Source: Eubacterium sp. (GTDB lineage Bacteria; Bacillota; Clostridia; Lachnospirales; Lachnospiraceae). Taken from it: a stretch of DNA of 64,000 bases. The position numbers were made by a program, and so were the translations under genes. Under the pieces are notes generated by a model. The model saw nothing but the letters and a program-made list of their open reading frames with translations. It was not told the DNA's origin and made no database searches. Shown in pieces: positions 1 to 64,000 of this stretch (its first letter is position 1; the number at the start of each line of letters is the position of its first letter). The stretch covers positions 104,779 through 168,778 of the forward strand of contig JAILOU010000039.1 of assembly GCA_024690665.1 (NCBI GenBank). Reading direction: 5' to 3'.

Positions 1-1
1 T

Positions 2-853
2 TTCGATTCCTGGGTTGAAGAGATGATGAAGACCTATCGCAGCGATAAGAATGCCATCGATAACCCGAATGTTCTGATTACAGATTTTGAGGATGCTGTC
101 ACCAAGAGTGATATTACAAGATTTTTAGAAGCATTTAAAAAGAAAGGCTATAATGTAAGATTTGTAGATACAAGAAAGCTTGCATTTGACGGAGAACACC
201 TGATTGATCCTTCTGACGGTACTCCGTTCCATGTGGTTTATCGAAGACTTGTTACGAGTGATATTGTGGCGAACAAGGACAAGTGTAAGGCATTTATTGA
301 TGCGGTAGCACAAGAAAAGGTCTGTATTATCGGACATTTTAGAACGACCGTTACACATTCTAAGATGATTAATGTTGCGCTCTTAGATGAGATGACAAAG
401 GCCATCATGACACAGGAAGAATGGGATTTTATTCAAGAACATGTTCTGCCAACATACAGACTTCGCAATGATCAAAAGAATCTGGATATTACTGTCGTTA
501 AGAATAATCCTGCCGGATGGATTTTAAAACCGGAAGATGACTATGATGCGAAGGGGGTATATGCCGGCATCAATTATACGCAGGAGGAGTGGGCGAAGAT
601 TGTCGATGAGAATATCGATAATGATTATGTTGCCATGGAATTTTATAATCCACCACTTGCGAAGATCTTCCCGATTCGTCCGCTTCCATATGAGCCGGAT
701 CTTATGGAACCGGAAGAATGGCATTCCATGACAGGAATCTATTCCTATAACGGAACTTTCTATGGATTCTTCTCGCGTATGGGAAAAGAGGGCGTAATCT
801 CAGAAAGTCATGACGGCGTCAGCATTCCTTCATTTGGCGTAGACCTTAATTAG
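2..853 (+). CDS. Circularly permuted ATP-grasp / glutathionylspermidine-synthase-like protein, 5' truncated by window edge
   Basis: Frame is open upstream of the listed ATG (FDSWVEEMMKTYRSD...). C-terminal part has 'WILKPEDDYDAKGVYAG' and 'DYVAMEFYNPP' ATP-grasp-like segments. Confidence 0.6.
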   Translation, partial: FDSWVEEMMKTYRSDKNAIDNPNVLITDFEDAVTKSDITRFLEAFKKKGYNVRFVDTRKLAFDGEHLIDPSDGTPFHVVYRRLVTSDIVANKDKCKAFIDAVAQEKVCIIGHFRTTVTHSKMINVALLDEMTKAIMTQEEWDFIQEHVLPTYRLRNDQKNLDITVVKNNPAGWILKPEDDYDAKGVYAGINYTQEEWAKIVDENIDNDYVAMEFYNPPLAKIFPIRPLPYEPDLMEPEEWHSMTGIYSYNGTFYGFFSRMGKEGVISESHDGVSIPSFGVDLN

Positions 854-858
854 AACAT

Positions 859-948
859 AACAGATTTTATACCATTTTTAACAGGAAACATCCTATTATC
901 GTGCCTTTTTCTGTGTCATAATTGGTTTATCAAAAGAAACTATAAAAT
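859..948 (+). promoter_or_regulatory. Putative AraC-family activator-controlled promoter (copy 1)
   Basis: AACAG at 859 and 880 (21-bp period) and TATCAAAAGAAACTATAAAAT at 928-948. The same blocks with identical spacing occur at 3345-3434. Confidence 0.65.
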
Positions 949-972
949 GTAAGAGAAACGAGGTATATTAGG

Positions 973-2022
973 ATGAAAACAATTTATGCGCAGGCTCAGG
1001 CCGACGGATCGGTTGAGTTAAAAGAAAAAGAAGTAGGAACTCCGGGAAAAGGTGAAGTCTTATTAAAGGCGAAGTACAGTGCCATGAGCCCGGGAACTGA
1101 GTGTGGACTTTTACATAACGCAATTGTTCCACTTCCGACAGGCATCGGATATGCAATGGCTGCAGAAGTAATTGAGGTTGGAGAAGGTGTAGAAGAGTTT
1201 AAGGTTGGTGATCATGTTGTTGCAACGGTAGAACATGCACAGTATGTCATCACATCAGAACTTAATTGTACGCTTTGTCCGGAAGGCGTTGATTTAAAGC
1301 AGGCAGCATTCTGGAATCTTGGTCATACCGGTATGTATGCTCTTCGTCGCTCTAAGATTGAGATGGGCGAGCCTTGTGCAGTACTTGGTCAGGGATTTGT
1401 CGGAGCCATCACTGCGCAGTGTGCAAGACTTGCAGGTGCCTGCCCGGTTATCGTAACAGACTTAGATCAGGGACGTCTTGATGCCGCTAAGAAGATGGGC
1501 GTTGATTATGCAATCAATACCAAGGAGGATCCTAAGGGTCTTGAAAAAGTTGTAGAAGAACTTGGACTTGACGGACTTCCTGTCATCTATGAAGCAACAG
1601 GAGCAAGAGGACCTCTTATGCAGGCTGCTGAGCTTGTAAGTGAAAGAGGACGCGTTGTAATGATTTCACAGGTACATGGACAGGAAATGCCTCCAATTGA
1701 CGATCCAATTATGCAAAAGGGTGCAAGTCTGATTGGTACATACGTAAACTCTAAACCATATAAGCTTAAGAGAGCAGATCTTCTGATTGATGGAACCTGG
1801 CCACCTGTTATGGGCAAGAAGTTAAATGCTTATAAAAACGCAGATGTATGGACATCAGATGAGGATATCAAAGTATTCTTAAATATGATCAAATACGGAA
1901 AACTTGATATTACACCGCTCATTAGTCATGAGTTTAAGTATACGGATATTCCGAAAGCATATGCAGAGCATGTCTTCCCGGACGTTGACCCTGCAGTAAC
2001 CGGTGGTTTGATTATTTGGTAG
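973..2022 (+). CDS. Zinc-type medium-chain dehydrogenase/reductase
   Basis: 349 aa with MDR features: GVEEFKVGDHVVA and the Rossmann segment CAVLGQGFVGAITAQ. Confidence 0.8.
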   Translation: MKTIYAQAQADGSVELKEKEVGTPGKGEVLLKAKYSAMSPGTECGLLHNAIVPLPTGIGYAMAAEVIEVGEGVEEFKVGDHVVATVEHAQYVITSELNCTLCPEGVDLKQAAFWNLGHTGMYALRRSKIEMGEPCAVLGQGFVGAITAQCARLAGACPVIVTDLDQGRLDAAKKMGVDYAINTKEDPKGLEKVVEELGLDGLPVIYEATGARGPLMQAAELVSERGRVVMISQVHGQEMPPIDDPIMQKGASLIGTYVNSKPYKLKRADLLIDGTWPPVMGKKLNAYKNADVWTSDEDIKVFLNMIKYGKLDITPLISHEFKYTDIPKAYAEHVFPDVDPAVTGGLIIW

Positions 2023-2048
2023 TAGAATCTCCTTAAAATAAGAAAAGC

Positions 2049-2094
2049 AAGAAAAGAGAGAATTTTGTCTTCGGGCAAAATTCTCTCTTTTCTT
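2049..2094. terminator. Bidirectional terminator-like hairpin
   Basis: AAGAAAAGAGAGAATTTTG-tcttcggg-CAAAATTCTCTCTTTTCTT, 19-bp perfect stem between convergent genes. Confidence 0.8.
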
Positions 2095-3280
2095 ATTTGC
2101 TTTGTATTTTCTTTTTGTATCTGGTAGGGGGTTCGCCATAGGTGTCCTTAAATACATTTGTAAAATTACGGGTGTTTGAATATCCGACGGCTTCTGAGAT
2201 CTTGCCGATGCTGTAATCTGTGTTTAGTACAAGATCGAGTGCATGGTCCATACGGACCTGTTTGAGATATTCCGTATAATTGCATCCAACTTCTTTTTTG
2301 AACATGTGACTAAAGTAATTTGGGCTTACGCAGGCAATGTCAGCAAGGATATCAACAGACATCTCTTCCATGTAATTTTCATTTATATAAGTCTTAACCT
2401 TCTCGATGATGGCAGAACCGGATAGACGTCCACTGTTGTAGATGTTAGGAAGAAACTTTTCGTAGTATTCATGAATATGTTGTTTTAATTCTGTGTAGGT
2501 AATGGAGTTTAAGACCTTCTCCTGGAGAGAGTCTTGCATAAAGTAAAAATCTCCATCAAAGAGTTTGTATTTTTGTAGCGAAGACGTTAAAGAACCTGTC
2601 ATATTCATGGCTCTCATACGGACAGCAAAGTGGTTGCCATAGTGAATCTTTTTAATCACATCGATTAAGTAATCAATTTTATCAAGAGCATGTTCGTCCT
2701 TGATTAAGATGGCATGTAAAGCGTCGTCAAAGTAACGGTCATAGTCTTCTTGAGACAGGTTGTAGACTTGTTTTACATTTTGAAAGTCAATCAATGGATA
2801 CGGTTCAAAAAAGTATAGTCGATAGGCAAAGCGAGCGGTTGTCAGTGAATTATGAATCTGACGCAGGGATTTGGCACGAAGGCCGATTCCAACATAAATT
2901 GGAACCTGAAAAGAATCGCTCAGCTGTTTTTGCAAAGGTTTGATTTTTTGCTCAACAAAGGTTGTAATCTCACTAAGAGGATAGATGCCTAAAAGTGTAA
3001 TCATATACTGAGAGTATTCAATCATAAATCCTGTTTCGCTCATGCGAAATTCATCAATTAGCTGGTTATACAGAGTAAATAAAAGTTTTGTTGTTTCCAG
3101 ATAAGAACGTTCCATGGAATCTGTGAAGATATCTCTTAGATAACCAAATGTAATTCCGACGGCAAAATGTGTGTCAAAATCAATTTTTTCAATCAGAGCA
3201 GAATCGTCGTTATCGGAGCTAAGATTTTGATTAAAGGTATTAAAAAAATTTGTATTAACATAATCAGATCGATGCAACAT
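2093..3280 (-). CDS. AraC-family transcriptional regulator (C-terminal HTH_18)
   Basis: C-term 'VDILADIACVSPNYFSHMFKKEVGCNYTEYLKQVRMDHALDLVLNTDYSIGKISEAVGYSNTRNFTNVFKDTYGEPPTRYKK' is a classic AraC/YesN DNA-binding domain. Confidence 0.92.
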   Translation of the reverse strand: MLHRSDYVNTNFFNTFNQNLSSDNDDSALIEKIDFDTHFAVGITFGYLRDIFTDSMERSYLETTKLLFTLYNQLIDEFRMSETGFMIEYSQYMITLLGIYPLSEITTFVEQKIKPLQKQLSDSFQVPIYVGIGLRAKSLRQIHNSLTTARFAYRLYFFEPYPLIDFQNVKQVYNLSQEDYDRYFDDALHAILIKDEHALDKIDYLIDVIKKIHYGNHFAVRMRAMNMTGSLTSSLQKYKLFDGDFYFMQDSLQEKVLNSITYTELKQHIHEYYEKFLPNIYNSGRLSGSAIIEKVKTYINENYMEEMSVDILADIACVSPNYFSHMFKKEVGCNYTEYLKQVRMDHALDLVLNTDYSIGKISEAVGYSNTRNFTNVFKDTYGEPPTRYKKKIQSK

Positions 3281-3344
3281 ATCAGGCTACCTCCATGGTT
3301 TTCATGTTTTATGATTTTATTATAAAATATAAAGACAAAAAAAC

Positions 3345-3434
3345 AACAGATTATTACTGTTTTTTAACAGAAAATGACATATAAATCGGTCAAAATTAAT
3401 GACATAATAAGACTATCAAAAGAAACTATAAAAT
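3345..3434 (+). promoter_or_regulatory. Putative AraC-family activator-controlled promoter (copy 2)
   Basis: AACAGATT (3345), TTTTTAACAG (3361) and TATCAAAAGAAACTATAAAAT (3414-3434), with the same spacing as 859-948. Confidence 0.65.
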
Positions 3435-3460
3435 TATATGGAACAAAGGAGCAATTGACT

Positions 3461-4864
3461 ATGGAATTAAAAAATGTAAAGGGTGTTTACAAAACACATC
3501 CGGAAAGACGCGAAAGTAAAAATATCGCAACCATGGCAGAAATTATTGAAGCGGTAAATGGAATCTTAAATCCAAACGGACCTAAGATCAACTGGTTTGC
3601 ACCTGCTGAAGATGCAGTTGCAGCAGTGCATTTTAAGGATGGAAAGTACGATGAGAAAACTTCAAATCCGGCTGTTGTATATGGCGGTGAAATCTCGGAT
3701 AAGGAAGTAAAAGACCTTAAGGTCGTAGCATACGAAGGAAACCGCGGAGCAATCTATGCAGAAGGAGCCGGAACAGATGTAACGGTAGACGGAGCTTATA
3801 TCTCTCTTCAGGGAGACGGTACCGGAATCGGTGGACCTGCTAGTGGTGCTTCCGTTAAATATGATGCAAAACTTACCATCAAGAATGCAATTATTGACAC
3901 AATGGGAAGAACCCGTTACTCAACAGCAGCAGAAGAAGGTGCAGTACTGAAAGTATATGATTCTGTAATCTGGTCTCATGGTATTCCATATGGAGAAGGT
4001 ATCGAGAAGCCAACCGCACTGATGTCAACACCACCTGGAGCACTTGAGATGGATGGTAATACCCGTACGCACTGCTCTATGTCTAATTCACTCAGTTATT
4101 TCTATAATTCTAAGATTATCTGTGATGGATGGGCAGCACTTTCAACAGAGTCTTCAGAAGGTTTTGTATATCTAGAGGCAAATGACTGCGATATCGTATG
4201 TACCAAGAATGGTTACGGCGCATATGCAGACCCTGGATGCCACGACTTTTTCAATGATTGTCATTTTGACATGGCTCGTATGGCTGCAATTATCGCAGGT
4301 AACTCTGATATGACATTTAATGACTGTGATTGTGACTGCGGTACTTACTTTGCGCTGAGCCACTGCGTAAACGGATGGCCGGAAGAAGTTGGTGAGATTA
4401 CGGTAAATGGCGGTAAGATTAAGACGAAGAAAGAAGCTTTCTTAATCAAGAGCCATAACTTTATTATGGATATGTGTGATGTAGACCTGTCTTCTGAATG
4501 CGGTGTATTAGTTCATACAATCGTAAATGATGACCCGTGTGCAACCGAGGCTGTTGATCCATATGGCGTTAACGTACTGATGACAGATATGGATGTTGCA
4601 GGAGACCTGGTTCATGAGGATACGACTCGTGAGATGTGGGTAGAACTGACAAGTACTGTTCTTACAGGTGCAATCAAGAATGCCAATATCACCATCGATG
4701 GCGGCAGCAAGTGGATTGCAACAGCAGATTCTACTGTTACATTTATGAATGATGTTTCACCGGCACAGATTGATGCAAAGGCTGGTGTAACCATTACTGC
4801 TAAGGGTGCTGAAGCAATGACGATAGATCTTCCAAGCGGAGGAAAACTGGTCGTTACTGCTTAA
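3461..4864 (+). CDS. Right-handed parallel beta-helix protein, no obvious signal peptide
   Basis: RBS AAAGGAG before ATG 3461 (MELKNVKGVYKTHPERRES...). Repetitive short beta-strand/Asn/Asp-rich segments. Confidence 0.6.
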   Translation: MELKNVKGVYKTHPERRESKNIATMAEIIEAVNGILNPNGPKINWFAPAEDAVAAVHFKDGKYDEKTSNPAVVYGGEISDKEVKDLKVVAYEGNRGAIYAEGAGTDVTVDGAYISLQGDGTGIGGPASGASVKYDAKLTIKNAIIDTMGRTRYSTAAEEGAVLKVYDSVIWSHGIPYGEGIEKPTALMSTPPGALEMDGNTRTHCSMSNSLSYFYNSKIICDGWAALSTESSEGFVYLEANDCDIVCTKNGYGAYADPGCHDFFNDCHFDMARMAAIIAGNSDMTFNDCDCDCGTYFALSHCVNGWPEEVGEITVNGGKIKTKKEAFLIKSHNFIMDMCDVDLSSECGVLVHTIVNDDPCATEAVDPYGVNVLMTDMDVAGDLVHEDTTREMWVELTSTVLTGAIKNANITIDGGSKWIATADSTVTFMNDVSPAQIDAKAGVTITAKGAEAMTIDLPSGGKLVVTA

Positions 4865-4883
4865 GGTATATAGTTCAATAAAA

Positions 4884-4924
4884 AGATTCCGGAAGTGAGT
4901 GATATCCATTTCCGGGATTTTTTT
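4884..4924 (+). terminator. Intrinsic terminator
   Basis: AGATTCCGGAA...TTTCCGGGATTTTTTT. Confidence 0.7.
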
Positions 4925-4971
4925 GTGCGCAAAAATGGGGTATACTTAACTTAATATTGGAGGAGATAAGC

Positions 4972-5772
4972 ATGAAGGCAAAGATTGCGGTGGCACAGAT
5001 GAATTCCGGTGCGGATGCAAAAAAGAATCTGGATAAGATGTGTGCGATGACAAAGGAAGCGAAAGCGCAGGGGGCAGATCTGATTTTGTTTCCGGAGCAT
5101 GCTGATTATCTGGGGCATGGAATGCGAAAACAGGCACAGCTTATAGATGGAGAACTGATTGGTACATTGTCTGCGTGTGCAGCGCTTAATCGTATCTATC
5201 TGCATCTGGGAAGCTTTACGGAAAAAAGTGATACGAACAGACCTTATAACACGAGCGTATTATTTGACCGTGATGGGAAGACGGTGGCAACTTATCGAAA
5301 GACGCATTTATTTGAAGTGGATATAGAAGGTGGCACGAAGGTAAGGGAAGCGGACACGGTTTCGCCCGGTGATCAGATTGTGGTATGTGATACTGATTTT
5401 GGCAGGGTGGGATTCGCAATCTGCTATGACCTTCGTTTTCCACAGCTGTTTCAAAAGATGGCTAAGGCAGGGGCTGATATCATCTGTATGCCGGCAAACT
5501 TTACTTATGAAACGGGCAAGGCGCACTGGGAAGTGCTTCTTAGGGCCAGAGCTATTGAAAATACCTGTTATATTGTGGCAGCGGATCAGGTAGGAGAAAA
5601 GCCGGAATTTACAGCATATGGACATTCCATGATTATAGATGCGTGGGGAAATGTCTTAACTCAAAGTGAGCAAACAGAGGGACTGATTTACGCGACGATT
5701 GATTTAGAATATTTAAAGCAGGTTAGACGTCAGATGCCTTCGCTTCACAATACGAGAGAAGACTTATATTAA
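4972..5772 (+). CDS. Carbon-nitrogen hydrolase (nitrilase superfamily amidase)
   Basis: GGAGGAG RBS before ATG 4972. Nitrilase E-K-C pattern: LFPEHAD, YRKTHLF, GFAICYDLRFP. Confidence 0.9.
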   Translation: MKAKIAVAQMNSGADAKKNLDKMCAMTKEAKAQGADLILFPEHADYLGHGMRKQAQLIDGELIGTLSACAALNRIYLHLGSFTEKSDTNRPYNTSVLFDRDGKTVATYRKTHLFEVDIEGGTKVREADTVSPGDQIVVCDTDFGRVGFAICYDLRFPQLFQKMAKAGADIICMPANFTYETGKAHWEVLLRARAIENTCYIVAADQVGEKPEFTAYGHSMIIDAWGNVLTQSEQTEGLIYATIDLEYLKQVRRQMPSLHNTREDLY

Positions 5773-5789
5773 GACTGGGAGATGATAAG

Positions 5790-7484
5790 ATGGGATATCT
5801 TGAAACTTATACAAAATGGGTAAAACAGCTAGAAGAAGGCAATCCACTAAAAAAAGAACTTATAGCGATAAAAGACGATGCGCGGGAGATTGAAGAGCGG
5901 TTTTATCAGGAATTGTCATTTGGCACAGCAGGACTTCGCGGAAAAGTCGGTGCAGGTACCAATCGTATGAATATATACACGGTTGGGAAAGCAACGCAGG
6001 GAATTGCCAATTATATCAAAACCTACGGACAAGAGGCTATGAAGCGAGGCGTTGTAATTGCACATGATCCAAGACATTTTTCCAGAGAATTTTGTGAACT
6101 GACAGCCGGCATACTGGCGGCTAATCAGATCCGGGCATATACATTTATGTCTCTTCGTCCGACACCACAGCTGGCCTATATGGTAACGCGGCTTCACTGC
6201 ATAGCCGGAATAAATATTACGGCGTCCCATAACCCTAAGGAATACAATGGCTATAAGGTGTACTGGGAAGATGGATGCCAGGTGTCTTCAAAGATCGCCG
6301 ATGCGATGACATCTTGTATTAACGAGGTGGATTTGTTTGAGGATGTTTTAAACTATGACTATGAAAAAGGCGTTCAGGAAGGGAAGATTAAAGTTCTTGG
6401 AGCCGAGTATGATGATGAGTATCTAAAGAAAGTGGAAGCGCAGGCGATACATGAAGGGGAGGAGCTTGACCTTACGATTCCGCTTGTCTATACACCACTC
6501 AATGGTTGCGGGGCGATTCCATTTCGCCGTATGTTAGAAGAGCGAGGTTTTACTAATTATAAGATTGTGCCGGAACAAGAACAACCGGATCCGGATTTTA
6601 CGACGGTGGGATATCCAAATCCCGAGGATCCAAAGGCATTCGCACTTAGTGAAACATATGCTAAGGAGTTTGGGGCCGAACTGATTATGGCTACCGATCC
6701 GGACGCAGACAGATTCGCGATTGAGATTCGAGATCATAATGGAAATTATGTTCCGCTAAATGGAAATCAGACGGGGTATCTGCTGGTAAATTATATCCTG
6801 GAGGGCCATAAGAGCGCCGGGACTTTACCGCAAAAGGGTGCGATGGTGAAATCGATTGTAACATCTACGCTTTCGACACGTATCGCGAATGCTTATGGAG
6901 TCGAGATGTTTGAGACGCTGACAGGGTTTAAAAATATCTGCGGAAGAATTCCAAGACTTCACGAAGAAGGATACACGTATCTGTTTGGCTATGAGGAATC
7001 GGTCGGATATGCAGCCTGCGAAGAGATCCGCGATAAGGATGGCATATCGGCAGGTATGCTGATTGCAGAGGCGGCAGCATATTATCGAAAACAGAATAAG
7101 ACGCTGTGGGATGTGCTTATGGAAATCTATGAAACATACGGATATTTTGCGGAAGACGAGCCGAATATTGTCTTAGATGGAATTGCCGGGGCGAAAAGAA
7201 TACAAAGGATGATGAGCTGGTTTCGGTCTCATACGCCAAAAACGGTAGCAAACATTAGAGTGAAAGATGTCATTGACTATGCGGACGGTTATGAAGACCT
7301 TGAGCCGCACAATGCCATCCGGGTATTTTTGGAAGATGGATCCTGGTTTGCAATTCGTCCGAGCGGAACAGAGCCTAAGATTAAATTTTATTTTTATGCA
7401 ACTGCTGATTCTAAGGAGGCTGCGCTGCAGGAAAATAAAATGATTAAAAATGAAATATTTGAACTTATTCAGGCAGTCGAATAA
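5790..7484 (+). CDS. Phospho-sugar mutase (phosphoglucomutase/phosphomannomutase family)
   Basis: GTAGLRGKVGAGTNRMN, catalytic GINITASHNPKEYNGYK, metal loop ATDPDADRFA, IRPSGTEPKIKFY. Confidence 0.95.
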   Translation: MGYLETYTKWVKQLEEGNPLKKELIAIKDDAREIEERFYQELSFGTAGLRGKVGAGTNRMNIYTVGKATQGIANYIKTYGQEAMKRGVVIAHDPRHFSREFCELTAGILAANQIRAYTFMSLRPTPQLAYMVTRLHCIAGINITASHNPKEYNGYKVYWEDGCQVSSKIADAMTSCINEVDLFEDVLNYDYEKGVQEGKIKVLGAEYDDEYLKKVEAQAIHEGEELDLTIPLVYTPLNGCGAIPFRRMLEERGFTNYKIVPEQEQPDPDFTTVGYPNPEDPKAFALSETYAKEFGAELIMATDPDADRFAIEIRDHNGNYVPLNGNQTGYLLVNYILEGHKSAGTLPQKGAMVKSIVTSTLSTRIANAYGVEMFETLTGFKNICGRIPRLHEEGYTYLFGYEESVGYAACEEIRDKDGISAGMLIAEAAAYYRKQNKTLWDVLMEIYETYGYFAEDEPNIVLDGIAGAKRIQRMMSWFRSHTPKTVANIRVKDVIDYADGYEDLEPHNAIRVFLEDGSWFAIRPSGTEPKIKFYFYATADSKEAALQENKMIKNEIFELIQAVE

Positions 7485-7520
7485 AAAGTAGCGTAATTGA
7501 ATTGTGAAAGGGGGCGTTTG

Positions 7521-8909
7521 ATGTCAGTTGTAGGTGGAATTATGGTGCCGCATCCACCACTAATCATACCGGAGGTTGGTAGAGGTCAGGAGAGCGTCAT
7601 CAGGAAGACGAGCGAAGCTTATGAAAAGGCTGCACAATTTGTTGCTGATTTAAAACCGGATACAATCGTGGTCATCTCTCCTCATACGATTATGTATTCA
7701 GATTATCTGCATATATCTCCGGGGTATCGGGCGAGTGGTGATTTTGGCAGCTTTGGAGCAGGTCAGGTACGGATTGCGGTAGAGTATGATGCCGATTTGT
7801 CTAATCGATTTTGTGAACTGGCAGAAGATGCACATATTCCGGCAGGCTATGAGGGAGAACGAGATGCATCGCTGGATCATGGGACGCTTGTGCCGCTTTA
7901 TTTCATTTGCAAAAAATATAGAGACTTTAAGGTGGTTCGCGTGGGAATTTCGGGAATACCATTGGCGCAGCAGTACCGATTTGGAACGCTGATTGCGCAG
8001 GCGGCTAAAGAGATGAACCGAAGAGTTGTTGTTGTGGCAAGCGGAGATCTGTCACACAAACTGCAAAAGAGCGGACCATACGGCTTTGATCCTTCAGGAC
8101 CTGTCTATGATGAGAAGGTTATGGATGTGATGGGAAAGGGAGAATTTTACAAATTGCTTCACTTTGATGCAGGACTGCTCGACAAAGCTGCAGAGTGTGG
8201 ACACCGTTCCTTTGTCATCATGGGAGGAGCGTTTGACTGTCTTAGTGTGGAGACAACAAAGTATTCCCATCAGGATGTAACAGGGGTCGGATATGGCATT
8301 TGTACCTATAAAGTATTACATGATGATGAAACAAAAGATTATCTAAATCGTTATGAACAGGAACTGGAAAAAAAGAGGGAAGAGCAGATGTTAATGGAAG
8401 ATGCTTATGTTTCTTTGGCCAGAAGGACGATTGAAAACTATATTGCTGGAGAAAAATTAATCGGCGTGCCGGAAGGGCTGCCGCAGGAGATGTATCAAAA
8501 GAGAGCCGGAGCATTTGTGTCCTTACATATTGACGGAGGGCTTAGAGGCTGCATTGGAACAATTGGGCCGACAACAGGGTCTGTAGCAGAAGAAATTATT
8601 CAAAATGCGGTTTCTGCGTCTACGAAGGATCCGAGGTTCTCACCGGTGCGAGAAGAGGAACTGCCGTACCTTGAATATTCTGTCGATGTGCTTGGAGAGC
8701 CGGAAATAATCGATTCGCCCAGTCAGCTGGATGTCAAAAGATATGGTGTAATCGTGACAAAGGGATTAAAGCGGGGGCTTTTACTTCCGGACCTTGATGG
8801 CGTAGATACGGTAGAGCAGCAGATCGCAATTGCAAAGCAAAAGGCAGGCATCGCGCAGGAGGACAAGAAGGTACAATTAGAACGTTTTGAAGTCATCAGA
8901 CATCATTAG
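7521..8909 (+). CDS. AmmeMemoRadiSam system protein: MEMO1-like (N-term) fused to AMMECR1-like (C-term)
   Basis: N-term VVGGIMVPHPPLIIPEVGRGQE...VISPHT...LDHGTLVPLYF; C-term GGLRGCIGTIGPTTGSVAEEIIQNAVSAS (LRGCIG motif of AMMECR1). Confidence 0.93.
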   Translation: MSVVGGIMVPHPPLIIPEVGRGQESVIRKTSEAYEKAAQFVADLKPDTIVVISPHTIMYSDYLHISPGYRASGDFGSFGAGQVRIAVEYDADLSNRFCELAEDAHIPAGYEGERDASLDHGTLVPLYFICKKYRDFKVVRVGISGIPLAQQYRFGTLIAQAAKEMNRRVVVVASGDLSHKLQKSGPYGFDPSGPVYDEKVMDVMGKGEFYKLLHFDAGLLDKAAECGHRSFVIMGGAFDCLSVETTKYSHQDVTGVGYGICTYKVLHDDETKDYLNRYEQELEKKREEQMLMEDAYVSLARRTIENYIAGEKLIGVPEGLPQEMYQKRAGAFVSLHIDGGLRGCIGTIGPTTGSVAEEIIQNAVSASTKDPRFSPVREEELPYLEYSVDVLGEPEIIDSPSQLDVKRYGVIVTKGLKRGLLLPDLDGVDTVEQQIAIAKQKAGIAQEDKKVQLERFEVIRHH

Positions 8910-8921
8910 GTGGGATGGAAT

Positions 8922-9782
8922 ATGGAATATAATGAAAGGACGAGCAAGGCAGTATGTCCGGTCTGTTTTCGCCATTGTAACCTTATGGAAGGGCAGCTGG
9001 GAGAGTGTCATGCAAGGCGGTGCGTGGATGGCAGGGTGATTGCGGATAATTATGGAAAGGTGACGGCACTTGCGTTAGATCCGATTGAGAAAAAACCGTT
9101 AAACAGATTTTATCCGGGAAGCATGATTGTATCGGTCGGCAGCTATGGATGCAATTTATCCTGCCCGTTTTGTCAAAATCATGATATTTCCTTTGCCGGT
9201 TATCATAAAGTTCCGGACATTCAGACAAAATATATTGCTCCGGCGTTGCTGCGTGACATTGCGATTGAGCAGACTTTGCATGGCAATATCGGCGTAGCGT
9301 TTACTTACAATGAACCTGTAGTTGGGTACGAATATGTACGAGACAGTGCTAAACTAATCAAAGAAGCAAATTTGAAAACTGTGATGGTGACAAATGGAAC
9401 TGCGGAGCTTGAAGTCTTAGAAGAACTTCTTCCATATATGGATGCCATGAATATTGATTTGAAAGGATTTTCGGACGAATATTATCAATATGTGGGAGGC
9501 AGTCTTGAGCAAACCATGAGATTTATTCAAAAAGCGATACAGCATTGTCATGTAGAACTTACAATGTTGATTGTTCCGGGAAGAAACGATGAGGAAACCA
9601 AGATGCAGCAGATGACAAAGTGGATTGCATCTTTACCGCACGGAAATGAGATTCCACTGCATATTTCCAGGTATTTTCCGAGACATAAAGAGCTGGCGCA
9701 GGCAACGAATGTGGAAACCGTATATAAACTGACAAATATCGCAAAAAAGCGACTATTGTATGTATATACGGGAAATTGTTAA
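8922..9782 (+). CDS. AmmeMemoRadiSam system radical SAM enzyme
   Basis: SYGCNLSCPFCQNHDIS (CxxxCxxC) plus GVAFTYNEPVV. Immediately downstream of the MEMO/AMMECR1 fusion. Confidence 0.93.
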   Translation: MEYNERTSKAVCPVCFRHCNLMEGQLGECHARRCVDGRVIADNYGKVTALALDPIEKKPLNRFYPGSMIVSVGSYGCNLSCPFCQNHDISFAGYHKVPDIQTKYIAPALLRDIAIEQTLHGNIGVAFTYNEPVVGYEYVRDSAKLIKEANLKTVMVTNGTAELEVLEELLPYMDAMNIDLKGFSDEYYQYVGGSLEQTMRFIQKAIQHCHVELTMLIVPGRNDEETKMQQMTKWIASLPHGNEIPLHISRYFPRHKELAQATNVETVYKLTNIAKKRLLYVYTGNC

Positions 9783-9857
9783 AAAATATTGTCGTTGCAA
9801 TAAATATGCTTTATAATAACTAAAAAAAACGAAGAGGAATGAAATTGAGGGGGAAAC

Positions 9858-11000
9858 ATGACAACCATTATCGTAACAGCAGAAGTTGTTAGCGCCGTGT
9901 TTTTAATGATTGTCTTGCTTGGTAGTTACTTAGGACGAGGTGCAAGCAGCTCAAAGAGAAGAACAAGATATTTTCGTCTTATGGCGCTTTTTTGTATGGG
10001 AGCGCTTATTATTGATGCCATCAGTTATATGATGGAAGGGCATAAGATCCCAAGCGGGGTTGTATTTACATTTACCATGATAGCTTTTTTGATGGTGGAT
10101 ATCTTAATTGCGATGTATGCAAGATATGTTTCAACGGTAATAACCGAGAAGGGGCATCTGTATTCGAAACTTGGGAATGTAGTTTGCTTTTTGTGTATAA
10201 TTGATATGGTCATCGTTGTAATTACATCTTTTAGTGGAGCTTTATTTCGAATTGAAAATCATGTAATGGTTTATGGACCGTGGCAGGCGTACATGGCATT
10301 GCTTCCGGTAATTTGTGTCGTTATTATATTTGCGGCAATTCTTTATAATCATAAACTGATTGGAAAGAAAAGCTGTCATGTGCTTTGCTCATATATTATC
10401 TTCCCGATGATTGCACTTGGAATTCAGAGCTTTATCATCGCGCTTGATTTTACTTACGTTGGCGTGGCAATGTCAATTCTACTTGTTTATGTCTTTATGC
10501 AAGATAGTATTATTACGGAAATTAAGACAAGAGAAGAAATTCTCGCAGAAGTATCGGCGACAGATACACTGACAGGACTTTATAACCGAAGAAGTTATGA
10601 GAAGTTTTTAAAGGCAATGGACTCAGAATTGGAAGTTGGCGTTATATTTTGTGATATTAACGGATTAAAATATGCTAATGATAACTATGGACATGAGGCC
10701 GGTGATCAGCTAATCTGCAATTTTGCCGAGTTATTAAAAGAACGATTCGAGACAAAAGGAATCTTTCGGATATCCGGTGATGAATTTGTTATCTTTTCGT
10801 TATCTACGGTAAAACGTAAGTTTGATGATGATGTACAGCGGCTTAAAGCGGATGTGCAACAATATGATGAGATGGCGGCGGTTGGCTGGGCCTATGGTTC
10901 AAGTGAACAGATTGATGACTTGATTAAGGCTTCAGAAAAGATTATGTATAAGAATAAAGAGCTGTATTATAAAGCGAGACACATTCAAAAACGTTTGTAA
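9858..11000 (+). CDS. Membrane-anchored diguanylate cyclase (GGDEF)
   Basis: Multiple N-terminal TM segments. DTLTGLYNRRSYEKFL...RISGDEFVIF (SGDEF variant of GGDEF). Confidence 0.88.
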   Translation: MTTIIVTAEVVSAVFLMIVLLGSYLGRGASSSKRRTRYFRLMALFCMGALIIDAISYMMEGHKIPSGVVFTFTMIAFLMVDILIAMYARYVSTVITEKGHLYSKLGNVVCFLCIIDMVIVVITSFSGALFRIENHVMVYGPWQAYMALLPVICVVIIFAAILYNHKLIGKKSCHVLCSYIIFPMIALGIQSFIIALDFTYVGVAMSILLVYVFMQDSIITEIKTREEILAEVSATDTLTGLYNRRSYEKFLKAMDSELEVGVIFCDINGLKYANDNYGHEAGDQLICNFAELLKERFETKGIFRISGDEFVIFSLSTVKRKFDDDVQRLKADVQQYDEMAAVGWAYGSSEQIDDLIKASEKIMYKNKELYYKARHIQKRL

Positions 11001-11032
11001 GCCATACCTGTTGTGAGGTGTGGCTTATTTTA
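10999..11032 (+). terminator. Intrinsic terminator
   Basis: AAGCCATACCTgttgtgAGGTGTGGCTTATTTT. Confidence 0.75.
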
Positions 11033-11129
11033 GTTTGCTGAAATTAAAATAGGAGAAATCTCCTATGGAACAAGCGATTTAATCGTGTTAGTATGACGAT
11101 AAGGGGAATAAATGAGTTATGAACTATGT

Positions 11130-11290
11130 ATAATGGAAGTCGGTGAAAGACCGACGCTGTGTCTCAGCAACCGTAACAGTTTACAACAAAGCAATATGTC
11201 ACTGGGAGTAATTCTGGGAAGGCGCTTTGGAGGTTTTTGTAAATGAAGACTGGAGCCGGTAGACCTGCAAGTTCGTAAGCATCCTGTCAT
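11130..11290 (+). promoter_or_regulatory. Cobalamin (B12) riboswitch
   Basis: GGAAGTCGGTGAAAGACCGACGCTGTGTCTCAGCAACCGTAACAG (GGAA..GGTGAAA..CC..GC....GCAACCGT), CACTGGGAGTAATTCTGGGAAGGC, and GAAGACTGGAGCCGGTAGACCTGC match the B12-box/cobalamin aptamer consensus. Confidence 0.9.
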
Positions 11291-11320
11291 CTGAGGAAGT
11301 GGCAGCGGGCTTTTTTTTGT

Positions 11321-11348
11321 GCGCGCATTTCCGGATGCGTGCTTTTTT
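11321..11348 (+). terminator. Terminator hairpin, probable riboswitch expression platform
   Basis: GCGCGCATttccggATGCGTGCTTTTTT between aptamer and ATG. A further T8 tract follows CTGTCA...TGGCAG at 11284-11318. Confidence 0.65.
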
Positions 11349-11384
11349 GTTCTCCAAAATATCAATTTATATGAGGAGGAAGTC

Positions 11385-14261
11385 ATGAAAAAGATGAAAC
11401 TCGCAAGAGTACTGTCCTGTGCATTGGCTGTAACGGTTTTTACAACATTCACAGGATTTGGCAGCAATTTGACAAGTGCTTATGCTGCCGACGGAACGAT
11501 GAGCGGCGAAGGTACAGCTGAGTCGCCTTATATTGTGGAAGATGCTGCTGATTTTGCAGCAATGCAGGCCGAAGGATACTATAAGCTGGGGTCTGATATT
11601 ACAATTACCGCATCATGTGAGCAGGATTTTGTTGGTACATTCGACGGAGCGGGACATACCATTACGGTAACTGGATCAGACGGAGCGTTTTGCTATCTTT
11701 ATGATGGTGGAGTGATTAAGAATCTTACAATTGCTGGTCAGATTGAAGGTTCCGGAGAAGTTGGCGCAGTTGTAGATGTAGCTAAGGGTGGAACAATTAC
11801 AAAATGCATTAATACTGCTTCACTTAATATTACTGGTAGAGGAAGAGCCGGCGGAATTGTCGGTAATTCAACCGGTAGCTCAAATACAACAAATGTAGAA
11901 AATTGTGTGAATAAAGGAGAAATTGTAACTACCGGTACGAATTCTTTTGCCGGTGGTATATATGGCAATATATCGGGTAAAGTGACGGTTACAAATTGTT
12001 ATAATACAGGCACTATTACCAGTGCGAACAGAGCAGGTGGAATTGTTGGAAATAACGGGGTGACTCTGACAAAGTGTTATAATGCAGGAACTGTCACCGG
12101 AGAAAGTGATACGGGTCTTTTGGTTGGATGGAATAATGGATCATTAAATAACTGTTATGATATTCATACAGAGACAGCGCTCGAATTAGTCGGCGCAGGA
12201 AGCGGAACACAGACAGAGTGTGCAAAGCTGACAGATGCAGCAACCTTACTCACAAATCTTGGAGATGCTTACGTTGCTGATACTACAAGCATTAACGGAG
12301 GTAATCCGATTCTGGCATGGCAGGCTCCGCAGCAGGTTGTAACAGATCCTGCCGATCAGAGCGTTGTAAATGCATTAAAGAGTGCATTTGACAAAGAAAA
12401 AAAGACGTATCGTCCGGAATATGGAACAGATGAAAATATCTGCGATATGGTAAAGGCTGATGTTAGTGCGTATAAGGATATTCCGAATTTTGATAAAGAA
12501 AAGCTTGAAGTTACCGTATATTCCGCAGATATTCCTGATGTCATTGGTACAGACGGTGCAATTCATTATATAAATGCAGAAGAATTAAATACCGTCAGTG
12601 GAATAAATTCCAAAAATGTAGGATGCAGATTTACTTTTACATATGGAACAGCAAGTGCCGTAACCGGTGAAGATGAAATCGAAGGTGACGACTGGTATGA
12701 TGATGGAACTCCTGAGGTCAATACAACCGTTCAGGTTGGCTGGGACCGCGACCATGTAAATACGAAGATAGATGCTGAGGCTGAACTTCTTACAGCAGAT
12801 GTTATGAAGAAAGATAATGAAAGTCTTGACAGCGTTAAGAGTGATCTTTCCCTTCCGCAGATTCTTGGTGCTAATCCTGTAAGAAAGGTATGGTCTCAGA
12901 TTTCATGGGAGTCTTCTAATACCGATGTAATTGCAATTGAGGAAGAAGCGTATAGTGGATTAACAACGCCTCTTAAGGGTGTGATTACACAGCCGGAAGA
13001 AGATACGCAGGTAACTCTCACTGCAACGATTAAGGTGAATGATTCTATATTGAATTCTAATCTGGAGAAGGTAACAGATTTTAAAACCATTACAAAGACC
13101 TTTACAGTAACAGTTAAGGCAGCAGAAAAACATTTTGCAACAGAAGAAGAATTACAACAACTTCTTAAGACATATTACACAAAGGATGTATTAAAAGACT
13201 CCGCAACCGGTGAGAAACTAGATACGGAGAATTGTACAGGAGACATCCAGCTCTTAAGATATACAAAAGTAAAAGATCAGGATGGAAATCTGGTATTTAA
13301 TAACAAAGAAATTACCGTTACATCTTCGGATGAAAAAGTTATTTCTATTTCCGGATATACAGCGAATGTGGATCGTTTTCAGACAGAGAATAAGACGGTT
13401 AACCTGATTGTAACCATGACCAGAGATAACGTAACGGCAAGCATTCAGATTCCGGTTACCGTAATTGCAGTGACCGATGCAGAACTTGATGCGGAAATTG
13501 AGAAGATGGAAGTAGTAAAAGCGCATTATTTCGATGCTTTAAATGATGGTACTTATGAAAGTGCTAATTGCATTACCGGCAATCTTCATCCATTCCAGGA
13601 AGCTAATGTAGATGAGCAGGGAAAAGTAACCTGGGTTTATGAGAAAAACAAAATGACAGATGCAGGTATCGTGCCGGATAGTTATTTTGACGATCCATGG
13701 AAGATGGAAGCAAAAGGTTATAACTTATTTAAGTCTTCCAATGACAATGTACTGCAGCATGAGAACCTTGTATATCATCAGCCGGACAAGGATACGAAGG
13801 TTACCATTACTTCGTGGCTTTCCAGCGAGAAGTTTGGAAAGTTTGCCAAGAATCATCCTGAGAACGAAAAACTGCAAAAACTCTATAAGCAGGAAGTATC
13901 GGTTACCGTGACGGTGATTGGAAAGAATGCCGGTGATTCTGGTAATGAGCAGGTGAAAGATCCGGATGACAAGGATAAGAAGGACCCGGTAGACAATAAA
14001 GATCAAAAAGACAAGAAGGACAAAAAAGACAAGAAGGACAAAAAAGACAAGAAGGATAAAAAAGACAAGAAGGATAAAAAGGACAAGAAGGATAAAAAGG
14101 ACAAGAAGAAAGATAAGAAATCCAAGAAGAAGGATAAGAAAGACAAGAAGTCTAAGAAGTCTAAGAAGTCTAAGAAGTCCAAAAAATCCAAGAAGTCCAA
14201 GAAATCTAAGAAGTCTAAAAAATCTAAGAAGAAAAAGGGCTCAAAAAAGGAAAACAGATAG
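11385..14261 (+). CDS. Secreted GLUG-repeat / Ig-like surface protein with Lys-rich (KKD/KKS) tail
   Basis: AGGAGGA RBS before ATG 11385. Signal peptide ending TSAYA-ADG. GLUG-like GGIVGN/GGIYGN repeats, Ig-like strand modules, and a ~90-residue Lys/Asp then Lys/Ser tail. Confidence 0.8.
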   Translation: MKKMKLARVLSCALAVTVFTTFTGFGSNLTSAYAADGTMSGEGTAESPYIVEDAADFAAMQAEGYYKLGSDITITASCEQDFVGTFDGAGHTITVTGSDGAFCYLYDGGVIKNLTIAGQIEGSGEVGAVVDVAKGGTITKCINTASLNITGRGRAGGIVGNSTGSSNTTNVENCVNKGEIVTTGTNSFAGGIYGNISGKVTVTNCYNTGTITSANRAGGIVGNNGVTLTKCYNAGTVTGESDTGLLVGWNNGSLNNCYDIHTETALELVGAGSGTQTECAKLTDAATLLTNLGDAYVADTTSINGGNPILAWQAPQQVVTDPADQSVVNALKSAFDKEKKTYRPEYGTDENICDMVKADVSAYKDIPNFDKEKLEVTVYSADIPDVIGTDGAIHYINAEELNTVSGINSKNVGCRFTFTYGTASAVTGEDEIEGDDWYDDGTPEVNTTVQVGWDRDHVNTKIDAEAELLTADVMKKDNESLDSVKSDLSLPQILGANPVRKVWSQISWESSNTDVIAIEEEAYSGLTTPLKGVITQPEEDTQVTLTATIKVNDSILNSNLEKVTDFKTITKTFTVTVKAAEKHFATEEELQQLLKTYYTKDVLKDSATGEKLDTENCTGDIQLLRYTKVKDQDGNLVFNNKEITVTSSDEKVISISGYTANVDRFQTENKTVNLIVTMTRDNVTASIQIPVTVIAVTDAELDAEIEKMEVVKAHYFDALNDGTYESANCITGNLHPFQEANVDEQGKVTWVYEKNKMTDAGIVPDSYFDDPWKMEAKGYNLFKSSNDNVLQHENLVYHQPDKDTKVTITSWLSSEKFGKFAKNHPENEKLQKLYKQEVSVTVTVIGKNAGDSGNEQVKDPDDKDKKDPVDNKDQKDKKDKKDKKDKKDKKDKKDKKDKKDKKDKKDKKKDKKSKKKDKKDKKSKKSKKSKKSKKSKKSKKSKKSKKSKKKKGSKKENR
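13975..14258 (+). repeat. Low-complexity 9-nt-period coding repeat (KKD)n then (KKS)n
   Basis: Tandem GACAAGAAGGACAAAAAA... then TCTAAGAAGTCTAAGAAG... Confidence 0.9.
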
Positions 14262-14345
14262 GAGTAAAGGAGAAGATGCGAGCATCTTCTCCTTTTTTCT
14301 TTCGTAAGGTATAATAAAGCTTATGAAAGACAGAGGATAAAAGCA

Positions 14346-15845
14346 GTGTTTAAATATTATATCGATGAGAAAAAACAAATTACAATCACCGGTTACAGCG
14401 GCCACGAGACAAGACTTCAGATTCCGGCAAATATAGATGGATACCCGGTAAGAGAGGTTGCAGAAAGTGCATTTTGGGGCGCTGCCCAGTTAGAAGAAGT
14501 GATAATGCCGGAAAGCATTGTTACCATGAGCAGGCGGTCGTTTCGAGAGTGTGCGAATCTTAGGCGCGTAGAGTTTTCGAAAAATCTGACAAGTCTTCCG
14601 GCGAATACATTTACAGAATGCTACATGCTGCGGGAGTTAAAACTGCCAAAGAGATTGCTGACATGTGATCATGTGGCATTTGAAGATTCCCCGATTGCAA
14701 GGATAGAATTCGACAAAGAAGTTAAGGAAGTTGATCTGGAATTGTTTCGGGCGAATGCTTCGACAATTGAAGAGATTGTGGTAGAAGCAGGTCATAATGT
14801 TTACCGGGTTGATGACAGTGCGCTCTTTCAAAAAACAAAGGAAGGAGAAGTGCTGCTGTTTTGTTATGCACAAAAATACAGAAAGACAAGTGGTTATGAC
14901 AAAGCGACATATACTGTTCTAGATGGGACAGTTGCAATTGCGCAAGAGGCATTTAAAAACTGTTATAATTTGGGTAATGTAATATTTCCGGACTCGTTAA
15001 AGCGGATAGGTGCATATGCATTTAAAGGTTCTGCCGTGGAAGAATTCGTACTTCCGGCAACTGTTAGGGAGATTGAGATAGAGGCATTGCTTAGCGGAAG
15101 TGTGTTTTTGGCAAGACGCAGGATGCTTCGAAGTATCAAGGTTTCTGCGGAGAATCCAGTTTATGAAGTAAATGGAGCGTTTTTGATGCGACGGGGAGAA
15201 CATACCTATGCAGCAGCTGTTTACTTTGGCGATGAGATGGATGTGGAGATCCCGCAGGGAACAACGGACATCTTGGACGGCGCTTTTATGAGAAGCAATA
15301 TCAGGCAAATTGTGATTGGAGACAGCGTACAAAGAATTGGAGAACGCGCCTTTGAAGGTTGCAAAAAATTGATACGCGTGAAGATGCAGGATGTGACCTG
15401 GTATGTGCCAAAGACCACGCGGGGGATGGATTATATCGTCTCTGAGATTCGGGAAGAGTATCTGTCCTGTATTAAAATCTGTGCAGACGGAAGACGATTT
15501 GACGAGCGAAAGTATGATGCACTCTATTCTCAGCTCGAACTGGTAAGTGACCGTATTTTAGTGGCAGTCAATCGCCTGAAGAGCGGATGTCATCTGTCGA
15601 ATTCGATGCACAGGGAATATCTGGGGTATTTAAAAGAGCACGACTGGGAAAGCGTGGTAGTTGTGGCGGATTATGATGAACTGGAAGGGCTTGAATTATT
15701 AATTAAGACAGAGGTAGTTGGAGAACATAATATTGACCGGCTTATTGAACGGGCGAATCGCGAGAAGAAGCCGGCCGTGCAAAGTTATCTGATGAATTAT
15801 AAAAATCAGGCATTTGGAGAGACGCTTACGGATTATGAATTGTAA
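14346..15845 (+). CDS. Leucine-rich repeat (BspA/LRR_5-type) protein
   Basis: Repeats such as YPVREVAESAFWGAAQLEEVIMPESIVTMSRRSFRECANLRRVEF and AFKNCYNLGNVIFPDSLKRIGAYAFKGSAVEEFVLP. GTG start. Confidence 0.85.
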   Translation: MFKYYIDEKKQITITGYSGHETRLQIPANIDGYPVREVAESAFWGAAQLEEVIMPESIVTMSRRSFRECANLRRVEFSKNLTSLPANTFTECYMLRELKLPKRLLTCDHVAFEDSPIARIEFDKEVKEVDLELFRANASTIEEIVVEAGHNVYRVDDSALFQKTKEGEVLLFCYAQKYRKTSGYDKATYTVLDGTVAIAQEAFKNCYNLGNVIFPDSLKRIGAYAFKGSAVEEFVLPATVREIEIEALLSGSVFLARRRMLRSIKVSAENPVYEVNGAFLMRRGEHTYAAAVYFGDEMDVEIPQGTTDILDGAFMRSNIRQIVIGDSVQRIGERAFEGCKKLIRVKMQDVTWYVPKTTRGMDYIVSEIREEYLSCIKICADGRRFDERKYDALYSQLELVSDRILVAVNRLKSGCHLSNSMHREYLGYLKEHDWESVVVVADYDELEGLELLIKTEVVGEHNIDRLIERANREKKPAVQSYLMNYKNQAFGETLTDYEL

Positions 15846-15862
15846 AAGGAGGTAGGCGGCAG

Positions 15863-17188
15863 GTGATAGAAAGTCTTGTGCGCGAAGAAGCGCTTGCGGT
15901 AGAGATATTAAAATATTCGAGAAATGAACTGCTCGTCTCATTTCGCTTTTTGGACCTTGCAATCTGCAAGTTAAAGTATCTGCACGGTATGGGCATGCGT
16001 ATGGGGACGGATGGAAATTATCTGTACTATGAGCCCGATGAAGTGTTTGCAATCTATAAAGAGAGCTCGGCGCTTCTCAATCATATCTATTTTCACAGTT
16101 TGCTTCATTGCATCTTCTATCATCCATTTGCCCATGGAGATGTAGATGAAACGCTTTGGAATCTTGCTTGTGATATTGCCGTGGAAAGCATTATCAGTGA
16201 ACTTTCGATGTCGCAACTTGAAGTGGAACGGCAGGAAGAAATTGCGAATAAGCTTGAGTCGTTGTCACAGCGTTATGGCACATTGACGGCACATAGATTG
16301 TACGATTCCTTTCTTAAAAAGGGGATTGCACCGGAAGAGATGGCTTATTTGCAGCAGCTGTTTACCTTCGATTGTCACGATGCCTGGTACGATACAAAAC
16401 GGCAAAATCAGGAAGGTCAGCCACCGAAAGATGAAACCGATCAGCTCGAAACTTTATCACAGTGGCAGCAGATTAGCGAACGCATCAAAGTGGAGATGGA
16501 AACCGTTTCAAAGGAGTGGAGTGATAAGTCCGATCAGTTGATTAAGAATCTTGAAGAAGTGCATAAAGAGCACTATGACTATGAGCAGTTTTTAAAAAAG
16601 TTCGCGGTTACGGTGGAAGAGATGATAATCAGTAAGGATGAATTTGATTATATCTTCTATACCTATGGATTGGAATTATATGACAATGTTCCGCTGATTG
16701 AGCCGCTTGAATACTGTGAAGACAAGAAGGTGACGGACTTTGTCATAGCAATTGATACATCAGGATCTGTCGAAGGAGAGCTGGTAAAAAAGTTTATGAC
16801 AAAGACCTATAATATCTTATCGCAGCAGTCGAATTTCTTTCGAAAAGTGAATGTACACATCATTCAGTGTGATGCGAAGGTGCAGCGCGATGATAAGATT
16901 ACATCAGAGGAAGAATTTGATGAATATATCAGCCATCTTACGCTTCAAGGATTTGGCGGGACGGACTTTCGACCGGTCTTTTCTTACGTAAATGAGTTAG
17001 TAGAGCAGGGCGAATTTACAAATCTAAAGGGCATGATTTATTTTACGGATGGGAAGGGTGTCTTTCCGGAGAATAAACCGCCTTATGATACGGCATTTGT
17101 ATTTGTGGATGAAACATACGATACGCCGCAGGTGCCGGTGTGGGCGATGAAAGTGTGTCTGACTAAAAAAGAAATATGGGAAGGATAA
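15863..17188 (+). CDS. VWA-like domain protein with metallopeptidase-like N-terminus (DUF2201-like)
   Basis: MIDAS motif VIAIDTSGSVEG, GGTDF, YFTDG. N-terminal HSLLHCIFYH resembles the DUF2201 zinc motif but lacks the Glu of HExxH. GTG start after GGAGG. Confidence 0.82.
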   Translation: MIESLVREEALAVEILKYSRNELLVSFRFLDLAICKLKYLHGMGMRMGTDGNYLYYEPDEVFAIYKESSALLNHIYFHSLLHCIFYHPFAHGDVDETLWNLACDIAVESIISELSMSQLEVERQEEIANKLESLSQRYGTLTAHRLYDSFLKKGIAPEEMAYLQQLFTFDCHDAWYDTKRQNQEGQPPKDETDQLETLSQWQQISERIKVEMETVSKEWSDKSDQLIKNLEEVHKEHYDYEQFLKKFAVTVEEMIISKDEFDYIFYTYGLELYDNVPLIEPLEYCEDKKVTDFVIAIDTSGSVEGELVKKFMTKTYNILSQQSNFFRKVNVHIIQCDAKVQRDDKITSEEEFDEYISHLTLQGFGGTDFRPVFSYVNELVEQGEFTNLKGMIYFTDGKGVFPENKPPYDTAFVFVDETYDTPQVPVWAMKVCLTKKEIWEG

Positions 17189-17191
17189 CAG

Positions 17192-18703
17192 ATGAATATA
17201 CAAGAGGCAAAACAGCAGATTAAAAATGCCATAACGGCGTATTTTACAAAAGATGAATTCGGACAATATCGCATTCCGATTGAGCGGCAGCGTCCGGTCT
17301 TCTTGATCGGAGCACCCGGCATCGGTAAGACAGCAGTTATGGAACAGATTGCGCAGGAGATGAACATCGGACTGGTGTCTTATTCCATGACGCATCACAC
17401 ACGCCAGAGTGCTTTGGGACTGCCGTTTATCGAAACGCAGGAATTTGACGACGAGACGTATCAGGTATCGGAATATACGATGAGTGAGATTCTGGCAGCC
17501 GTTTATAAACTGAAAAAAGAAACCGGATATGAAGAAGGCATCTTGTTTTTGGACGAAATCAATTGCGTTTCTGAGACGCTTGCACCTTCAATGCTTCAGT
17601 TTTTGCAGTATAAGACTTTTGGAACGCATCATCTGCCATATGGCTGGATTGTCGTCACGGCAGGAAATCCGCCGGAGTATAATCGTTCGGTGCGCGACTA
17701 TGATATCGTAACCTGGGACCGCTTAAAGCGCATTGATGTGGAACCTGATTTTGATGCCTGGAAAGAATATGCATATAAGAAGGGCATACACGGAGCTGTC
17801 ATGACCTTCTTGGAAATCAAAAAGCAGTATTTTTATGTCGTGGAGATTACAGCAGACAGAAAGAGCTTTGTAACGGCCAGAGGCTGGGAAGACTTGTCTG
17901 AGATGATGAAGCTGTATGAGGAAAATGAAATCGAAATCGACTTAAAACTAATCGGGCAGTATGTTCAAAATCCGCAGATTGCCAAGGAGTTTTCCATCTA
18001 TTATGACCTGTATCGCAAGTATCAAAGCGATTATCAGATTCAGGATATCCTATCCGGATGTGAGAGCGAGACGATTCGGGGGCGAGCTAAAAAAGCGGTG
18101 TTTGATGAGCGCTTATCATTATTGGGACTGCTTCTTGATACCGTAGATGGGGAAATGAAGACATTTGACCAAAAAGACCGTGCCATCTTAGAGACGCTTC
18201 GTATTTTGAAACTGATAAAAGGTGAACTTGCGACAGAATTTACTTCCTATACAGAGGTTTTAGAAACTTATATCAAAGAGGAAGAAACTGGTAGGAAGAC
18301 GCAGAAAAAAGCGGGCTCTTTGTCGAAAGAAACGGAATATGCGCAGCAATATGCCATTCGCTTTCTAGAGCAGATGCTGACACAGCTAAAGCGTGAGCAG
18401 GTGTCGACAAATGAAGAGGCGTTTTTGATGATTAAGAATGCTTATAATGAACAGGTTGCTGAGCACAAAGAACAGATTGAACGCATTAAGAGCAGACTGT
18501 CGAATCTGTTTCATTTTGTGGAACAGGTCTACGAAGACGGCCAGGAGATGCTGATTGTGGTGAGTGAGCTGACTGTTCGGTATTATTGCTCGCAGTTTAT
18601 CTCCAAGCGAGGATGCACAGAGTATTTTAAGCATAATGAAGAACTGAAATTCTATGAGAAAAAACAGGAACTTTTAGATAAAATCGATCAACTGCAAAAG
18701 TAA
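17192..18703 (+). CDS. MoxR-type AAA+ ATPase
   Basis: Walker A FLIGAPGIGKTAVMEQ, Walker B ILFLDEINCVSETLAPSMLQFLQ, sensor WIVVTAGNPPEYN. Confidence 0.92.
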   Translation: MNIQEAKQQIKNAITAYFTKDEFGQYRIPIERQRPVFLIGAPGIGKTAVMEQIAQEMNIGLVSYSMTHHTRQSALGLPFIETQEFDDETYQVSEYTMSEILAAVYKLKKETGYEEGILFLDEINCVSETLAPSMLQFLQYKTFGTHHLPYGWIVVTAGNPPEYNRSVRDYDIVTWDRLKRIDVEPDFDAWKEYAYKKGIHGAVMTFLEIKKQYFYVVEITADRKSFVTARGWEDLSEMMKLYEENEIEIDLKLIGQYVQNPQIAKEFSIYYDLYRKYQSDYQIQDILSGCESETIRGRAKKAVFDERLSLLGLLLDTVDGEMKTFDQKDRAILETLRILKLIKGELATEFTSYTEVLETYIKEEETGRKTQKKAGSLSKETEYAQQYAIRFLEQMLTQLKREQVSTNEEAFLMIKNAYNEQVAEHKEQIERIKSRLSNLFHFVEQVYEDGQEMLIVVSELTVRYYCSQFISKRGCTEYFKHNEELKFYEKKQELLDKIDQLQK

Positions 18704-18716
18704 AAGGAACGAGAAG

Positions 18717-19928
18717 ATGAAGTTTGATTTTACAACGATATTAGACCGTAAAGGGCATGATGCCATCGCTTATGACGGCGTTGGAAGAAAAAAGTGGGGA
18801 ATTGAACCAAATCCGCCCAAAGATGGATATGAGTTTATCCCGATGTGGGTGGCGGATATGTGTTTTGCCACGGCACCGGCGGTCATAAGACAAATGAAAG
18901 AGCGGCTAAATTACCCGACATTTGGTTATTTTGAAGCTTCAAAGGAATATGAGCAGGCCATTATTGACTGGCATAAGTGTCAGCATCAGACCGAGATTCT
19001 TACGGCGCAGGATATTGGATATGAAAATGGCATGCATGGCCTGGTAAACTCAGTGATTGAACTTCTTACCCAAAAGGGCGATGCCGTCTTGCTAAATTCG
19101 CCCTATTATGTAGCGTTTCGAGGTGATGTAAAGCATAAGGGAAGAGAGTGTATCTTTTCAGAGTTATATCTTGATCAAGATGGGATTTATCGCATGGACT
19201 ATGAAGATATGGATCGCAAGATAAAAAAGCACAATATTCACCTGGCCATCTTTTGTTCGCCACACAATCCAACGGGAAGGGTGTGGACGAAGGAGGAACT
19301 TGAGCGGGCGATGAAGGTATTTGAGGACAATGATTGCTATGTGCTCAGCGATGAGATCTGGGCAGACCTTGTCTTTGAAGAACATCGTCACATTCCGACG
19401 CAGCAGGTTAATGACTGGACCCGTGAGCATGTGATTGCCGGATATGCGCCGAGTAAGACTTTTAATCTGGCGGGATTAATCGGTAGTTATCATATTATCT
19501 ATAATCGTGAATTAAGAGAGCGGTTAAGACGTTATGAAGCGACGCTGTCTTACAACGAAATGAATGTGATGAGTATGCATGCACTAATCGGTGCTTACTC
19601 GAAGGAAGGTGCGCAGTGGAAAGATGAACTTATGACGGTTTTAGAAGGAAATTGTCGCTATGCCGCGTCTTTTATAAAGGAGCAGATTACAGGGGTGAAT
19701 ACATCTATGCCTGAGGGGACTTATATGATGTTTTTGGATTGTAGTGAATACTGCAAGAAAACAGGACGCAGCATTGAGGAAGTGATAAAGGCCGGCTGGG
19801 ACTATGGCATTGGCTGGGAAGACGGACGTTTATTCGGCGGAGCATGTCATATCAGAATTAACCTGGCGCTTCCACATGCACTGGAAGTAGAGGCGTTTCA
19901 GAGAATGAAAGAATTGGTGTTTGTATGA
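18717..19928 (+). CDS. PLP-dependent aminotransferase, MalY/PatB (C-S lyase) family
   Basis: KWGIEPNPPKDGYEFIPMWVADMCFATAPAV, FCSPHNPTGRVWTKEEL, YAPSKTFNLAGLIGSY (PLP Lys). Confidence 0.93.
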   Translation: MKFDFTTILDRKGHDAIAYDGVGRKKWGIEPNPPKDGYEFIPMWVADMCFATAPAVIRQMKERLNYPTFGYFEASKEYEQAIIDWHKCQHQTEILTAQDIGYENGMHGLVNSVIELLTQKGDAVLLNSPYYVAFRGDVKHKGRECIFSELYLDQDGIYRMDYEDMDRKIKKHNIHLAIFCSPHNPTGRVWTKEELERAMKVFEDNDCYVLSDEIWADLVFEEHRHIPTQQVNDWTREHVIAGYAPSKTFNLAGLIGSYHIIYNRELRERLRRYEATLSYNEMNVMSMHALIGAYSKEGAQWKDELMTVLEGNCRYAASFIKEQITGVNTSMPEGTYMMFLDCSEYCKKTGRSIEEVIKAGWDYGIGWEDGRLFGGACHIRINLALPHALEVEAFQRMKELVFV

Positions 19929-20350
19929 GTAGGAGAAGGAAGATTATACGCCAGGTATTAAAAAATACAGGAGTAACGAGAATCGTTCTTGTGTTTTTGG
20001 CGGTGTTTTTTATCATTGCATTTTTGATTTTTTTATTAGAAGATGATATGCAAACTTACGCAGATTCATTGTGGTTTTGTTTTTCCGTAGTGACCACAAT
20101 CGGGCTCGGAGATTTTGTCGCGGATACGGGAATTGGACGTGTGCTGACAGTGATTTTATCAGTATATTCGATTGGAATCATTGCACTTGTAACTGCGGTC
20201 ATTACGAATTACTACATTGAGGCGAGCCGGTTGAAGCGTAATGAAAGCGTCGCAGAGTTTATTGACGATCTGCAGCATCTAGAAGAACTTTCCAAGGAGG
20301 AACTTAGAGCAATCTCTCAAAAAGTTAAAAATTGGGATAAAAAAAGATAG
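19925..20350 (+). CDS. Two-TM potassium channel family protein
   Basis: Pore loop SLWFCFSVVTTIGLGDFVADTGIGR between two TM helices. Confidence 0.9.
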   Translation: MSRRRKIIRQVLKNTGVTRIVLVFLAVFFIIAFLIFLLEDDMQTYADSLWFCFSVVTTIGLGDFVADTGIGRVLTVILSVYSIGIIALVTAVITNYYIEASRLKRNESVAEFIDDLQHLEELSKEELRAISQKVKNWDKKR

Positions 20351-20432
20351 AAATGTAGTGTTTTGTGATGTATCGTTGAGAATTGTTTTGTGTTGTGGTA
20401 GATTAGAACAAGAACATATTGGGAGGTAACAC

Positions 20433-21704
20433 ATGAGGGATCATTCAAAACATATTCAGGTGAACAAACAAGAGGCAGTGGACATAATTACCGCACACTG
20501 CACATTTACACCACAGGCAGAAGAAGTGCCGGTGGAAGACGCAATTGGACGGGTACTTGCAAGTGATGTGTGCGCAAATTGGGACAGCCCTAACACCCTG
20601 ACTTGCAGGATGGATTCGGTTGCGGTTCACTGGGCAGATTTTGCACAGGGAATGCCGGATACTTCTGATTGGGAACGAGGAAAACAGTGGGAATTTGCCA
20701 ATACCGGAGTTGGAATGCCACAGGGGTTTGATACGGCAATTGTGGTCGAACATGTCATTTTTTCGGAAGATGATACGAAGGTTGCATTTGATGCGATGCC
20801 GTCCGGTCAGTATGCAGGAACTTCGCAGCCGGGAAGCAAGATGAAAGCCGGCGATCTTCTTGTTCCAAAAGGAACGGTAATTACACCGCTGCTTGCAGCA
20901 CATATCGTAAGTGGTAATGTGACAAGCGTAAGCGTCGTGAAAAAGCCAATGGTATTATTTATGCCTACCGGTAATGAACTGGTGCATCCGGGACGCGAGA
21001 TTCCAAAGGGAAAGAATATCGAAAGTAATTCGTATATGATTGCGGCAAAGATTCGTGAATGGGGCGGAGAGCCAATCGTATCGGAGATTGTACCGGATTC
21101 AAAAGAAGCGCTTAAGGAAGCTCTTCACAGTGCGGCAGCCAAAGCAGATATTATTGTATTAAATGCCGGATCATCAAAAGGAAATGACGACTGGGGTATT
21201 GAGATGCTTGAAGAGGAAGGAACCATCTATTATCATCAGACCAATCACGGACCGGGACATCACAGTTCGTTTGGAGTGCTGGATGAAACACCGGTTGTGG
21301 GAATCTCAGGACCGCCGGGAGGAGCTGCATTTACAACGGATTATTATCTGTATCCGGCTATGATGGTATATTATGGCATGGAGCCAATGCTTCGTAAGAT
21401 TACAGTGCGACTGGCAGAAGAGATTGCCGGTGGCAAGATGCATAAGAAGCCGGATGGCCACAGGCCTAAGGCTAAGGGCGAAGATAGGCCGATGGAAGGC
21501 GGAGAGTTTTATTCCGTAAAGCAGCTGATTTTAAAGCAGGGTAAGGATGGTGTAATGGAAGCCTATCCAACCAGGAGTATGCGTCCAGGTCCACTGGAAG
21601 CAGAAGGCGCAGATGCGTATTATCTGATGCCGACCTGGGAAGGAAAAAAGCCGCTAAAAGCCGGAGATATGATAGAAGTAGAACTTAGACCGAAGTGGAG
21701 CTAA
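20433..21704 (+). CDS. Divergent MoeA-like molybdopterin-binding protein
   Basis: VEDAIGRVLASDVCANWDSP, FMPTGNELVHPGREIPKGKNIESNSYMIAAKIREWGGEP, GPPGGAAFTTDYYLYP. Confidence 0.85.
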   Translation: MRDHSKHIQVNKQEAVDIITAHCTFTPQAEEVPVEDAIGRVLASDVCANWDSPNTLTCRMDSVAVHWADFAQGMPDTSDWERGKQWEFANTGVGMPQGFDTAIVVEHVIFSEDDTKVAFDAMPSGQYAGTSQPGSKMKAGDLLVPKGTVITPLLAAHIVSGNVTSVSVVKKPMVLFMPTGNELVHPGREIPKGKNIESNSYMIAAKIREWGGEPIVSEIVPDSKEALKEALHSAAAKADIIVLNAGSSKGNDDWGIEMLEEEGTIYYHQTNHGPGHHSSFGVLDETPVVGISGPPGGAAFTTDYYLYPAMMVYYGMEPMLRKITVRLAEEIAGGKMHKKPDGHRPKAKGEDRPMEGGEFYSVKQLILKQGKDGVMEAYPTRSMRPGPLEAEGADAYYLMPTWEGKKPLKAGDMIEVELRPKWS

Positions 21705-21710
21705 GAGGTG

Positions 21711-21747
21711 AAAAAAGTCGCAGGGTATGATTGCCCGGCGACTTTTT
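21711..21747 (+). terminator. Intrinsic terminator
   Basis: AAAAAGTCGC...GCGACTTTTT. Confidence 0.8.
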
Positions 21748-21833
21748 GTGCATCTGTGAAAATACACTATGGAAGGCATTGGTTATGGTATAATCGTATG
21801 TGGAAAAATAATAGATAATGGAGAACTGATTTT

Positions 21834-24800
21834 ATGCCACAAAGAACTGATATTAAGAAGATACTGATTATTGGCTCGGGACCGATTGTCATTGGCCAGG
21901 CGTGTGAATTTGACTATTCCGGAACCCAGGCTTGTAAGGCACTTAGAAGTCTCGGATATGAGATTGTACTTGTGAACTCAAATCCGGCAACGATTATGAC
22001 TGATCCGGAGATGGCGGACATTACCTATATTGAGCCGCTGAATGTAAGACGTGTAGAGCAGATTATTGCCAAGGAACGTCCGGATGCACTTCTTCCGAAT
22101 CTGGGAGGACAGTCAGGACTGAATCTGTGTGCGGAATTATACAAGGAAGGTGTACTTGATAAGTACAATGTGAAGGTCATTGGTGTTCAGGTGGATGCCA
22201 TTGAACGAGGAGAAGACCGTATTGAATTCAAGGAGACCATGAATAAGCTTGGTGTTGAGATGGCGCGAAGCGAAGTCGCATACAGCGTAGAGGAAGCACT
22301 GAAGATTGCAGAGGAACTTGGATATCCGGTCGTGCTTCGTCCGGCCTATACCATGGGCGGTGCAGGCGGCGGTCTTGTCTACAACAAAGAAGAACTTAAG
22401 ACTGTCTGCTCAAGAGGTCTGCAGGCGAGCTTAATCGGACAGGTGCTTGTAGAAGAGTCCATTCTTGGATGGGAAGAGTTGGAACTTGAGGTTGTGCGTG
22501 ATAAGGACAACAACATGATTACCATATGCTTTATTGAAAATGTTGACCCGGTTGGAATGCATACCGGAGATTCATTTTGTACGGCGCCGTTCCTTACAAT
22601 TGATGATGAGCTTGCGCAAGAACTGCAAAGACAGGCCTATAAGATTGTCGAGCATATCGGCGTAATCGGAGGAACTAATGTACAGTTTGCGCATGACCCG
22701 GTATCCGGCCGCGTAGTGGTAATTGAAATTAATCCAAGAACGTCGCGTTCTTCAGCACTTGCATCTAAGGCAACCGGATTTCCAATTGCACTTGTATCGG
22801 CGAAACTGGCAACCGGTCTGACACTGGCAGAACTGCCATGCGGAAAGTATGGAACACTTGATAAGTATGTTCCGGACGGCGACTATGTTGTAGTGAAATT
22901 TGCTAGGTGGGCATTTGAGAAATTCAAAGGTGTAGAAGATAAACTTGGTACGCAGATGAGAGCTGTAGGCGAAGTCATGAGTATCGGTAAGAATTATAAG
23001 GAAGCGTTCCAAAAGGCAATTCGATCTCTTGAAAAAGACAGATTTGGTCTTGGATTTGTAAAGAATTTTAACGAGATGACAAAAGCGGATTTGTTAAAAG
23101 CGCTTGTTACGCCGTCGAGTGAGCGACATTTCCAGATGTATGAGGCACTGAGAAAAGGCGCAACAGTTGATGAAATCTTCGAGATTACCAAAGTAAAGAA
23201 GTATTTTATTCAGCAGATGAAAGAACTGGTGGACGAAGAAGAAGAGCTCCTTAAATACAAGGGTGAAGTACCGGCAGATGAAGTGCTCGTTCAGGCAAAG
23301 AAAGACGGATTCTCAGATAAATATCTCGCGCAGATCTTGGAGATTTCCGAAGACGAGATTCGCAATAAGAGAGAAGCGCTTGGCGTAAGCGAAACCTGGG
23401 ACGGTGTTCATGTAAGTGGTACACCGGACAGTTCTTACTTCTATTCCACTTATAATGCTCCGGACAACAATCCGGTACAGTCAGGAAAGCCTAAGGTTAT
23501 GATTTTAGGTGGAGGTCCTAATAGAATCGGACAGGGTATTGAATTTGACTATTGCTGTGTACATGCAGCGCAGTCGCTAAAGAAACTCGGCTTTGAGACG
23601 ATTATCGTAAACTGTAATCCGGAGACGGTTTCAACGGATTATGATACTTCAGATAAATTATATTTTGAACCTTTAACATTAGAGGATGTTCTTAGTATCT
23701 ATAAGAAGGAACAGCCGGTAGGTGTGATTGCACAGTTTGGTGGACAGACACCGCTTAACCTGGCAGAAAGCTTAAAGGCGAACGGCGTGAAGATCTTAGG
23801 AACAACGCCGGAAGTTATTGCGCTTGCAGAAGACAGAGACTTATTTAGAGCCATGATGGATAAGCTTGAGATTCCGATGCCGGAAGCCGGAATGGCAACA
23901 ACGGTGGAAGAAGCACTTGAGACGGCTCATAAAATCGGTTATCCCGTTATGGTTCGTCCGTCCTTCGTTCTGGGTGGACGAGGCATGGAAGTCGTTTATG
24001 ATGATGAGAGCTTAAGAGACTATATGGCTGCAGCCATCGGGGTAACACCGGATCGTCCAATCTTGATTGACCGGTTCTTAAATCATGCGATGGAATGCGA
24101 AGCGGATGCCATCTCTGATGGAACGACGGCTTATGTACCGGCGGTTATGGAGCATATTGAACTTGCGGGAATTCATTCCGGCGACTCTGCATGTATCATT
24201 CCGTCCAAGCATATTTCTGAGAAGAATCTTGAGACGATTAAGGAATATACGAGAAAGATTGCAGAAGAGATGCATGTTGTCGGGCTTATGAATATGCAGT
24301 ATGCAATTGAGAATGATAAGGTCTATGTGATAGAAGCGAATCCAAGAGCGTCTCGTACAGTGCCGCTTGTATCGAAGGTATGCGGCATCAGTATGGTTCC
24401 GCTTGCGGTAGATATTGTGACCTCCGAGCTGACCGGAAGACCTTCACCGGTAGCCGGTTTGGGAGAACGAAAGATTCCATATTATGGAGTGAAAGAAGCG
24501 GTATTTCCATTTAACATGTTCCCGGAGGTAGACCCAATCTTAGGACCGGAGATGCGTTCTACGGGAGAAGTGCTAGGCATGTCAATGTCCAATGGAGAAG
24601 CATACTTTAAGGCACAGGAAGGTGCCAAGGCGGAACTTCCGCTTGAAGGCGTGGCATTAATCTCCGTGAATAAAAAAGACAAGCCGGAGGCTCCGGAAGT
24701 TGCGAGAATGCTCTACGAGGCAGGATTTAAAATTCTTGCAACCGGTGAAACCTGTGATCTGATTCAAAAAGAAGGAATTCCTGCCGAGAAGGTGAAAAAA

Positions 24801-25052
24801 CTTTACGAGGGAAGACCAAACATTATGGATATGATTACCAATGGTGAGATTGACTTTATTGTCAATACACCAAGCGGAAAAGATGCAGTTCATGATGACA
24901 GTTATCTTCGTAAGACTGCAATTAAGGCACGCGTTCCTTATATAACAACCATTACCGGGGCGAAAGCAGCAGCGGAAGGCATTAAATATGTAAAGGAACA
25001 TGGAGATGATGATATCCAATCACTTCAGGAATGGCATGCGATGATTAAGTAA
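21834..25052 (+). CDS. carB: Carbamoyl-phosphate synthase large subunit
   Basis: 1072 aa. KKILIIGSGPIVIGQACEFDYSGTQACKALR, duplicated ATP-grasp halves, second half PKVMILGGGPNRIGQGIEFDYCCVHA. Confidence 0.98.
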   Translation: MPQRTDIKKILIIGSGPIVIGQACEFDYSGTQACKALRSLGYEIVLVNSNPATIMTDPEMADITYIEPLNVRRVEQIIAKERPDALLPNLGGQSGLNLCAELYKEGVLDKYNVKVIGVQVDAIERGEDRIEFKETMNKLGVEMARSEVAYSVEEALKIAEELGYPVVLRPAYTMGGAGGGLVYNKEELKTVCSRGLQASLIGQVLVEESILGWEELELEVVRDKDNNMITICFIENVDPVGMHTGDSFCTAPFLTIDDELAQELQRQAYKIVEHIGVIGGTNVQFAHDPVSGRVVVIEINPRTSRSSALASKATGFPIALVSAKLATGLTLAELPCGKYGTLDKYVPDGDYVVVKFARWAFEKFKGVEDKLGTQMRAVGEVMSIGKNYKEAFQKAIRSLEKDRFGLGFVKNFNEMTKADLLKALVTPSSERHFQMYEALRKGATVDEIFEITKVKKYFIQQMKELVDEEEELLKYKGEVPADEVLVQAKKDGFSDKYLAQILEISEDEIRNKREALGVSETWDGVHVSGTPDSSYFYSTYNAPDNNPVQSGKPKVMILGGGPNRIGQGIEFDYCCVHAAQSLKKLGFETIIVNCNPETVSTDYDTSDKLYFEPLTLEDVLSIYKKEQPVGVIAQFGGQTPLNLAESLKANGVKILGTTPEVIALAEDRDLFRAMMDKLEIPMPEAGMATTVEEALETAHKIGYPVMVRPSFVLGGRGMEVVYDDESLRDYMAAAIGVTPDRPILIDRFLNHAMECEADAISDGTTAYVPAVMEHIELAGIHSGDSACIIPSKHISEKNLETIKEYTRKIAEEMHVVGLMNMQYAIENDKVYVIEANPRASRTVPLVSKVCGISMVPLAVDIVTSELTGRPSPVAGLGERKIPYYGVKEAVFPFNMFPEVDPILGPEMRSTGEVLGMSMSNGEAYFKAQEGAKAELPLEGVALISVNKKDKPEAPEVARMLYEAGFKILATGETCDLIQKEGIPAEKVKKLYEGRPNIMDMITNGEIDFIVNTPSGKDAVHDDSYLRKTAIKARVPYITTITGAKAAAEGIKYVKEHGDDDIQSLQEWHAMIK

Positions 25053-25084
25053 AGAGTACTTCTAAGGAATTTATAGATTCTTTA

Positions 25085-25113
25085 TTGACATTGTATCTAA
25101 TTCAGTTTAAGAT
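25085..25113 (+). promoter_or_regulatory. Sigma-A-type promoter for pyrG leader
   Basis: TTGACA (25085-25090), 17-bp spacer, TAAGAT (25108-25113). Confidence 0.75.
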
Positions 25114-25117
25114 AGTT

Positions 25118-25164
25118 AAAGCGACAAAGGAGTCGAAGTTTACGGCCGTTTTGTCGCTTTTTTT
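25118..25164 (+). terminator. Terminator-like hairpin A in pyrG leader
   Basis: AAAGCGACAAA...TTTTGTCGCTTTTTTT, starting at or near the predicted TSS. Confidence 0.65.
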
Positions 25165-25195
25165 ATGCAAAATGATTTTTTGTGTTGGCGATGGA

Positions 25196-25230
25196 GTCAA
25201 TCGGCAGTGAGCTGATTGGCTTTTTTTTTT
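25196..25230 (+). terminator. Terminator-like hairpin B in pyrG leader
   Basis: GTCAATCGGCagtgaGCTGATTGGC followed by T10. 10-bp stem ending 20 nt before the pyrG ATG. Confidence 0.8.
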
Positions 25231-25250
25231 ATTACTGGAAGGGGAAACAG

Positions 25251-26861
25251 ATGGTTAAATATGTATTTATTACAGGCGGTGTTGTATCCGGACTTGGAAA
25301 AGGGATTACAGCAGCGTCGCTAGGAAGATTGTTAAAAGCAAGAGGTTACCATGTAACCATGCAAAAGTTTGATCCGTATATCAATATGGATCCGGGCACG
25401 ATGAATCCGATTCAGCACGGAGAAGTGTTCGTAACAGATGACGGCACGGAAACAGATCTTGACCTTGGACATTATGAAAGATTTATCAATGAAAATCTGA
25501 ATAAGAATTCCAATGTGACAACCGGAAAAGTATATTGGTCTGTTTTGAATAAAGAGCGTCACGGAGACTATGGCGGAGGAACTGTGCAGGTTATTCCGCA
25601 TATTACAAATGAAATTAAAGACAGAATTCACAAAGAGCAGCCTGGCGATCCGGATACGATTTCTATTATTGAAATCGGAGGAACCGTCGGAGATATCGAA
25701 AGTCAGCCGTTTTTGGAGTCAATCAGACAGTTTCAGGCAGAAGTGGGACGGGAAAATGCAATCCTGGTTCACGTAACCCTGATTCCGTATCTGAAGGCAT
25801 CCGGAGAGATGAAGACAAAACCGACACAGATGAGTGTTAAGAGCCTTCAAAGTATGGGAATCTGGCCGGACATCCTGGTGTGTCGTTCCGATTATCCGGT
25901 GGACGATCATATGCGGGAGAAGATTGCTCTGTTTTGTAATGTCAAAAAAGAACATATCTTACAAAACTTAGATGCAAAATCCTTATATGAAGTGCCACTT
26001 ATGATGGAGAAAGAACATCTTGCACAAGCGGTATGTGAATGTCTGAAGATTGACTGCCCGACACCGGATCTTGAAGAGTGGACCAAGATGGTAGAGGTCT
26101 TCCAAAATCCGACAAGCAGTGTGGAAATTGGTTTAGTTGGAAAGTATGTAGAACTTCACGATGCATATCTTAGTGTTGCTGAGGCACTTAGTCACGGAGG
26201 TATTGCGAACCATGCATCCGTGGAAATCAGATGGATTGATTCAGAGGAGCTGACTCCGGATAATCTAGAAGAATATCTGCATGATGTTGATGGGATATTA
26301 GTACCGGGCGGTTTTGGAATCCGCGGTATTGAAGGAAAGATTCTGGCGGCAGAGTATGCCCGCAAAAACAAGGTGCCATACCTTGGAATCTGTCTGGGAA
26401 TGCAGCTTGCGATTATTGAATTTGCAAGAAATGTATGCGGACTTAAGGACGCATCGAGCATTGAATTTGATGAAGATACTAAGCATCCTTTGATTAATCT
26501 GCTTCCGGGTCAGGAAGAAATTGAGGATATTGGAGGAACCTTAAGACTTGGAGCTTATCCTTGTAAACTTAAGGAAGGAACCCTGATTCGATCCCTATAC
26601 GGTCAGGAAGATATCTCTGAAAGACATCGTCACAGATATGAAGTTAACAATGATTACAGAGAGATTCTTGAAAAGAACGGAATGGTACTTGCAGGATTGT
26701 CACCGGACAACCGTATCGTTGAGATGATTGAACTAAAAGATCATCCTTATTACGTCGGAATCCAGGCACATCCGGAATTTAAATCAAGACCGGATGCACC
26801 ACATCCATTATTTGCAGGGCTTATAAATGCTGCTCTTGACAGGAAGGAGAAACAGGTATGA
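25251..26861 (+). CDS. pyrG: CTP synthase
   Basis: [29 protein letters not shown]; glutaminase [21 protein letters not shown]. Confidence 0.98.
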
Positions 26862-29800
26862 ACCAACAGATAAATAATACGTTATATGACCAAAGCTTTG
26901 AACATGATAACTGCGGAATCGGAGCAGTTACGAATATATACGGTAAGAAAAGTCACGGTGTTGTTGCAGATGCGCTCAGTATCGTAGAAAACTTAGAACA
27001 TAGAGCCGGTAAAGATGCAGAAGGAAAGACCGGAGATGGTGTCGGAATCTTAACACAGATTCCGCACAAATTTTTTCAGAAAGTCTGTTCAAAAGAAGGC
27101 ATTGAAATCGGTGAGGAGAGAGAGTATGGCGTAGGTATGTTCTTCTTTCCACAAAATGAAATGAAACGTCGTCAGGCAATGAAGATGTTTGAAATCATCG
27201 TGCGAAAAGAAAACTTAGAGTTTTTAGGCTGGAGAAAGGTTACCACCTACGAACATGTACTTGGACCAAAGGCGCTTGAAAGTTGCCCGTTTATCTACCA
27301 GGCATTTATTAAACGCCCGGCAGATGTGAAGACGGATCTTGACTTCGACAGACGCTTATATATTGTGCGACGTGTATTTGAGCAAAGTAATGAAAGTACG
27401 TATGTACCGTCTTTATCATCCAGAACTATTGTCTATAAGGGTATGTTTCTGGTAAGTCAGCTTCGCACGTTCTTTGCCGACCTGCAGGATGAAGACTATG
27501 TTTCAGCAATTGCACTTGTGCATTCCAGATTCTCAACGAATACACAGCCAAGCTGGCTTCGTGCACATCCAAACAGATTCATCGTTCATAATGGTGAAAT
27601 TAATACGATTAAGGGTAATGTGGATAAGATGTGTGCAAGAGAAGAGACACTTGAGATGAGTATCTTCTCAGATGAAGATCTGTCCAAGGTGCTTCCGATT
27701 ATTTCAGCGGAAGGTTCCGACTCTGCCATGCTTGATAACGCACTTGAATTCATGATTATGGGCGGAATGGATCCTGCACTTGCAGCGATGATTCTGATTC
27801 CGGAACCATGGGAGAACAACGATACCATCTCACAGGAAGAAAGAGATTTCTACCAGTATTATGCTACCATGATGGAGCCATGGGACGGACCTGCAGCGAT
27901 TATGTTTTCTGATGGTGATGTTATGGGAGCCATCCTTGACAGAAACGGACTTCGTCCATCGAGATATTATCTGATGGATGACGGAAGACTGATTTTATCT
28001 TCAGAAGTCGGAGTACTGGATTTAGATGAGCGTCATATTCTTCGTAAGGAAAGACTGCATCCGGGTAAGATGCTTTTGGTCGATACCAAGCAAGGTAAGA
28101 TTATCGACGATTCTGAATTAAAGGATCGTTATGCGAGAAGCAATCCATACGGTGAGTGGTTAGATGCCAATTTGTATACCTTAAAAGATCTGAAACTGCC
28201 GAACGAGCAGGTTGTTTCATTTTCAAAAGAGGAATTACAAAGACTGGAAAAGGCATTTGGCTATACCTATGAAGATTACAGAGACCAGATCTGTAAGATG
28301 GCATTAAACGGAAGTGAAAGTATCGGCGCAATGGGTGTGGATACACCGCTTGCCGTTCTTTCCAAAGAAAATCAGCCACTGTTTTACTATTTTAAACAGT
28401 TATTTGCACAGGTAACCAATCCGCCAATTGATGCAGTCAGAGAGAAGATTGTAACGGCTACAACGGTTTATGTTGGTAAAAATGGTAATCTGCTTGCAGA
28501 AAAGCCGGAGAACTGTCATGTGCTTAAGATTCAAAATCCGATTCTTTCAGACCTTGATATGATGAAGATTGCACATCTTGATAAGCCGGGACTTAAGGTT
28601 GAGAAGATATCAATGCTTTATTATAAGAGTACGCCGCTTGACAGAGCAATTGAGCATCTGTTCGTAGAAGTTGACCGTGCTTATAAAAATGGAGCCAATA
28701 TCTTAATATTATCTGACCGCGGCGTTGATGAAAATCATGTACCGATTCCTTCACTTTTATGTGTTGCTGCCGTACATAACTATCTTGTTAAAACGAAAAA
28801 ATGTATGGCAATGTCACTCATTTTAGAGACGGCAGAGCCAAGAGGCGTGCATCATTTTGCAACGCTCTTAGGTTATGGTGCTAGCGCGGTAAATCCATAC
28901 CTGGCACATGCGTCGATTAAACAGCTGATAGAGGAGAAACTGCTTGATAAGGATTACTATGCAGCAGTAACTGATTATGATAAAGCAATTTTATCAGGCA
29001 TTGTTAAGATCGCATCCAAGATGGGGATTTCCACGATTCAGTCTTACCAGGGCAGCCGAATCTTTGAGGCAATCGGAATTGATAAGAGCCTGATTGACAA
29101 ATACTTCCCTGGTACGGTATCCAGAATCGGCGGTATTAAATTAGATGACCTTGCAGCAACGGTAGACAGACAGCATTCAAGAGCATTTGACCCACTTGGA
29201 CTTTCGTCTGATCTGACCATTGCATCTGTGGGACGACATAAGCTTCGCTCTAACGGGGAACTTCATCGTTACAACCCGCAGACCATTCATATGCTCCAGC
29301 TTTCTACCAGAGAAGGCAGCTATGAGAAATTTAAAGAATACACGAAGATGGTGGATGCTGAGCAGTCCGGCTATCTTAGAAGTCTGATGGACTTTAAATA
29401 TCCGGAACAGGGAATCAGTATCGATGAAGTAGAACCGGCATCAGAAATTGTTAAGCGATTTAAGACAGGGGCGATGTCTTATGGTTCTATCTCAGAAGAA
29501 GCGCATGAAACTCTTGCAATTGCCATGAACAGACTTCATGGTAAGAGTAATTCCGGAGAGGGTGGAGAGAGCGATGAGCGTCTTGCCAGTGCCGGAACAA
29601 AGAAGGACAGAAGTTCTGCAATCAAGCAGGTTGCAAGTGGACGATTCGGTGTTACCAGCAAGTATCTGATTAGTGCAAAGGAAATTCAAATTAAGCTGGC
29701 GCAGGGTGCTAAGCCGGGAGAAGGTGGACATCTTCCGGGCAAGAAAGTATATCCTTGGGTTGCCAAGACAAGACATTCAACGCCTGGTGTAAGTCTGATT

Positions 29801-31396
29801 TCACCACCACCTCATCATGATATCTATTCGATTGAGGATTTGGCACAGCTTATTTATGATTTGAAAAATGCCAATAAGGATGCAAGAATTTCTGTAAAAC
29901 TTGTATCAGAAACAGGTGTAGGAACGATTGCTGCCGGTGTTGCCAAAGCAGGTGCCGGATGTATCTTAATCTCCGGTTATGACGGAGGAACAGGTGCAGC
30001 TCCTTTAAGTTCGATTCATAACGCAGGACTTCCATGGGAACTTGGACTTGCAGAAACACATCAGACCTTACTGCAAAATGGACTTCGCGGAAAGGTTACC
30101 ATCGAAACTGACGGTAAGCTGATGAGCGGAAGAGATGTGGCAATTGCTGCAATCCTTGGTGCGGAAGAATTTGGATTTGCAACGGCTCCACTTGTTACAA
30201 TCGGATGTGTTATGATGCGTCTTTGCAACCAGGATACCTGCCCATATGGCGTGGCAACACAAAATCCTGAGCTTCGTAAGAAATTCGCCGGTAAGCCGGA
30301 ATATGTAGAGAACTTCATGCTCTTTGTAGCAGAAGAACTGCGTGAATATATGGCTCGTCTAGGTGTGAAGACGGTAGATGAACTTGTCGGTCGTACAGAC
30401 CTGATCTGCAAAAAAGAGTACACAGATGGTATTGAATCGCAGATTGACCTTAGTAAGATTATCAATCATCAGGCATATGAGCCATGTAACCAGAATGAAA
30501 AATCGTTATATGACTTTGAGCTTTCTACAAAGAAGGATCAGATGCTGATGGATCAGGATAAATCCTTTATGAGTGCTATTAAGAACGGAAAAGAAAAGAC
30601 CGTGGATGTGGAACTTACGAATATCGACAGAGCATTTGGTACGCTAATCGGAGCAGAGATTACAAGAAATCATGCAGAAGGGTTAGACGATGATACCATC
30701 ACGATTAATTGTAAGGGCGCCGGCGGACAGAGCTTTGGAGCATTTATTCCATCCGGTCTTACCTTGAATCTTACCGGAGACAGTAACGATTACTTTGGTA
30801 AGGGATTATCCGGTGGTAAGCTGATCTTAAAGGCACCAAAAGAAGCGGCATATGATGCAGAGAATAATATTATTGTCGGAAACGTTGCATTATACGGAGC
30901 AACCAGCGGAGAAGCTTATATTGCCGGTATGGCAGGTGAACGTTTCTGCGTTCGTAATTCCGGTGTTAAGACGGTCGTTGAAGGTGTCGGCGAGCATGGC
31001 TGCGAATATATGACAGGTGGTCTTGCCGTAATCCTCGGAAAAACCGGGAAAAACTTTGCCGCAGGTATGAGCGGCGGCGTCGCATATGTACTTGATGAAG
31101 ACAATCATCTGTACCGTAACCTGAATAAGGAGATGGTACTTATGGAGAAATTCGAGAATAAGAACGATAAAGACGAACTAAGGACGATGCTCGAAAATCA
31201 TTTGAAATATACGAATTCTACCAAGGCAAAAGAAATCCTGGATGATTTTGATCATTACCTTCCAAAATTCAAGAAAATCATTCCGGCGGATTATAAGAAG
31301 ATGATCCAGATGACTGCTGACTTTATGGAGCAGGGAATGAGCACGGAAAAAGCACAGATTGAGGCCTTTTATGCAAGCCTTGAGAAATACGCGTAA
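26858..31396 (+). CDS. gltB: Glutamate synthase large subunit
   Basis: 1512 aa. N-term HDNCGIGAV (Cys nucleophile), [29 protein letters not shown]-term GXGXG-type beta-helix. Confidence 0.98.
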
Positions 31397-31410
31397 GGGA
31401 GGTAGATAAG

Positions 31411-32889
31411 ATGAGCAATATTGTTAATGTAGAAGAAAGAATCAAGAATTTTGACGAATTTCATCTGACGGCATCTTATGAGCAGCAAAGCTGCGATGCC
31501 TCTAGATGTATGGAGTGCGGTGTACCGTTTTGTCAGGCCGGAACGATGATTTCGGGGATGGCATCCGGTTGCCCGCTTCACAACCTGGTACCTGAGACGA
31601 ACGAACTTGTCAGCATGGGCAACTACGAGCAGGCATACATGCGTCTTAGCAAGACACATAGCTTCCCGGAATTTACTTCCAGAGTGTGTCCGGCTTTGTG
31701 TGAAGCGGCATGTACTCAGGGAAACTGCACAGGAGAGCCGGTTCACACAAAGGAAAATGAAGCAGCTATTATCGATTATGCGTTTGAGCAGAACCTGGTT
31801 ACGGAAGAAGCTCCTAAGCTTCGCACAGGAAAGCGCGTGGCAATCATTGGAAGTGGTCCTTCGGGACTTGCTGCTGCGCAGCTGTTAAACCGTCGTGGCC
31901 ATACGGTAACGGTTTATGAAAGAAGTGACAGACCGGGCGGACTTCTTCGTTATGGAATTCCAAACATGAAGCTGGACAAGCGAATGATTGACAGACGTGT
32001 GCAGCTTATGGAAGAAGCCGGCGTAATCTTTAAGTGCAATGTCAATGTCGGTGTAGACATTACGGCAAAGGAGATTATGGCGGAAAATGATCGTGTAATC
32101 TTATGCTGCGGCGCATCTAATCCAAGAGATATTGCTGCTCCCGGACGTGATGCGAAAGGCATTTACTTTGCGGTTGATTTCTTGTCTGAAGTCAGCAAAA
32201 AACTGATGGATCAGGACTATGATTCGGATAAAGTATTAAAGGCAAAGGACTTTTCATTTGGAAGTTTAAAAGGAAAGCATGTGATTGTCATCGGTGGCGG
32301 TGATACCGGTAATGACTGTGTTGGTACCAGCGTAAGACTTGGTGCTGCCAAAGTAACGCAGCTTGAGATGATGCCGGCTGCACCGGCCAAAAGAGCAGAC
32401 AACAATCCATGGCCGGAATGGCCGAAGGTGTTAAAGACCGATTATGGCCAGGAAGAAGCAGCTTTTTGTTATGGCGCAGATCCACGTGTGTTCCAGACGA
32501 CAGTTACGGAATATCTGAAAGACAAAAAGGGCAACTTAAAAGGAATCAAGACGACAAAGCTTGAAAGTAAGCTTGATAAGAAGACAGGACGCATGAACAT
32601 GGTTCCGGTAGAAGGCACAGAAGAAGAATTAAAGGCAGATTTAGTTTTAATTGCAGCCGGATTTCTTGGAAGTGAAGCTTATGTTACCGATCAGTTTGGC
32701 GTGGCGAAAAATGCGAGAACCAATATTGAGACAAAGGCTGATGGCTATGAAACCAGTGTAAATAACGTATTTGCAGCCGGTGATGTCAGAAGAGGCCAGT
32801 CGCTTGTGGTATGGGCCATTGCCGAAGGAAGAGCTGTTGCGCATGATGTCGATGAATCAATGATGGGCTATACGAACTTAGAACGCTAG
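31411..32889 (+). CDS. gltD: Glutamate synthase small subunit
   Basis: RCMECGVPFCQAG, KRVAIIGSGPSGLAAAQLLNRRGHTVTVYERSDRPGGLLRYGIPNMKLDK. Confidence 0.98.
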   Translation: MSNIVNVEERIKNFDEFHLTASYEQQSCDASRCMECGVPFCQAGTMISGMASGCPLHNLVPETNELVSMGNYEQAYMRLSKTHSFPEFTSRVCPALCEAACTQGNCTGEPVHTKENEAAIIDYAFEQNLVTEEAPKLRTGKRVAIIGSGPSGLAAAQLLNRRGHTVTVYERSDRPGGLLRYGIPNMKLDKRMIDRRVQLMEEAGVIFKCNVNVGVDITAKEIMAENDRVILCCGASNPRDIAAPGRDAKGIYFAVDFLSEVSKKLMDQDYDSDKVLKAKDFSFGSLKGKHVIVIGGGDTGNDCVGTSVRLGAAKVTQLEMMPAAPAKRADNNPWPEWPKVLKTDYGQEEAAFCYGADPRVFQTTVTEYLKDKKGNLKGIKTTKLESKLDKKTGRMNMVPVEGTEEELKADLVLIAAGFLGSEAYVTDQFGVAKNARTNIETKADGYETSVNNVFAAGDVRRGQSLVVWAIAEGRAVAHDVDESMMGYTNLER

Positions 32890-32908
32890 AAAGAAGTGGT
32901 AGCAGTTT

Positions 32909-33751
32909 ATGAAAATGAAATTTGAAAAAATGCATGGATGTGGCAATGACTATATCTATGTAAACGGAGCAGATTATTCATTCTCGCCGGAAGAAAAAAG
33001 TAAACTGGCAATTCAGCTGTCAGACCGTCATATGGGAATTGGTGCGGATGGACTGATTTTTATCAACCCATCCGAGATTGCCGATTTTGAAATGGAGATG
33101 TACAACGCTGATGGGAGCCGCGGTGAGATGTGCGGAAATGGAATGCGATGCGTATCACGTTATGTCTATGATCATGGTATGGTAGATTCCACTGAATTTT
33201 CTGTTGAGAGTATGGGTAAGATTAAGTATATTCAGCTCTTTTTAAAAGAAGGACAGGTGGATTTGATTAAGGTTGATATGGGAGAGCCGATTTTGGTGCC
33301 GAAAGACATTCCTGTGGCATCAGAGCAGGAGCGGTTTATCGACGAGACAGTTACGGTAAAGGATAAGGAGTTTCAGATGACGGCGGTTTCGATGGGAAAT
33401 CCACATGTTGTTTTGTTTACTGATCCCGATCTGGTGCTGGAGTATGGACCGACGGTGGAGACGCTGGAACTGTTCCCAAATCGCGTAAATGCTGAGTTCG
33501 TTGAGGTGCTTGACCGTAGTCATGTGCGTATGCGCGTGTGGGAGCGTGGAACCGGTGAGACGCTTTGTTGCGGAACCGGATGCTGCGCAACAGCGGTTGC
33601 TTGTATCTTAAACGGTTATACGAACCGTGAAGTTACCATTCAGGTAATCGGCGGAGAAGTGCATGTGCATTGGAATGAGGAAGATGGACATGTATATATG
33701 ACAGGACCTGCAACATCGGTATTTGAAGGTGAAATAGAAATTGATGTATAA
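32909..33751 (+). CDS. dapF: Diaminopimelate epimerase
   Basis: FEKMHGCGNDYIYVNG, EMCGNGMRCVSRY, ETLCCGTGCCATAVA. Confidence 0.96.
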   Translation: MKMKFEKMHGCGNDYIYVNGADYSFSPEEKSKLAIQLSDRHMGIGADGLIFINPSEIADFEMEMYNADGSRGEMCGNGMRCVSRYVYDHGMVDSTEFSVESMGKIKYIQLFLKEGQVDLIKVDMGEPILVPKDIPVASEQERFIDETVTVKDKEFQMTAVSMGNPHVVLFTDPDLVLEYGPTVETLELFPNRVNAEFVEVLDRSHVRMRVWERGTGETLCCGTGCCATAVACILNGYTNREVTIQVIGGEVHVHWNEEDGHVYMTGPATSVFEGEIEIDV

Positions 33752-33754
33752 GAT

Positions 33755-33791
33755 AAGTTTGGCAACGCAGTTTGTTGCCAAACTTTTTTTG
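33755..33791 (+). terminator. Intrinsic terminator
   Basis: AAGTTTGGCAACgcagtttGTTGCCAAACTTTTTTT. Confidence 0.88.
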
Positions 33792-33861
33792 TGGGAATAA
33801 TTGCCTATGCGATGTGCTATAATGAGAAATAAGTAAGAGACCGAAAAGGAGGTAGCATGTG

Positions 33862-35169
33862 ATGTGGGCGTATGAAAGTGTATTTTATCAGATCTATCCT
33901 TTGGGGTTGTGTGGAGCACCATTTGACAATGATGGCATAGTGCAAAGCAGGATTCTAAAGGTGATGGACTGGTGTGAGCATATCAAAAAGCTTGGCTGTA
34001 ATGCTGTCTATTTCTCGCCGGTGTTTGAATCGGATTCTCATGGATATAACACTAGAGATTACACGAAGATTGATGCGCGGCTAGGTACGAATGAAGACTT
34101 TAAAGAGGTCTGTGACAAATTGCATGAAGAGGGTATTAAGGTTGTATTAGACGGAGTGTTCAATCATGTGGGGCGCGGATTTTGGGCCTTTCAGGATGTG
34201 CAGGAGAAAAAGTGGGATTCACCCTATAAAGATTGGTTTCATATCAGCTTTGAAGGGAATTCCGGCTATGATGACGGATTTTGGTATGAAGGCTGGGAAG
34301 GTCACTACGACCTGGTTAAATTAAATCTGCACAATGAAGACGTCGTGCAGCACCTTTTTAAAGCGATAAAAGGCTGGGTTGAAGAATTTGATATCGATGG
34401 ATTAAGACTCGATGTGGCATATTGTCTGGATGGGGAATTCTTAAGGAGGCTCAGAGAGTTTACGGGAAGCTTAAAGAAGGATTTCTTTTTGCTCGGAGAG
34501 ACGCTTCACGGTGATTATAACCAGTGGATGAACGATGGGGCTTGTCACAGCGTAACAAACTATGAGTGTTATAAGGGGCTTCATTCTAGTTTTAATTCTA
34601 TGAATCTGTTTGAAATTGTACATTCCTTGCTTCGGCAGTTTGGGCCGGAAGAGTGGACTTTGTATAAAGGCAGACATCTGCTTTCATTTGTCGATAATCA
34701 TGATGTTACAAGAGTAGCAAGTATCCTTCAAAATGAACGACACATTCCACTGATTTATACGCTGATGTATGGAATGCCGGGTGTTCCATGTGTGTATTAC
34801 GGAAGTGAGTGGGGCGAAAAGGCTGACAAGTCACAGGGCGATCCGGCGCTTCGGCCTGCGTTTGATGCACCTTTATGGAATGAACTGACCGATGTGATTG
34901 CGGCGCTTGGAAAAGCACGGACAGAATCGAAGGCGTTAAATTACGGAGCATTTAAGAGTCTGGTGCTGACAAATCATCAGTGCGTTTTTGAACGTGAGTG
35001 CGAGGGTGATCGTGTGATGGTCGCCATTAATGCCGGTGATTATGAATATACGGCACATTTTGATGCGAGAGCAGGACGCGCAAGAGACCTTGTGAGCGGA
35101 CAGACGATTGATTTTGGCGGAGGGCTTACGATGCCACCGTATACGGGAATGCTGTTACAGCCATACTAG
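33862..35169 (+). CDS. Alpha-amylase family glycosyl hydrolase (GH13), cytoplasmic
   Basis: VVLDGVFNHVGRGF, DGLRLDVAYCLD, LLGETLHGDY, SFVDNHDVTRVAS. Confidence 0.95.
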   Translation: MWAYESVFYQIYPLGLCGAPFDNDGIVQSRILKVMDWCEHIKKLGCNAVYFSPVFESDSHGYNTRDYTKIDARLGTNEDFKEVCDKLHEEGIKVVLDGVFNHVGRGFWAFQDVQEKKWDSPYKDWFHISFEGNSGYDDGFWYEGWEGHYDLVKLNLHNEDVVQHLFKAIKGWVEEFDIDGLRLDVAYCLDGEFLRRLREFTGSLKKDFFLLGETLHGDYNQWMNDGACHSVTNYECYKGLHSSFNSMNLFEIVHSLLRQFGPEEWTLYKGRHLLSFVDNHDVTRVASILQNERHIPLIYTLMYGMPGVPCVYYGSEWGEKADKSQGDPALRPAFDAPLWNELTDVIAALGKARTESKALNYGAFKSLVLTNHQCVFERECEGDRVMVAINAGDYEYTAHFDARAGRARDLVSGQTIDFGGGLTMPPYTGMLLQPY

Positions 35170-35182
35170 ATAACAATAAAAA

Positions 35183-35214
35183 ATGGAGCTGCCGATATAA
35201 TTGAGGCAGCTCCA
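35183..35214. terminator. Bidirectional terminator between convergent genes
   Basis: ATGGAGCTGCCgatataattgaGGCAGCTCCAT. Confidence 0.75.
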
Positions 35215-35231
35215 TGTGTGTGTCTGGTTGT

Positions 35232-36971
35232 TTAATCATGGAAATAGCTGATGGTGTTAAGCATATCTTCGGCAAGCTGCTGGAGCATTGCGGAATTATC
35301 TGCAATTACCGTGAATTCAGCATTTAATTCTTCCATGGAAGCATTGGTTTCTTCGGTAGCGGCTGCATTCTCTTCAGAGATAGCAGACAGGTCGGAGATG
35401 ACATCCATAAGGTTTGCCTTAGACTGGTTAAGTTCTCCGATGCGGCCGTTGATGTTTTGTGTACTTTCGGTTACATTTTCAACGTTGTCGGCCATGGTCT
35501 TCATGTCAACTTTTGTAGAATCTAAGTGTTTAAACTGCATCTCGAAGTTTTCATTTAAGGTATTCATAACGGCAACGGATTCTTCAACATCGGCAACAAG
35601 TTGTCCAACAATGTCTTTGATACGCGTTGCGCTTTCGTTACTCTGAATAGCAAGCTGTCCGATTTCGGTTGCTACAACTGCGAATCCACGACCGGCTTCT
35701 CCGGCTCTTGCAGCTTCGATGGAAGCATTTAAGGAAAGCAGATTGGTCTCGGATGCGATAGCAGCAATATCTTCTGTAAAGGTTGCGATTTCCTTGGCAG
35801 ACTTATTGGTAGAATCAATAGTCTTACCGATGGCATCAACAGAAGTTTGTACTTCCTGGCTTTGTCCGACTAAGGTTTCGAGTGCGCTCATCGCAGTTGC
35901 ACAAGCGTTTTTCATTTCTTCTGCATATTGATCGAGTAAGTCAACGCTTTCGGTAATGCTGTCAATGTCATCACCAATGCTGGCGGTATCTTCTGCAGCG
36001 GTCTGCATGCTTTCAGCTTGATTTACAGCACCTCTTGAAATTTCTTCTACGGCATTGCTGACCTGATGTGAGACATTGGCAGAAGTATCGGCAGACATAT
36101 TAAGATCGGTGCCGGCCTGGTGAAGATCTGCGGAAATCTGCTGTGAGGTCTTGATCACGTGAACCAGTTTTTCATTGATGTTTTCAACGCTGGCGGCAAT
36201 GACACCAATCTCATCATTTCGATCACTGACACCTTCTTGCATTACCATATTAAGATCACCTTCGGCAAGTTCTTTTAACTCGTCTGCGACATTATTCATA
36301 ATCTTTGAGGTTGAATTGGCAATCTTCTTACCAATGATAAAGATAATGACAACACCAATGATGGCAATCAGAATCATGACGGTAATAGCATGCTTGATGG
36401 CGGCTGTAACATCTTCGGCAAGCCGGGCAGTACTTACCATGCCCTGGCAGGTGCCGTCTGAATTCATCATAGGAATGTAATAGATGTCATATCTGGTTCC
36501 ATCAATTTCAATGCCTCTTGCATAATATTCGGCTTGCCCGTCTACAACTTTTGATACGATATCTGCATCGGCGGTGGTTCCGATGTCACGATCACCGCCG
36601 GAGTTGGTGATGGTGGTAAGAATACGTGTGTCCATGTAAAACAAAGTATAATCCATGTCTGTTTTGGATTTTAAGTCATCGATGAGTTCAAAGTCGTCGC
36701 TCATCTGCTTGTCGCCTTTATATAACACACCATCTGTCATAGACCAGTCGCCATCGTAAGCATAGTTATATAAATCGGCCATTTGTTCAGCAGTGGCTTT
36801 TAGCTCTTCTTCTGTCATTTCCTCGTATGCACGATCAATTAAGATGCCGCCAATCACGGTTAGGATTGCAGCGATGATGGCAACACATACAAGGGAAATA
36901 TTAATGATTTTTCCGACAAGTTTTTGGTTTTTCTTTTTTTGTTTCATAATTTCGTCCCGTCCTTTATTCAT
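35232..36971 (-). CDS. Methyl-accepting chemotaxis protein
   Basis: HAMP-like region and MCP signalling hairpin [44 protein letters not shown]. Likely start MKQKKK at ~36947. Confidence 0.95.
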
Positions 36972-37213
36972 TTGTTATATTAAAAAGCATAAATATTGTA
37001 GAAAGCACTGTTTCTTCACATTATGCATAAATGTTCAACATTTACATACATAATACAATTAAATGCACGGAAAAACAATGGGGGAAAATGAGAGAAAAGT
37101 ACTAAAAACAAAATAATATGAGAAATAAGTCACAATTTGCATTATAAAAATCAAGTGATATAATGAAACGTAAGAAGGTGACATAAGTACTATATTAAGA
37201 AAAAGGTGATACC

Positions 37214-38926
37214 TTGCAGGATAAATTACATTATAATGAAAAACTTTTAAAAACAGCATTGATTGTAGACGACGAGATGGTAAACCGGGAATTGCTAGGT
37301 GGAATCTTAGAGGATCATTATCATCTGCTTTATGCAGAAGATGGTCAACAGGCAATGGATATCCTTGAATTGGAACATGCGACAATTTCAATTATTTTAT
37401 TGGATCTGATTATGCCACATGTTTCCGGTCTTAATGTATTGCAGTTTATACAAGAACATGAAGAGTACCGCAATATTCCTGTTATCGTGCTTACTTCGCA
37501 GACGACAGCGGAAGTAGACAGTTTGAATATGGGAGCGGTAGATTTTATTCCGAAACCGTATAATATGCCTGAGGTAATTTTAAGTCGTGTTAATAGAATG
37601 GTGGAACTGTTCGAAGACCGTCAGATTATTAAAGCGGCAGAGCGGGATGTTTTAACAGGACTGTTTTCACAAAACTTTTTCTATGAGTACTGTGACATGA
37701 TGGAAAATTATCATCCTGAACGAGATACAGATGCTGTTGTGGTGAACATCGACCGTTTTCATCTTATTAACGAGGTGTATGGACGGAAATACGGCGATGA
37801 TGTGCTGAAAATTCTGGCGAACATCTTAAAAGATTATGCCAACAATCATGAAGGCATTGCGGGAAGAGGAGAAGATGATACCTTCTATATGTACCTAAAT
37901 CATCAAGACCGTTATGCAGACCTTACGAAAAAGATTCAAAGTAAATTCGCAACTTCAATAAAAAATAGTTATATGCATGTCAGAATCGGTGTATATAACA
38001 AGATGTACGAACCGACACTTCTTAAGGATATGTTTTATAAAGCAACTCTGGCTTGCAATACCATCCGAAATAAATATCATATGTCGGTTGTGAATTTTGA
38101 TAAGAATTTAAGAACGAAGATTGTATTTCGTGAAAGGCTGATTCACGATATTCACAAGGCAATCGAGCGAAAGCAATTTATTCCTTATTTTCAGCCCAAA
38201 TATAATATTCAGGGAGAACAGCCGGTGCTTGCCGGGGCAGAGGCGCTTGTAAGGTGGAAACATCCGGAATTTGGCATGATTTCCCCGGGTTCCTTTATCT
38301 CTCTTTTTGAGGCGAATGGGCTGATTCAGATTGTGGATCATTATATCTGGCAGGAAGCCGCGGCGCAGATTAAAAGATGGAAAGAAAAGTATGGATTCAG
38401 CATTCCGATTTCGGTGAACATTTCCCGTATTGATTTTTATAATCCCAAACTGGAAGAGTGGCTGACGCAGATTGTTGAGGAAAATGAATTGCGATATGAT
38501 GAGCTGCATCTGGAGATTACGGAATCGTGCTATGCGGATAATGCGCAGCAACTTATGACAACAGTGGAGCGTCTTCGCAAGAAAGGATTTGTGATAGAAC
38601 TTGATGATTTCGGAACCGGGTATTCATCGTTAAGTGTTCTTTCTTCGTTGCCGATTGATGTGATTAAGATTGATATGAAGTTTATCAATTCGATGCATGA
38701 GAATCATATGAATATGCGTATCGTGGAAATGATTATGGATATTGCGAGAATTTTGAAAACGCCGACGATTGCAGAAGGGGTAGAGACAAAGCAGCAACAC
38801 GATGATCTTAAGACAATGGGATGCAATATGATTCAGGGCTATTATTTTTCCAAGCCGCTTCCGGCTGAAGAGTTTGAAGATTTCTTCAAATTATCTCCGC
38901 ATGAAAAAATAAAAGCCCAAAAGTAA
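37214..38926 (+). CDS. Response regulator with REC, degenerate GGDEF and EAL domains
   Basis: REC TALIVDDEMVNRELL...IILLDLIMPH; GGDEF position reads GRGEDDTFYMYL; EAL intact: GAEALVRWKHPEFG, ELDDFGTGYSSL, IAEGVET. TTG start after AAAGGTGAT. Confidence 0.92.
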   Translation: MQDKLHYNEKLLKTALIVDDEMVNRELLGGILEDHYHLLYAEDGQQAMDILELEHATISIILLDLIMPHVSGLNVLQFIQEHEEYRNIPVIVLTSQTTAEVDSLNMGAVDFIPKPYNMPEVILSRVNRMVELFEDRQIIKAAERDVLTGLFSQNFFYEYCDMMENYHPERDTDAVVVNIDRFHLINEVYGRKYGDDVLKILANILKDYANNHEGIAGRGEDDTFYMYLNHQDRYADLTKKIQSKFATSIKNSYMHVRIGVYNKMYEPTLLKDMFYKATLACNTIRNKYHMSVVNFDKNLRTKIVFRERLIHDIHKAIERKQFIPYFQPKYNIQGEQPVLAGAEALVRWKHPEFGMISPGSFISLFEANGLIQIVDHYIWQEAAAQIKRWKEKYGFSIPISVNISRIDFYNPKLEEWLTQIVEENELRYDELHLEITESCYADNAQQLMTTVERLRKKGFVIELDDFGTGYSSLSVLSSLPIDVIKIDMKFINSMHENHMNMRIVEMIMDIARILKTPTIAEGVETKQQHDDLKTMGCNMIQGYYFSKPLPAEEFEDFFKLSPHEKIKAQK

Positions 38927-38936
38927 ATAGCAGAAT

Positions 38937-39275
38937 TTAGAACAAGGCCTTTAATTCATCAAGGGCCTTGTTTATTTTTGTAAGAAAATCCTGATAATCC
39001 ATGTCTGTGTGCGCTCTTAGAAGTTCTGTCATCTCACTTGCCGGTTCGCTAAGCGGTGTTAGAGCCAGATTGGCACAGATTCCCTTTAGTGCATGGGCAG
39101 CTTCAAAGGCTTTTTCAAGATCTTGTTCAGCAATTGCCTGATTGAGCAGTTCAAAAGAATCAGATTGTGGAATCTTTTGTACAAGTTTTAAGTATAAGGC
39201 TTCTTTCCCCGCGCAGCGTTTTAATCCTGTTGTGGTGTCGGCACCGTATTCTTGTAAGGCATCAATGGTTAACAT
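38937..39275 (-). CDS. Hpt (histidine phosphotransfer) domain protein
   Basis: AFEAAHALKGICANLALTPL. Start MLTIDALQEYG overlaps the kinase stop. Confidence 0.85.
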   Translation of the reverse strand: MLTIDALQEYGADTTTGLKRCAGKEALYLKLVQKIPQSDSFELLNQAIAEQDLEKAFEAAHALKGICANLALTPLSEPASEMTELLRAHTDMDYQDFLTKINKALDELKALF

Positions 39276-41889
39276 AGGAGTCTCCTTTCTGTAAAAAGTT
39301 TTCGAGGGTCTGATAGAGTTCTTCTTCATCAATTGGTTTAGCCAGATGTGCGTTCATACCTGCGCTTAAACATTTTTTAATGTCTTCTGCAAAAGCATCT
39401 GCCGTCATGGCAATAATCGGAAGGTTATAGTCGCTTCTATGTGTACGGCGAATATGTTCGGTTGCTTCGAAACCATTCATATGCGGCATACGAAGATCCA
39501 TTAAGATGGCGTCGTAGTAGCCTTCCTTAGAATCTTCAAACATCTTCGTGGCTTCTTGGCCGTCCCAGGCGTGTTCAACACATATTCCGACATCCTCTAA
39601 TAATGCAGTAGCAACTTCTGCATTGATTTCATAATCTTCCGCAAGAAGAATTCGTTTTCCTCTCAGATGATAACGGTTGTGATTGTAATCCGTAGACAGA
39701 GAGTATCCGTCAGACAAGGCTGTCAGCTCATGATACAGCGTGGATTTAAAAAGTGGTTTTGCGGCAAAGCCGTTGATGCCAACAGCACGTGCGCGATCTT
39801 CAATGTCGCTCCAGTCATAAGCGGTGATTAAAAGCAGTGGGAGATCCTTGCTATATTGCTCGCGGATACACCCGGCAATTTCAATACCATCCATTGGTTT
39901 CATGCGATAATCTATAAGAGCTGCAAAGTATTCTTTGCCTTCTTCTCGGGCTTTTTGCAGTTGTAGGAGAGCGTCTGAGCCATTGAGACACCAGTCAGAG
40001 GTAACGCCCATCTCCATAAGAGCGGTTTGTACAGATTGACATAGTTCTTCATCATCATCGACAATCAGGATATTCCAATTCGGAAGTGTCATATCTTCAT
40101 CATCAAAATTAGCGCGTTCAAGATCAAGGGTAACGGTAAATGTCGTGCCTTTTCCTTCTTCGCTTTCCACCTTGATGTTACCGCCCATAGCATCCACAAT
40201 GTATTTTGTGATGGCCATGCCAAGTCCCGTTCCCTGCGTTTTATCAACACGAGTGGAGTCCTCGCGTTCAAATGCGGTAAACACTTTCTTCTTGAATTCG
40301 TCAGACATGCCGATGCCATCGTCCTTAACAACGAAGATGGTGCGAATCTTTTTGTCCTGATCAGGAATTGGCTCCTGGGTTATGGAGATGCTGATATGTC
40401 CTTCTTCCGGAGTAAACTTGACAGCATTACTAAGGAGATTGAGAAGCATCTGGTTTAAGCGAAGTTCATCGCAGTAGAGTTTTTCTACGACAATATTATT
40501 GATGGAAATATCAAAATGCTGATTCTTATCCTTAATCTGTGGACGAATAATGTTGCAGATGGTATTCATCTCTTCGTTTAACGACATCACTTCAAAGCGA
40601 AGTGTTAGCTTGCCGCTTTCAATCTTGGACATGTCCAGGATATCATTAATCAGACCAAGAAGCTGCTTGCCGGACATGCTAATCTTTCGAAGCGTTTCTT
40701 CCATCTTAATCGGATCGTCAGTATTCGACCTTGCGATGGAAGTCAGTCCCATAATGGCATTCATTGGAGTTCTGATATCGTGACTCATATTGGACAAGAA
40801 TTCACTTTTGGCTTTGTTTGCCTTTTCGGCATCGAATCGAGCCCGCTCAGCCGCTTTCCTTGCAGATTTTTCAGATTCCGTAGCTTTTTTAAGAAGCTGC
40901 AATTGTTTTGCCTGCTGGCGGAAGAAAAATCCGAAGAAGATGACAAGCACAATGGCAATGGATACGAGTGCAACAAGTGTAGCTCGTGAGCGGTTGGCAC
41001 CCAGATCTTCAATGGCTTCATCTAAGACACCGTAAGGAAGACTGGATACCAAAAACCAATCGGTATCTTCAATTGGAGTAACGCATACGGTACGTCTTTC
41101 TGTGACGGAATCTGTTTCAGCGCCGTCAGAGTAGGTCAAAGAAGCAGAGAACTTTTCAGAGTTTTCGATACATTCTTTTAAGCGCGAAACACTTTCCTTG
41201 GCGGTTTCACCAACCGGCGTATCATGATACAAGATTTTTTCGTAATAGCTGTCTTCTGTATTTTCTTTGTGACTAATCACATAGGTGCTGTCATTTCGAA
41301 TGACGCTAAAGTATACCAGCTTATCATCGTCATTTGTACCTAGTAAATTGCTGTATTGTTCTACTGTGCAGGTGATTAAAAGCGCCTTTGATGTCTGATT
41401 GTCATCAATGGCAAGAGCGGCATCAACGGCGAAAACCATCAAGATGTTGCCGGCTTCATCCGTTCCTGAGGCAATGGACTGTCCGGTATTGTTAAGGCGC
41501 TGTAAGAATGCATCCTGTTCATCGATAGAGGCAATTTGGGTTCCGGCGATAAACGTAATAGAATCGTCTGTGCCAAGTAAAGAACAGCTGGTTAAGTCGT
41601 GTTCTTTTAATCCGGTCTTTAATCCCTTTTTCACTTTTTTTGGATTTGCTAAATCAGATTTTGAAATAGAAGAAATGATTGCCGTTTCGGTCGCATAATA
41701 AGAGTCGTTGACAAGTTCAATTTCATCATTGAACTGCGCAACAACACCATCTAAATAAGTTTCGGCAATCTTTTGAATGTCTTTTGTGTTTTGGTGCGCC
41801 ATATAGATATTCAGACACAAGAAGGCGCAGATAATAAAGACTGCAATGAAAATCAGACTGATTAAGATAAAACGTGATGATTTTTTCAT
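39262..41889 (-). CDS. Hybrid sensor histidine kinase with two receiver domains
   Basis: FLSNMSHDIRTPMNAIMG (H box), DDGIGMSDEF and GTGLGMAITKYIVDAMGG (ATPase), two RECs (LIVDDDEEL...ALIDYRM; LLAEDYEIN...ILMDLRMPHMNG). Confidence 0.96.
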   Translation of the reverse strand: MKKSSRFILISLIFIAVFIICAFLCLNIYMAHQNTKDIQKIAETYLDGVVAQFNDEIELVNDSYYATETAIISSISKSDLANPKKVKKGLKTGLKEHDLTSCSLLGTDDSITFIAGTQIASIDEQDAFLQRLNNTGQSIASGTDEAGNILMVFAVDAALAIDDNQTSKALLITCTVEQYSNLLGTNDDDKLVYFSVIRNDSTYVISHKENTEDSYYEKILYHDTPVGETAKESVSRLKECIENSEKFSASLTYSDGAETDSVTERRTVCVTPIEDTDWFLVSSLPYGVLDEAIEDLGANRSRATLVALVSIAIVLVIFFGFFFRQQAKQLQLLKKATESEKSARKAAERARFDAEKANKAKSEFLSNMSHDIRTPMNAIMGLTSIARSNTDDPIKMEETLRKISMSGKQLLGLINDILDMSKIESGKLTLRFEVMSLNEEMNTICNIIRPQIKDKNQHFDISINNIVVEKLYCDELRLNQMLLNLLSNAVKFTPEEGHISISITQEPIPDQDKKIRTIFVVKDDGIGMSDEFKKKVFTAFEREDSTRVDKTQGTGLGMAITKYIVDAMGGNIKVESEEGKGTTFTVTLDLERANFDDEDMTLPNWNILIVDDDEELCQSVQTALMEMGVTSDWCLNGSDALLQLQKAREEGKEYFAALIDYRMKPMDGIEIAGCIREQYSKDLPLLLITAYDWSDIEDRARAVGINGFAAKPLFKSTLYHELTALSDGYSLSTDYNHNRYHLRGKRILLAEDYEINAEVATALLEDVGICVEHAWDGQEATKMFEDSKEGYYDAILMDLRMPHMNGFEATEHIRRTHRSDYNLPIIAMTADAFAEDIKKCLSAGMNAHLAKPIDEEELYQTLENFLQKGDSYVNH

Positions 41890-41990
41890 AATATATTTCT
41901 CCCATAATTATTACCGTATCAACACTGCTAGTATAAATGTAACATATTTTTTAGTGATGCGGCAATAAAATATGGGAAGAAATTCCTATT

Positions 41991-44174
41991 TTACATAGGG
42001 AGATATTTGTAAATGTAATCGTCGCTGCCGCTAATCTTTACAGCAGCAAGATACCCGCTTCGCGTCATGTTGTAGACGCTTCGCATCTGGCTGACTAATT
42101 CTGAAATTTGATCCGGATCGGTGATGGCTTGCTTCGAACCAAAATCTTCTTTGACGACAAAGCTGTCAACATCGTCGCTTTTGTAAGATAAAAACAGATT
42201 CGACAAAGGCTCGGTTCGGCCATTTACAACGCCTCCATAAGGGTCGTATTCCTGCAAGGTAATGCTTTCAATCTCGCCTTCGAATGTCATAAGATCCATG
42301 AGATGGTTTTCCTCTAAGAACGCAATGGTATTCGTGTAGGCAGAGGTAATATAGACTGACGCATTACCTAGATGGTAAGCAAAAGTATCCAAGTCTGTTT
42401 CACCCGAGGTAGTAAAAAATAAGACGCCAAGCGCATCTTCATCAGGAAAGTAACGTTCCTCAACAGACATGCTCAGAAGATCTGTTTTTAGGGCGCTTAG
42501 TAACTGCCCTCGTGCCTCGTCGGTAATATCCAAATAACAAGGATCGCTAAACCAGATATCAGACAGATAGATGTCACCTTCTGCGAAAGCAGTAGAGGAC
42601 GGAGTGGATTCTTCTAAGGAATTATCCAGTACGCTTGCAATCTGCTCACTTACGGTTGTCGTCTCATCAAGTGCTAAAAAGTCTTCCAGTATACTAAGAC
42701 TTGCACGATCGTAGTACCAGGTTTTCGTGTTGCCATCCTTTAAGGTGTAGGTGATTTGAATATCATATGGCACGACAGTTTGGGTGAAGTCAGAATCATC
42801 TGTTTCTAAGTCTGCCATGTTCAGTGAAATCATTTCCTGATGAAGTGACAGAATGGATTCGATTTCATCGGTATTCTCATAGGAGTATTGACTGTCCATG
42901 TAAAAAGAAGAGTCGTTACTGCTTCCGTTTGCGGTGGTAGCCAGATAAGAGGGATTGCCAACATAGGTGACAGATGCCATTTGAATCCGGGATGCATCCG
43001 GAAGTGAGGATGCTGCTTGATTGGCAATTGTCGTAATTCCACAGGTTGTCAGAATTGGAACAATCAGTGTAAGGGTACAGGAAATTGTCATTAGCTTTCC
43101 CTTTGGAAGTGCTCGTTTATATAGTGCTTTATGCCATAAACAATTAACAATCACAGCAAAAAAAACAGCAATGATAACGGCCATCACATGGTTGCCTTCC
43201 CAAAATGTGAGCGTACCGATGGCAAATACGGCAAATTCGCTGATTAGCATGCACAGATAAATCAGAGGTTTCTTTCGGCCGATTGTACCGGCCTGTTCAG
43301 CCGCTCTTTTTTTCAAAGACATAATGCAAAGTAAGATTAAAACCACCAAAAGGACAGCCCATAATAGCAGAGCAAAGCCACCATCATAAGAAATCGCTGT
43401 AGAGTCAAGTTCGCGGTAATAATAGTAGTGCTCTTTTAGATTCGGATAAAAGAACAAAACGGGGTTATAGCGCATGGTCAGATTTAAAAAGCTGTCAAGA
43501 ACGCTGTTGCCAAGATAGGTAACCGCCATGTAAGCGTTGCCCCATACGAGTTTTATAAACAGTCTGTTACAGACATAGAATAAAACGCTCATGCCAAAGA
43601 AAAATAATAGACAGTAGATAAGTGTTTCTGAAATGGTTCCGGATAAGGTGGTACACAGCGCGGTTAGCGTATAGATGATAAGCCCGAACAGTAAAAGCCC
43701 AAAGGTAAGATACAGATAACTGCTTCCCATGCCATCGCAATTGCCAAGTGCCTTTCGGTTCAGTACATAAGAGAGCGTCATCGGAAAGAATATGGTGACA
43801 AACAGCCCGATCAGGCCGGTCAGATAGCGCGAGGCAAAAAGCTTGCCACGTGACAGACCGATTGAAAAATATAACGTAACCTGTTTTAAATCAATGAGGA
43901 AGGAGAAAGAAAAAATTGCAAGTAAAAATGCGAACACCAAATAAGCTGCATAGACGACCGTGACAAAGTCATCGCCGATAAAGCGGAAGAGCAGCTGGTT
44001 GTGCGTGGTATTGATGTTAAAGATAGAATCATCCGGAATCCCTGCTGTGGTAAATGGTATCAGGATAAAAAACAAACAAAGACCCACCAGGATGAACGCT
44101 AAGTGGGCTTTTAATACATATTTAAAATCATGAGAAAATACGGTCGATTTCATGGGTTGGTTGTTTCCTTTCAT
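41991..44174 (-). CDS. ABC exporter permease, multi-TM with large extracytoplasmic domain
   Basis: 727 aa, six or more TM helices then a large soluble region. Overlaps the preceding ATPase gene. Start may be M at 44153. Confidence 0.75.
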   Translation of the reverse strand: MKGNNQPMKSTVFSHDFKYVLKAHLAFILVGLCLFFILIPFTTAGIPDDSIFNINTTHNQLLFRFIGDDFVTVVYAAYLVFAFLLAIFSFSFLIDLKQVTLYFSIGLSRGKLFASRYLTGLIGLFVTIFFPMTLSYVLNRKALGNCDGMGSSYLYLTFGLLLFGLIIYTLTALCTTLSGTISETLIYCLLFFFGMSVLFYVCNRLFIKLVWGNAYMAVTYLGNSVLDSFLNLTMRYNPVLFFYPNLKEHYYYYRELDSTAISYDGGFALLLWAVLLVVLILLCIMSLKKRAAEQAGTIGRKKPLIYLCMLISEFAVFAIGTLTFWEGNHVMAVIIAVFFAVIVNCLWHKALYKRALPKGKLMTISCTLTLIVPILTTCGITTIANQAASSLPDASRIQMASVTYVGNPSYLATTANGSSNDSSFYMDSQYSYENTDEIESILSLHQEMISLNMADLETDDSDFTQTVVPYDIQITYTLKDGNTKTWYYDRASLSILEDFLALDETTTVSEQIASVLDNSLEESTPSSTAFAEGDIYLSDIWFSDPCYLDITDEARGQLLSALKTDLLSMSVEERYFPDEDALGVLFFTTSGETDLDTFAYHLGNASVYITSAYTNTIAFLEENHLMDLMTFEGEIESITLQEYDPYGGVVNGRTEPLSNLFLSYKSDDVDSFVVKEDFGSKQAITDPDQISELVSQMRSVYNMTRSGYLAAVKISGSDDYIYKYLPM

Positions 44175-44853
44175 CTAAGAAATATTCTTCAAGAGAAGAA
44201 CCGCTTTTGGTAATCTCATCCACATTCATATCATAGATAAGGCTTGAAGCGTTAAGCATACCAAATCGGTCGGCGCATTCTTCGAGTTCGCTCAAGTTGT
44301 GTGAGGTTAGAATTACGGTTGCGTCTGTTTGTTTTACATAAGTAAATAAAAGCTCGCGCATGGTTTTACGAATCCCAAGGTCTAGTCCGTCAAAGGCTTC
44401 ATCCAAAAGCAGATATTTTGGCATGGAGGCAAATGCAAGAGCGAGAGCAGCCTGGCGCTGCATACCTTTGGAAAACTCTAAAATGCGTTCTTTGGGGTCG
44501 AGTTCAAATAATGAAACCAACTTTTGGAAGACATCGCTGTTCCAGTTGGGATAGTAGCCCCGATAGAACTTTTGCGCATCAAGAAGACTTGCCTGCTTAA
44601 AAAAGTACAGTTCTTCTGTCATAAGAAACAACTGTCGTTTTGCAAGTTCATTTTCATAGATTTTTTCTCCGTTTACTAGGACATGTCCTTCATCGCTGCG
44701 GTAGATGCCGGCGATGATTTTAAGCAGCGTCGTCTTGCCGGCGCCATTATATCCAATCAGACCATAGATACAGCCGGAAGGAATTGATATCGAGATGTCC
44801 TTTAGGACACAATGTGAGCCAAAGTGTTTGGAGATGTGTTCAATATCAATCAT
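44128..44853 (-). CDS. ABC transporter ATP-binding protein
   Basis: GLIGYNGAGKTTLLKIIAG, LEFSKGMQRQAALALAFASMPKYLLLDEAFDGLD. Confidence 0.95.
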   Translation of the reverse strand: MIDIEHISKHFGSHCVLKDISISIPSGCIYGLIGYNGAGKTTLLKIIAGIYRSDEGHVLVNGEKIYENELAKRQLFLMTEELYFFKQASLLDAQKFYRGYYPNWNSDVFQKLVSLFELDPKERILEFSKGMQRQAALALAFASMPKYLLLDEAFDGLDLGIRKTMRELLFTYVKQTDATVILTSHNLSELEECADRFGMLNASSLIYDMNVDEITKSGSSLEEYFLDERKQPTHEIDRIFS

Positions 44854-46186
44854 TACGCTTCACCGTTATAATCCCTTTCTTTACCAAGATGCCAAGTACA
44901 ATCACGACAATCAAGGCTATGATGATGATTGCAACAATCAGAGGTGTATAAGAATGCTGTGTGCCGGTAGAAGTTTCTGTTGAGGAAGTTGACACAAAAG
45001 AAGCGTCGTCTTCGGTCGCAGCAGCAACTTCTTCTGTGACAGGGCTAAGCAGATAAGTGCCACCCTCTGAAAGCGTTGCAGTGACGTATCCGGACTGAAC
45101 GCTTAGATCTTCGGCAAGTAAAACCGGCGTATGAGAGTCGTCTAGATAGTAGAGATCTACGAGGGATTCATCTGCATAATAGTCTGTAACGCGAAGAGAT
45201 ACCTCTGCCTTTCCCGGAAAGGCATCTTCTTTTGCGATGTCAAAGGAAATCGCGGAAGAATCAAGGCCATAATCAGAGGATACGGAATCGGACATGGTAA
45301 TAGTCATATTCAAACTGTTTTTGGCAGTTAAGTCTTTTCCGTAGAATTCGTAAGAGTAAAGAAGCTGGTCTTGCTCATCAATATATTGAAAGAGACCATA
45401 GGCTTTTTTTCCGTAGATCTTTTGAAAGATTTTTTTGCCCTGCTTCTTACCGGTAATCGCTGTCTGGTAGACGGTTCCTTTTTCGCTGTCAATCACCGTA
45501 ATGTTGGACTCTTTTTTTTCTGTCTGGTCGGCAGAGTCTTCTTCGTCTGTCTCTTCTGATGAGTCATCGGAATCCTCATCATCAGAAGAATCACCGACTT
45601 TAACTTTCTTCTTATTACTTGAAGAATCAGAATCCTTTTTCTTTTTATTGCTATTAGAAGAGCTGTCGGAAGAACTGTCGGAAGAACTGTCGGAAGAACT
45701 ACTTGCAGAAGCTGCTTTGGAAACGGTGACTTTGATGGTATCGCTTCCGTCCGTGTACTGGCGCAAGGAGCCGGTTACGGTAATTGTGGCACTTCCGGCG
45801 GCGACACCTTTGATTACAAGGTTGCCGTTATTGTAAGAGGCACTTGCAACAGAGGTGTTAGAAGACGAAACGGTAACATCTGTGTAATAAGTGGTGTATT
45901 CCGTTCCGTTACAGGTGCAGTTGCCATTGGCATCGAGACATCCATCGCCGCAGTTTTGTGGACAGTCTGCCATACCGCAGCCTTCTGTCTCGCGGGCAGA
46001 GACCGGAGACAAGGATACGGAAACATTGAGCGTATCACCGGTTGTGACAGTGGCTTCGCTTTTACCAAGTGTGACGGTTACATCGCCGCGGTCAAAATAA
46101 GCATAAGCCGGCATCGCAGTGCCAATCAGTAAAAGCATGCAAAGGATGCCTGCGCATAATCTTCGTGATAATAAAAACTTCTTCAT
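44846..46186 (-). CDS. Secreted membrane-anchored Ig-like surface protein with Cys-rich segment and Ser/Asp/Lys-rich linker
   Basis: Signal peptide MKKFLLSRRLCAGILCMLLLIGTAMPAYA; CGMADCPQNCGDGCLDANGNCTC; C-terminal TM LIVAIIIIALIVVIVLGILVKKG. Confidence 0.75.
   Translation of the reverse strand: MKKFLLSRRLCAGILCMLLLIGTAMPAYAYFDRGDVTVTLGKSEATVTTGDTLNVSVSLSPVSARETEGCGMADCPQNCGDGCLDANGNCTCNGTEYTTYYTDVTVSSSNTSVASASYNNGNLVIKGVAAGSATITVTGSLRQYTDGSDTIKVTVSKAASASSSSDSSSDSSSDSSSNSNKKKKDSDSSSNKKKVKVGDSSDDEDSDDSSEETDEEDSADQTEKKESNITVIDSEKGTVYQTAITGKKQGKKIFQKIYGKKAYGLFQYIDEQDQLLYSYEFYGKDLTAKNSLNMTITMSDSVSSDYGLDSSAISFDIAKEDAFPGKAEVSLRVTDYYADESLVDLYYLDDSHTPVLLAEDLSVQSGYVTATLSEGGTYLLSPVTEEVAAATEDDASFVSTSSTETSTGTQHSYTPLIVAIIIIALIVVIVLGILVKKGIITVKRND
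45662..45702 (-). repeat. 12-nt tandem repeat (GGAAGAACTGTC)n encoding SSDS repeats
   Basis: agctgtcggaagaactgtcggaagaactgtcggaagaact, three to four units. Confidence 0.85.
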
Positions 46187-46198
46187 GGTATACTCCCT

Positions 46199-47002
46199 TT
46201 ATTTTTCTTCAATGGTTTTATAGGTATAAATCTTAAGTTCTAGCTGCGCCGTGTCTGTGTTATCCAGTTTTTCACAGGTAACGCTTGTGCCGTCTGCATA
46301 GAAGGCGTAACTGCTGCCAAAATGCCTGGTTAAAGTCTCAGCAATTGTCTCTGCAATCATGGTTTCATCGCTAAGCAGAAAGTCATGACCGTGTACGGCA
46401 ATGGCTGTGTCCTGATATAGCTCTGACGTATCACTTACCTGACTCGTAACAGGAGCGTCGTCACTTAAAAGTTCTAACCATGTGATGGAACGAATGTCCC
46501 AGGTGCCTTCTACATTTACCCTTGTACCGCCTCCGCTGTAAGAATCATCTGTGGTAAGGGTGATTCCGCTCGGAATTAATAATTCACAGGTAAATGGATA
46601 CGCACAAGCCGAGCCATCTTCGTTTAGGATACCCGGGTAGCCGGTATCTTCTTCTTTTTCATCAATGACCAGATTGCCGGTCGTAATAGCGGTTACCGGA
46701 ATTGCTATAGTCAGTGCATTATCGGCGGATTGGGTAATGGTCAATTCATCATAATCCGGACTTTCTCCACTGATTGTGATATCCATATTAGAAAGTGGAT
46801 CATCGCCTAAAGTAATGGCTTTCTCAAAGGTTATGGTGACATCGACATATTGTGAGCTTTCAGACCCTTCGTTTCGGCCGGAAGCGGTTACGTCGCTAAT
46901 ATGTGGAGAAGTTTCGGAATTGTATTTGGCATCAGAGCATCCGGTTAAAGTGGATGCAATGATAAAAATCATACAAAATGTAGTTAAAAATATCTTTTTC
47001 AT
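46199..47002 (-). CDS. Lipoprotein, apparent paralog of the secreted protein at 47199
   Basis: Lipobox STLTGCSD; IPSGITL...AIAVHGHDFLLSDETMIAETIAETL resembles IPNGVTL...SLSSHAHTYYSMSTTTLATNIVSAL in the divergent gene. Confidence 0.7.
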   Translation of the reverse strand: MKKIFLTTFCMIFIIASTLTGCSDAKYNSETSPHISDVTASGRNEGSESSQYVDVTITFEKAITLGDDPLSNMDITISGESPDYDELTITQSADNALTIAIPVTAITTGNLVIDEKEEDTGYPGILNEDGSACAYPFTCELLIPSGITLTTDDSYSGGGTRVNVEGTWDIRSITWLELLSDDAPVTSQVSDTSELYQDTAIAVHGHDFLLSDETMIAETIAETLTRHFGSSYAFYADGTSVTCEKLDNTDTAQLELKIYTYKTIEEK

Positions 47003-47037
47003 AGTGGTTCCTCTTTTATTGTATTGTTTCCTTGACT

Positions 47038-47067
47038 ATACTATCGCAATATGCTTTTGAAAGTCAA
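47038..47067 (-). promoter_or_regulatory. Putative promoter for leftward operon
   Basis: On minus strand TTGACT, 18 nt, TAGTAT, overlapping the shared 14-bp element at 47051-47064. Confidence 0.5.
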
Positions 47068-47109
47068 CGGATATAGTTACAATACAGTTGTTTTGTTGCG
47101 TTTTATTGG

Positions 47110-47139
47110 TTGACATCATGCTTTTGAGAGTTTTATAAT
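47110..47139 (+). promoter_or_regulatory. Promoter for rightward operon
   Basis: TTGACA (47110), 18 nt, TATAAT (47134-47139); spacer contains ATGCTTTTGAGAGT (47118-47131). Confidence 0.7.
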
Positions 47140-47198
47140 CGTTTCTACAGGGGATAAAAAACCAAACAAAAAATAACAAAAGGAGAGGGGTAAAACAA

Positions 47199-48851
47199 AT
47201 GACACAGTTAAAACTGAAACAAAAGATGAGTGCCTGCTTTAAAGTGGCGCTTGCTGGAATTACTGCAATCTCGATGAGCGGTCTTAGTCAGATTGCAACT
47301 TATGCGGACACAACTACGGTGTCACCGACTTCATATTCACTAAGTACTTATCATGACGAGGAGATATCATCATTATCTGATTATGATCAGCATGTTGTAT
47401 TAAATCTGACGTTTGATGATACGGTAACGATTGAGGATGAAACTGCTCTTAATGATTCTATCTTTGGAGATAATGCAACGTATACCATTACAATTAGGGG
47501 CCTTGACATCACAAGCAGCTCATATTATCGGCCTTGTGAGTACAGTGCAAGCGGTAAGACTTTGACTATTGATATGGGAAATGTGATGGCAGATTCTGAT
47601 AGTGACGGAACATGTGAAACAGCGGCGTTTACTGCTATTTACAATGGTCTGATTGTTGCAAAGGGAACGCTTTCCGGTATTTCAGTTGGAGGTACCGCGT
47701 GTGATGTTAGCACCGCAATAAAGACTTTTATTCCTAATGGGGTGACTTTAGATGCAACATCCGGAGAAAAGACGAATGCACTCACAATGAAAGTGACAGA
47801 TGTTGCCAATGTGCGCTCTATGTATCACTTTGTTGTTTACAATTACCAGGATGGTGAGTATATTCCAATTACAGCGGATACAGGATTAAGTGCGCTTGGT
47901 TCGGCAGCTTATAGTTTATCGTCTCATGCGCATACATATTACAGTATGTCAACGACGACTTTGGCAACAAATATTGTTTCGGCATTGAATAGTGGATTTA
48001 TTGATGGTGGTAAATACAGTGCAACAGATAACGGAGACGGAACATTTACCATAAACTCAACAGATAGTGCTGACAAGCTTGTTATGTATATGTATAATGA
48101 TGATTTTATTCAGTCAGGTGATTATGTAACACCGACTGTTCCTTCATCCGAGACGATTTCACTTACATCTGCATATGCAACATCGATTAATAACAAGGCA
48201 GATGGAACCGGTTATTATGAATATGATCTTACAGCATCATCAGAAGATGCAATGCCGGCATGGGTAGCCAATGTCAGTGCCATTACCGTTGGAGATATTA
48301 CATATACTTTGACACACAGTAGTTCAGATGTAGAAGGTGCTTATACAACAACAGATAGTGATGGAGATACAACGCAATATGCGTATCTGTTCCAGGATGG
48401 GGATTCTTATAAACTTCGCATTGCAAGTTATCCTCTTACAGCGTCAAAATCATACACTGTTAAGATTACAAATGACCAGTATGGCGATACAAACTTTACT
48501 ATTCAGACAGCAAAAAAGTCTTCTTCTTCCGCGACTACCACATCGGGTAAGAAAGCGAATAGCATCAAGGTTAAGACAAAATCGAAAACCATTAAGGCAA
48601 AATTAAAGAAAAAGAAAACAACGAAAAAATATACCTTTAAGATTGGTGCTTCTTCCAAGACGAGCGTGAAAGTCGTTAAGAAGAGTGGTAATAAGAAAAT
48701 AACGGTTTCTAAAAAAGGTAAAGTTACTGTTAAGAAGGGAATTAAAAAAGGAACTTACAAGGTAAAAGTTAAAATCACGGCTCCTGCTTCTTCAAAGTAT
48801 AAAAAAGCAACCAAGACCGTAACATTGAAAATTAAGGTAAAGAGTAAATAA
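47199..48851 (+). CDS. Secreted surface protein with HxH motif, possible HID/DUF1533-like module and Lys-rich C-terminus
   Basis: Signal peptide to IATYADT; SSHAHTYYS; PAWVANVSAITVGDITYTL...SKSYTVKITNDQYGDTNFTI; Lys-rich beta-strand tail. Confidence 0.65.
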   Translation: MTQLKLKQKMSACFKVALAGITAISMSGLSQIATYADTTTVSPTSYSLSTYHDEEISSLSDYDQHVVLNLTFDDTVTIEDETALNDSIFGDNATYTITIRGLDITSSSYYRPCEYSASGKTLTIDMGNVMADSDSDGTCETAAFTAIYNGLIVAKGTLSGISVGGTACDVSTAIKTFIPNGVTLDATSGEKTNALTMKVTDVANVRSMYHFVVYNYQDGEYIPITADTGLSALGSAAYSLSSHAHTYYSMSTTTLATNIVSALNSGFIDGGKYSATDNGDGTFTINSTDSADKLVMYMYNDDFIQSGDYVTPTVPSSETISLTSAYATSINNKADGTGYYEYDLTASSEDAMPAWVANVSAITVGDITYTLTHSSSDVEGAYTTTDSDGDTTQYAYLFQDGDSYKLRIASYPLTASKSYTVKITNDQYGDTNFTIQTAKKSSSSATTTSGKKANSIKVKTKSKTIKAKLKKKKTTKKYTFKIGASSKTSVKVVKKSGNKKITVSKKGKVTVKKGIKKGTYKVKVKITAPASSKYKKATKTVTLKIKVKSK

Positions 48852-50206
48852 TGATGAAAAAGGCAATGATATCAATTGCATTAACTGGCGCGCTCATAAT
48901 TTCAATTGGGCACGCCGGTTCTTGTTATGCAGCAGACCGACAAGATGTGAATCTTGCCATTGAAGGAGCCAATAATCCGACAAAGGGACCGGCAGAATCG
49001 GATGCATCGGAGTATTCGTCTCACTCGTGGAAGGGAAATTACCTGTATTTTGGACAGGGACAATTTTGGAGCCTTCTTGATAATGATGAGGAAAGTCTTT
49101 TGATTTTAGCGGATGTGTTAAAGGAAGATGGCGAAGTTTTGTATAAAACATTTGATTCAACAACAAATGTCTGGGCGGATTCTTCTTTGAAACAGTACTT
49201 AAATGGTTCTTCGTATTTATCAAGTACGAATCGATTTACAGTATTGGAAAAGAGCCTAATAACGGATGGAGTCACGATTCCGACAATGGCGCAATTAGTG
49301 AATCAATCATACGGATTTAGTGCAGAAAATGCGCCGGATGGAACGAGAGCAGCATCCGCTCCATATTGGGTTCAAGATCAACATTCTTCTGATGGGTCAG
49401 CAATATTTGTATGTCAATATGGAAGTTTATTTACGGGCGGAACCTCAATCAGTGATTCGACGATAGGAGTGCGTCCGATGATTACGATGGATACTTCTAT
49501 GGTGTTATTTTCGGTTGCGGGACAATATGCAAAATCAACATTTGCAGACATATCCTCAGATCTTGTGGCAAACAATAATTGGAAATTAACACTCAAAGAC
49601 GGGAACACGTCCTTTAAGGCTTCTGTTACATCAAATAAAGTGGTTGCCGGTAAAAAGATTAAGGTTCAAGTTAAAAGTCTTGGAAGCGGTACATCCTATA
49701 ACCACATCTCAGCAATGTTGCTTGATCAGGACGGAGAACTTGTGGCTTACGGATTTGCCAACAAGAGCGGGGCGTCTAAAGGAACCTATACATTTACAAT
49801 TCCGTCTGACACAGAGGTTGGAACCTATACACTTCGCGTCTTTGCGGAATCGGCAAAGCAGACATCAGCTTCAGTCGTAACAAGTGATACGGCAAGTAAT
49901 ACCTGTGACCTTAAGGTTAAGGTGACACCGAAGAAAGCAACAATTAAAAGCTGTAAAGCAAAAAAGAAAAAGGTGAAGCTAAAGCTTAAAAAAATCGCCG
50001 GTGTAGATGGATACCAGATTAAATATTCTTACAAAAAGAATATGAAAAAAGCAAAGTCACTTACGACAAGTAAAGTCACAAAGACAATTAAGAAATTAAA
50101 GTCCAAAAAGAAGGTGTATATTAAGGTACGCGCTTATAAAAAGGACACATCCGGCAACCGTGTATACGGAGCCTGGAGTAAAAAAATAAAAGTTAAGGTT
50201 AAGTAA
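48851..50206 (+). CDS. Secreted protein with DUF6273-like domain and Lys-rich FnIII-like C-terminus
   Basis: YLYFGQGQFWSLLDNDEESLLILADVL...WADSSLKQYLN...APYWVQD...GVRPMITMD; C-term VDGYQIKYSYKKNMKKAKS...YIKVRAYK. Confidence 0.65.
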   Translation: MMKKAMISIALTGALIISIGHAGSCYAADRQDVNLAIEGANNPTKGPAESDASEYSSHSWKGNYLYFGQGQFWSLLDNDEESLLILADVLKEDGEVLYKTFDSTTNVWADSSLKQYLNGSSYLSSTNRFTVLEKSLITDGVTIPTMAQLVNQSYGFSAENAPDGTRAASAPYWVQDQHSSDGSAIFVCQYGSLFTGGTSISDSTIGVRPMITMDTSMVLFSVAGQYAKSTFADISSDLVANNNWKLTLKDGNTSFKASVTSNKVVAGKKIKVQVKSLGSGTSYNHISAMLLDQDGELVAYGFANKSGASKGTYTFTIPSDTEVGTYTLRVFAESAKQTSASVVTSDTASNTCDLKVKVTPKKATIKSCKAKKKKVKLKLKKIAGVDGYQIKYSYKKNMKKAKSLTTSKVTKTIKKLKSKKKVYIKVRAYKKDTSGNRVYGAWSKKIKVKVK

Positions 50207-51229
50207 ATGAGAAATTATACATCCAAACTGATTGTCACGATTATGATACTGATTGTAGTATTTTTTGTTTCGCTGGCAGTTGGTCGATATGCAATTAATC
50301 CAAGAGATGTATTGGAACTTTTGTTTCATGGAATCACGGGAAAAGAAGTAACGGTAGAGGAGATGACGCAGTCCGTATTTTATGGGGTGCGACTTCCAAG
50401 AGCAATAGCGGCAGTCATTATAGGAGCGGCATTGTCTTTGTCGGGCGCCGGGTATCAGGGGATTTTAAGAAATCCGATTGTTGCACCGGATATCTTAGGA
50501 GCTTCTTCCGGGGCAAGCCTTGGAGCAGCGATTGGCATTATGTTTGAACTTCCGGTAATCGGAATTGAGGCGCTTGCATTTGCCGGTGGCCTTTTGGCGG
50601 TTGGGATTGCATTTTTCATCAGCCGGTCTTTTGCGCAGGGAGGACATAGTCATACTCTTATTTTGGTGCTGACAGGAATGGTGGTTGCAGCATTTTTCTC
50701 AGCAGGAATTTCCATTATTAAGTATGTGGGCGATCCATATGACACACTTCCGGCTTTGACGTTCTGGCTGATGGGAGGACTGTCTTATGTGGAAAAAAGT
50801 GATCTGCTGGTGCTCATCATACCATTTGTAATTGGTGCAGTTCCCTTATTTTTACTCAGGTGGAAATTAAACATCTTGTGCTTTTCAGATGAAGAGGCCA
50901 AGACGCTGGGCTCGCAGGCAGAAAAAGTGCGTACGATTGTGATTTTGTGCGCGACACTGCTTACCTGCTCATCTGTTGCAGTCGGGGGGATGATTGGCTG
51001 GGTCGGTCTTGTGATTCCACACATTGCAAGAATGCTGACTGGTCCTGACTTTCGAAAACTGCTTCCGATGACGGCAGTGATTGGAGGGAGCTTTTTGCTT
51101 GCGGTTGATGATGTGGCAAGAAGTGTGCTGGCACAGGAAATTCCGATTGGAATCTTAACGGCAATTATTGGAGCACCGGTCTTTTTATACATGCTGGCGA
51201 GAAGCGGTCATGTAATCGGAGATGCGTAA
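50207..51229 (+). CDS. FecCD/BtuC-family ABC importer permease
   Basis: VRLPRAIAAVIIGAALSLSGAGYQGILRNPIVAPDILGASSGASLGAA; GMIGWVGLVIPHIARMLTGPDFR. Confidence 0.97.
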   Translation: MRNYTSKLIVTIMILIVVFFVSLAVGRYAINPRDVLELLFHGITGKEVTVEEMTQSVFYGVRLPRAIAAVIIGAALSLSGAGYQGILRNPIVAPDILGASSGASLGAAIGIMFELPVIGIEALAFAGGLLAVGIAFFISRSFAQGGHSHTLILVLTGMVVAAFFSAGISIIKYVGDPYDTLPALTFWLMGGLSYVEKSDLLVLIIPFVIGAVPLFLLRWKLNILCFSDEEAKTLGSQAEKVRTIVILCATLLTCSSVAVGGMIGWVGLVIPHIARMLTGPDFRKLLPMTAVIGGSFLLAVDDVARSVLAQEIPIGILTAIIGAPVFLYMLARSGHVIGDA

Positions 51230-51243
51230 CGAGAGGAGATAAA

Positions 51244-52683
51244 ATGAGTCGAAGAATAGTAAGTGTTGTCTGTATGATTGCAATGGTGGCAGCTCTTTTT
51301 ACAATCGGTGGCTGTTCCGGTCAAAATGAAGAAGTTACAACGTATCAAATTACATTTGACGGAACAGCAGATGAAGCCGGTGTGATTTCTTTTTTGGATT
51401 ATACAATTAATGTGTATCAGGATGAAGCAAGTAACAGCTGCGGAGACTGCGCAGACCAGCCGGCGCATCTGTATGTCGGGGCGAGCGCTGAAGATGCAGC
51501 GGAGCAGGCGGCCGAGGCTGTGGAAAGAGCAGCGCATACCTGGGAAGTGTCAGAGGTTTCAGAGGGTACGTTAACCTTAACCGTGATGGAGGGAGAAACG
51601 GTTCAGGTTAAGGATATCAGTGAAATCTCTGTGCCGGTTGGCATGACGGCATCGGATAACTATGAACATACGGCAGACGGCAGTGAAAGCAGCGAGGCGG
51701 AAGGCGAAAAAACGATATACGATCTGGACGGGAATGAAGTAACCGTACCAACTGACCCGGAAAAACTGGCGGCCGTGTATGGACCGTCATATGAGGCGCT
51801 TGTTGTATTGGGACAAGAAGATCGAATCGTGGTTTGTTCCGATGTACAAAAGGAGAATTTTCCGTGGGCACAGAAAATCTTTTCTAAGCTGGATACACTT
51901 CCGTGCCTTGAGAACGTGCATACATCGGTAAATATTGAAGAATTGATGACATATTCGCCGGATCTTGTGTTTTCCTTTAACAGGCCAAATGAGCTTGAGC
52001 AGCTTGCGGCTATGGATATCTGCTCGGTTGCCGGAACGACGACCACGACGCTTGAAGAAGTACCGGAGCAGCTGCTGTTCTATGCGCATGCAGTTGGCAA
52101 CGGAGCTGTGGAAAAGGCAGAGGAGTACGAATCCTATTTCAATGAAAAAATGGATTATATACAGGAAAAAACAAAAGATCTTGACGAATCGGACAGACCA
52201 AGTGTCTATTATTGTGGAATTGATTTGCTGACGACATATGGTTCGTATTCGGATCTTCCTGAGCTGATTGAAGTTGCAGGCGGAACTGCAGTTATGGGAG
52301 AATTAAAGGCCGGAAATCATACACAGATTGATTATGAGCAGCTGGCGACCTGGAATCCGGACTATATCTTTATTGACCATGGCGGGATATCAGATGGGGA
52401 AAGCGTTGAACAGTTAAGGGATGAGGCATATGGAAATGACAACTACAGTAAGATTACCGCGGTAGCGAATGAAGACGTGTATCTGACACCATCCGGTGTG
52501 TTTTACTGGGATATGGGACTTCAGAAGATTTTGCTACTGGAATATGTGGCAAAAACGATTCATCCCGAGCTCTTTGAAGAGCTCGATATGGTGACAGAAG
52601 TGCAGACATTTTACAAACAATTCTATGGCTATGACCTTACGAAGGAGCAGGCACAAAAGATTTTGGAAAGAGAGGATCCGTAA
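51244..52683 (+). CDS. FecB/BtuF-type substrate-binding lipoprotein with extra N-terminal domain
   Basis: Lipobox FTIGGCSG; ~130 aa extension with SCGDCADQPAHLYVGAS; then Peripla_BP_2-like region VTVPTDPEKLAAVYGPSYEALVVLGQEDRIVVCS. Confidence 0.88.
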   Translation: MSRRIVSVVCMIAMVAALFTIGGCSGQNEEVTTYQITFDGTADEAGVISFLDYTINVYQDEASNSCGDCADQPAHLYVGASAEDAAEQAAEAVERAAHTWEVSEVSEGTLTLTVMEGETVQVKDISEISVPVGMTASDNYEHTADGSESSEAEGEKTIYDLDGNEVTVPTDPEKLAAVYGPSYEALVVLGQEDRIVVCSDVQKENFPWAQKIFSKLDTLPCLENVHTSVNIEELMTYSPDLVFSFNRPNELEQLAAMDICSVAGTTTTTLEEVPEQLLFYAHAVGNGAVEKAEEYESYFNEKMDYIQEKTKDLDESDRPSVYYCGIDLLTTYGSYSDLPELIEVAGGTAVMGELKAGNHTQIDYEQLATWNPDYIFIDHGGISDGESVEQLRDEAYGNDNYSKITAVANEDVYLTPSGVFYWDMGLQKILLLEYVAKTIHPELFEELDMVTEVQTFYKQFYGYDLTKEQAQKILEREDP

Positions 52684-53472
52684 ATGCTTGAACTTAGGGA
52701 TGTATCATGTGGTTATAAATCGGCAAAAGGAAAAGGCGAAGCAGTACTAAAGCATGTCAATCTGACGATGAAAGAAGGTGAAATCTGGTGCATTCTCGGT
52801 CATAACGGTGTGGGTAAGACAACGCTGTATAAGACAATATTGGGACTTCTTCCTGCGTTTGGCGGAGAAGTCATTATTGATGATGAAAAGGCATCTGATA
52901 TGACGAGAACAGATCTGGCTAAAAAGATTGCTTATGTGCCGCAGTATCATACGCCGCCATTTTCCTTTCGCGTGATTGAAGTGGTGCTGATGGGAAGAAA
53001 TGTGTATGTCAGCGCATTTGGTTCGCCATCTAAGGAAGATGAGCAGATTGCAATGCAGGCACTTGAAAGCCTTGGAATTGCGCATCTTAAGAATCGACCG
53101 TATACCAAGATTAGTGGTGGAGAGCGGCAACTTGTGCTGATTGCAAGAGCTATAGCGCAGCAGCCGAAGTTCTTAATGATGGATGAGCCCACAGCGAACC
53201 TCGACTATGGCAACCAGGTGCGAATTATTCGTCAGATGAAAGAACTTGCAAGGCAGGGAATCGGAATCTTATTTACCACACATCATCCGGAACATGCTTT
53301 TTACTGTGAGGCTAATGTTGCAGCTGTCATTAATGAAGAAGAGATTCTGACCGGTGCTTCAGATGATGTGGTAGATGAATCGCTTCTTAGCAAGATGTAT
53401 GGAATTGATTCAGTGGTAATGGAAGAAAACTGGCACGAAAATCATCTAAAAGCAGTCATCCCGTTAGTATAA
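52684..53472 (+). CDS. FecE/BtuD-type ABC importer ATPase
   Basis: ILGHNGVGKTTLYKTILGLL; KISGGERQLVLIARAIAQQPKFLMMDEPTANLD. Confidence 0.97.
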   Translation: MLELRDVSCGYKSAKGKGEAVLKHVNLTMKEGEIWCILGHNGVGKTTLYKTILGLLPAFGGEVIIDDEKASDMTRTDLAKKIAYVPQYHTPPFSFRVIEVVLMGRNVYVSAFGSPSKEDEQIAMQALESLGIAHLKNRPYTKISGGERQLVLIARAIAQQPKFLMMDEPTANLDYGNQVRIIRQMKELARQGIGILFTTHHPEHAFYCEANVAAVINEEEILTGASDDVVDESLLSKMYGIDSVVMEENWHENHLKAVIPLV

Positions 53473-53584
53473 CTATTCAGATAATGCGTGACAAATGAAA
53501 AGAAGATATAGTAGAATATAGGTAAGTAGTATCGGGAGTCATTTGTTATGGAGAAAATAAGATGATTTTTGTGTGGGATGTTCT

Positions 53585-55684
53585 ATGATTAACATTATTA
53601 AGAGAAAAGTGATTTATATGGTGGTAGTATCATTACTGATACTGCCACTTTGTGCTTTTTTTACCGGCAGGACGGTTCAGGCAGACGAAACAGATACGCA
53701 GGAAAAGACAACGGTGCGTGTTGGATTTCCGACGGATATGCAGTATATGATGAGTCGGAACACGCAAAGCGGTGATATGAGCGGATATGGATATGATTAT
53801 CTGCAAAAGGTTGCCGGATATACCGGTTGGGAATATGAATATGTAGAAGGCGAGTGGACGGAACTGTGGCAGATGCTTCAAGATGGTGAGATTGATCTGC
53901 TGGAAGATGTATCTTATACAAAGGAAAGAGCTAAGACATTATTGTTCCCGGATCGAAGTATAGGAACGGAGTTGTATCGTCTATATGTTTTAGCAAATAA
54001 TGAAGAGATTACCACAACGAATTATAAGGAGACGCTAAACGGAACCGTTATTGGAGTAACGGGAGGGACGTATCAGGAAGACCTGTTTCGCCAATGGGTG
54101 AAGGACAACGACATTGATTGTACCATTAAGGGATATCCATCAGATGAAGAGAGAAATGAATTATTTGGTGATGGCGAATTAGATGCCGTTGTAGAGATTG
54201 AGACAGCAGCGCATTCTACCTGGGAGCCGATTGCGGAGATTGGAAGCAGTGATTTTTATATTGCGTTGTCAGCGGGCAATGAAGACCTTCTAGATGAGCT
54301 GAATGAGGCGCTGAATAATATTATAGAAGTCAATCCGCAATACAATGAAGAATTGTATTCTGAGTATCTGCTTGATCGGGTGATTAGTAAGAAACTTTCG
54401 GATGGAGAAAGCGCCTGGTTAAGTGAAAATGACGAAATTAAGATTGGCTACTTTGATGATGAAGAAAGCTGTGACGTGTCGAAGATGATGGAGCAGTTGT
54501 TCACACAGATATTTAGACTGGTTGGAGAGAAAGATCTGGCAATAAATTGTATTGAATATACGTCGCTTGAAGCGATGGAAAGTGATCTGCAATCGGGTGA
54601 CATCGATGTCATGTATCCGACATTCGATGAACTTACCTTGAATGAAGAAAAGAATGCAACAGTAGTTGCGGAAATTGAGCCAATCAAGATTAATGGAATT
54701 CTTCCGGAGGGGATGTCGATAGAGGAAGTATCGAAGATTGGTATCAATAATTCGGGGCTGATTCAGCATTATATTGAAACTTTTTATCCGGATGTAACAA
54801 TTGTAAGTTATGAGGATGTAGAAACTCTGATTAAGGCAGTGACCAGTGGAGAGGTTGATGCGGGATTTTCAGAAGGAATCACACCGAGTACCATCAGTAG
54901 TTCAAAAAATAATGTTGGTTCATTGTCTATCATTGGGAATTCAGAAACATATCATAAATGCCTGGCAGTAAAGCGAGGAAACAGTGAATTATACATGCTG
55001 TTAGAACGTGGAATTAACCAGTTGGACAGCGGATATATTACGAATCTGATAGATGATAATACGAAGATTACGGTGGAGTTTTCATGGGATGATTTTTACA
55101 GTGAGTATGGAAGTCAGATTACCATGTTTTTAATTGTGATTGCAGTGATTATCATCTTGCTGATTGTTACATATACACATGTAAGAGGGAAAAATCTGTT
55201 AAGGATTTCCAGGACAGATAGTCTTACAAACATTATGAACCGTAGTGGAGAGCAACTCATTCGGGAAAGAATTGAGCAAAACATCGGCGGTATGTTATGT
55301 CTGATAGATGTAGATAAGTTTAAAAAATTCAATGATACTTATGGACACAGTGCAGGAGACCAGGTGCTGATTGAAATTGCAAATGGACTTAAAAGAGTAT
55401 TTCGTTCTGACGATCTTGTGGTTCGACTTGGAGGAGATGAATTCGCAGTATTTGTATCCTTTGTCGTTGATGAGGAAAAGGCAGAACCTATTCTTGACAG
55501 GTTGATTGCTGAGATTCAGGCCATTCAGTGTGAGGCTGTAGAAGAGATGCCTATACAAATCAGCGTAGGTGTAACCTTCTATCATCCGGAGGAAAAAGTT
55601 GAATTTGAAGACCTATATAAGAAAGCTGATGAAGCGTGCTATGAAGGTAAAAAAGAAGAAGGATGTAGTTATAAAATTCAGTAA
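53585..55684 (+). CDS. Transporter-type substrate-binding (SBP_bac_3, tandem) GGDEF protein
   Basis: VRVGFPTDMQYMMSRN...GYGYDYLQKVAGYTGWEYEYVEGEW; single TM; DSLTNIMNRSGEQLI...VRLGGDEFAVF. Confidence 0.9.
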   Translation: MINIIKRKVIYMVVVSLLILPLCAFFTGRTVQADETDTQEKTTVRVGFPTDMQYMMSRNTQSGDMSGYGYDYLQKVAGYTGWEYEYVEGEWTELWQMLQDGEIDLLEDVSYTKERAKTLLFPDRSIGTELYRLYVLANNEEITTTNYKETLNGTVIGVTGGTYQEDLFRQWVKDNDIDCTIKGYPSDEERNELFGDGELDAVVEIETAAHSTWEPIAEIGSSDFYIALSAGNEDLLDELNEALNNIIEVNPQYNEELYSEYLLDRVISKKLSDGESAWLSENDEIKIGYFDDEESCDVSKMMEQLFTQIFRLVGEKDLAINCIEYTSLEAMESDLQSGDIDVMYPTFDELTLNEEKNATVVAEIEPIKINGILPEGMSIEEVSKIGINNSGLIQHYIETFYPDVTIVSYEDVETLIKAVTSGEVDAGFSEGITPSTISSSKNNVGSLSIIGNSETYHKCLAVKRGNSELYMLLERGINQLDSGYITNLIDDNTKITVEFSWDDFYSEYGSQITMFLIVIAVIIILLIVTYTHVRGKNLLRISRTDSLTNIMNRSGEQLIRERIEQNIGGMLCLIDVDKFKKFNDTYGHSAGDQVLIEIANGLKRVFRSDDLVVRLGGDEFAVFVSFVVDEEKAEPILDRLIAEIQAIQCEAVEEMPIQISVGVTFYHPEEKVEFEDLYKKADEACYEGKKEEGCSYKIQ

Positions 55685-55694
55685 ATAAGACTGA

Positions 55695-55732
55695 AAAAAG
55701 GCGTTACACAAATTGTTGTGTAACGCCTTTTA
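55695..55732. terminator. Bidirectional terminator between convergent genes
   Basis: AAAAGGCGTTACACAAattgTTGTGTAACGCCTTTT. Confidence 0.85.
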
Positions 55733-55749
55733 TGATGGTCAACTTCTTT

Positions 55750-57810
55750 TTATTCGATTGATTCGTTAGCTGCAGAGGCTTCTTGTTCGAGACGGAAGGT
55801 CTCTAAGAAGTTGGAAATATGATCGGCGGATTCCGATACGGTAATCGCACTTTCATCAACGCCTCGGCTGCTCGAAGCAACAGATTCGGCACTGGCAGTA
55901 AGTTCGTTGGCGGTTGAGGTAACGTTCTCTGTGCTGGCGAGCTGTTCTTCAGAAATGGCTGCTACAGAAGAAGCAATGTCGTCAACGGTAGAAACTTTAT
56001 CAATCATTTCTCCAACAATTTCACCGGCTTCATCAAGGCTCCTAAAGATTTCTTCAAAGGTACCACCGGCAACATTTACAGCTTCTACATTCTCTGCGAT
56101 TCGGTCTTTGTTTTCCTCTGAACGATTGGAAAGCTGCTGTACGAGTTCGGTAATTTCCTTGACAATGTCAGCAATCTGAGCGGTAGATTCAGCACTGTTT
56201 TGGGCAAGGGCGCCAATCTCAGTAGCAACAACGGCAAATCCTTTACCGGCTTCACCGGCTCTTGCAGCTTCAATGCTGGCATTTAAGGACAGCAGATTCG
56301 TCTGGGAAGAAATCGAGCTAATGATATCAATAATCGAGTTGATCTGCTGAGCAGAAGCGTCGACTTTTTCTACGACTTCGTTCATATCATTCATGGAATC
56401 AGCGATAGCGGTCATACCATTTTGCACGATATGCATATCGTTTTGTCCTGTTTGCGCTTTGGTAACAAGAGTTTCCATGGTTTCTTTGGTTGTATGTGAC
56501 TTGTCATTAAGTTCGGATACTTCCTGAGCAAGGATTGTGGCATTACTTGCAAGCTCTGCAACGGCATCTGACATATCGTCCATAGCTGCCTGGATATTTT
56601 GCATAGCATCGGACTGTTCATTGGCCTGCTGCGTAAGTGTTTCAGAAGCATCTTTGGAATTACCTGCTTCCGTAGCAAGTTGCGAAGTGATATCTTTGAT
56701 TTCACCCATGGATTCGCGCATGCTTCTTACATAGTCTGCCATCTTGGCATTCATGGTACCAATCTCATTAGCACTGCCGTCTGTCGCGATATCAACACTA
56801 AAGTCACCATCTGCAATGCGTGTGATATTAGCTGTTAATGCAGTAACAGGTTTTGTGATCATTCTACTGATGATTCTGGAAAGTGTAATTGAAATTGCTA
56901 CGACAATAATAATTGCGATAATGGCACTGATCATGATGAAGGTTCTTAATGCTGATAATACATCAGAAGTATCAACATAAGAAACTAAGATCCAGTCGGT
57001 TCCTTCTACTGCATTAAAGGATACATAGTAGTCATTGCTTCCGTCTGAAATAATTTTAATTTCTTCGGATCCACCATCTGTAACAACTTCAGATACAGAT
57101 TGAATAAAGGAATCGTCGGATAAATCAGCAACGTCGCTTCCAACATAGTCTTCATTAGGCGATGCAATGATGGTAGAGCCGCTAAATAAAGTACTATGAC
57201 CAGTTCCATACGGAGTATACGCACTTACCGTTTCGGAAATGCTCGATAATATGATATCAATAGACATAACCCCGGTTCTTCCGTCTTTTAAATTAACAGA
57301 TCTTGAACCACATACAACCATATTGCCTGTTGTTAAATCAAGAGAAGGTGAACCAAGAACAACTTCGTCAGTAGAAGAGCCAAGTTCATACCAGCTTCTT
57401 GTAGTTGGATCGTAATCGGCTTCCGGTTCCCATCCGCTTCCGTCGATAAAGGAATCATCAGACAGAGCGATGTAATAGTCGCTGACCATTTCTGTGTATT
57501 CGCCTAGTCCCGTTTCTAATGTTTTTAAAATTGCATCATTGGTGTCATAAGAAGATGCCTCGATAACATCCGTTGTTCCATCATAGTATTTTTTAATTCC
57601 GGTGATGGTAGAACTGATGTCGGCAGCGTTAGAACGAGATTCCTGATAAAGCGATTCCGTCGCTTCCTCAACTATGATTGACTTTGCCTGGAGCGAAATA
57701 AAGATCGTGATAAAAGCCAAGGCAACTACAATCATAGGAATCAGTACAATCAATAATTGTTGACTGATTTTTTTCTTTGAATGTGAATTGTTTGTTTTTC
57801 TTTTGCTCAT
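55750..57810 (-). CDS. Methyl-accepting chemotaxis protein with extracellular Cache-like sensor
   Basis: [47 protein letters not shown]. Cache-like [22 protein letters not shown]. Confidence 0.96.
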
Positions 57811-57943
57811 AAACTTCCTCCATTTTTATTTTTAGTATCGATTTGCTATATTCTATAATAACACAAATGGTACTTTTGGCATAGGAGTTTTGATACATTT
57901 TATAGAAAAATGTTATATTTTTACAAACAAATAAAACAATATG

Positions 57944-58138
57944 TTTAACTCAGTCGGAGAAATCCCCCACCTCTAAGCGTTAGCGTAGGTGGGGGATTTC
58001 TCCGACTGAGTTAAACGCTCCGCGAGGATGCACACGGATTCGGACAGGAATTTGTCTGCTGAAGCAGACCCGAATCCGGCACGCAAGACTCGCGAGCGAG
58101 TCTTGACAAACGAGTTCTCAAAGGAGAACTCGTTTTTT
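57944..58138 (+). repeat. Structured repeat element copy 1: four stem-loops ending in a terminator
   Basis: 29-bp perfect inverted repeat (57944-57972/57987-58015); nested hairpin 58035-58078; CAAGACTCGC-GA-GCGAGTCTTG 58084-58105; AAACGAGTTCTC-aaag-GAGAACTCGTTTTTT 58108-58138. Confidence 0.85.
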
Positions 58139-58143
58139 AGATA

Positions 58144-59244
58144 TTACCATTTGTATTTTTTGTTTTTAGATGCTGACAGTTTCGAAACTGAGGCTGTCTT
58201 TAAAGCGTTAGAAGCGCCGGCTTTACAGTATAACTTATTGGAACGAATGGTTGTTTTACCAAATCGGGAAGAAGAATGTGAATACATCAATAGTGCGTGT
58301 CGTCCACCCTTAATGGTATTGTTTTTAATCGTGTATTTTCCACCGGAGGCACCGGAACCAAAATATGTAATTGCCATGCCATCTGAATATGAGTCACGAC
58401 TGGTTGGAGTTGTGTTAATGATCGTGTTTCCTGTTACCGTCGCACCGGTTGTGTTAAATAAAGCTAAAGCTTCAGCAGATTTGCCGCGCAACTTACAATT
58501 TTTGACTTTGATATTCTTATGAAAATGATTTTTGTATTTGCCGCCATTAGCCGCTGTATAGTTTGCACATACGGCCCGGCTTCCAACGACATCGCATTTG
58601 CTGATGGTGATATTTGCACAGCATTTACCGTTGTGAACACCGGTTGTAGGTGCGGTGGCAGGTGCATCAATATCAATTTGAATCTGCTCTTCGTTACTGG
58701 TTGATTTTACTTTGCCATAACAGCGAATCTTGCAGTTTTTTATAGAAACATTCTTGCAGGCAATGAGCTCAAAGGTGTGTCCTTGATAAGTGCAGTACTT
58801 AATATTCATGTTTTTAAAGGTTACACCATTAACATGAGAAAGCTGGATGGCAGTCAGGGAGTGGCCGCTTTTTCCGTCGTAGCGCCAGATACCGCCGGTT
58901 ACAGTAGCATTTAATTTTTTGTATCCTTTAATGGAATAGTTACATTCCATGATTCGTCCGGTGGTGTAGATTTTGGCTTTCTTTGCATTGATTTTCCAAC
59001 CTTTTTCGAGATAAAGGGTGCTATCCAGATAATATTTCTCACCACTTACAAGTGTAACGCTACCGCATTGCTCTAATTCGTCATTAATATTATCAGAATC
59101 GCTTTCGGTAGAGTGCTCATCATCATCATTTTTTTCGTAGTAACTTGCTGAGTGAACGGTGCCGGCTGATGCATCTTTAGGAATAATAATTAAAAATAAT
59201 GCAAAAGCACATAAAGGCAGAAGTTTTAAGAGTGTCTTTTTCAT
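58144..59244 (-). CDS. Secreted right-handed parallel beta-helix protein
   Basis: Signal peptide MKKTLLKLLPLCAFALFLIIIPKDASAG. Repeated short strands (VKNCKLRGKSAEALALFNTTGATVTGNTIINTT). Confidence 0.75.
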   Translation of the reverse strand: MKKTLLKLLPLCAFALFLIIIPKDASAGTVHSASYYEKNDDDEHSTESDSDNINDELEQCGSVTLVSGEKYYLDSTLYLEKGWKINAKKAKIYTTGRIMECNYSIKGYKKLNATVTGGIWRYDGKSGHSLTAIQLSHVNGVTFKNMNIKYCTYQGHTFELIACKNVSIKNCKIRCYGKVKSTSNEEQIQIDIDAPATAPTTGVHNGKCCANITISKCDVVGSRAVCANYTAANGGKYKNHFHKNIKVKNCKLRGKSAEALALFNTTGATVTGNTIINTTPTSRDSYSDGMAITYFGSGASGGKYTIKNNTIKGGRHALLMYSHSSSRFGKTTIRSNKLYCKAGASNALKTASVSKLSASKNKKYKW

Positions 59245-59381
59245 AGTCTGATCCTCCGTTAATGTTAATAATAGAATTATAAATTGGAGCAAAAGTACTG
59301 TCAAATATATGTATCTTATAGCTTGTGTAGAATTGAATTTATGCGATGTATGAGATATTATGAATTTAAGGAGTTACACAA

Positions 59382-59696
59382 ATGCAGGTATTAGAGCAAA
59401 TTGAGCAATTACGTCATAAGGCAAATGAAAATCAAAATTTAAGAAGACAAATCTTACAGACAAAATATCAAGATGATCCTCTGGTATCTTTTTGTAATAT
59501 TTGTCGCCAAGAAGGCTATGAATTATATCCGATGGACATCGTAGTAGCCGGAGAGGAACTGTATGCAAGAATGAAACGGTCAACGAACGGTGGCGGGGAG
59601 AATTCACCTGTGCTTTCCTATGAGGATGATATATATGAGATGCTGGTTGCAGCACTGAAACAGGTTGAAGAAGGAATAAAAATAATTGAAATTTAA
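59382..59696 (+). CDS. Small Nif11-like protein
   Basis: 104 aa. DPLVSFCNICRQEGYELYPMDIVVAGEELYARMKRSTNGGG resembles Nif11-type helical domains (tentative). Confidence 0.45.
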   Translation: MQVLEQIEQLRHKANENQNLRRQILQTKYQDDPLVSFCNICRQEGYELYPMDIVVAGEELYARMKRSTNGGGENSPVLSYEDDIYEMLVAALKQVEEGIKIIEI

Positions 59697-60630
59697 AATT
59701 GCAGTTATTTATCAAGGCGTATTATATAGTTGCTTTTTGGGTGTTGTATGCTTAATGTTATTGCTTGCAGAGGTGACGGGTGAAACGGAAATTATATTTC
59801 CGGAACTTGCTGCTATCGGATTGGGAATATTTTTATCGCCGAAACGTTCTTGGGCGACTAATAAAAAACGAATGTTGATTTTGCTTTCGCTAGCTGCGGT
59901 GATTGGTATATTGATTGTAAGATTTGTACCGGGACCGCAGTGGGGACAGATGTTGCTGGCTTATGCTGTCAGTCAATTGATGTTGCTTTATTCACGAACG
60001 ACATTTGCACCATTTATTTCTGCGATTGTATTGCCGGTTATGCTTGGTTCGGATTCAATCGTTTATGTGATATCTGCAATCGGGCTCACGGCATTTGTTT
60101 TAGGGATTACTTGGATTTTGGAACAGTTTAAAATCTGGGATAAAGAACCGTTCGTGCAAAGACAAAAGGCGACACCGATGGAATACTTAAAGGCGTTGGT
60201 TCGAATTATAATTATTGGGATTAGCATATATCTGGCATTTCGAATTGATATACAATATGCGGTTGCACCGCCTGTGTTGGTGGCGTTTACAGAATTTATG
60301 CGTCCGGGAGGACAGCCTCCACAAAAGCCGGTAAGAGTCTGTGTGTTTGTTGTGTTATGCAGTATGCTTGGAGTAATTTGTCGAATGGCGTTTGATGTGA
60401 ATTTTGTCCATTCGTTAATCCTGGCCGGTGCTTTTGCGGCGGTTGGAGTTTTGTTTTTGGTTCGATGGTTTAAATTATATATTCCACCGGCTGCAGCACT
60501 GGCAATATTACCTATGCTGATAGATGTCAATAAACTGATTTGGTATCCACTTCAGGTTGCCATAGGAATGAGTATTTTAACAGGTATTGCATTTTGGATA
60601 AACGGAAAACGTTTGGAAGGAAAGGGTTAA
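59686..60630 (+). CDS. Multi-TM membrane protein (HPP-family-like)
   Basis: About 8-9 hydrophobic helices; VAFTEFMRPGGQPPQKPVRV; TTG start overlapping the preceding gene. Confidence 0.6.
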   Translation: MKFKIAVIYQGVLYSCFLGVVCLMLLLAEVTGETEIIFPELAAIGLGIFLSPKRSWATNKKRMLILLSLAAVIGILIVRFVPGPQWGQMLLAYAVSQLMLLYSRTTFAPFISAIVLPVMLGSDSIVYVISAIGLTAFVLGITWILEQFKIWDKEPFVQRQKATPMEYLKALVRIIIIGISIYLAFRIDIQYAVAPPVLVAFTEFMRPGGQPPQKPVRVCVFVVLCSMLGVICRMAFDVNFVHSLILAGAFAAVGVLFLVRWFKLYIPPAAALAILPMLIDVNKLIWYPLQVAIGMSILTGIAFWINGKRLEGKG

Positions 60631-60632
60631 AT

Positions 60633-60809
60633 ATATGGGACTTCGGAATCGGAAAAGTTCAAAAAAATATATTTGAAGATTCATGGGGCAATCAGGTTGT
60701 TATGCTGCAAGACCCGGACGGTCATCTGATAGAAGTAGCAAAAAAAGCGGAATGCGCAGATAATGAGGCAAAGAAAGATTGGGCTTTGTATGCAAAAGAT
60801 TGTATATAG
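60633..60809 (+). pseudogene. 3' remnant of a glyoxalase/VOC-family gene
   Basis: IWDFGIGKVQKNIFEDSWGNQVVMLQDPDGHLIEVAKKAE is a VOC C-terminus with no N-terminal half upstream. Confidence 0.7.
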
Positions 60810-60889
60810 GTATTATTTTTTGTATAATAGAATAGTAAGAAATACTGAATAATTAGATTAGAATGACTTAAAGTTGAGGGGGACCCAAG

Positions 60890-61552
60890 ATGAGAAATCA
60901 CATGTCTAGAATCGTGATTTTAGGGCTTGCTTTGATTTTGACAACAATAGTATTTACAGCGTGCGGCCAACAAGAAGATGAATTATCTGTTTCTTCACAA
61001 GAAAAAACGAAGCTTGCCGTTATATCGGATGAAACCACTGATGTTTCATCAACGGCAGAGCAAAGCAGTATGAGTAAAAAAGAACCAACCAGTTATAAAC
61101 TTGCTATAGAAGAATACATTATAGATAAGATTGGTATGTTTTTTGATGATAGCGATATATGTATTCCATGTATGAAGATTATTGCCACAGATAAAAGTGA
61201 TAAATCAGATATTAAAGCATGGGGAATCTATTGGATCTATAATTATAAAATCGAAGGCGATACATTAGTATGTGAGTCGGGGGGCTCGAATCCCGGACTG
61301 ATGCATGTGGTTGAGACGGATGGAGTATACCAGGCAAAATCATTTGAGATTGTATCGGATGGTTCTAAGCACGATGAGAGTGCCAAAAAAATCTTTGGAG
61401 AATATTATAAGAAGTTTATAAAGGCCTCTGAGAACGAAAAGGCAAATAAAAAAATCAGAGAAAAGGCCATTGTTAAGTATATTAAAGATAACCATCTTAA
61501 TGTAACAAAATACCGAGATGAAGGGGCAGATCCTGTTAAACTCGATTTATAG
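60890..61552 (+). CDS. Putative lipoprotein
   Basis: MRNHMSRIVILGLALILTTIVFTACGQQ lipobox. Confidence 0.65.
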   Translation: MRNHMSRIVILGLALILTTIVFTACGQQEDELSVSSQEKTKLAVISDETTDVSSTAEQSSMSKKEPTSYKLAIEEYIIDKIGMFFDDSDICIPCMKIIATDKSDKSDIKAWGIYWIYNYKIEGDTLVCESGGSNPGLMHVVETDGVYQAKSFEIVSDGSKHDESAKKIFGEYYKKFIKASENEKANKKIREKAIVKYIKDNHLNVTKYRDEGADPVKLDL

Positions 61553-61564
61553 GGGAATATGATG

Positions 61565-61602
61565 AGACTTTCTATAACCAAGGTTATGGAAAGTCTTTTT
61601 TA
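61565..61602 (+). terminator. Intrinsic terminator
   Basis: AGACTTTCtATAACcaagGTTATgGAAAGTCTTTTTT. Confidence 0.85.
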
Positions 61603-61693
61603 TAAAAGATAATTATTGCAAAACTTAGAGAATGGCTTGAAAAAATATTTGAGTTATTATATATTATTGGTGCAGAGGAGACTAACTATAGTT

Positions 61694-61720
61694 GCACTTG
61701 TGATAAGTGCTTATTTTTTT
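61694..61720 (+). terminator. Terminator-like hairpin
   Basis: GCACTTgtgatAAGTGCTTATTTTTTT. Confidence 0.55.
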
Positions 61721-61798
61721 ACACAGATGTTAGGTGACTCTAACACAAATAATGATAGCCGGCCATCTAAGTTATTAAACTATAGTTAATCTTAAGCG

Positions 61799-61840
61799 GA
61801 TAAGTTTCTTTCCCCGGCATCTGCCGGGGAAGAATTTATC
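61799..61840. repeat. Near-perfect 42-nt palindrome upstream of methyltransferase
   Basis: GATAAGTTTCTTTCCCCGGCATCTGCCGGGGAAGAATTTATC. Confidence 0.75.
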
Positions 61841-61873
61841 ATATGAATTTTGATTGGAAATGAGGTGTAGGTT

Positions 61874-62671
61874 ATGGAATTACAACTAGGAGATGTACAG
61901 ACAACGGCATTAATACCATTGGTGATTAAAGCGAATGAGACGCAACGAAAGAATGCTCGCATTAACGATGTAAAGGCAGTTGAAATTGTTCGTTCATTAA
62001 ATGTTGATATGAATCAATATGATAAATTCATGTCTCATGAAGGGGTCGTTGCGCGTACAATTATGTTAGATCAGCAGCTTAAAAAGTTGATTTTAGATAA
62101 TCCGGATGCTGTCATCGTGAATGTTGGAGCCGGATTTGACGACCGGTTTTCCCGTGTGGATAATGGGTCGATTCTATGGTTTGATTTAGATCTTCCGGAT
62201 GCAATTAATGCCAGAAAAAAAGCCTTTTCTAATCAAGAACGTGTGACGATGATTGCCGGAAATGCTCTTAACAGTCAATGGTGTAAACCGGTTCAAGATG
62301 CAGTTGCCAACCGTTTTTCAAAACCAATCTTTCTTGCGGAAGGTCTTTTTATGTATCTGACAATGGAACAAATCAGAACTTTCTTGGATGTTTTGGTAGA
62401 AAATTTTCCGGATGGTGGGATGTTGATTGCCGAACAAAATCCAAAGATTATGGTAAAAAATGAAAAGCATCATGATACTGTAAAAAGCACTAACGCGCAT
62501 TTTAAATCAGGAACCGATTCTGGACAAGAGATTGCAGAATTGGTGGATGGTGTACATCTGGTAGAAGAACATAGCTTTAATGAAGAGATGCGAAAGTATA
62601 GCATGCGGGGGAAATTATTTGCACTGATATTGCCTAAGATGAATGATAGATGGGCGACATTTGCCTGGTAA
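61874..62671 (+). CDS. Class I SAM methyltransferase, LCMT/TcmP-like
   Basis: DAVIVNVGAGFDDRFSRVDNGSILWFDLDLPDAINARKKAF; FLAEGLFMYLTMEQIRTFL. Confidence 0.88.
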   Translation: MELQLGDVQTTALIPLVIKANETQRKNARINDVKAVEIVRSLNVDMNQYDKFMSHEGVVARTIMLDQQLKKLILDNPDAVIVNVGAGFDDRFSRVDNGSILWFDLDLPDAINARKKAFSNQERVTMIAGNALNSQWCKPVQDAVANRFSKPIFLAEGLFMYLTMEQIRTFLDVLVENFPDGGMLIAEQNPKIMVKNEKHHDTVKSTNAHFKSGTDSGQEIAELVDGVHLVEEHSFNEEMRKYSMRGKLFALILPKMNDRWATFAW

Positions 62672-62713
62672 TAGTTGCGCGTTTATCCAAGATGCAGTAT
62701 GATGCTTTTAATT

Positions 62714-63403
62714 ATGAAAATTACTATTATTCATGGTCAGAGTCATAAAGGCTCTACCTATCATATTGCACATAATCTCGCCGAAAGAATCGGAGGAGAT
62801 ATAATTGAATATTTTTTACCAAGGGATTTTGGTGAGTTTTGCATAGGCTGTACTAAGTGTTTTATGGAGCATGAACAACTGTGCCCTCATTATTCTAAAT
62901 TGTTGCCAATTACAAAAGCGCTAGATGAGGCGGATGTTATTATTCTTGCAAGTCCGGTCTATGTATATCATGCCACCGGTCCGATGAAAAGCTTTTTGGA
63001 TCATTATGGATATCGCTGGATGGTTCACCGTCCACAGGCAGCCATGTTTCAAAAGCAGGGGGTCTGTATCAGCACTGCTGCCGGTGCCGGCATGAAATCT
63101 ACCAATAAAGATATGGCGGACAGTTTGTTCTTCTGGGGAGTTGCCCGAATCTATAAGTATGGAATGCGGGTGGCAGCTGTTGATTGGAGCAAGATAAGTG
63201 CCACACGAAGACAGAAGATTGACAAGGCTCTTACCCACATTGCTGCTAAGATTGTAAGGCGGCAGGGAAGAGTGAAACCGGGGCTTAAAACCAAAGTTTT
63301 TTTTACTATTATGCGATTAATGCAAAAGAAGGGGTTTAATCCAAGTGATAATGAATACTGGAAACAGTATGGCTGGACAGGGACAAAAAGACCTTGGAAA
63401 TAA
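62714..63403 (+). CDS. Flavodoxin-family / NAD(P)H-dependent FMN oxidoreductase
   Basis: MKITIIHGQSHKGSTYHIAHNLAERIGG; FCIGCTKCFM; DVIILASPVYVYHATGPMKSFLDH. Confidence 0.92.
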   Translation: MKITIIHGQSHKGSTYHIAHNLAERIGGDIIEYFLPRDFGEFCIGCTKCFMEHEQLCPHYSKLLPITKALDEADVIILASPVYVYHATGPMKSFLDHYGYRWMVHRPQAAMFQKQGVCISTAAGAGMKSTNKDMADSLFFWGVARIYKYGMRVAAVDWSKISATRRQKIDKALTHIAAKIVRRQGRVKPGLKTKVFFTIMRLMQKKGFNPSDNEYWKQYGWTGTKRPWK

Positions 63404-63546
63404 AATATAAGATGTTAAAGAAACTCTTTTTAAGTTTGTCAAATAGACAGATTTAGGAAGGGTTTTTTGTTATGAGAAGATATGAAAAGTCAAGATAAAT
63501 ATGATAAAAATTTACTGTGTATAAGATTTTAAGAGGAGATGATTGT

Positions 63547-63868
63547 ATGAAAAAAATGACTTGTTTATTGGTAATTGCAATCTTTATCTTTGTACTTAGT
63601 GGCTGCGGTAAAACGGAAGTTACAAGTATGACGCCAAGATATTGAGTATCAGTATCCATATCAATACTGTTTAAATATCAGTTTCAACGAAGATGGGACA
63701 CCGGGAAGAGGTTCTGCAATCTTCCTTCATTGTTTTGGTGATCGATGTCCGTATACAGGTGGCTGCGTATCTATTCCGATGGACCAGATGTATTATGTGA
63801 TGCAACATGTTGCGAAGGACTGTGTGGTCGTAATTGATGAATTAGAAGATATGAACGGTGAATTTTAA
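63547..63868 (+). pseudogene. Decayed lipoprotein L,D-transpeptidase (YkuD): signal/lipobox fragment plus C-terminal catalytic fragment
   Basis: MKKMTCLLVIAIFIFVLSGCGKTEVTSMTPRY* then, in another frame (63638-63868), DIEYQYPYQYCLNISFNEDGTPGRGSAIFLHCFGDRCPYTGGCVSIPMDQMYYVMQHV...*. Confidence 0.75.
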
Positions 63869-64000
63869 CTCAGTCGGGGTACAAGCTCCGACTGAGTTAA
63901 ACGCTCCGCGAGGATGCACACGGATTCGGACAGGAATTTGTCTGCTGAAGCAGACCCGAATCCGGCGCGCAAGACTCGCGAGCGAGTCTTGACATGAGCA
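63864..64000 (+). repeat. Structured repeat element copy 2, truncated by window end
   Basis: From CTCCGACTGAGTTAAACGCTCCGCGAGG to GAGTCTTGACA one mismatch versus copy 1 over ~108 nt. First stem is shorter (16 bp, loop TACAAG). Confidence 0.88.

Follow-up and report, generated by a model that had tools for sequence, protein, structure and literature searches.

Why would a cobalamin riboswitch precede the gene of a large secreted protein that has no recognizable transport or biosynthesis domain? This question is raised by a locus within a 64-kb stretch of DNA from a Eubacterium sp. of the Lachnospiraceae (hereafter the window), where an initial annotation had proposed that a B12 aptamer, followed by terminator hairpins, controls a B12-related surface protein. 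An Rfam search bears out the aptamer: the covariance model RF00174 matches positions 11108-11286 (+) with 59.1 bits (E 4.2e-12) against a gathering score of 31.5, and the alignment covers the full model (1-189). All of the aptamer motifs listed in the annotation lie inside this alignment, which is the sole gathering-level Rfam match in the window. Two terminator hairpins do follow the aptamer, and no gene lies between the riboswitch and the reading frame of the secreted protein, both as originally claimed. The features of the locus are these:

10997-11028 (+), hairpin terminating the GGDEF gene upstream and separating that gene from the riboswitch unit
11108-11286 (+), cobalamin riboswitch aptamer (RF00174), full-length model match
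11284-11305 (+), first hairpin of the expression platform, terminator-like and with a T run after it
11321-11342 (+), second hairpin of the platform, a terminator with a stem of 9 pairs ahead of TTTTTT
11373-11379 (+), ribosome-binding site GAGGAGG, read directly in the sequence
11385-14261 (+), gene of the 958-aa secreted protein, with its likely start ATG at 11385 behind the ribosome-binding site
11385-11486 (+), Sec-type signal peptide, residues 1-34 (...SAYA/ADG), assigned by eye from the translation
11490-12374 (+), GLUG-like repeats (residues 36-330), with a sub-threshold score of 10.6 bits and homology to the GLUG regions of L036, L090, L093 and L094
12411-13928 (+), four-module Ig-like array, residues 343-848, defined by alignment A1 and profile searches and common to all homologs
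12804-13121 (+), aBig_2 (atrophied bacterial Ig) module, PF20578, inside the array
13938-14258 (+), basic tail, Lys/Asp-rich then Lys/Ser-rich, residues 852-958, at the position of DUF4430 in many homologs
14266-14295 (+), strong terminator after the gene, closing the unit

The leader terminators between the aptamer and the ATG form an expression platform ahead of the start codon. None of 40 shuffles contained a hairpin as good as the second one (dG -13.4), and the region 10980-11420 holds 4 terminator-like sites, compared to 0.2 per shuffle. In its full-length aptamer match and its leader terminators the element resembles other RF00174 riboswitches with a terminator platform; it differs from them in what lies downstream, which is a gene for a putative surface array protein and not a transporter, synthesis or isoenzyme gene. 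That gene had been described as a 980-aa secreted ORF. The secretion signal stands, but the length does not: the GTG that opens the 980-aa frame (11319) falls inside the terminator region, and the real start is likely the ATG at 11385, which yields 958 aa. Because terminators are found both before the aptamer and after the gene, the transcription unit is probably monocistronic.

Does the protein itself contain anything that is known to bind B12? The aBig_2 match scores 36.4 bits (cut-off 27), and Pfam sees parts of the array as aBig_2; for the four-module array as a whole there is no Pfam or NCBIfam model. The cut-off for the GLUG model (PF07581) is 20.5 bits, and the homologous regions of L093 and L094 score 42.8 and 31.7 bits. 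DUF4430 (PF14478) gave no match in the window protein at E values up to 1. We considered a hidden DUF4430 and rejected it, given the missing PF14478 match and a tail made up of Lys-rich repeats. An alpha/alpha toroid is likewise absent from the window protein, which the toroid of locus L080 does not match although it matches L032, L033b and L034, and domain searches matched neither a beta-propeller nor any other known B12-binding domain. Among solved structures, the array has only weak matches, which fall in the Ig-like portions of an arabinanase and of a LigB-like protein. An AlphaFold2 model of residues 341-852, built without an alignment, reached a pLDDT of 33 and was unusable.

The region after GLUG served as the query in searches of whole genomes, many of them drafts, from the same family (397) and the same order (392), first as a single sequence and then as profile A1 (11 rows, 487 positions). 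Full or near-full arrays were found in 15 genomes, the window included, and the array homologs in A1 are 25-50% identical to the window array. Two matches were left out, one in G236 (L039) that covers only about 77 residues and one in G171 that covers a single module. The spread is patchy, with full arrays in 9 of the 397 family genomes, which counts against the explanation that we favor below. A related-locus search with the window locus returned a GLUG-region match only. In G704, the array gene apparently lies in two frames (L092 171-4706, with frames 171-3290 and 3297-4706), and may be a pseudogene or reflect a sequencing error. With generic aBig_2/GLUG surface proteins the window protein shares an aBig_2 match above cut-off and GLUG-like repeats. 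It is set apart from generic aBig_2 proteins by a four-module array without a named family, and by its riboswitch, to which such proteins are rarely linked.

A survey of riboswitch linkage among relatives, which the initial annotation had proposed, confirmed it. In 10 of the 15 array genomes (the window, G159, G229, G134, G285, G195, G687, G695, G708 and G655), the array gene directly follows a same-strand cobalamin riboswitch that scores above cut-off; these genomes represent 8 genera, and the 10 loci are incompletely independent, as two pairs share a genus. The match in G285 is marginal (32.0 bits), and those in G708 and G695 reach 111 and 120 bits. Two further genomes have sub-threshold matches: one of 22 bits at the expected position in G132, and an AdoCbl match of 31 bits in G689 that is upstream of the preceding secreted-protein gene. 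We detected no riboswitch close to the array genes of G030, G287 and G704, the contig of G030 ending about 630 nt upstream. At all 11 loci formed by the 10 linked ones and G132, a terminator hairpin is situated between the aptamer and the start codon (judged by eye in the relatives), and at none of them did more than 1 of 40 dinucleotide shuffles do equally well.

We rejected chance as the source of this linkage, for a genome has about 1-6 listed riboswitches, yet 10 of the 15 array genes begin no more than about 500 nt downstream of one. As a control, we examined 33 strong generic aBig_2 loci from 150 family genomes. A listed riboswitch lay no more than 5 kb upstream of two of these, both of which lack the full array, and aBig_2 alone was accordingly rejected as a B12 marker. 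The window genome encodes other large GLUG proteins (L030, contig C6, 65-78 kb, frames of 1319 and 1450 aa) that have no riboswitch; GLUG by itself is therefore no B12 marker either.

The riboswitch and the array gene also appear to travel together. In the congener G002, the flanking genes are in the same order, with 63-79% identity, and both the riboswitch and the array gene are absent; an LRR gene begins within about 120 bp after the GGDEF gene. The terminator directly after the GGDEF gene of G002 is homologous to the window terminator at 14266-14295. That both elements are absent from this syntenic locus indicates that they were gained or lost in a single step.

If the window protein has a role in B12 metabolism, what do its relatives say of that role? 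Many of them join the array to further domains. DUF4430, a C-terminal-type or beta-like domain of transcobalamin (the B12 carrier of animals), is found in L033-L038, L090 and L095. L031, L032, L091 and L092 have a second domain that recurs in a DUF4430-like protein encoded by the window genome, and L032 and L034 have the toroid. The anchors differ: L095 has SLH, L033 has choline-binding repeats, and L034 gave a weak LPXTG-type match. The array gene of G689 (L091) follows ECF S, A and T genes in an operon, and these are 58-68% identical to the ECF genes on contig C35 of the window genome. DUF4430 itself shows a strong association with cobalamin riboswitches: in 150 family genomes, at least 22 of 107 matches are preceded, at a distance of no more than 8 kb, by such a riboswitch on their own strand, and among the matches listed 0 pairs were in reverse order and 2 were on opposite strands. 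Many of the DUF4430 proteins of the family are about 150 aa long.

Riboswitch-led surface-protein cassettes occur in tandem at two loci, where a second such gene lies beside the array gene. It encodes a toroid protein in L033 (2887-3075 and 1-2822) and a DUF4430 protein in L038 (15561-15747 and 15753-19001).

Several clusters elsewhere in the window genome bear on cobamides. Contig C35 (L080 6470-14504) encodes a toroid protein, a lipoprotein with DUF4430 and a further, DUF4430-like protein, together with ECF T, A and S components and CbiZ, an adenosylcobinamide amidohydrolase (E 4e-49); no Rfam cobalamin riboswitch was detected near this cluster. On contig C22 (L029), a second cobalamin riboswitch (8260-8477) heads an operon on the minus strand (genes from 8095 down to 1). 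The products of this operon are a cobalt chelatase, CbiK (E 6e-71), that is secreted and joined to an Ig-like MBG domain, a secreted repeat protein of 952 aa with no match in Pfam, a PBP, FecCD and an ABC ATPase. It is odd for CbiK to be secreted. The strongest cobalamin riboswitch of the genome (104 bits) is on contig C12 (L028, 2230-2430, +), just after a corrinoid-protein gene, and faces tandem repeats (2481-3130) and a convergent gene, with no clear downstream gene. Because the genome encodes at least one B12 synthesis protein, CbiC, and has four B12-binding-domain matches, this organism uses cobamides and may make them. Given CbiC, scavenging may not be essential to it.

Transcobalamin-like surface proteins of low-GC Gram-positives have been predicted to scavenge B12 (Burroughs et al. 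2007, PMC1796856). As described there, these proteins, which contain SLBB (= DUF4430, PF14478), have Ig-like partners and occur in operons with CbiO/CbiQ-type parts; the portions of that paper considered here make no mention of riboswitches. The window protein resembles them in being secreted and multi-domain with Ig-like modules, and its homologs carry DUF4430; a secretion signal in the window protein and an association with cobamide-uptake genes in its relatives are both present. It differs from them in having neither DUF4430/SLBB nor a toroid and in forming a stand-alone riboswitch cassette. A second comparison is with BtuG and BtuH of Bacteroides (PMC6143338, PMC8941943), which are likewise cell-surface proteins from cobamide-riboswitch-controlled loci and are used to gain B12. 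Those are Gram-negative surface proteins that bind B12 directly, BtuG via a beta-propeller, whereas the window protein has no such domain and has no transport gene in its unit. In the portions of the literature searched, we found no description of a riboswitch with DUF4430 or Ig-like proteins, nor an earlier description of the riboswitch-controlled, DUF4430-less GLUG/array form.

Taken together, these comparisons suggest that the window protein is probably part of B12 scavenging by these bacteria. The initial claim of a B12-related surface protein has fared well in this respect: riboswitch linkage, transcobalamin-like domains, anchors and an ECF operon in relatives give good support to a surface role in cobamide acquisition. 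The reading that we favor, and hold to be fairly probable, is that aptamer, leader terminator, the gene of the secreted protein and the final terminator form a self-contained cassette repressed by B12, and that its surface protein takes part in cobamide scavenging, more likely as a scaffold or partner than by acting alone, because it has neither DUF4430 nor the toroid. At high intracellular cobamide, the aptamer would bind it and transcription would stop at the leader terminator, as in an OFF switch. When cobamide is scarce, the 958-aa protein would be made, exported by Sec and held at the cell surface, perhaps via its cationic tail, where it would contribute to scavenging. Candidate partner binders are the toroid protein and DUF4430 lipoprotein of contig C35, with their ECF transporter and CbiZ; the PBP-FecCD-ATPase set of contig C22 is another candidate.

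Alternatively, the protein could capture B12 directly at the cell surface, as the initial annotation proposed, with the array (or the array plus the GLUG region) as its corrinoid-binding module. Only the array is common to all riboswitch-linked homologs, including the DUF4430-less proteins of the window, L093 and L094, and its conserved W, Y, N and Q positions in alignment A1 would suit direct binding. Ig-like modules, however, resemble spacers, the weak structural likeness is only to Ig-like parts of other proteins, and in fusions with DUF4430 or the toroid those domains are the likelier binders. We therefore regard direct capture as possible but doubtful, and a scaffold or partner role as at least as likely as corrinoid capture by the window protein itself. 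The broader proposal, in which the four-module array is a new corrinoid-binding architecture and GLUG-array proteins are a further class of surface B12 catchers that spread as riboswitch-gene cassettes, is rather speculative.

Typical features of adhesins and cell-wall proteins include Ig-like arrays and GLUG regions, and SLH and choline-binding domains occur among the relatives, which raises the question of whether the protein is instead a B12-repressed adhesin or polysaccharide binder that attaches the cell to a producer cell, mucus or fiber when cobamide is low. We think this unlikely, as the repeated transcobalamin-like fusions and the ECF-operon placement point to the vitamin itself, and the GLUG proteins of contig C6 have no riboswitch. 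The pairing could also be accidental or decayed, the remnant of a DUF4430 scavenger that lost its binding domain and with it the B12 role; a low-complexity Lys tail where many homologs have DUF4430 would fit such a history, as would the one homolog (L092) that is broken into two frames. Yet the frame, signal peptide, ribosome-binding site and both terminators of the window gene are intact, and the DUF4430-less form recurs in another genus. L093 and L094 can be aligned with the window protein along about 845 aa (about 847 aa for L094) with 28.7% identity; both have its plan of GLUG, array and basic C-terminal part without DUF4430, behind the two strongest riboswitches of the set (120 and 111 bits). 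Because they share this plan and carry these riboswitches, the DUF4430-less form is a type that recurs and more than just a damaged gene, and decay seems quite improbable.

The analysis defines an unnamed family of ~500 aa whose role is flagged by B12-riboswitch control, and it names concrete candidate proteins. If the array protein binds or presents B12, surface capture of the vitamin would be extended by a part that has not been recognized as transcobalamin-like.
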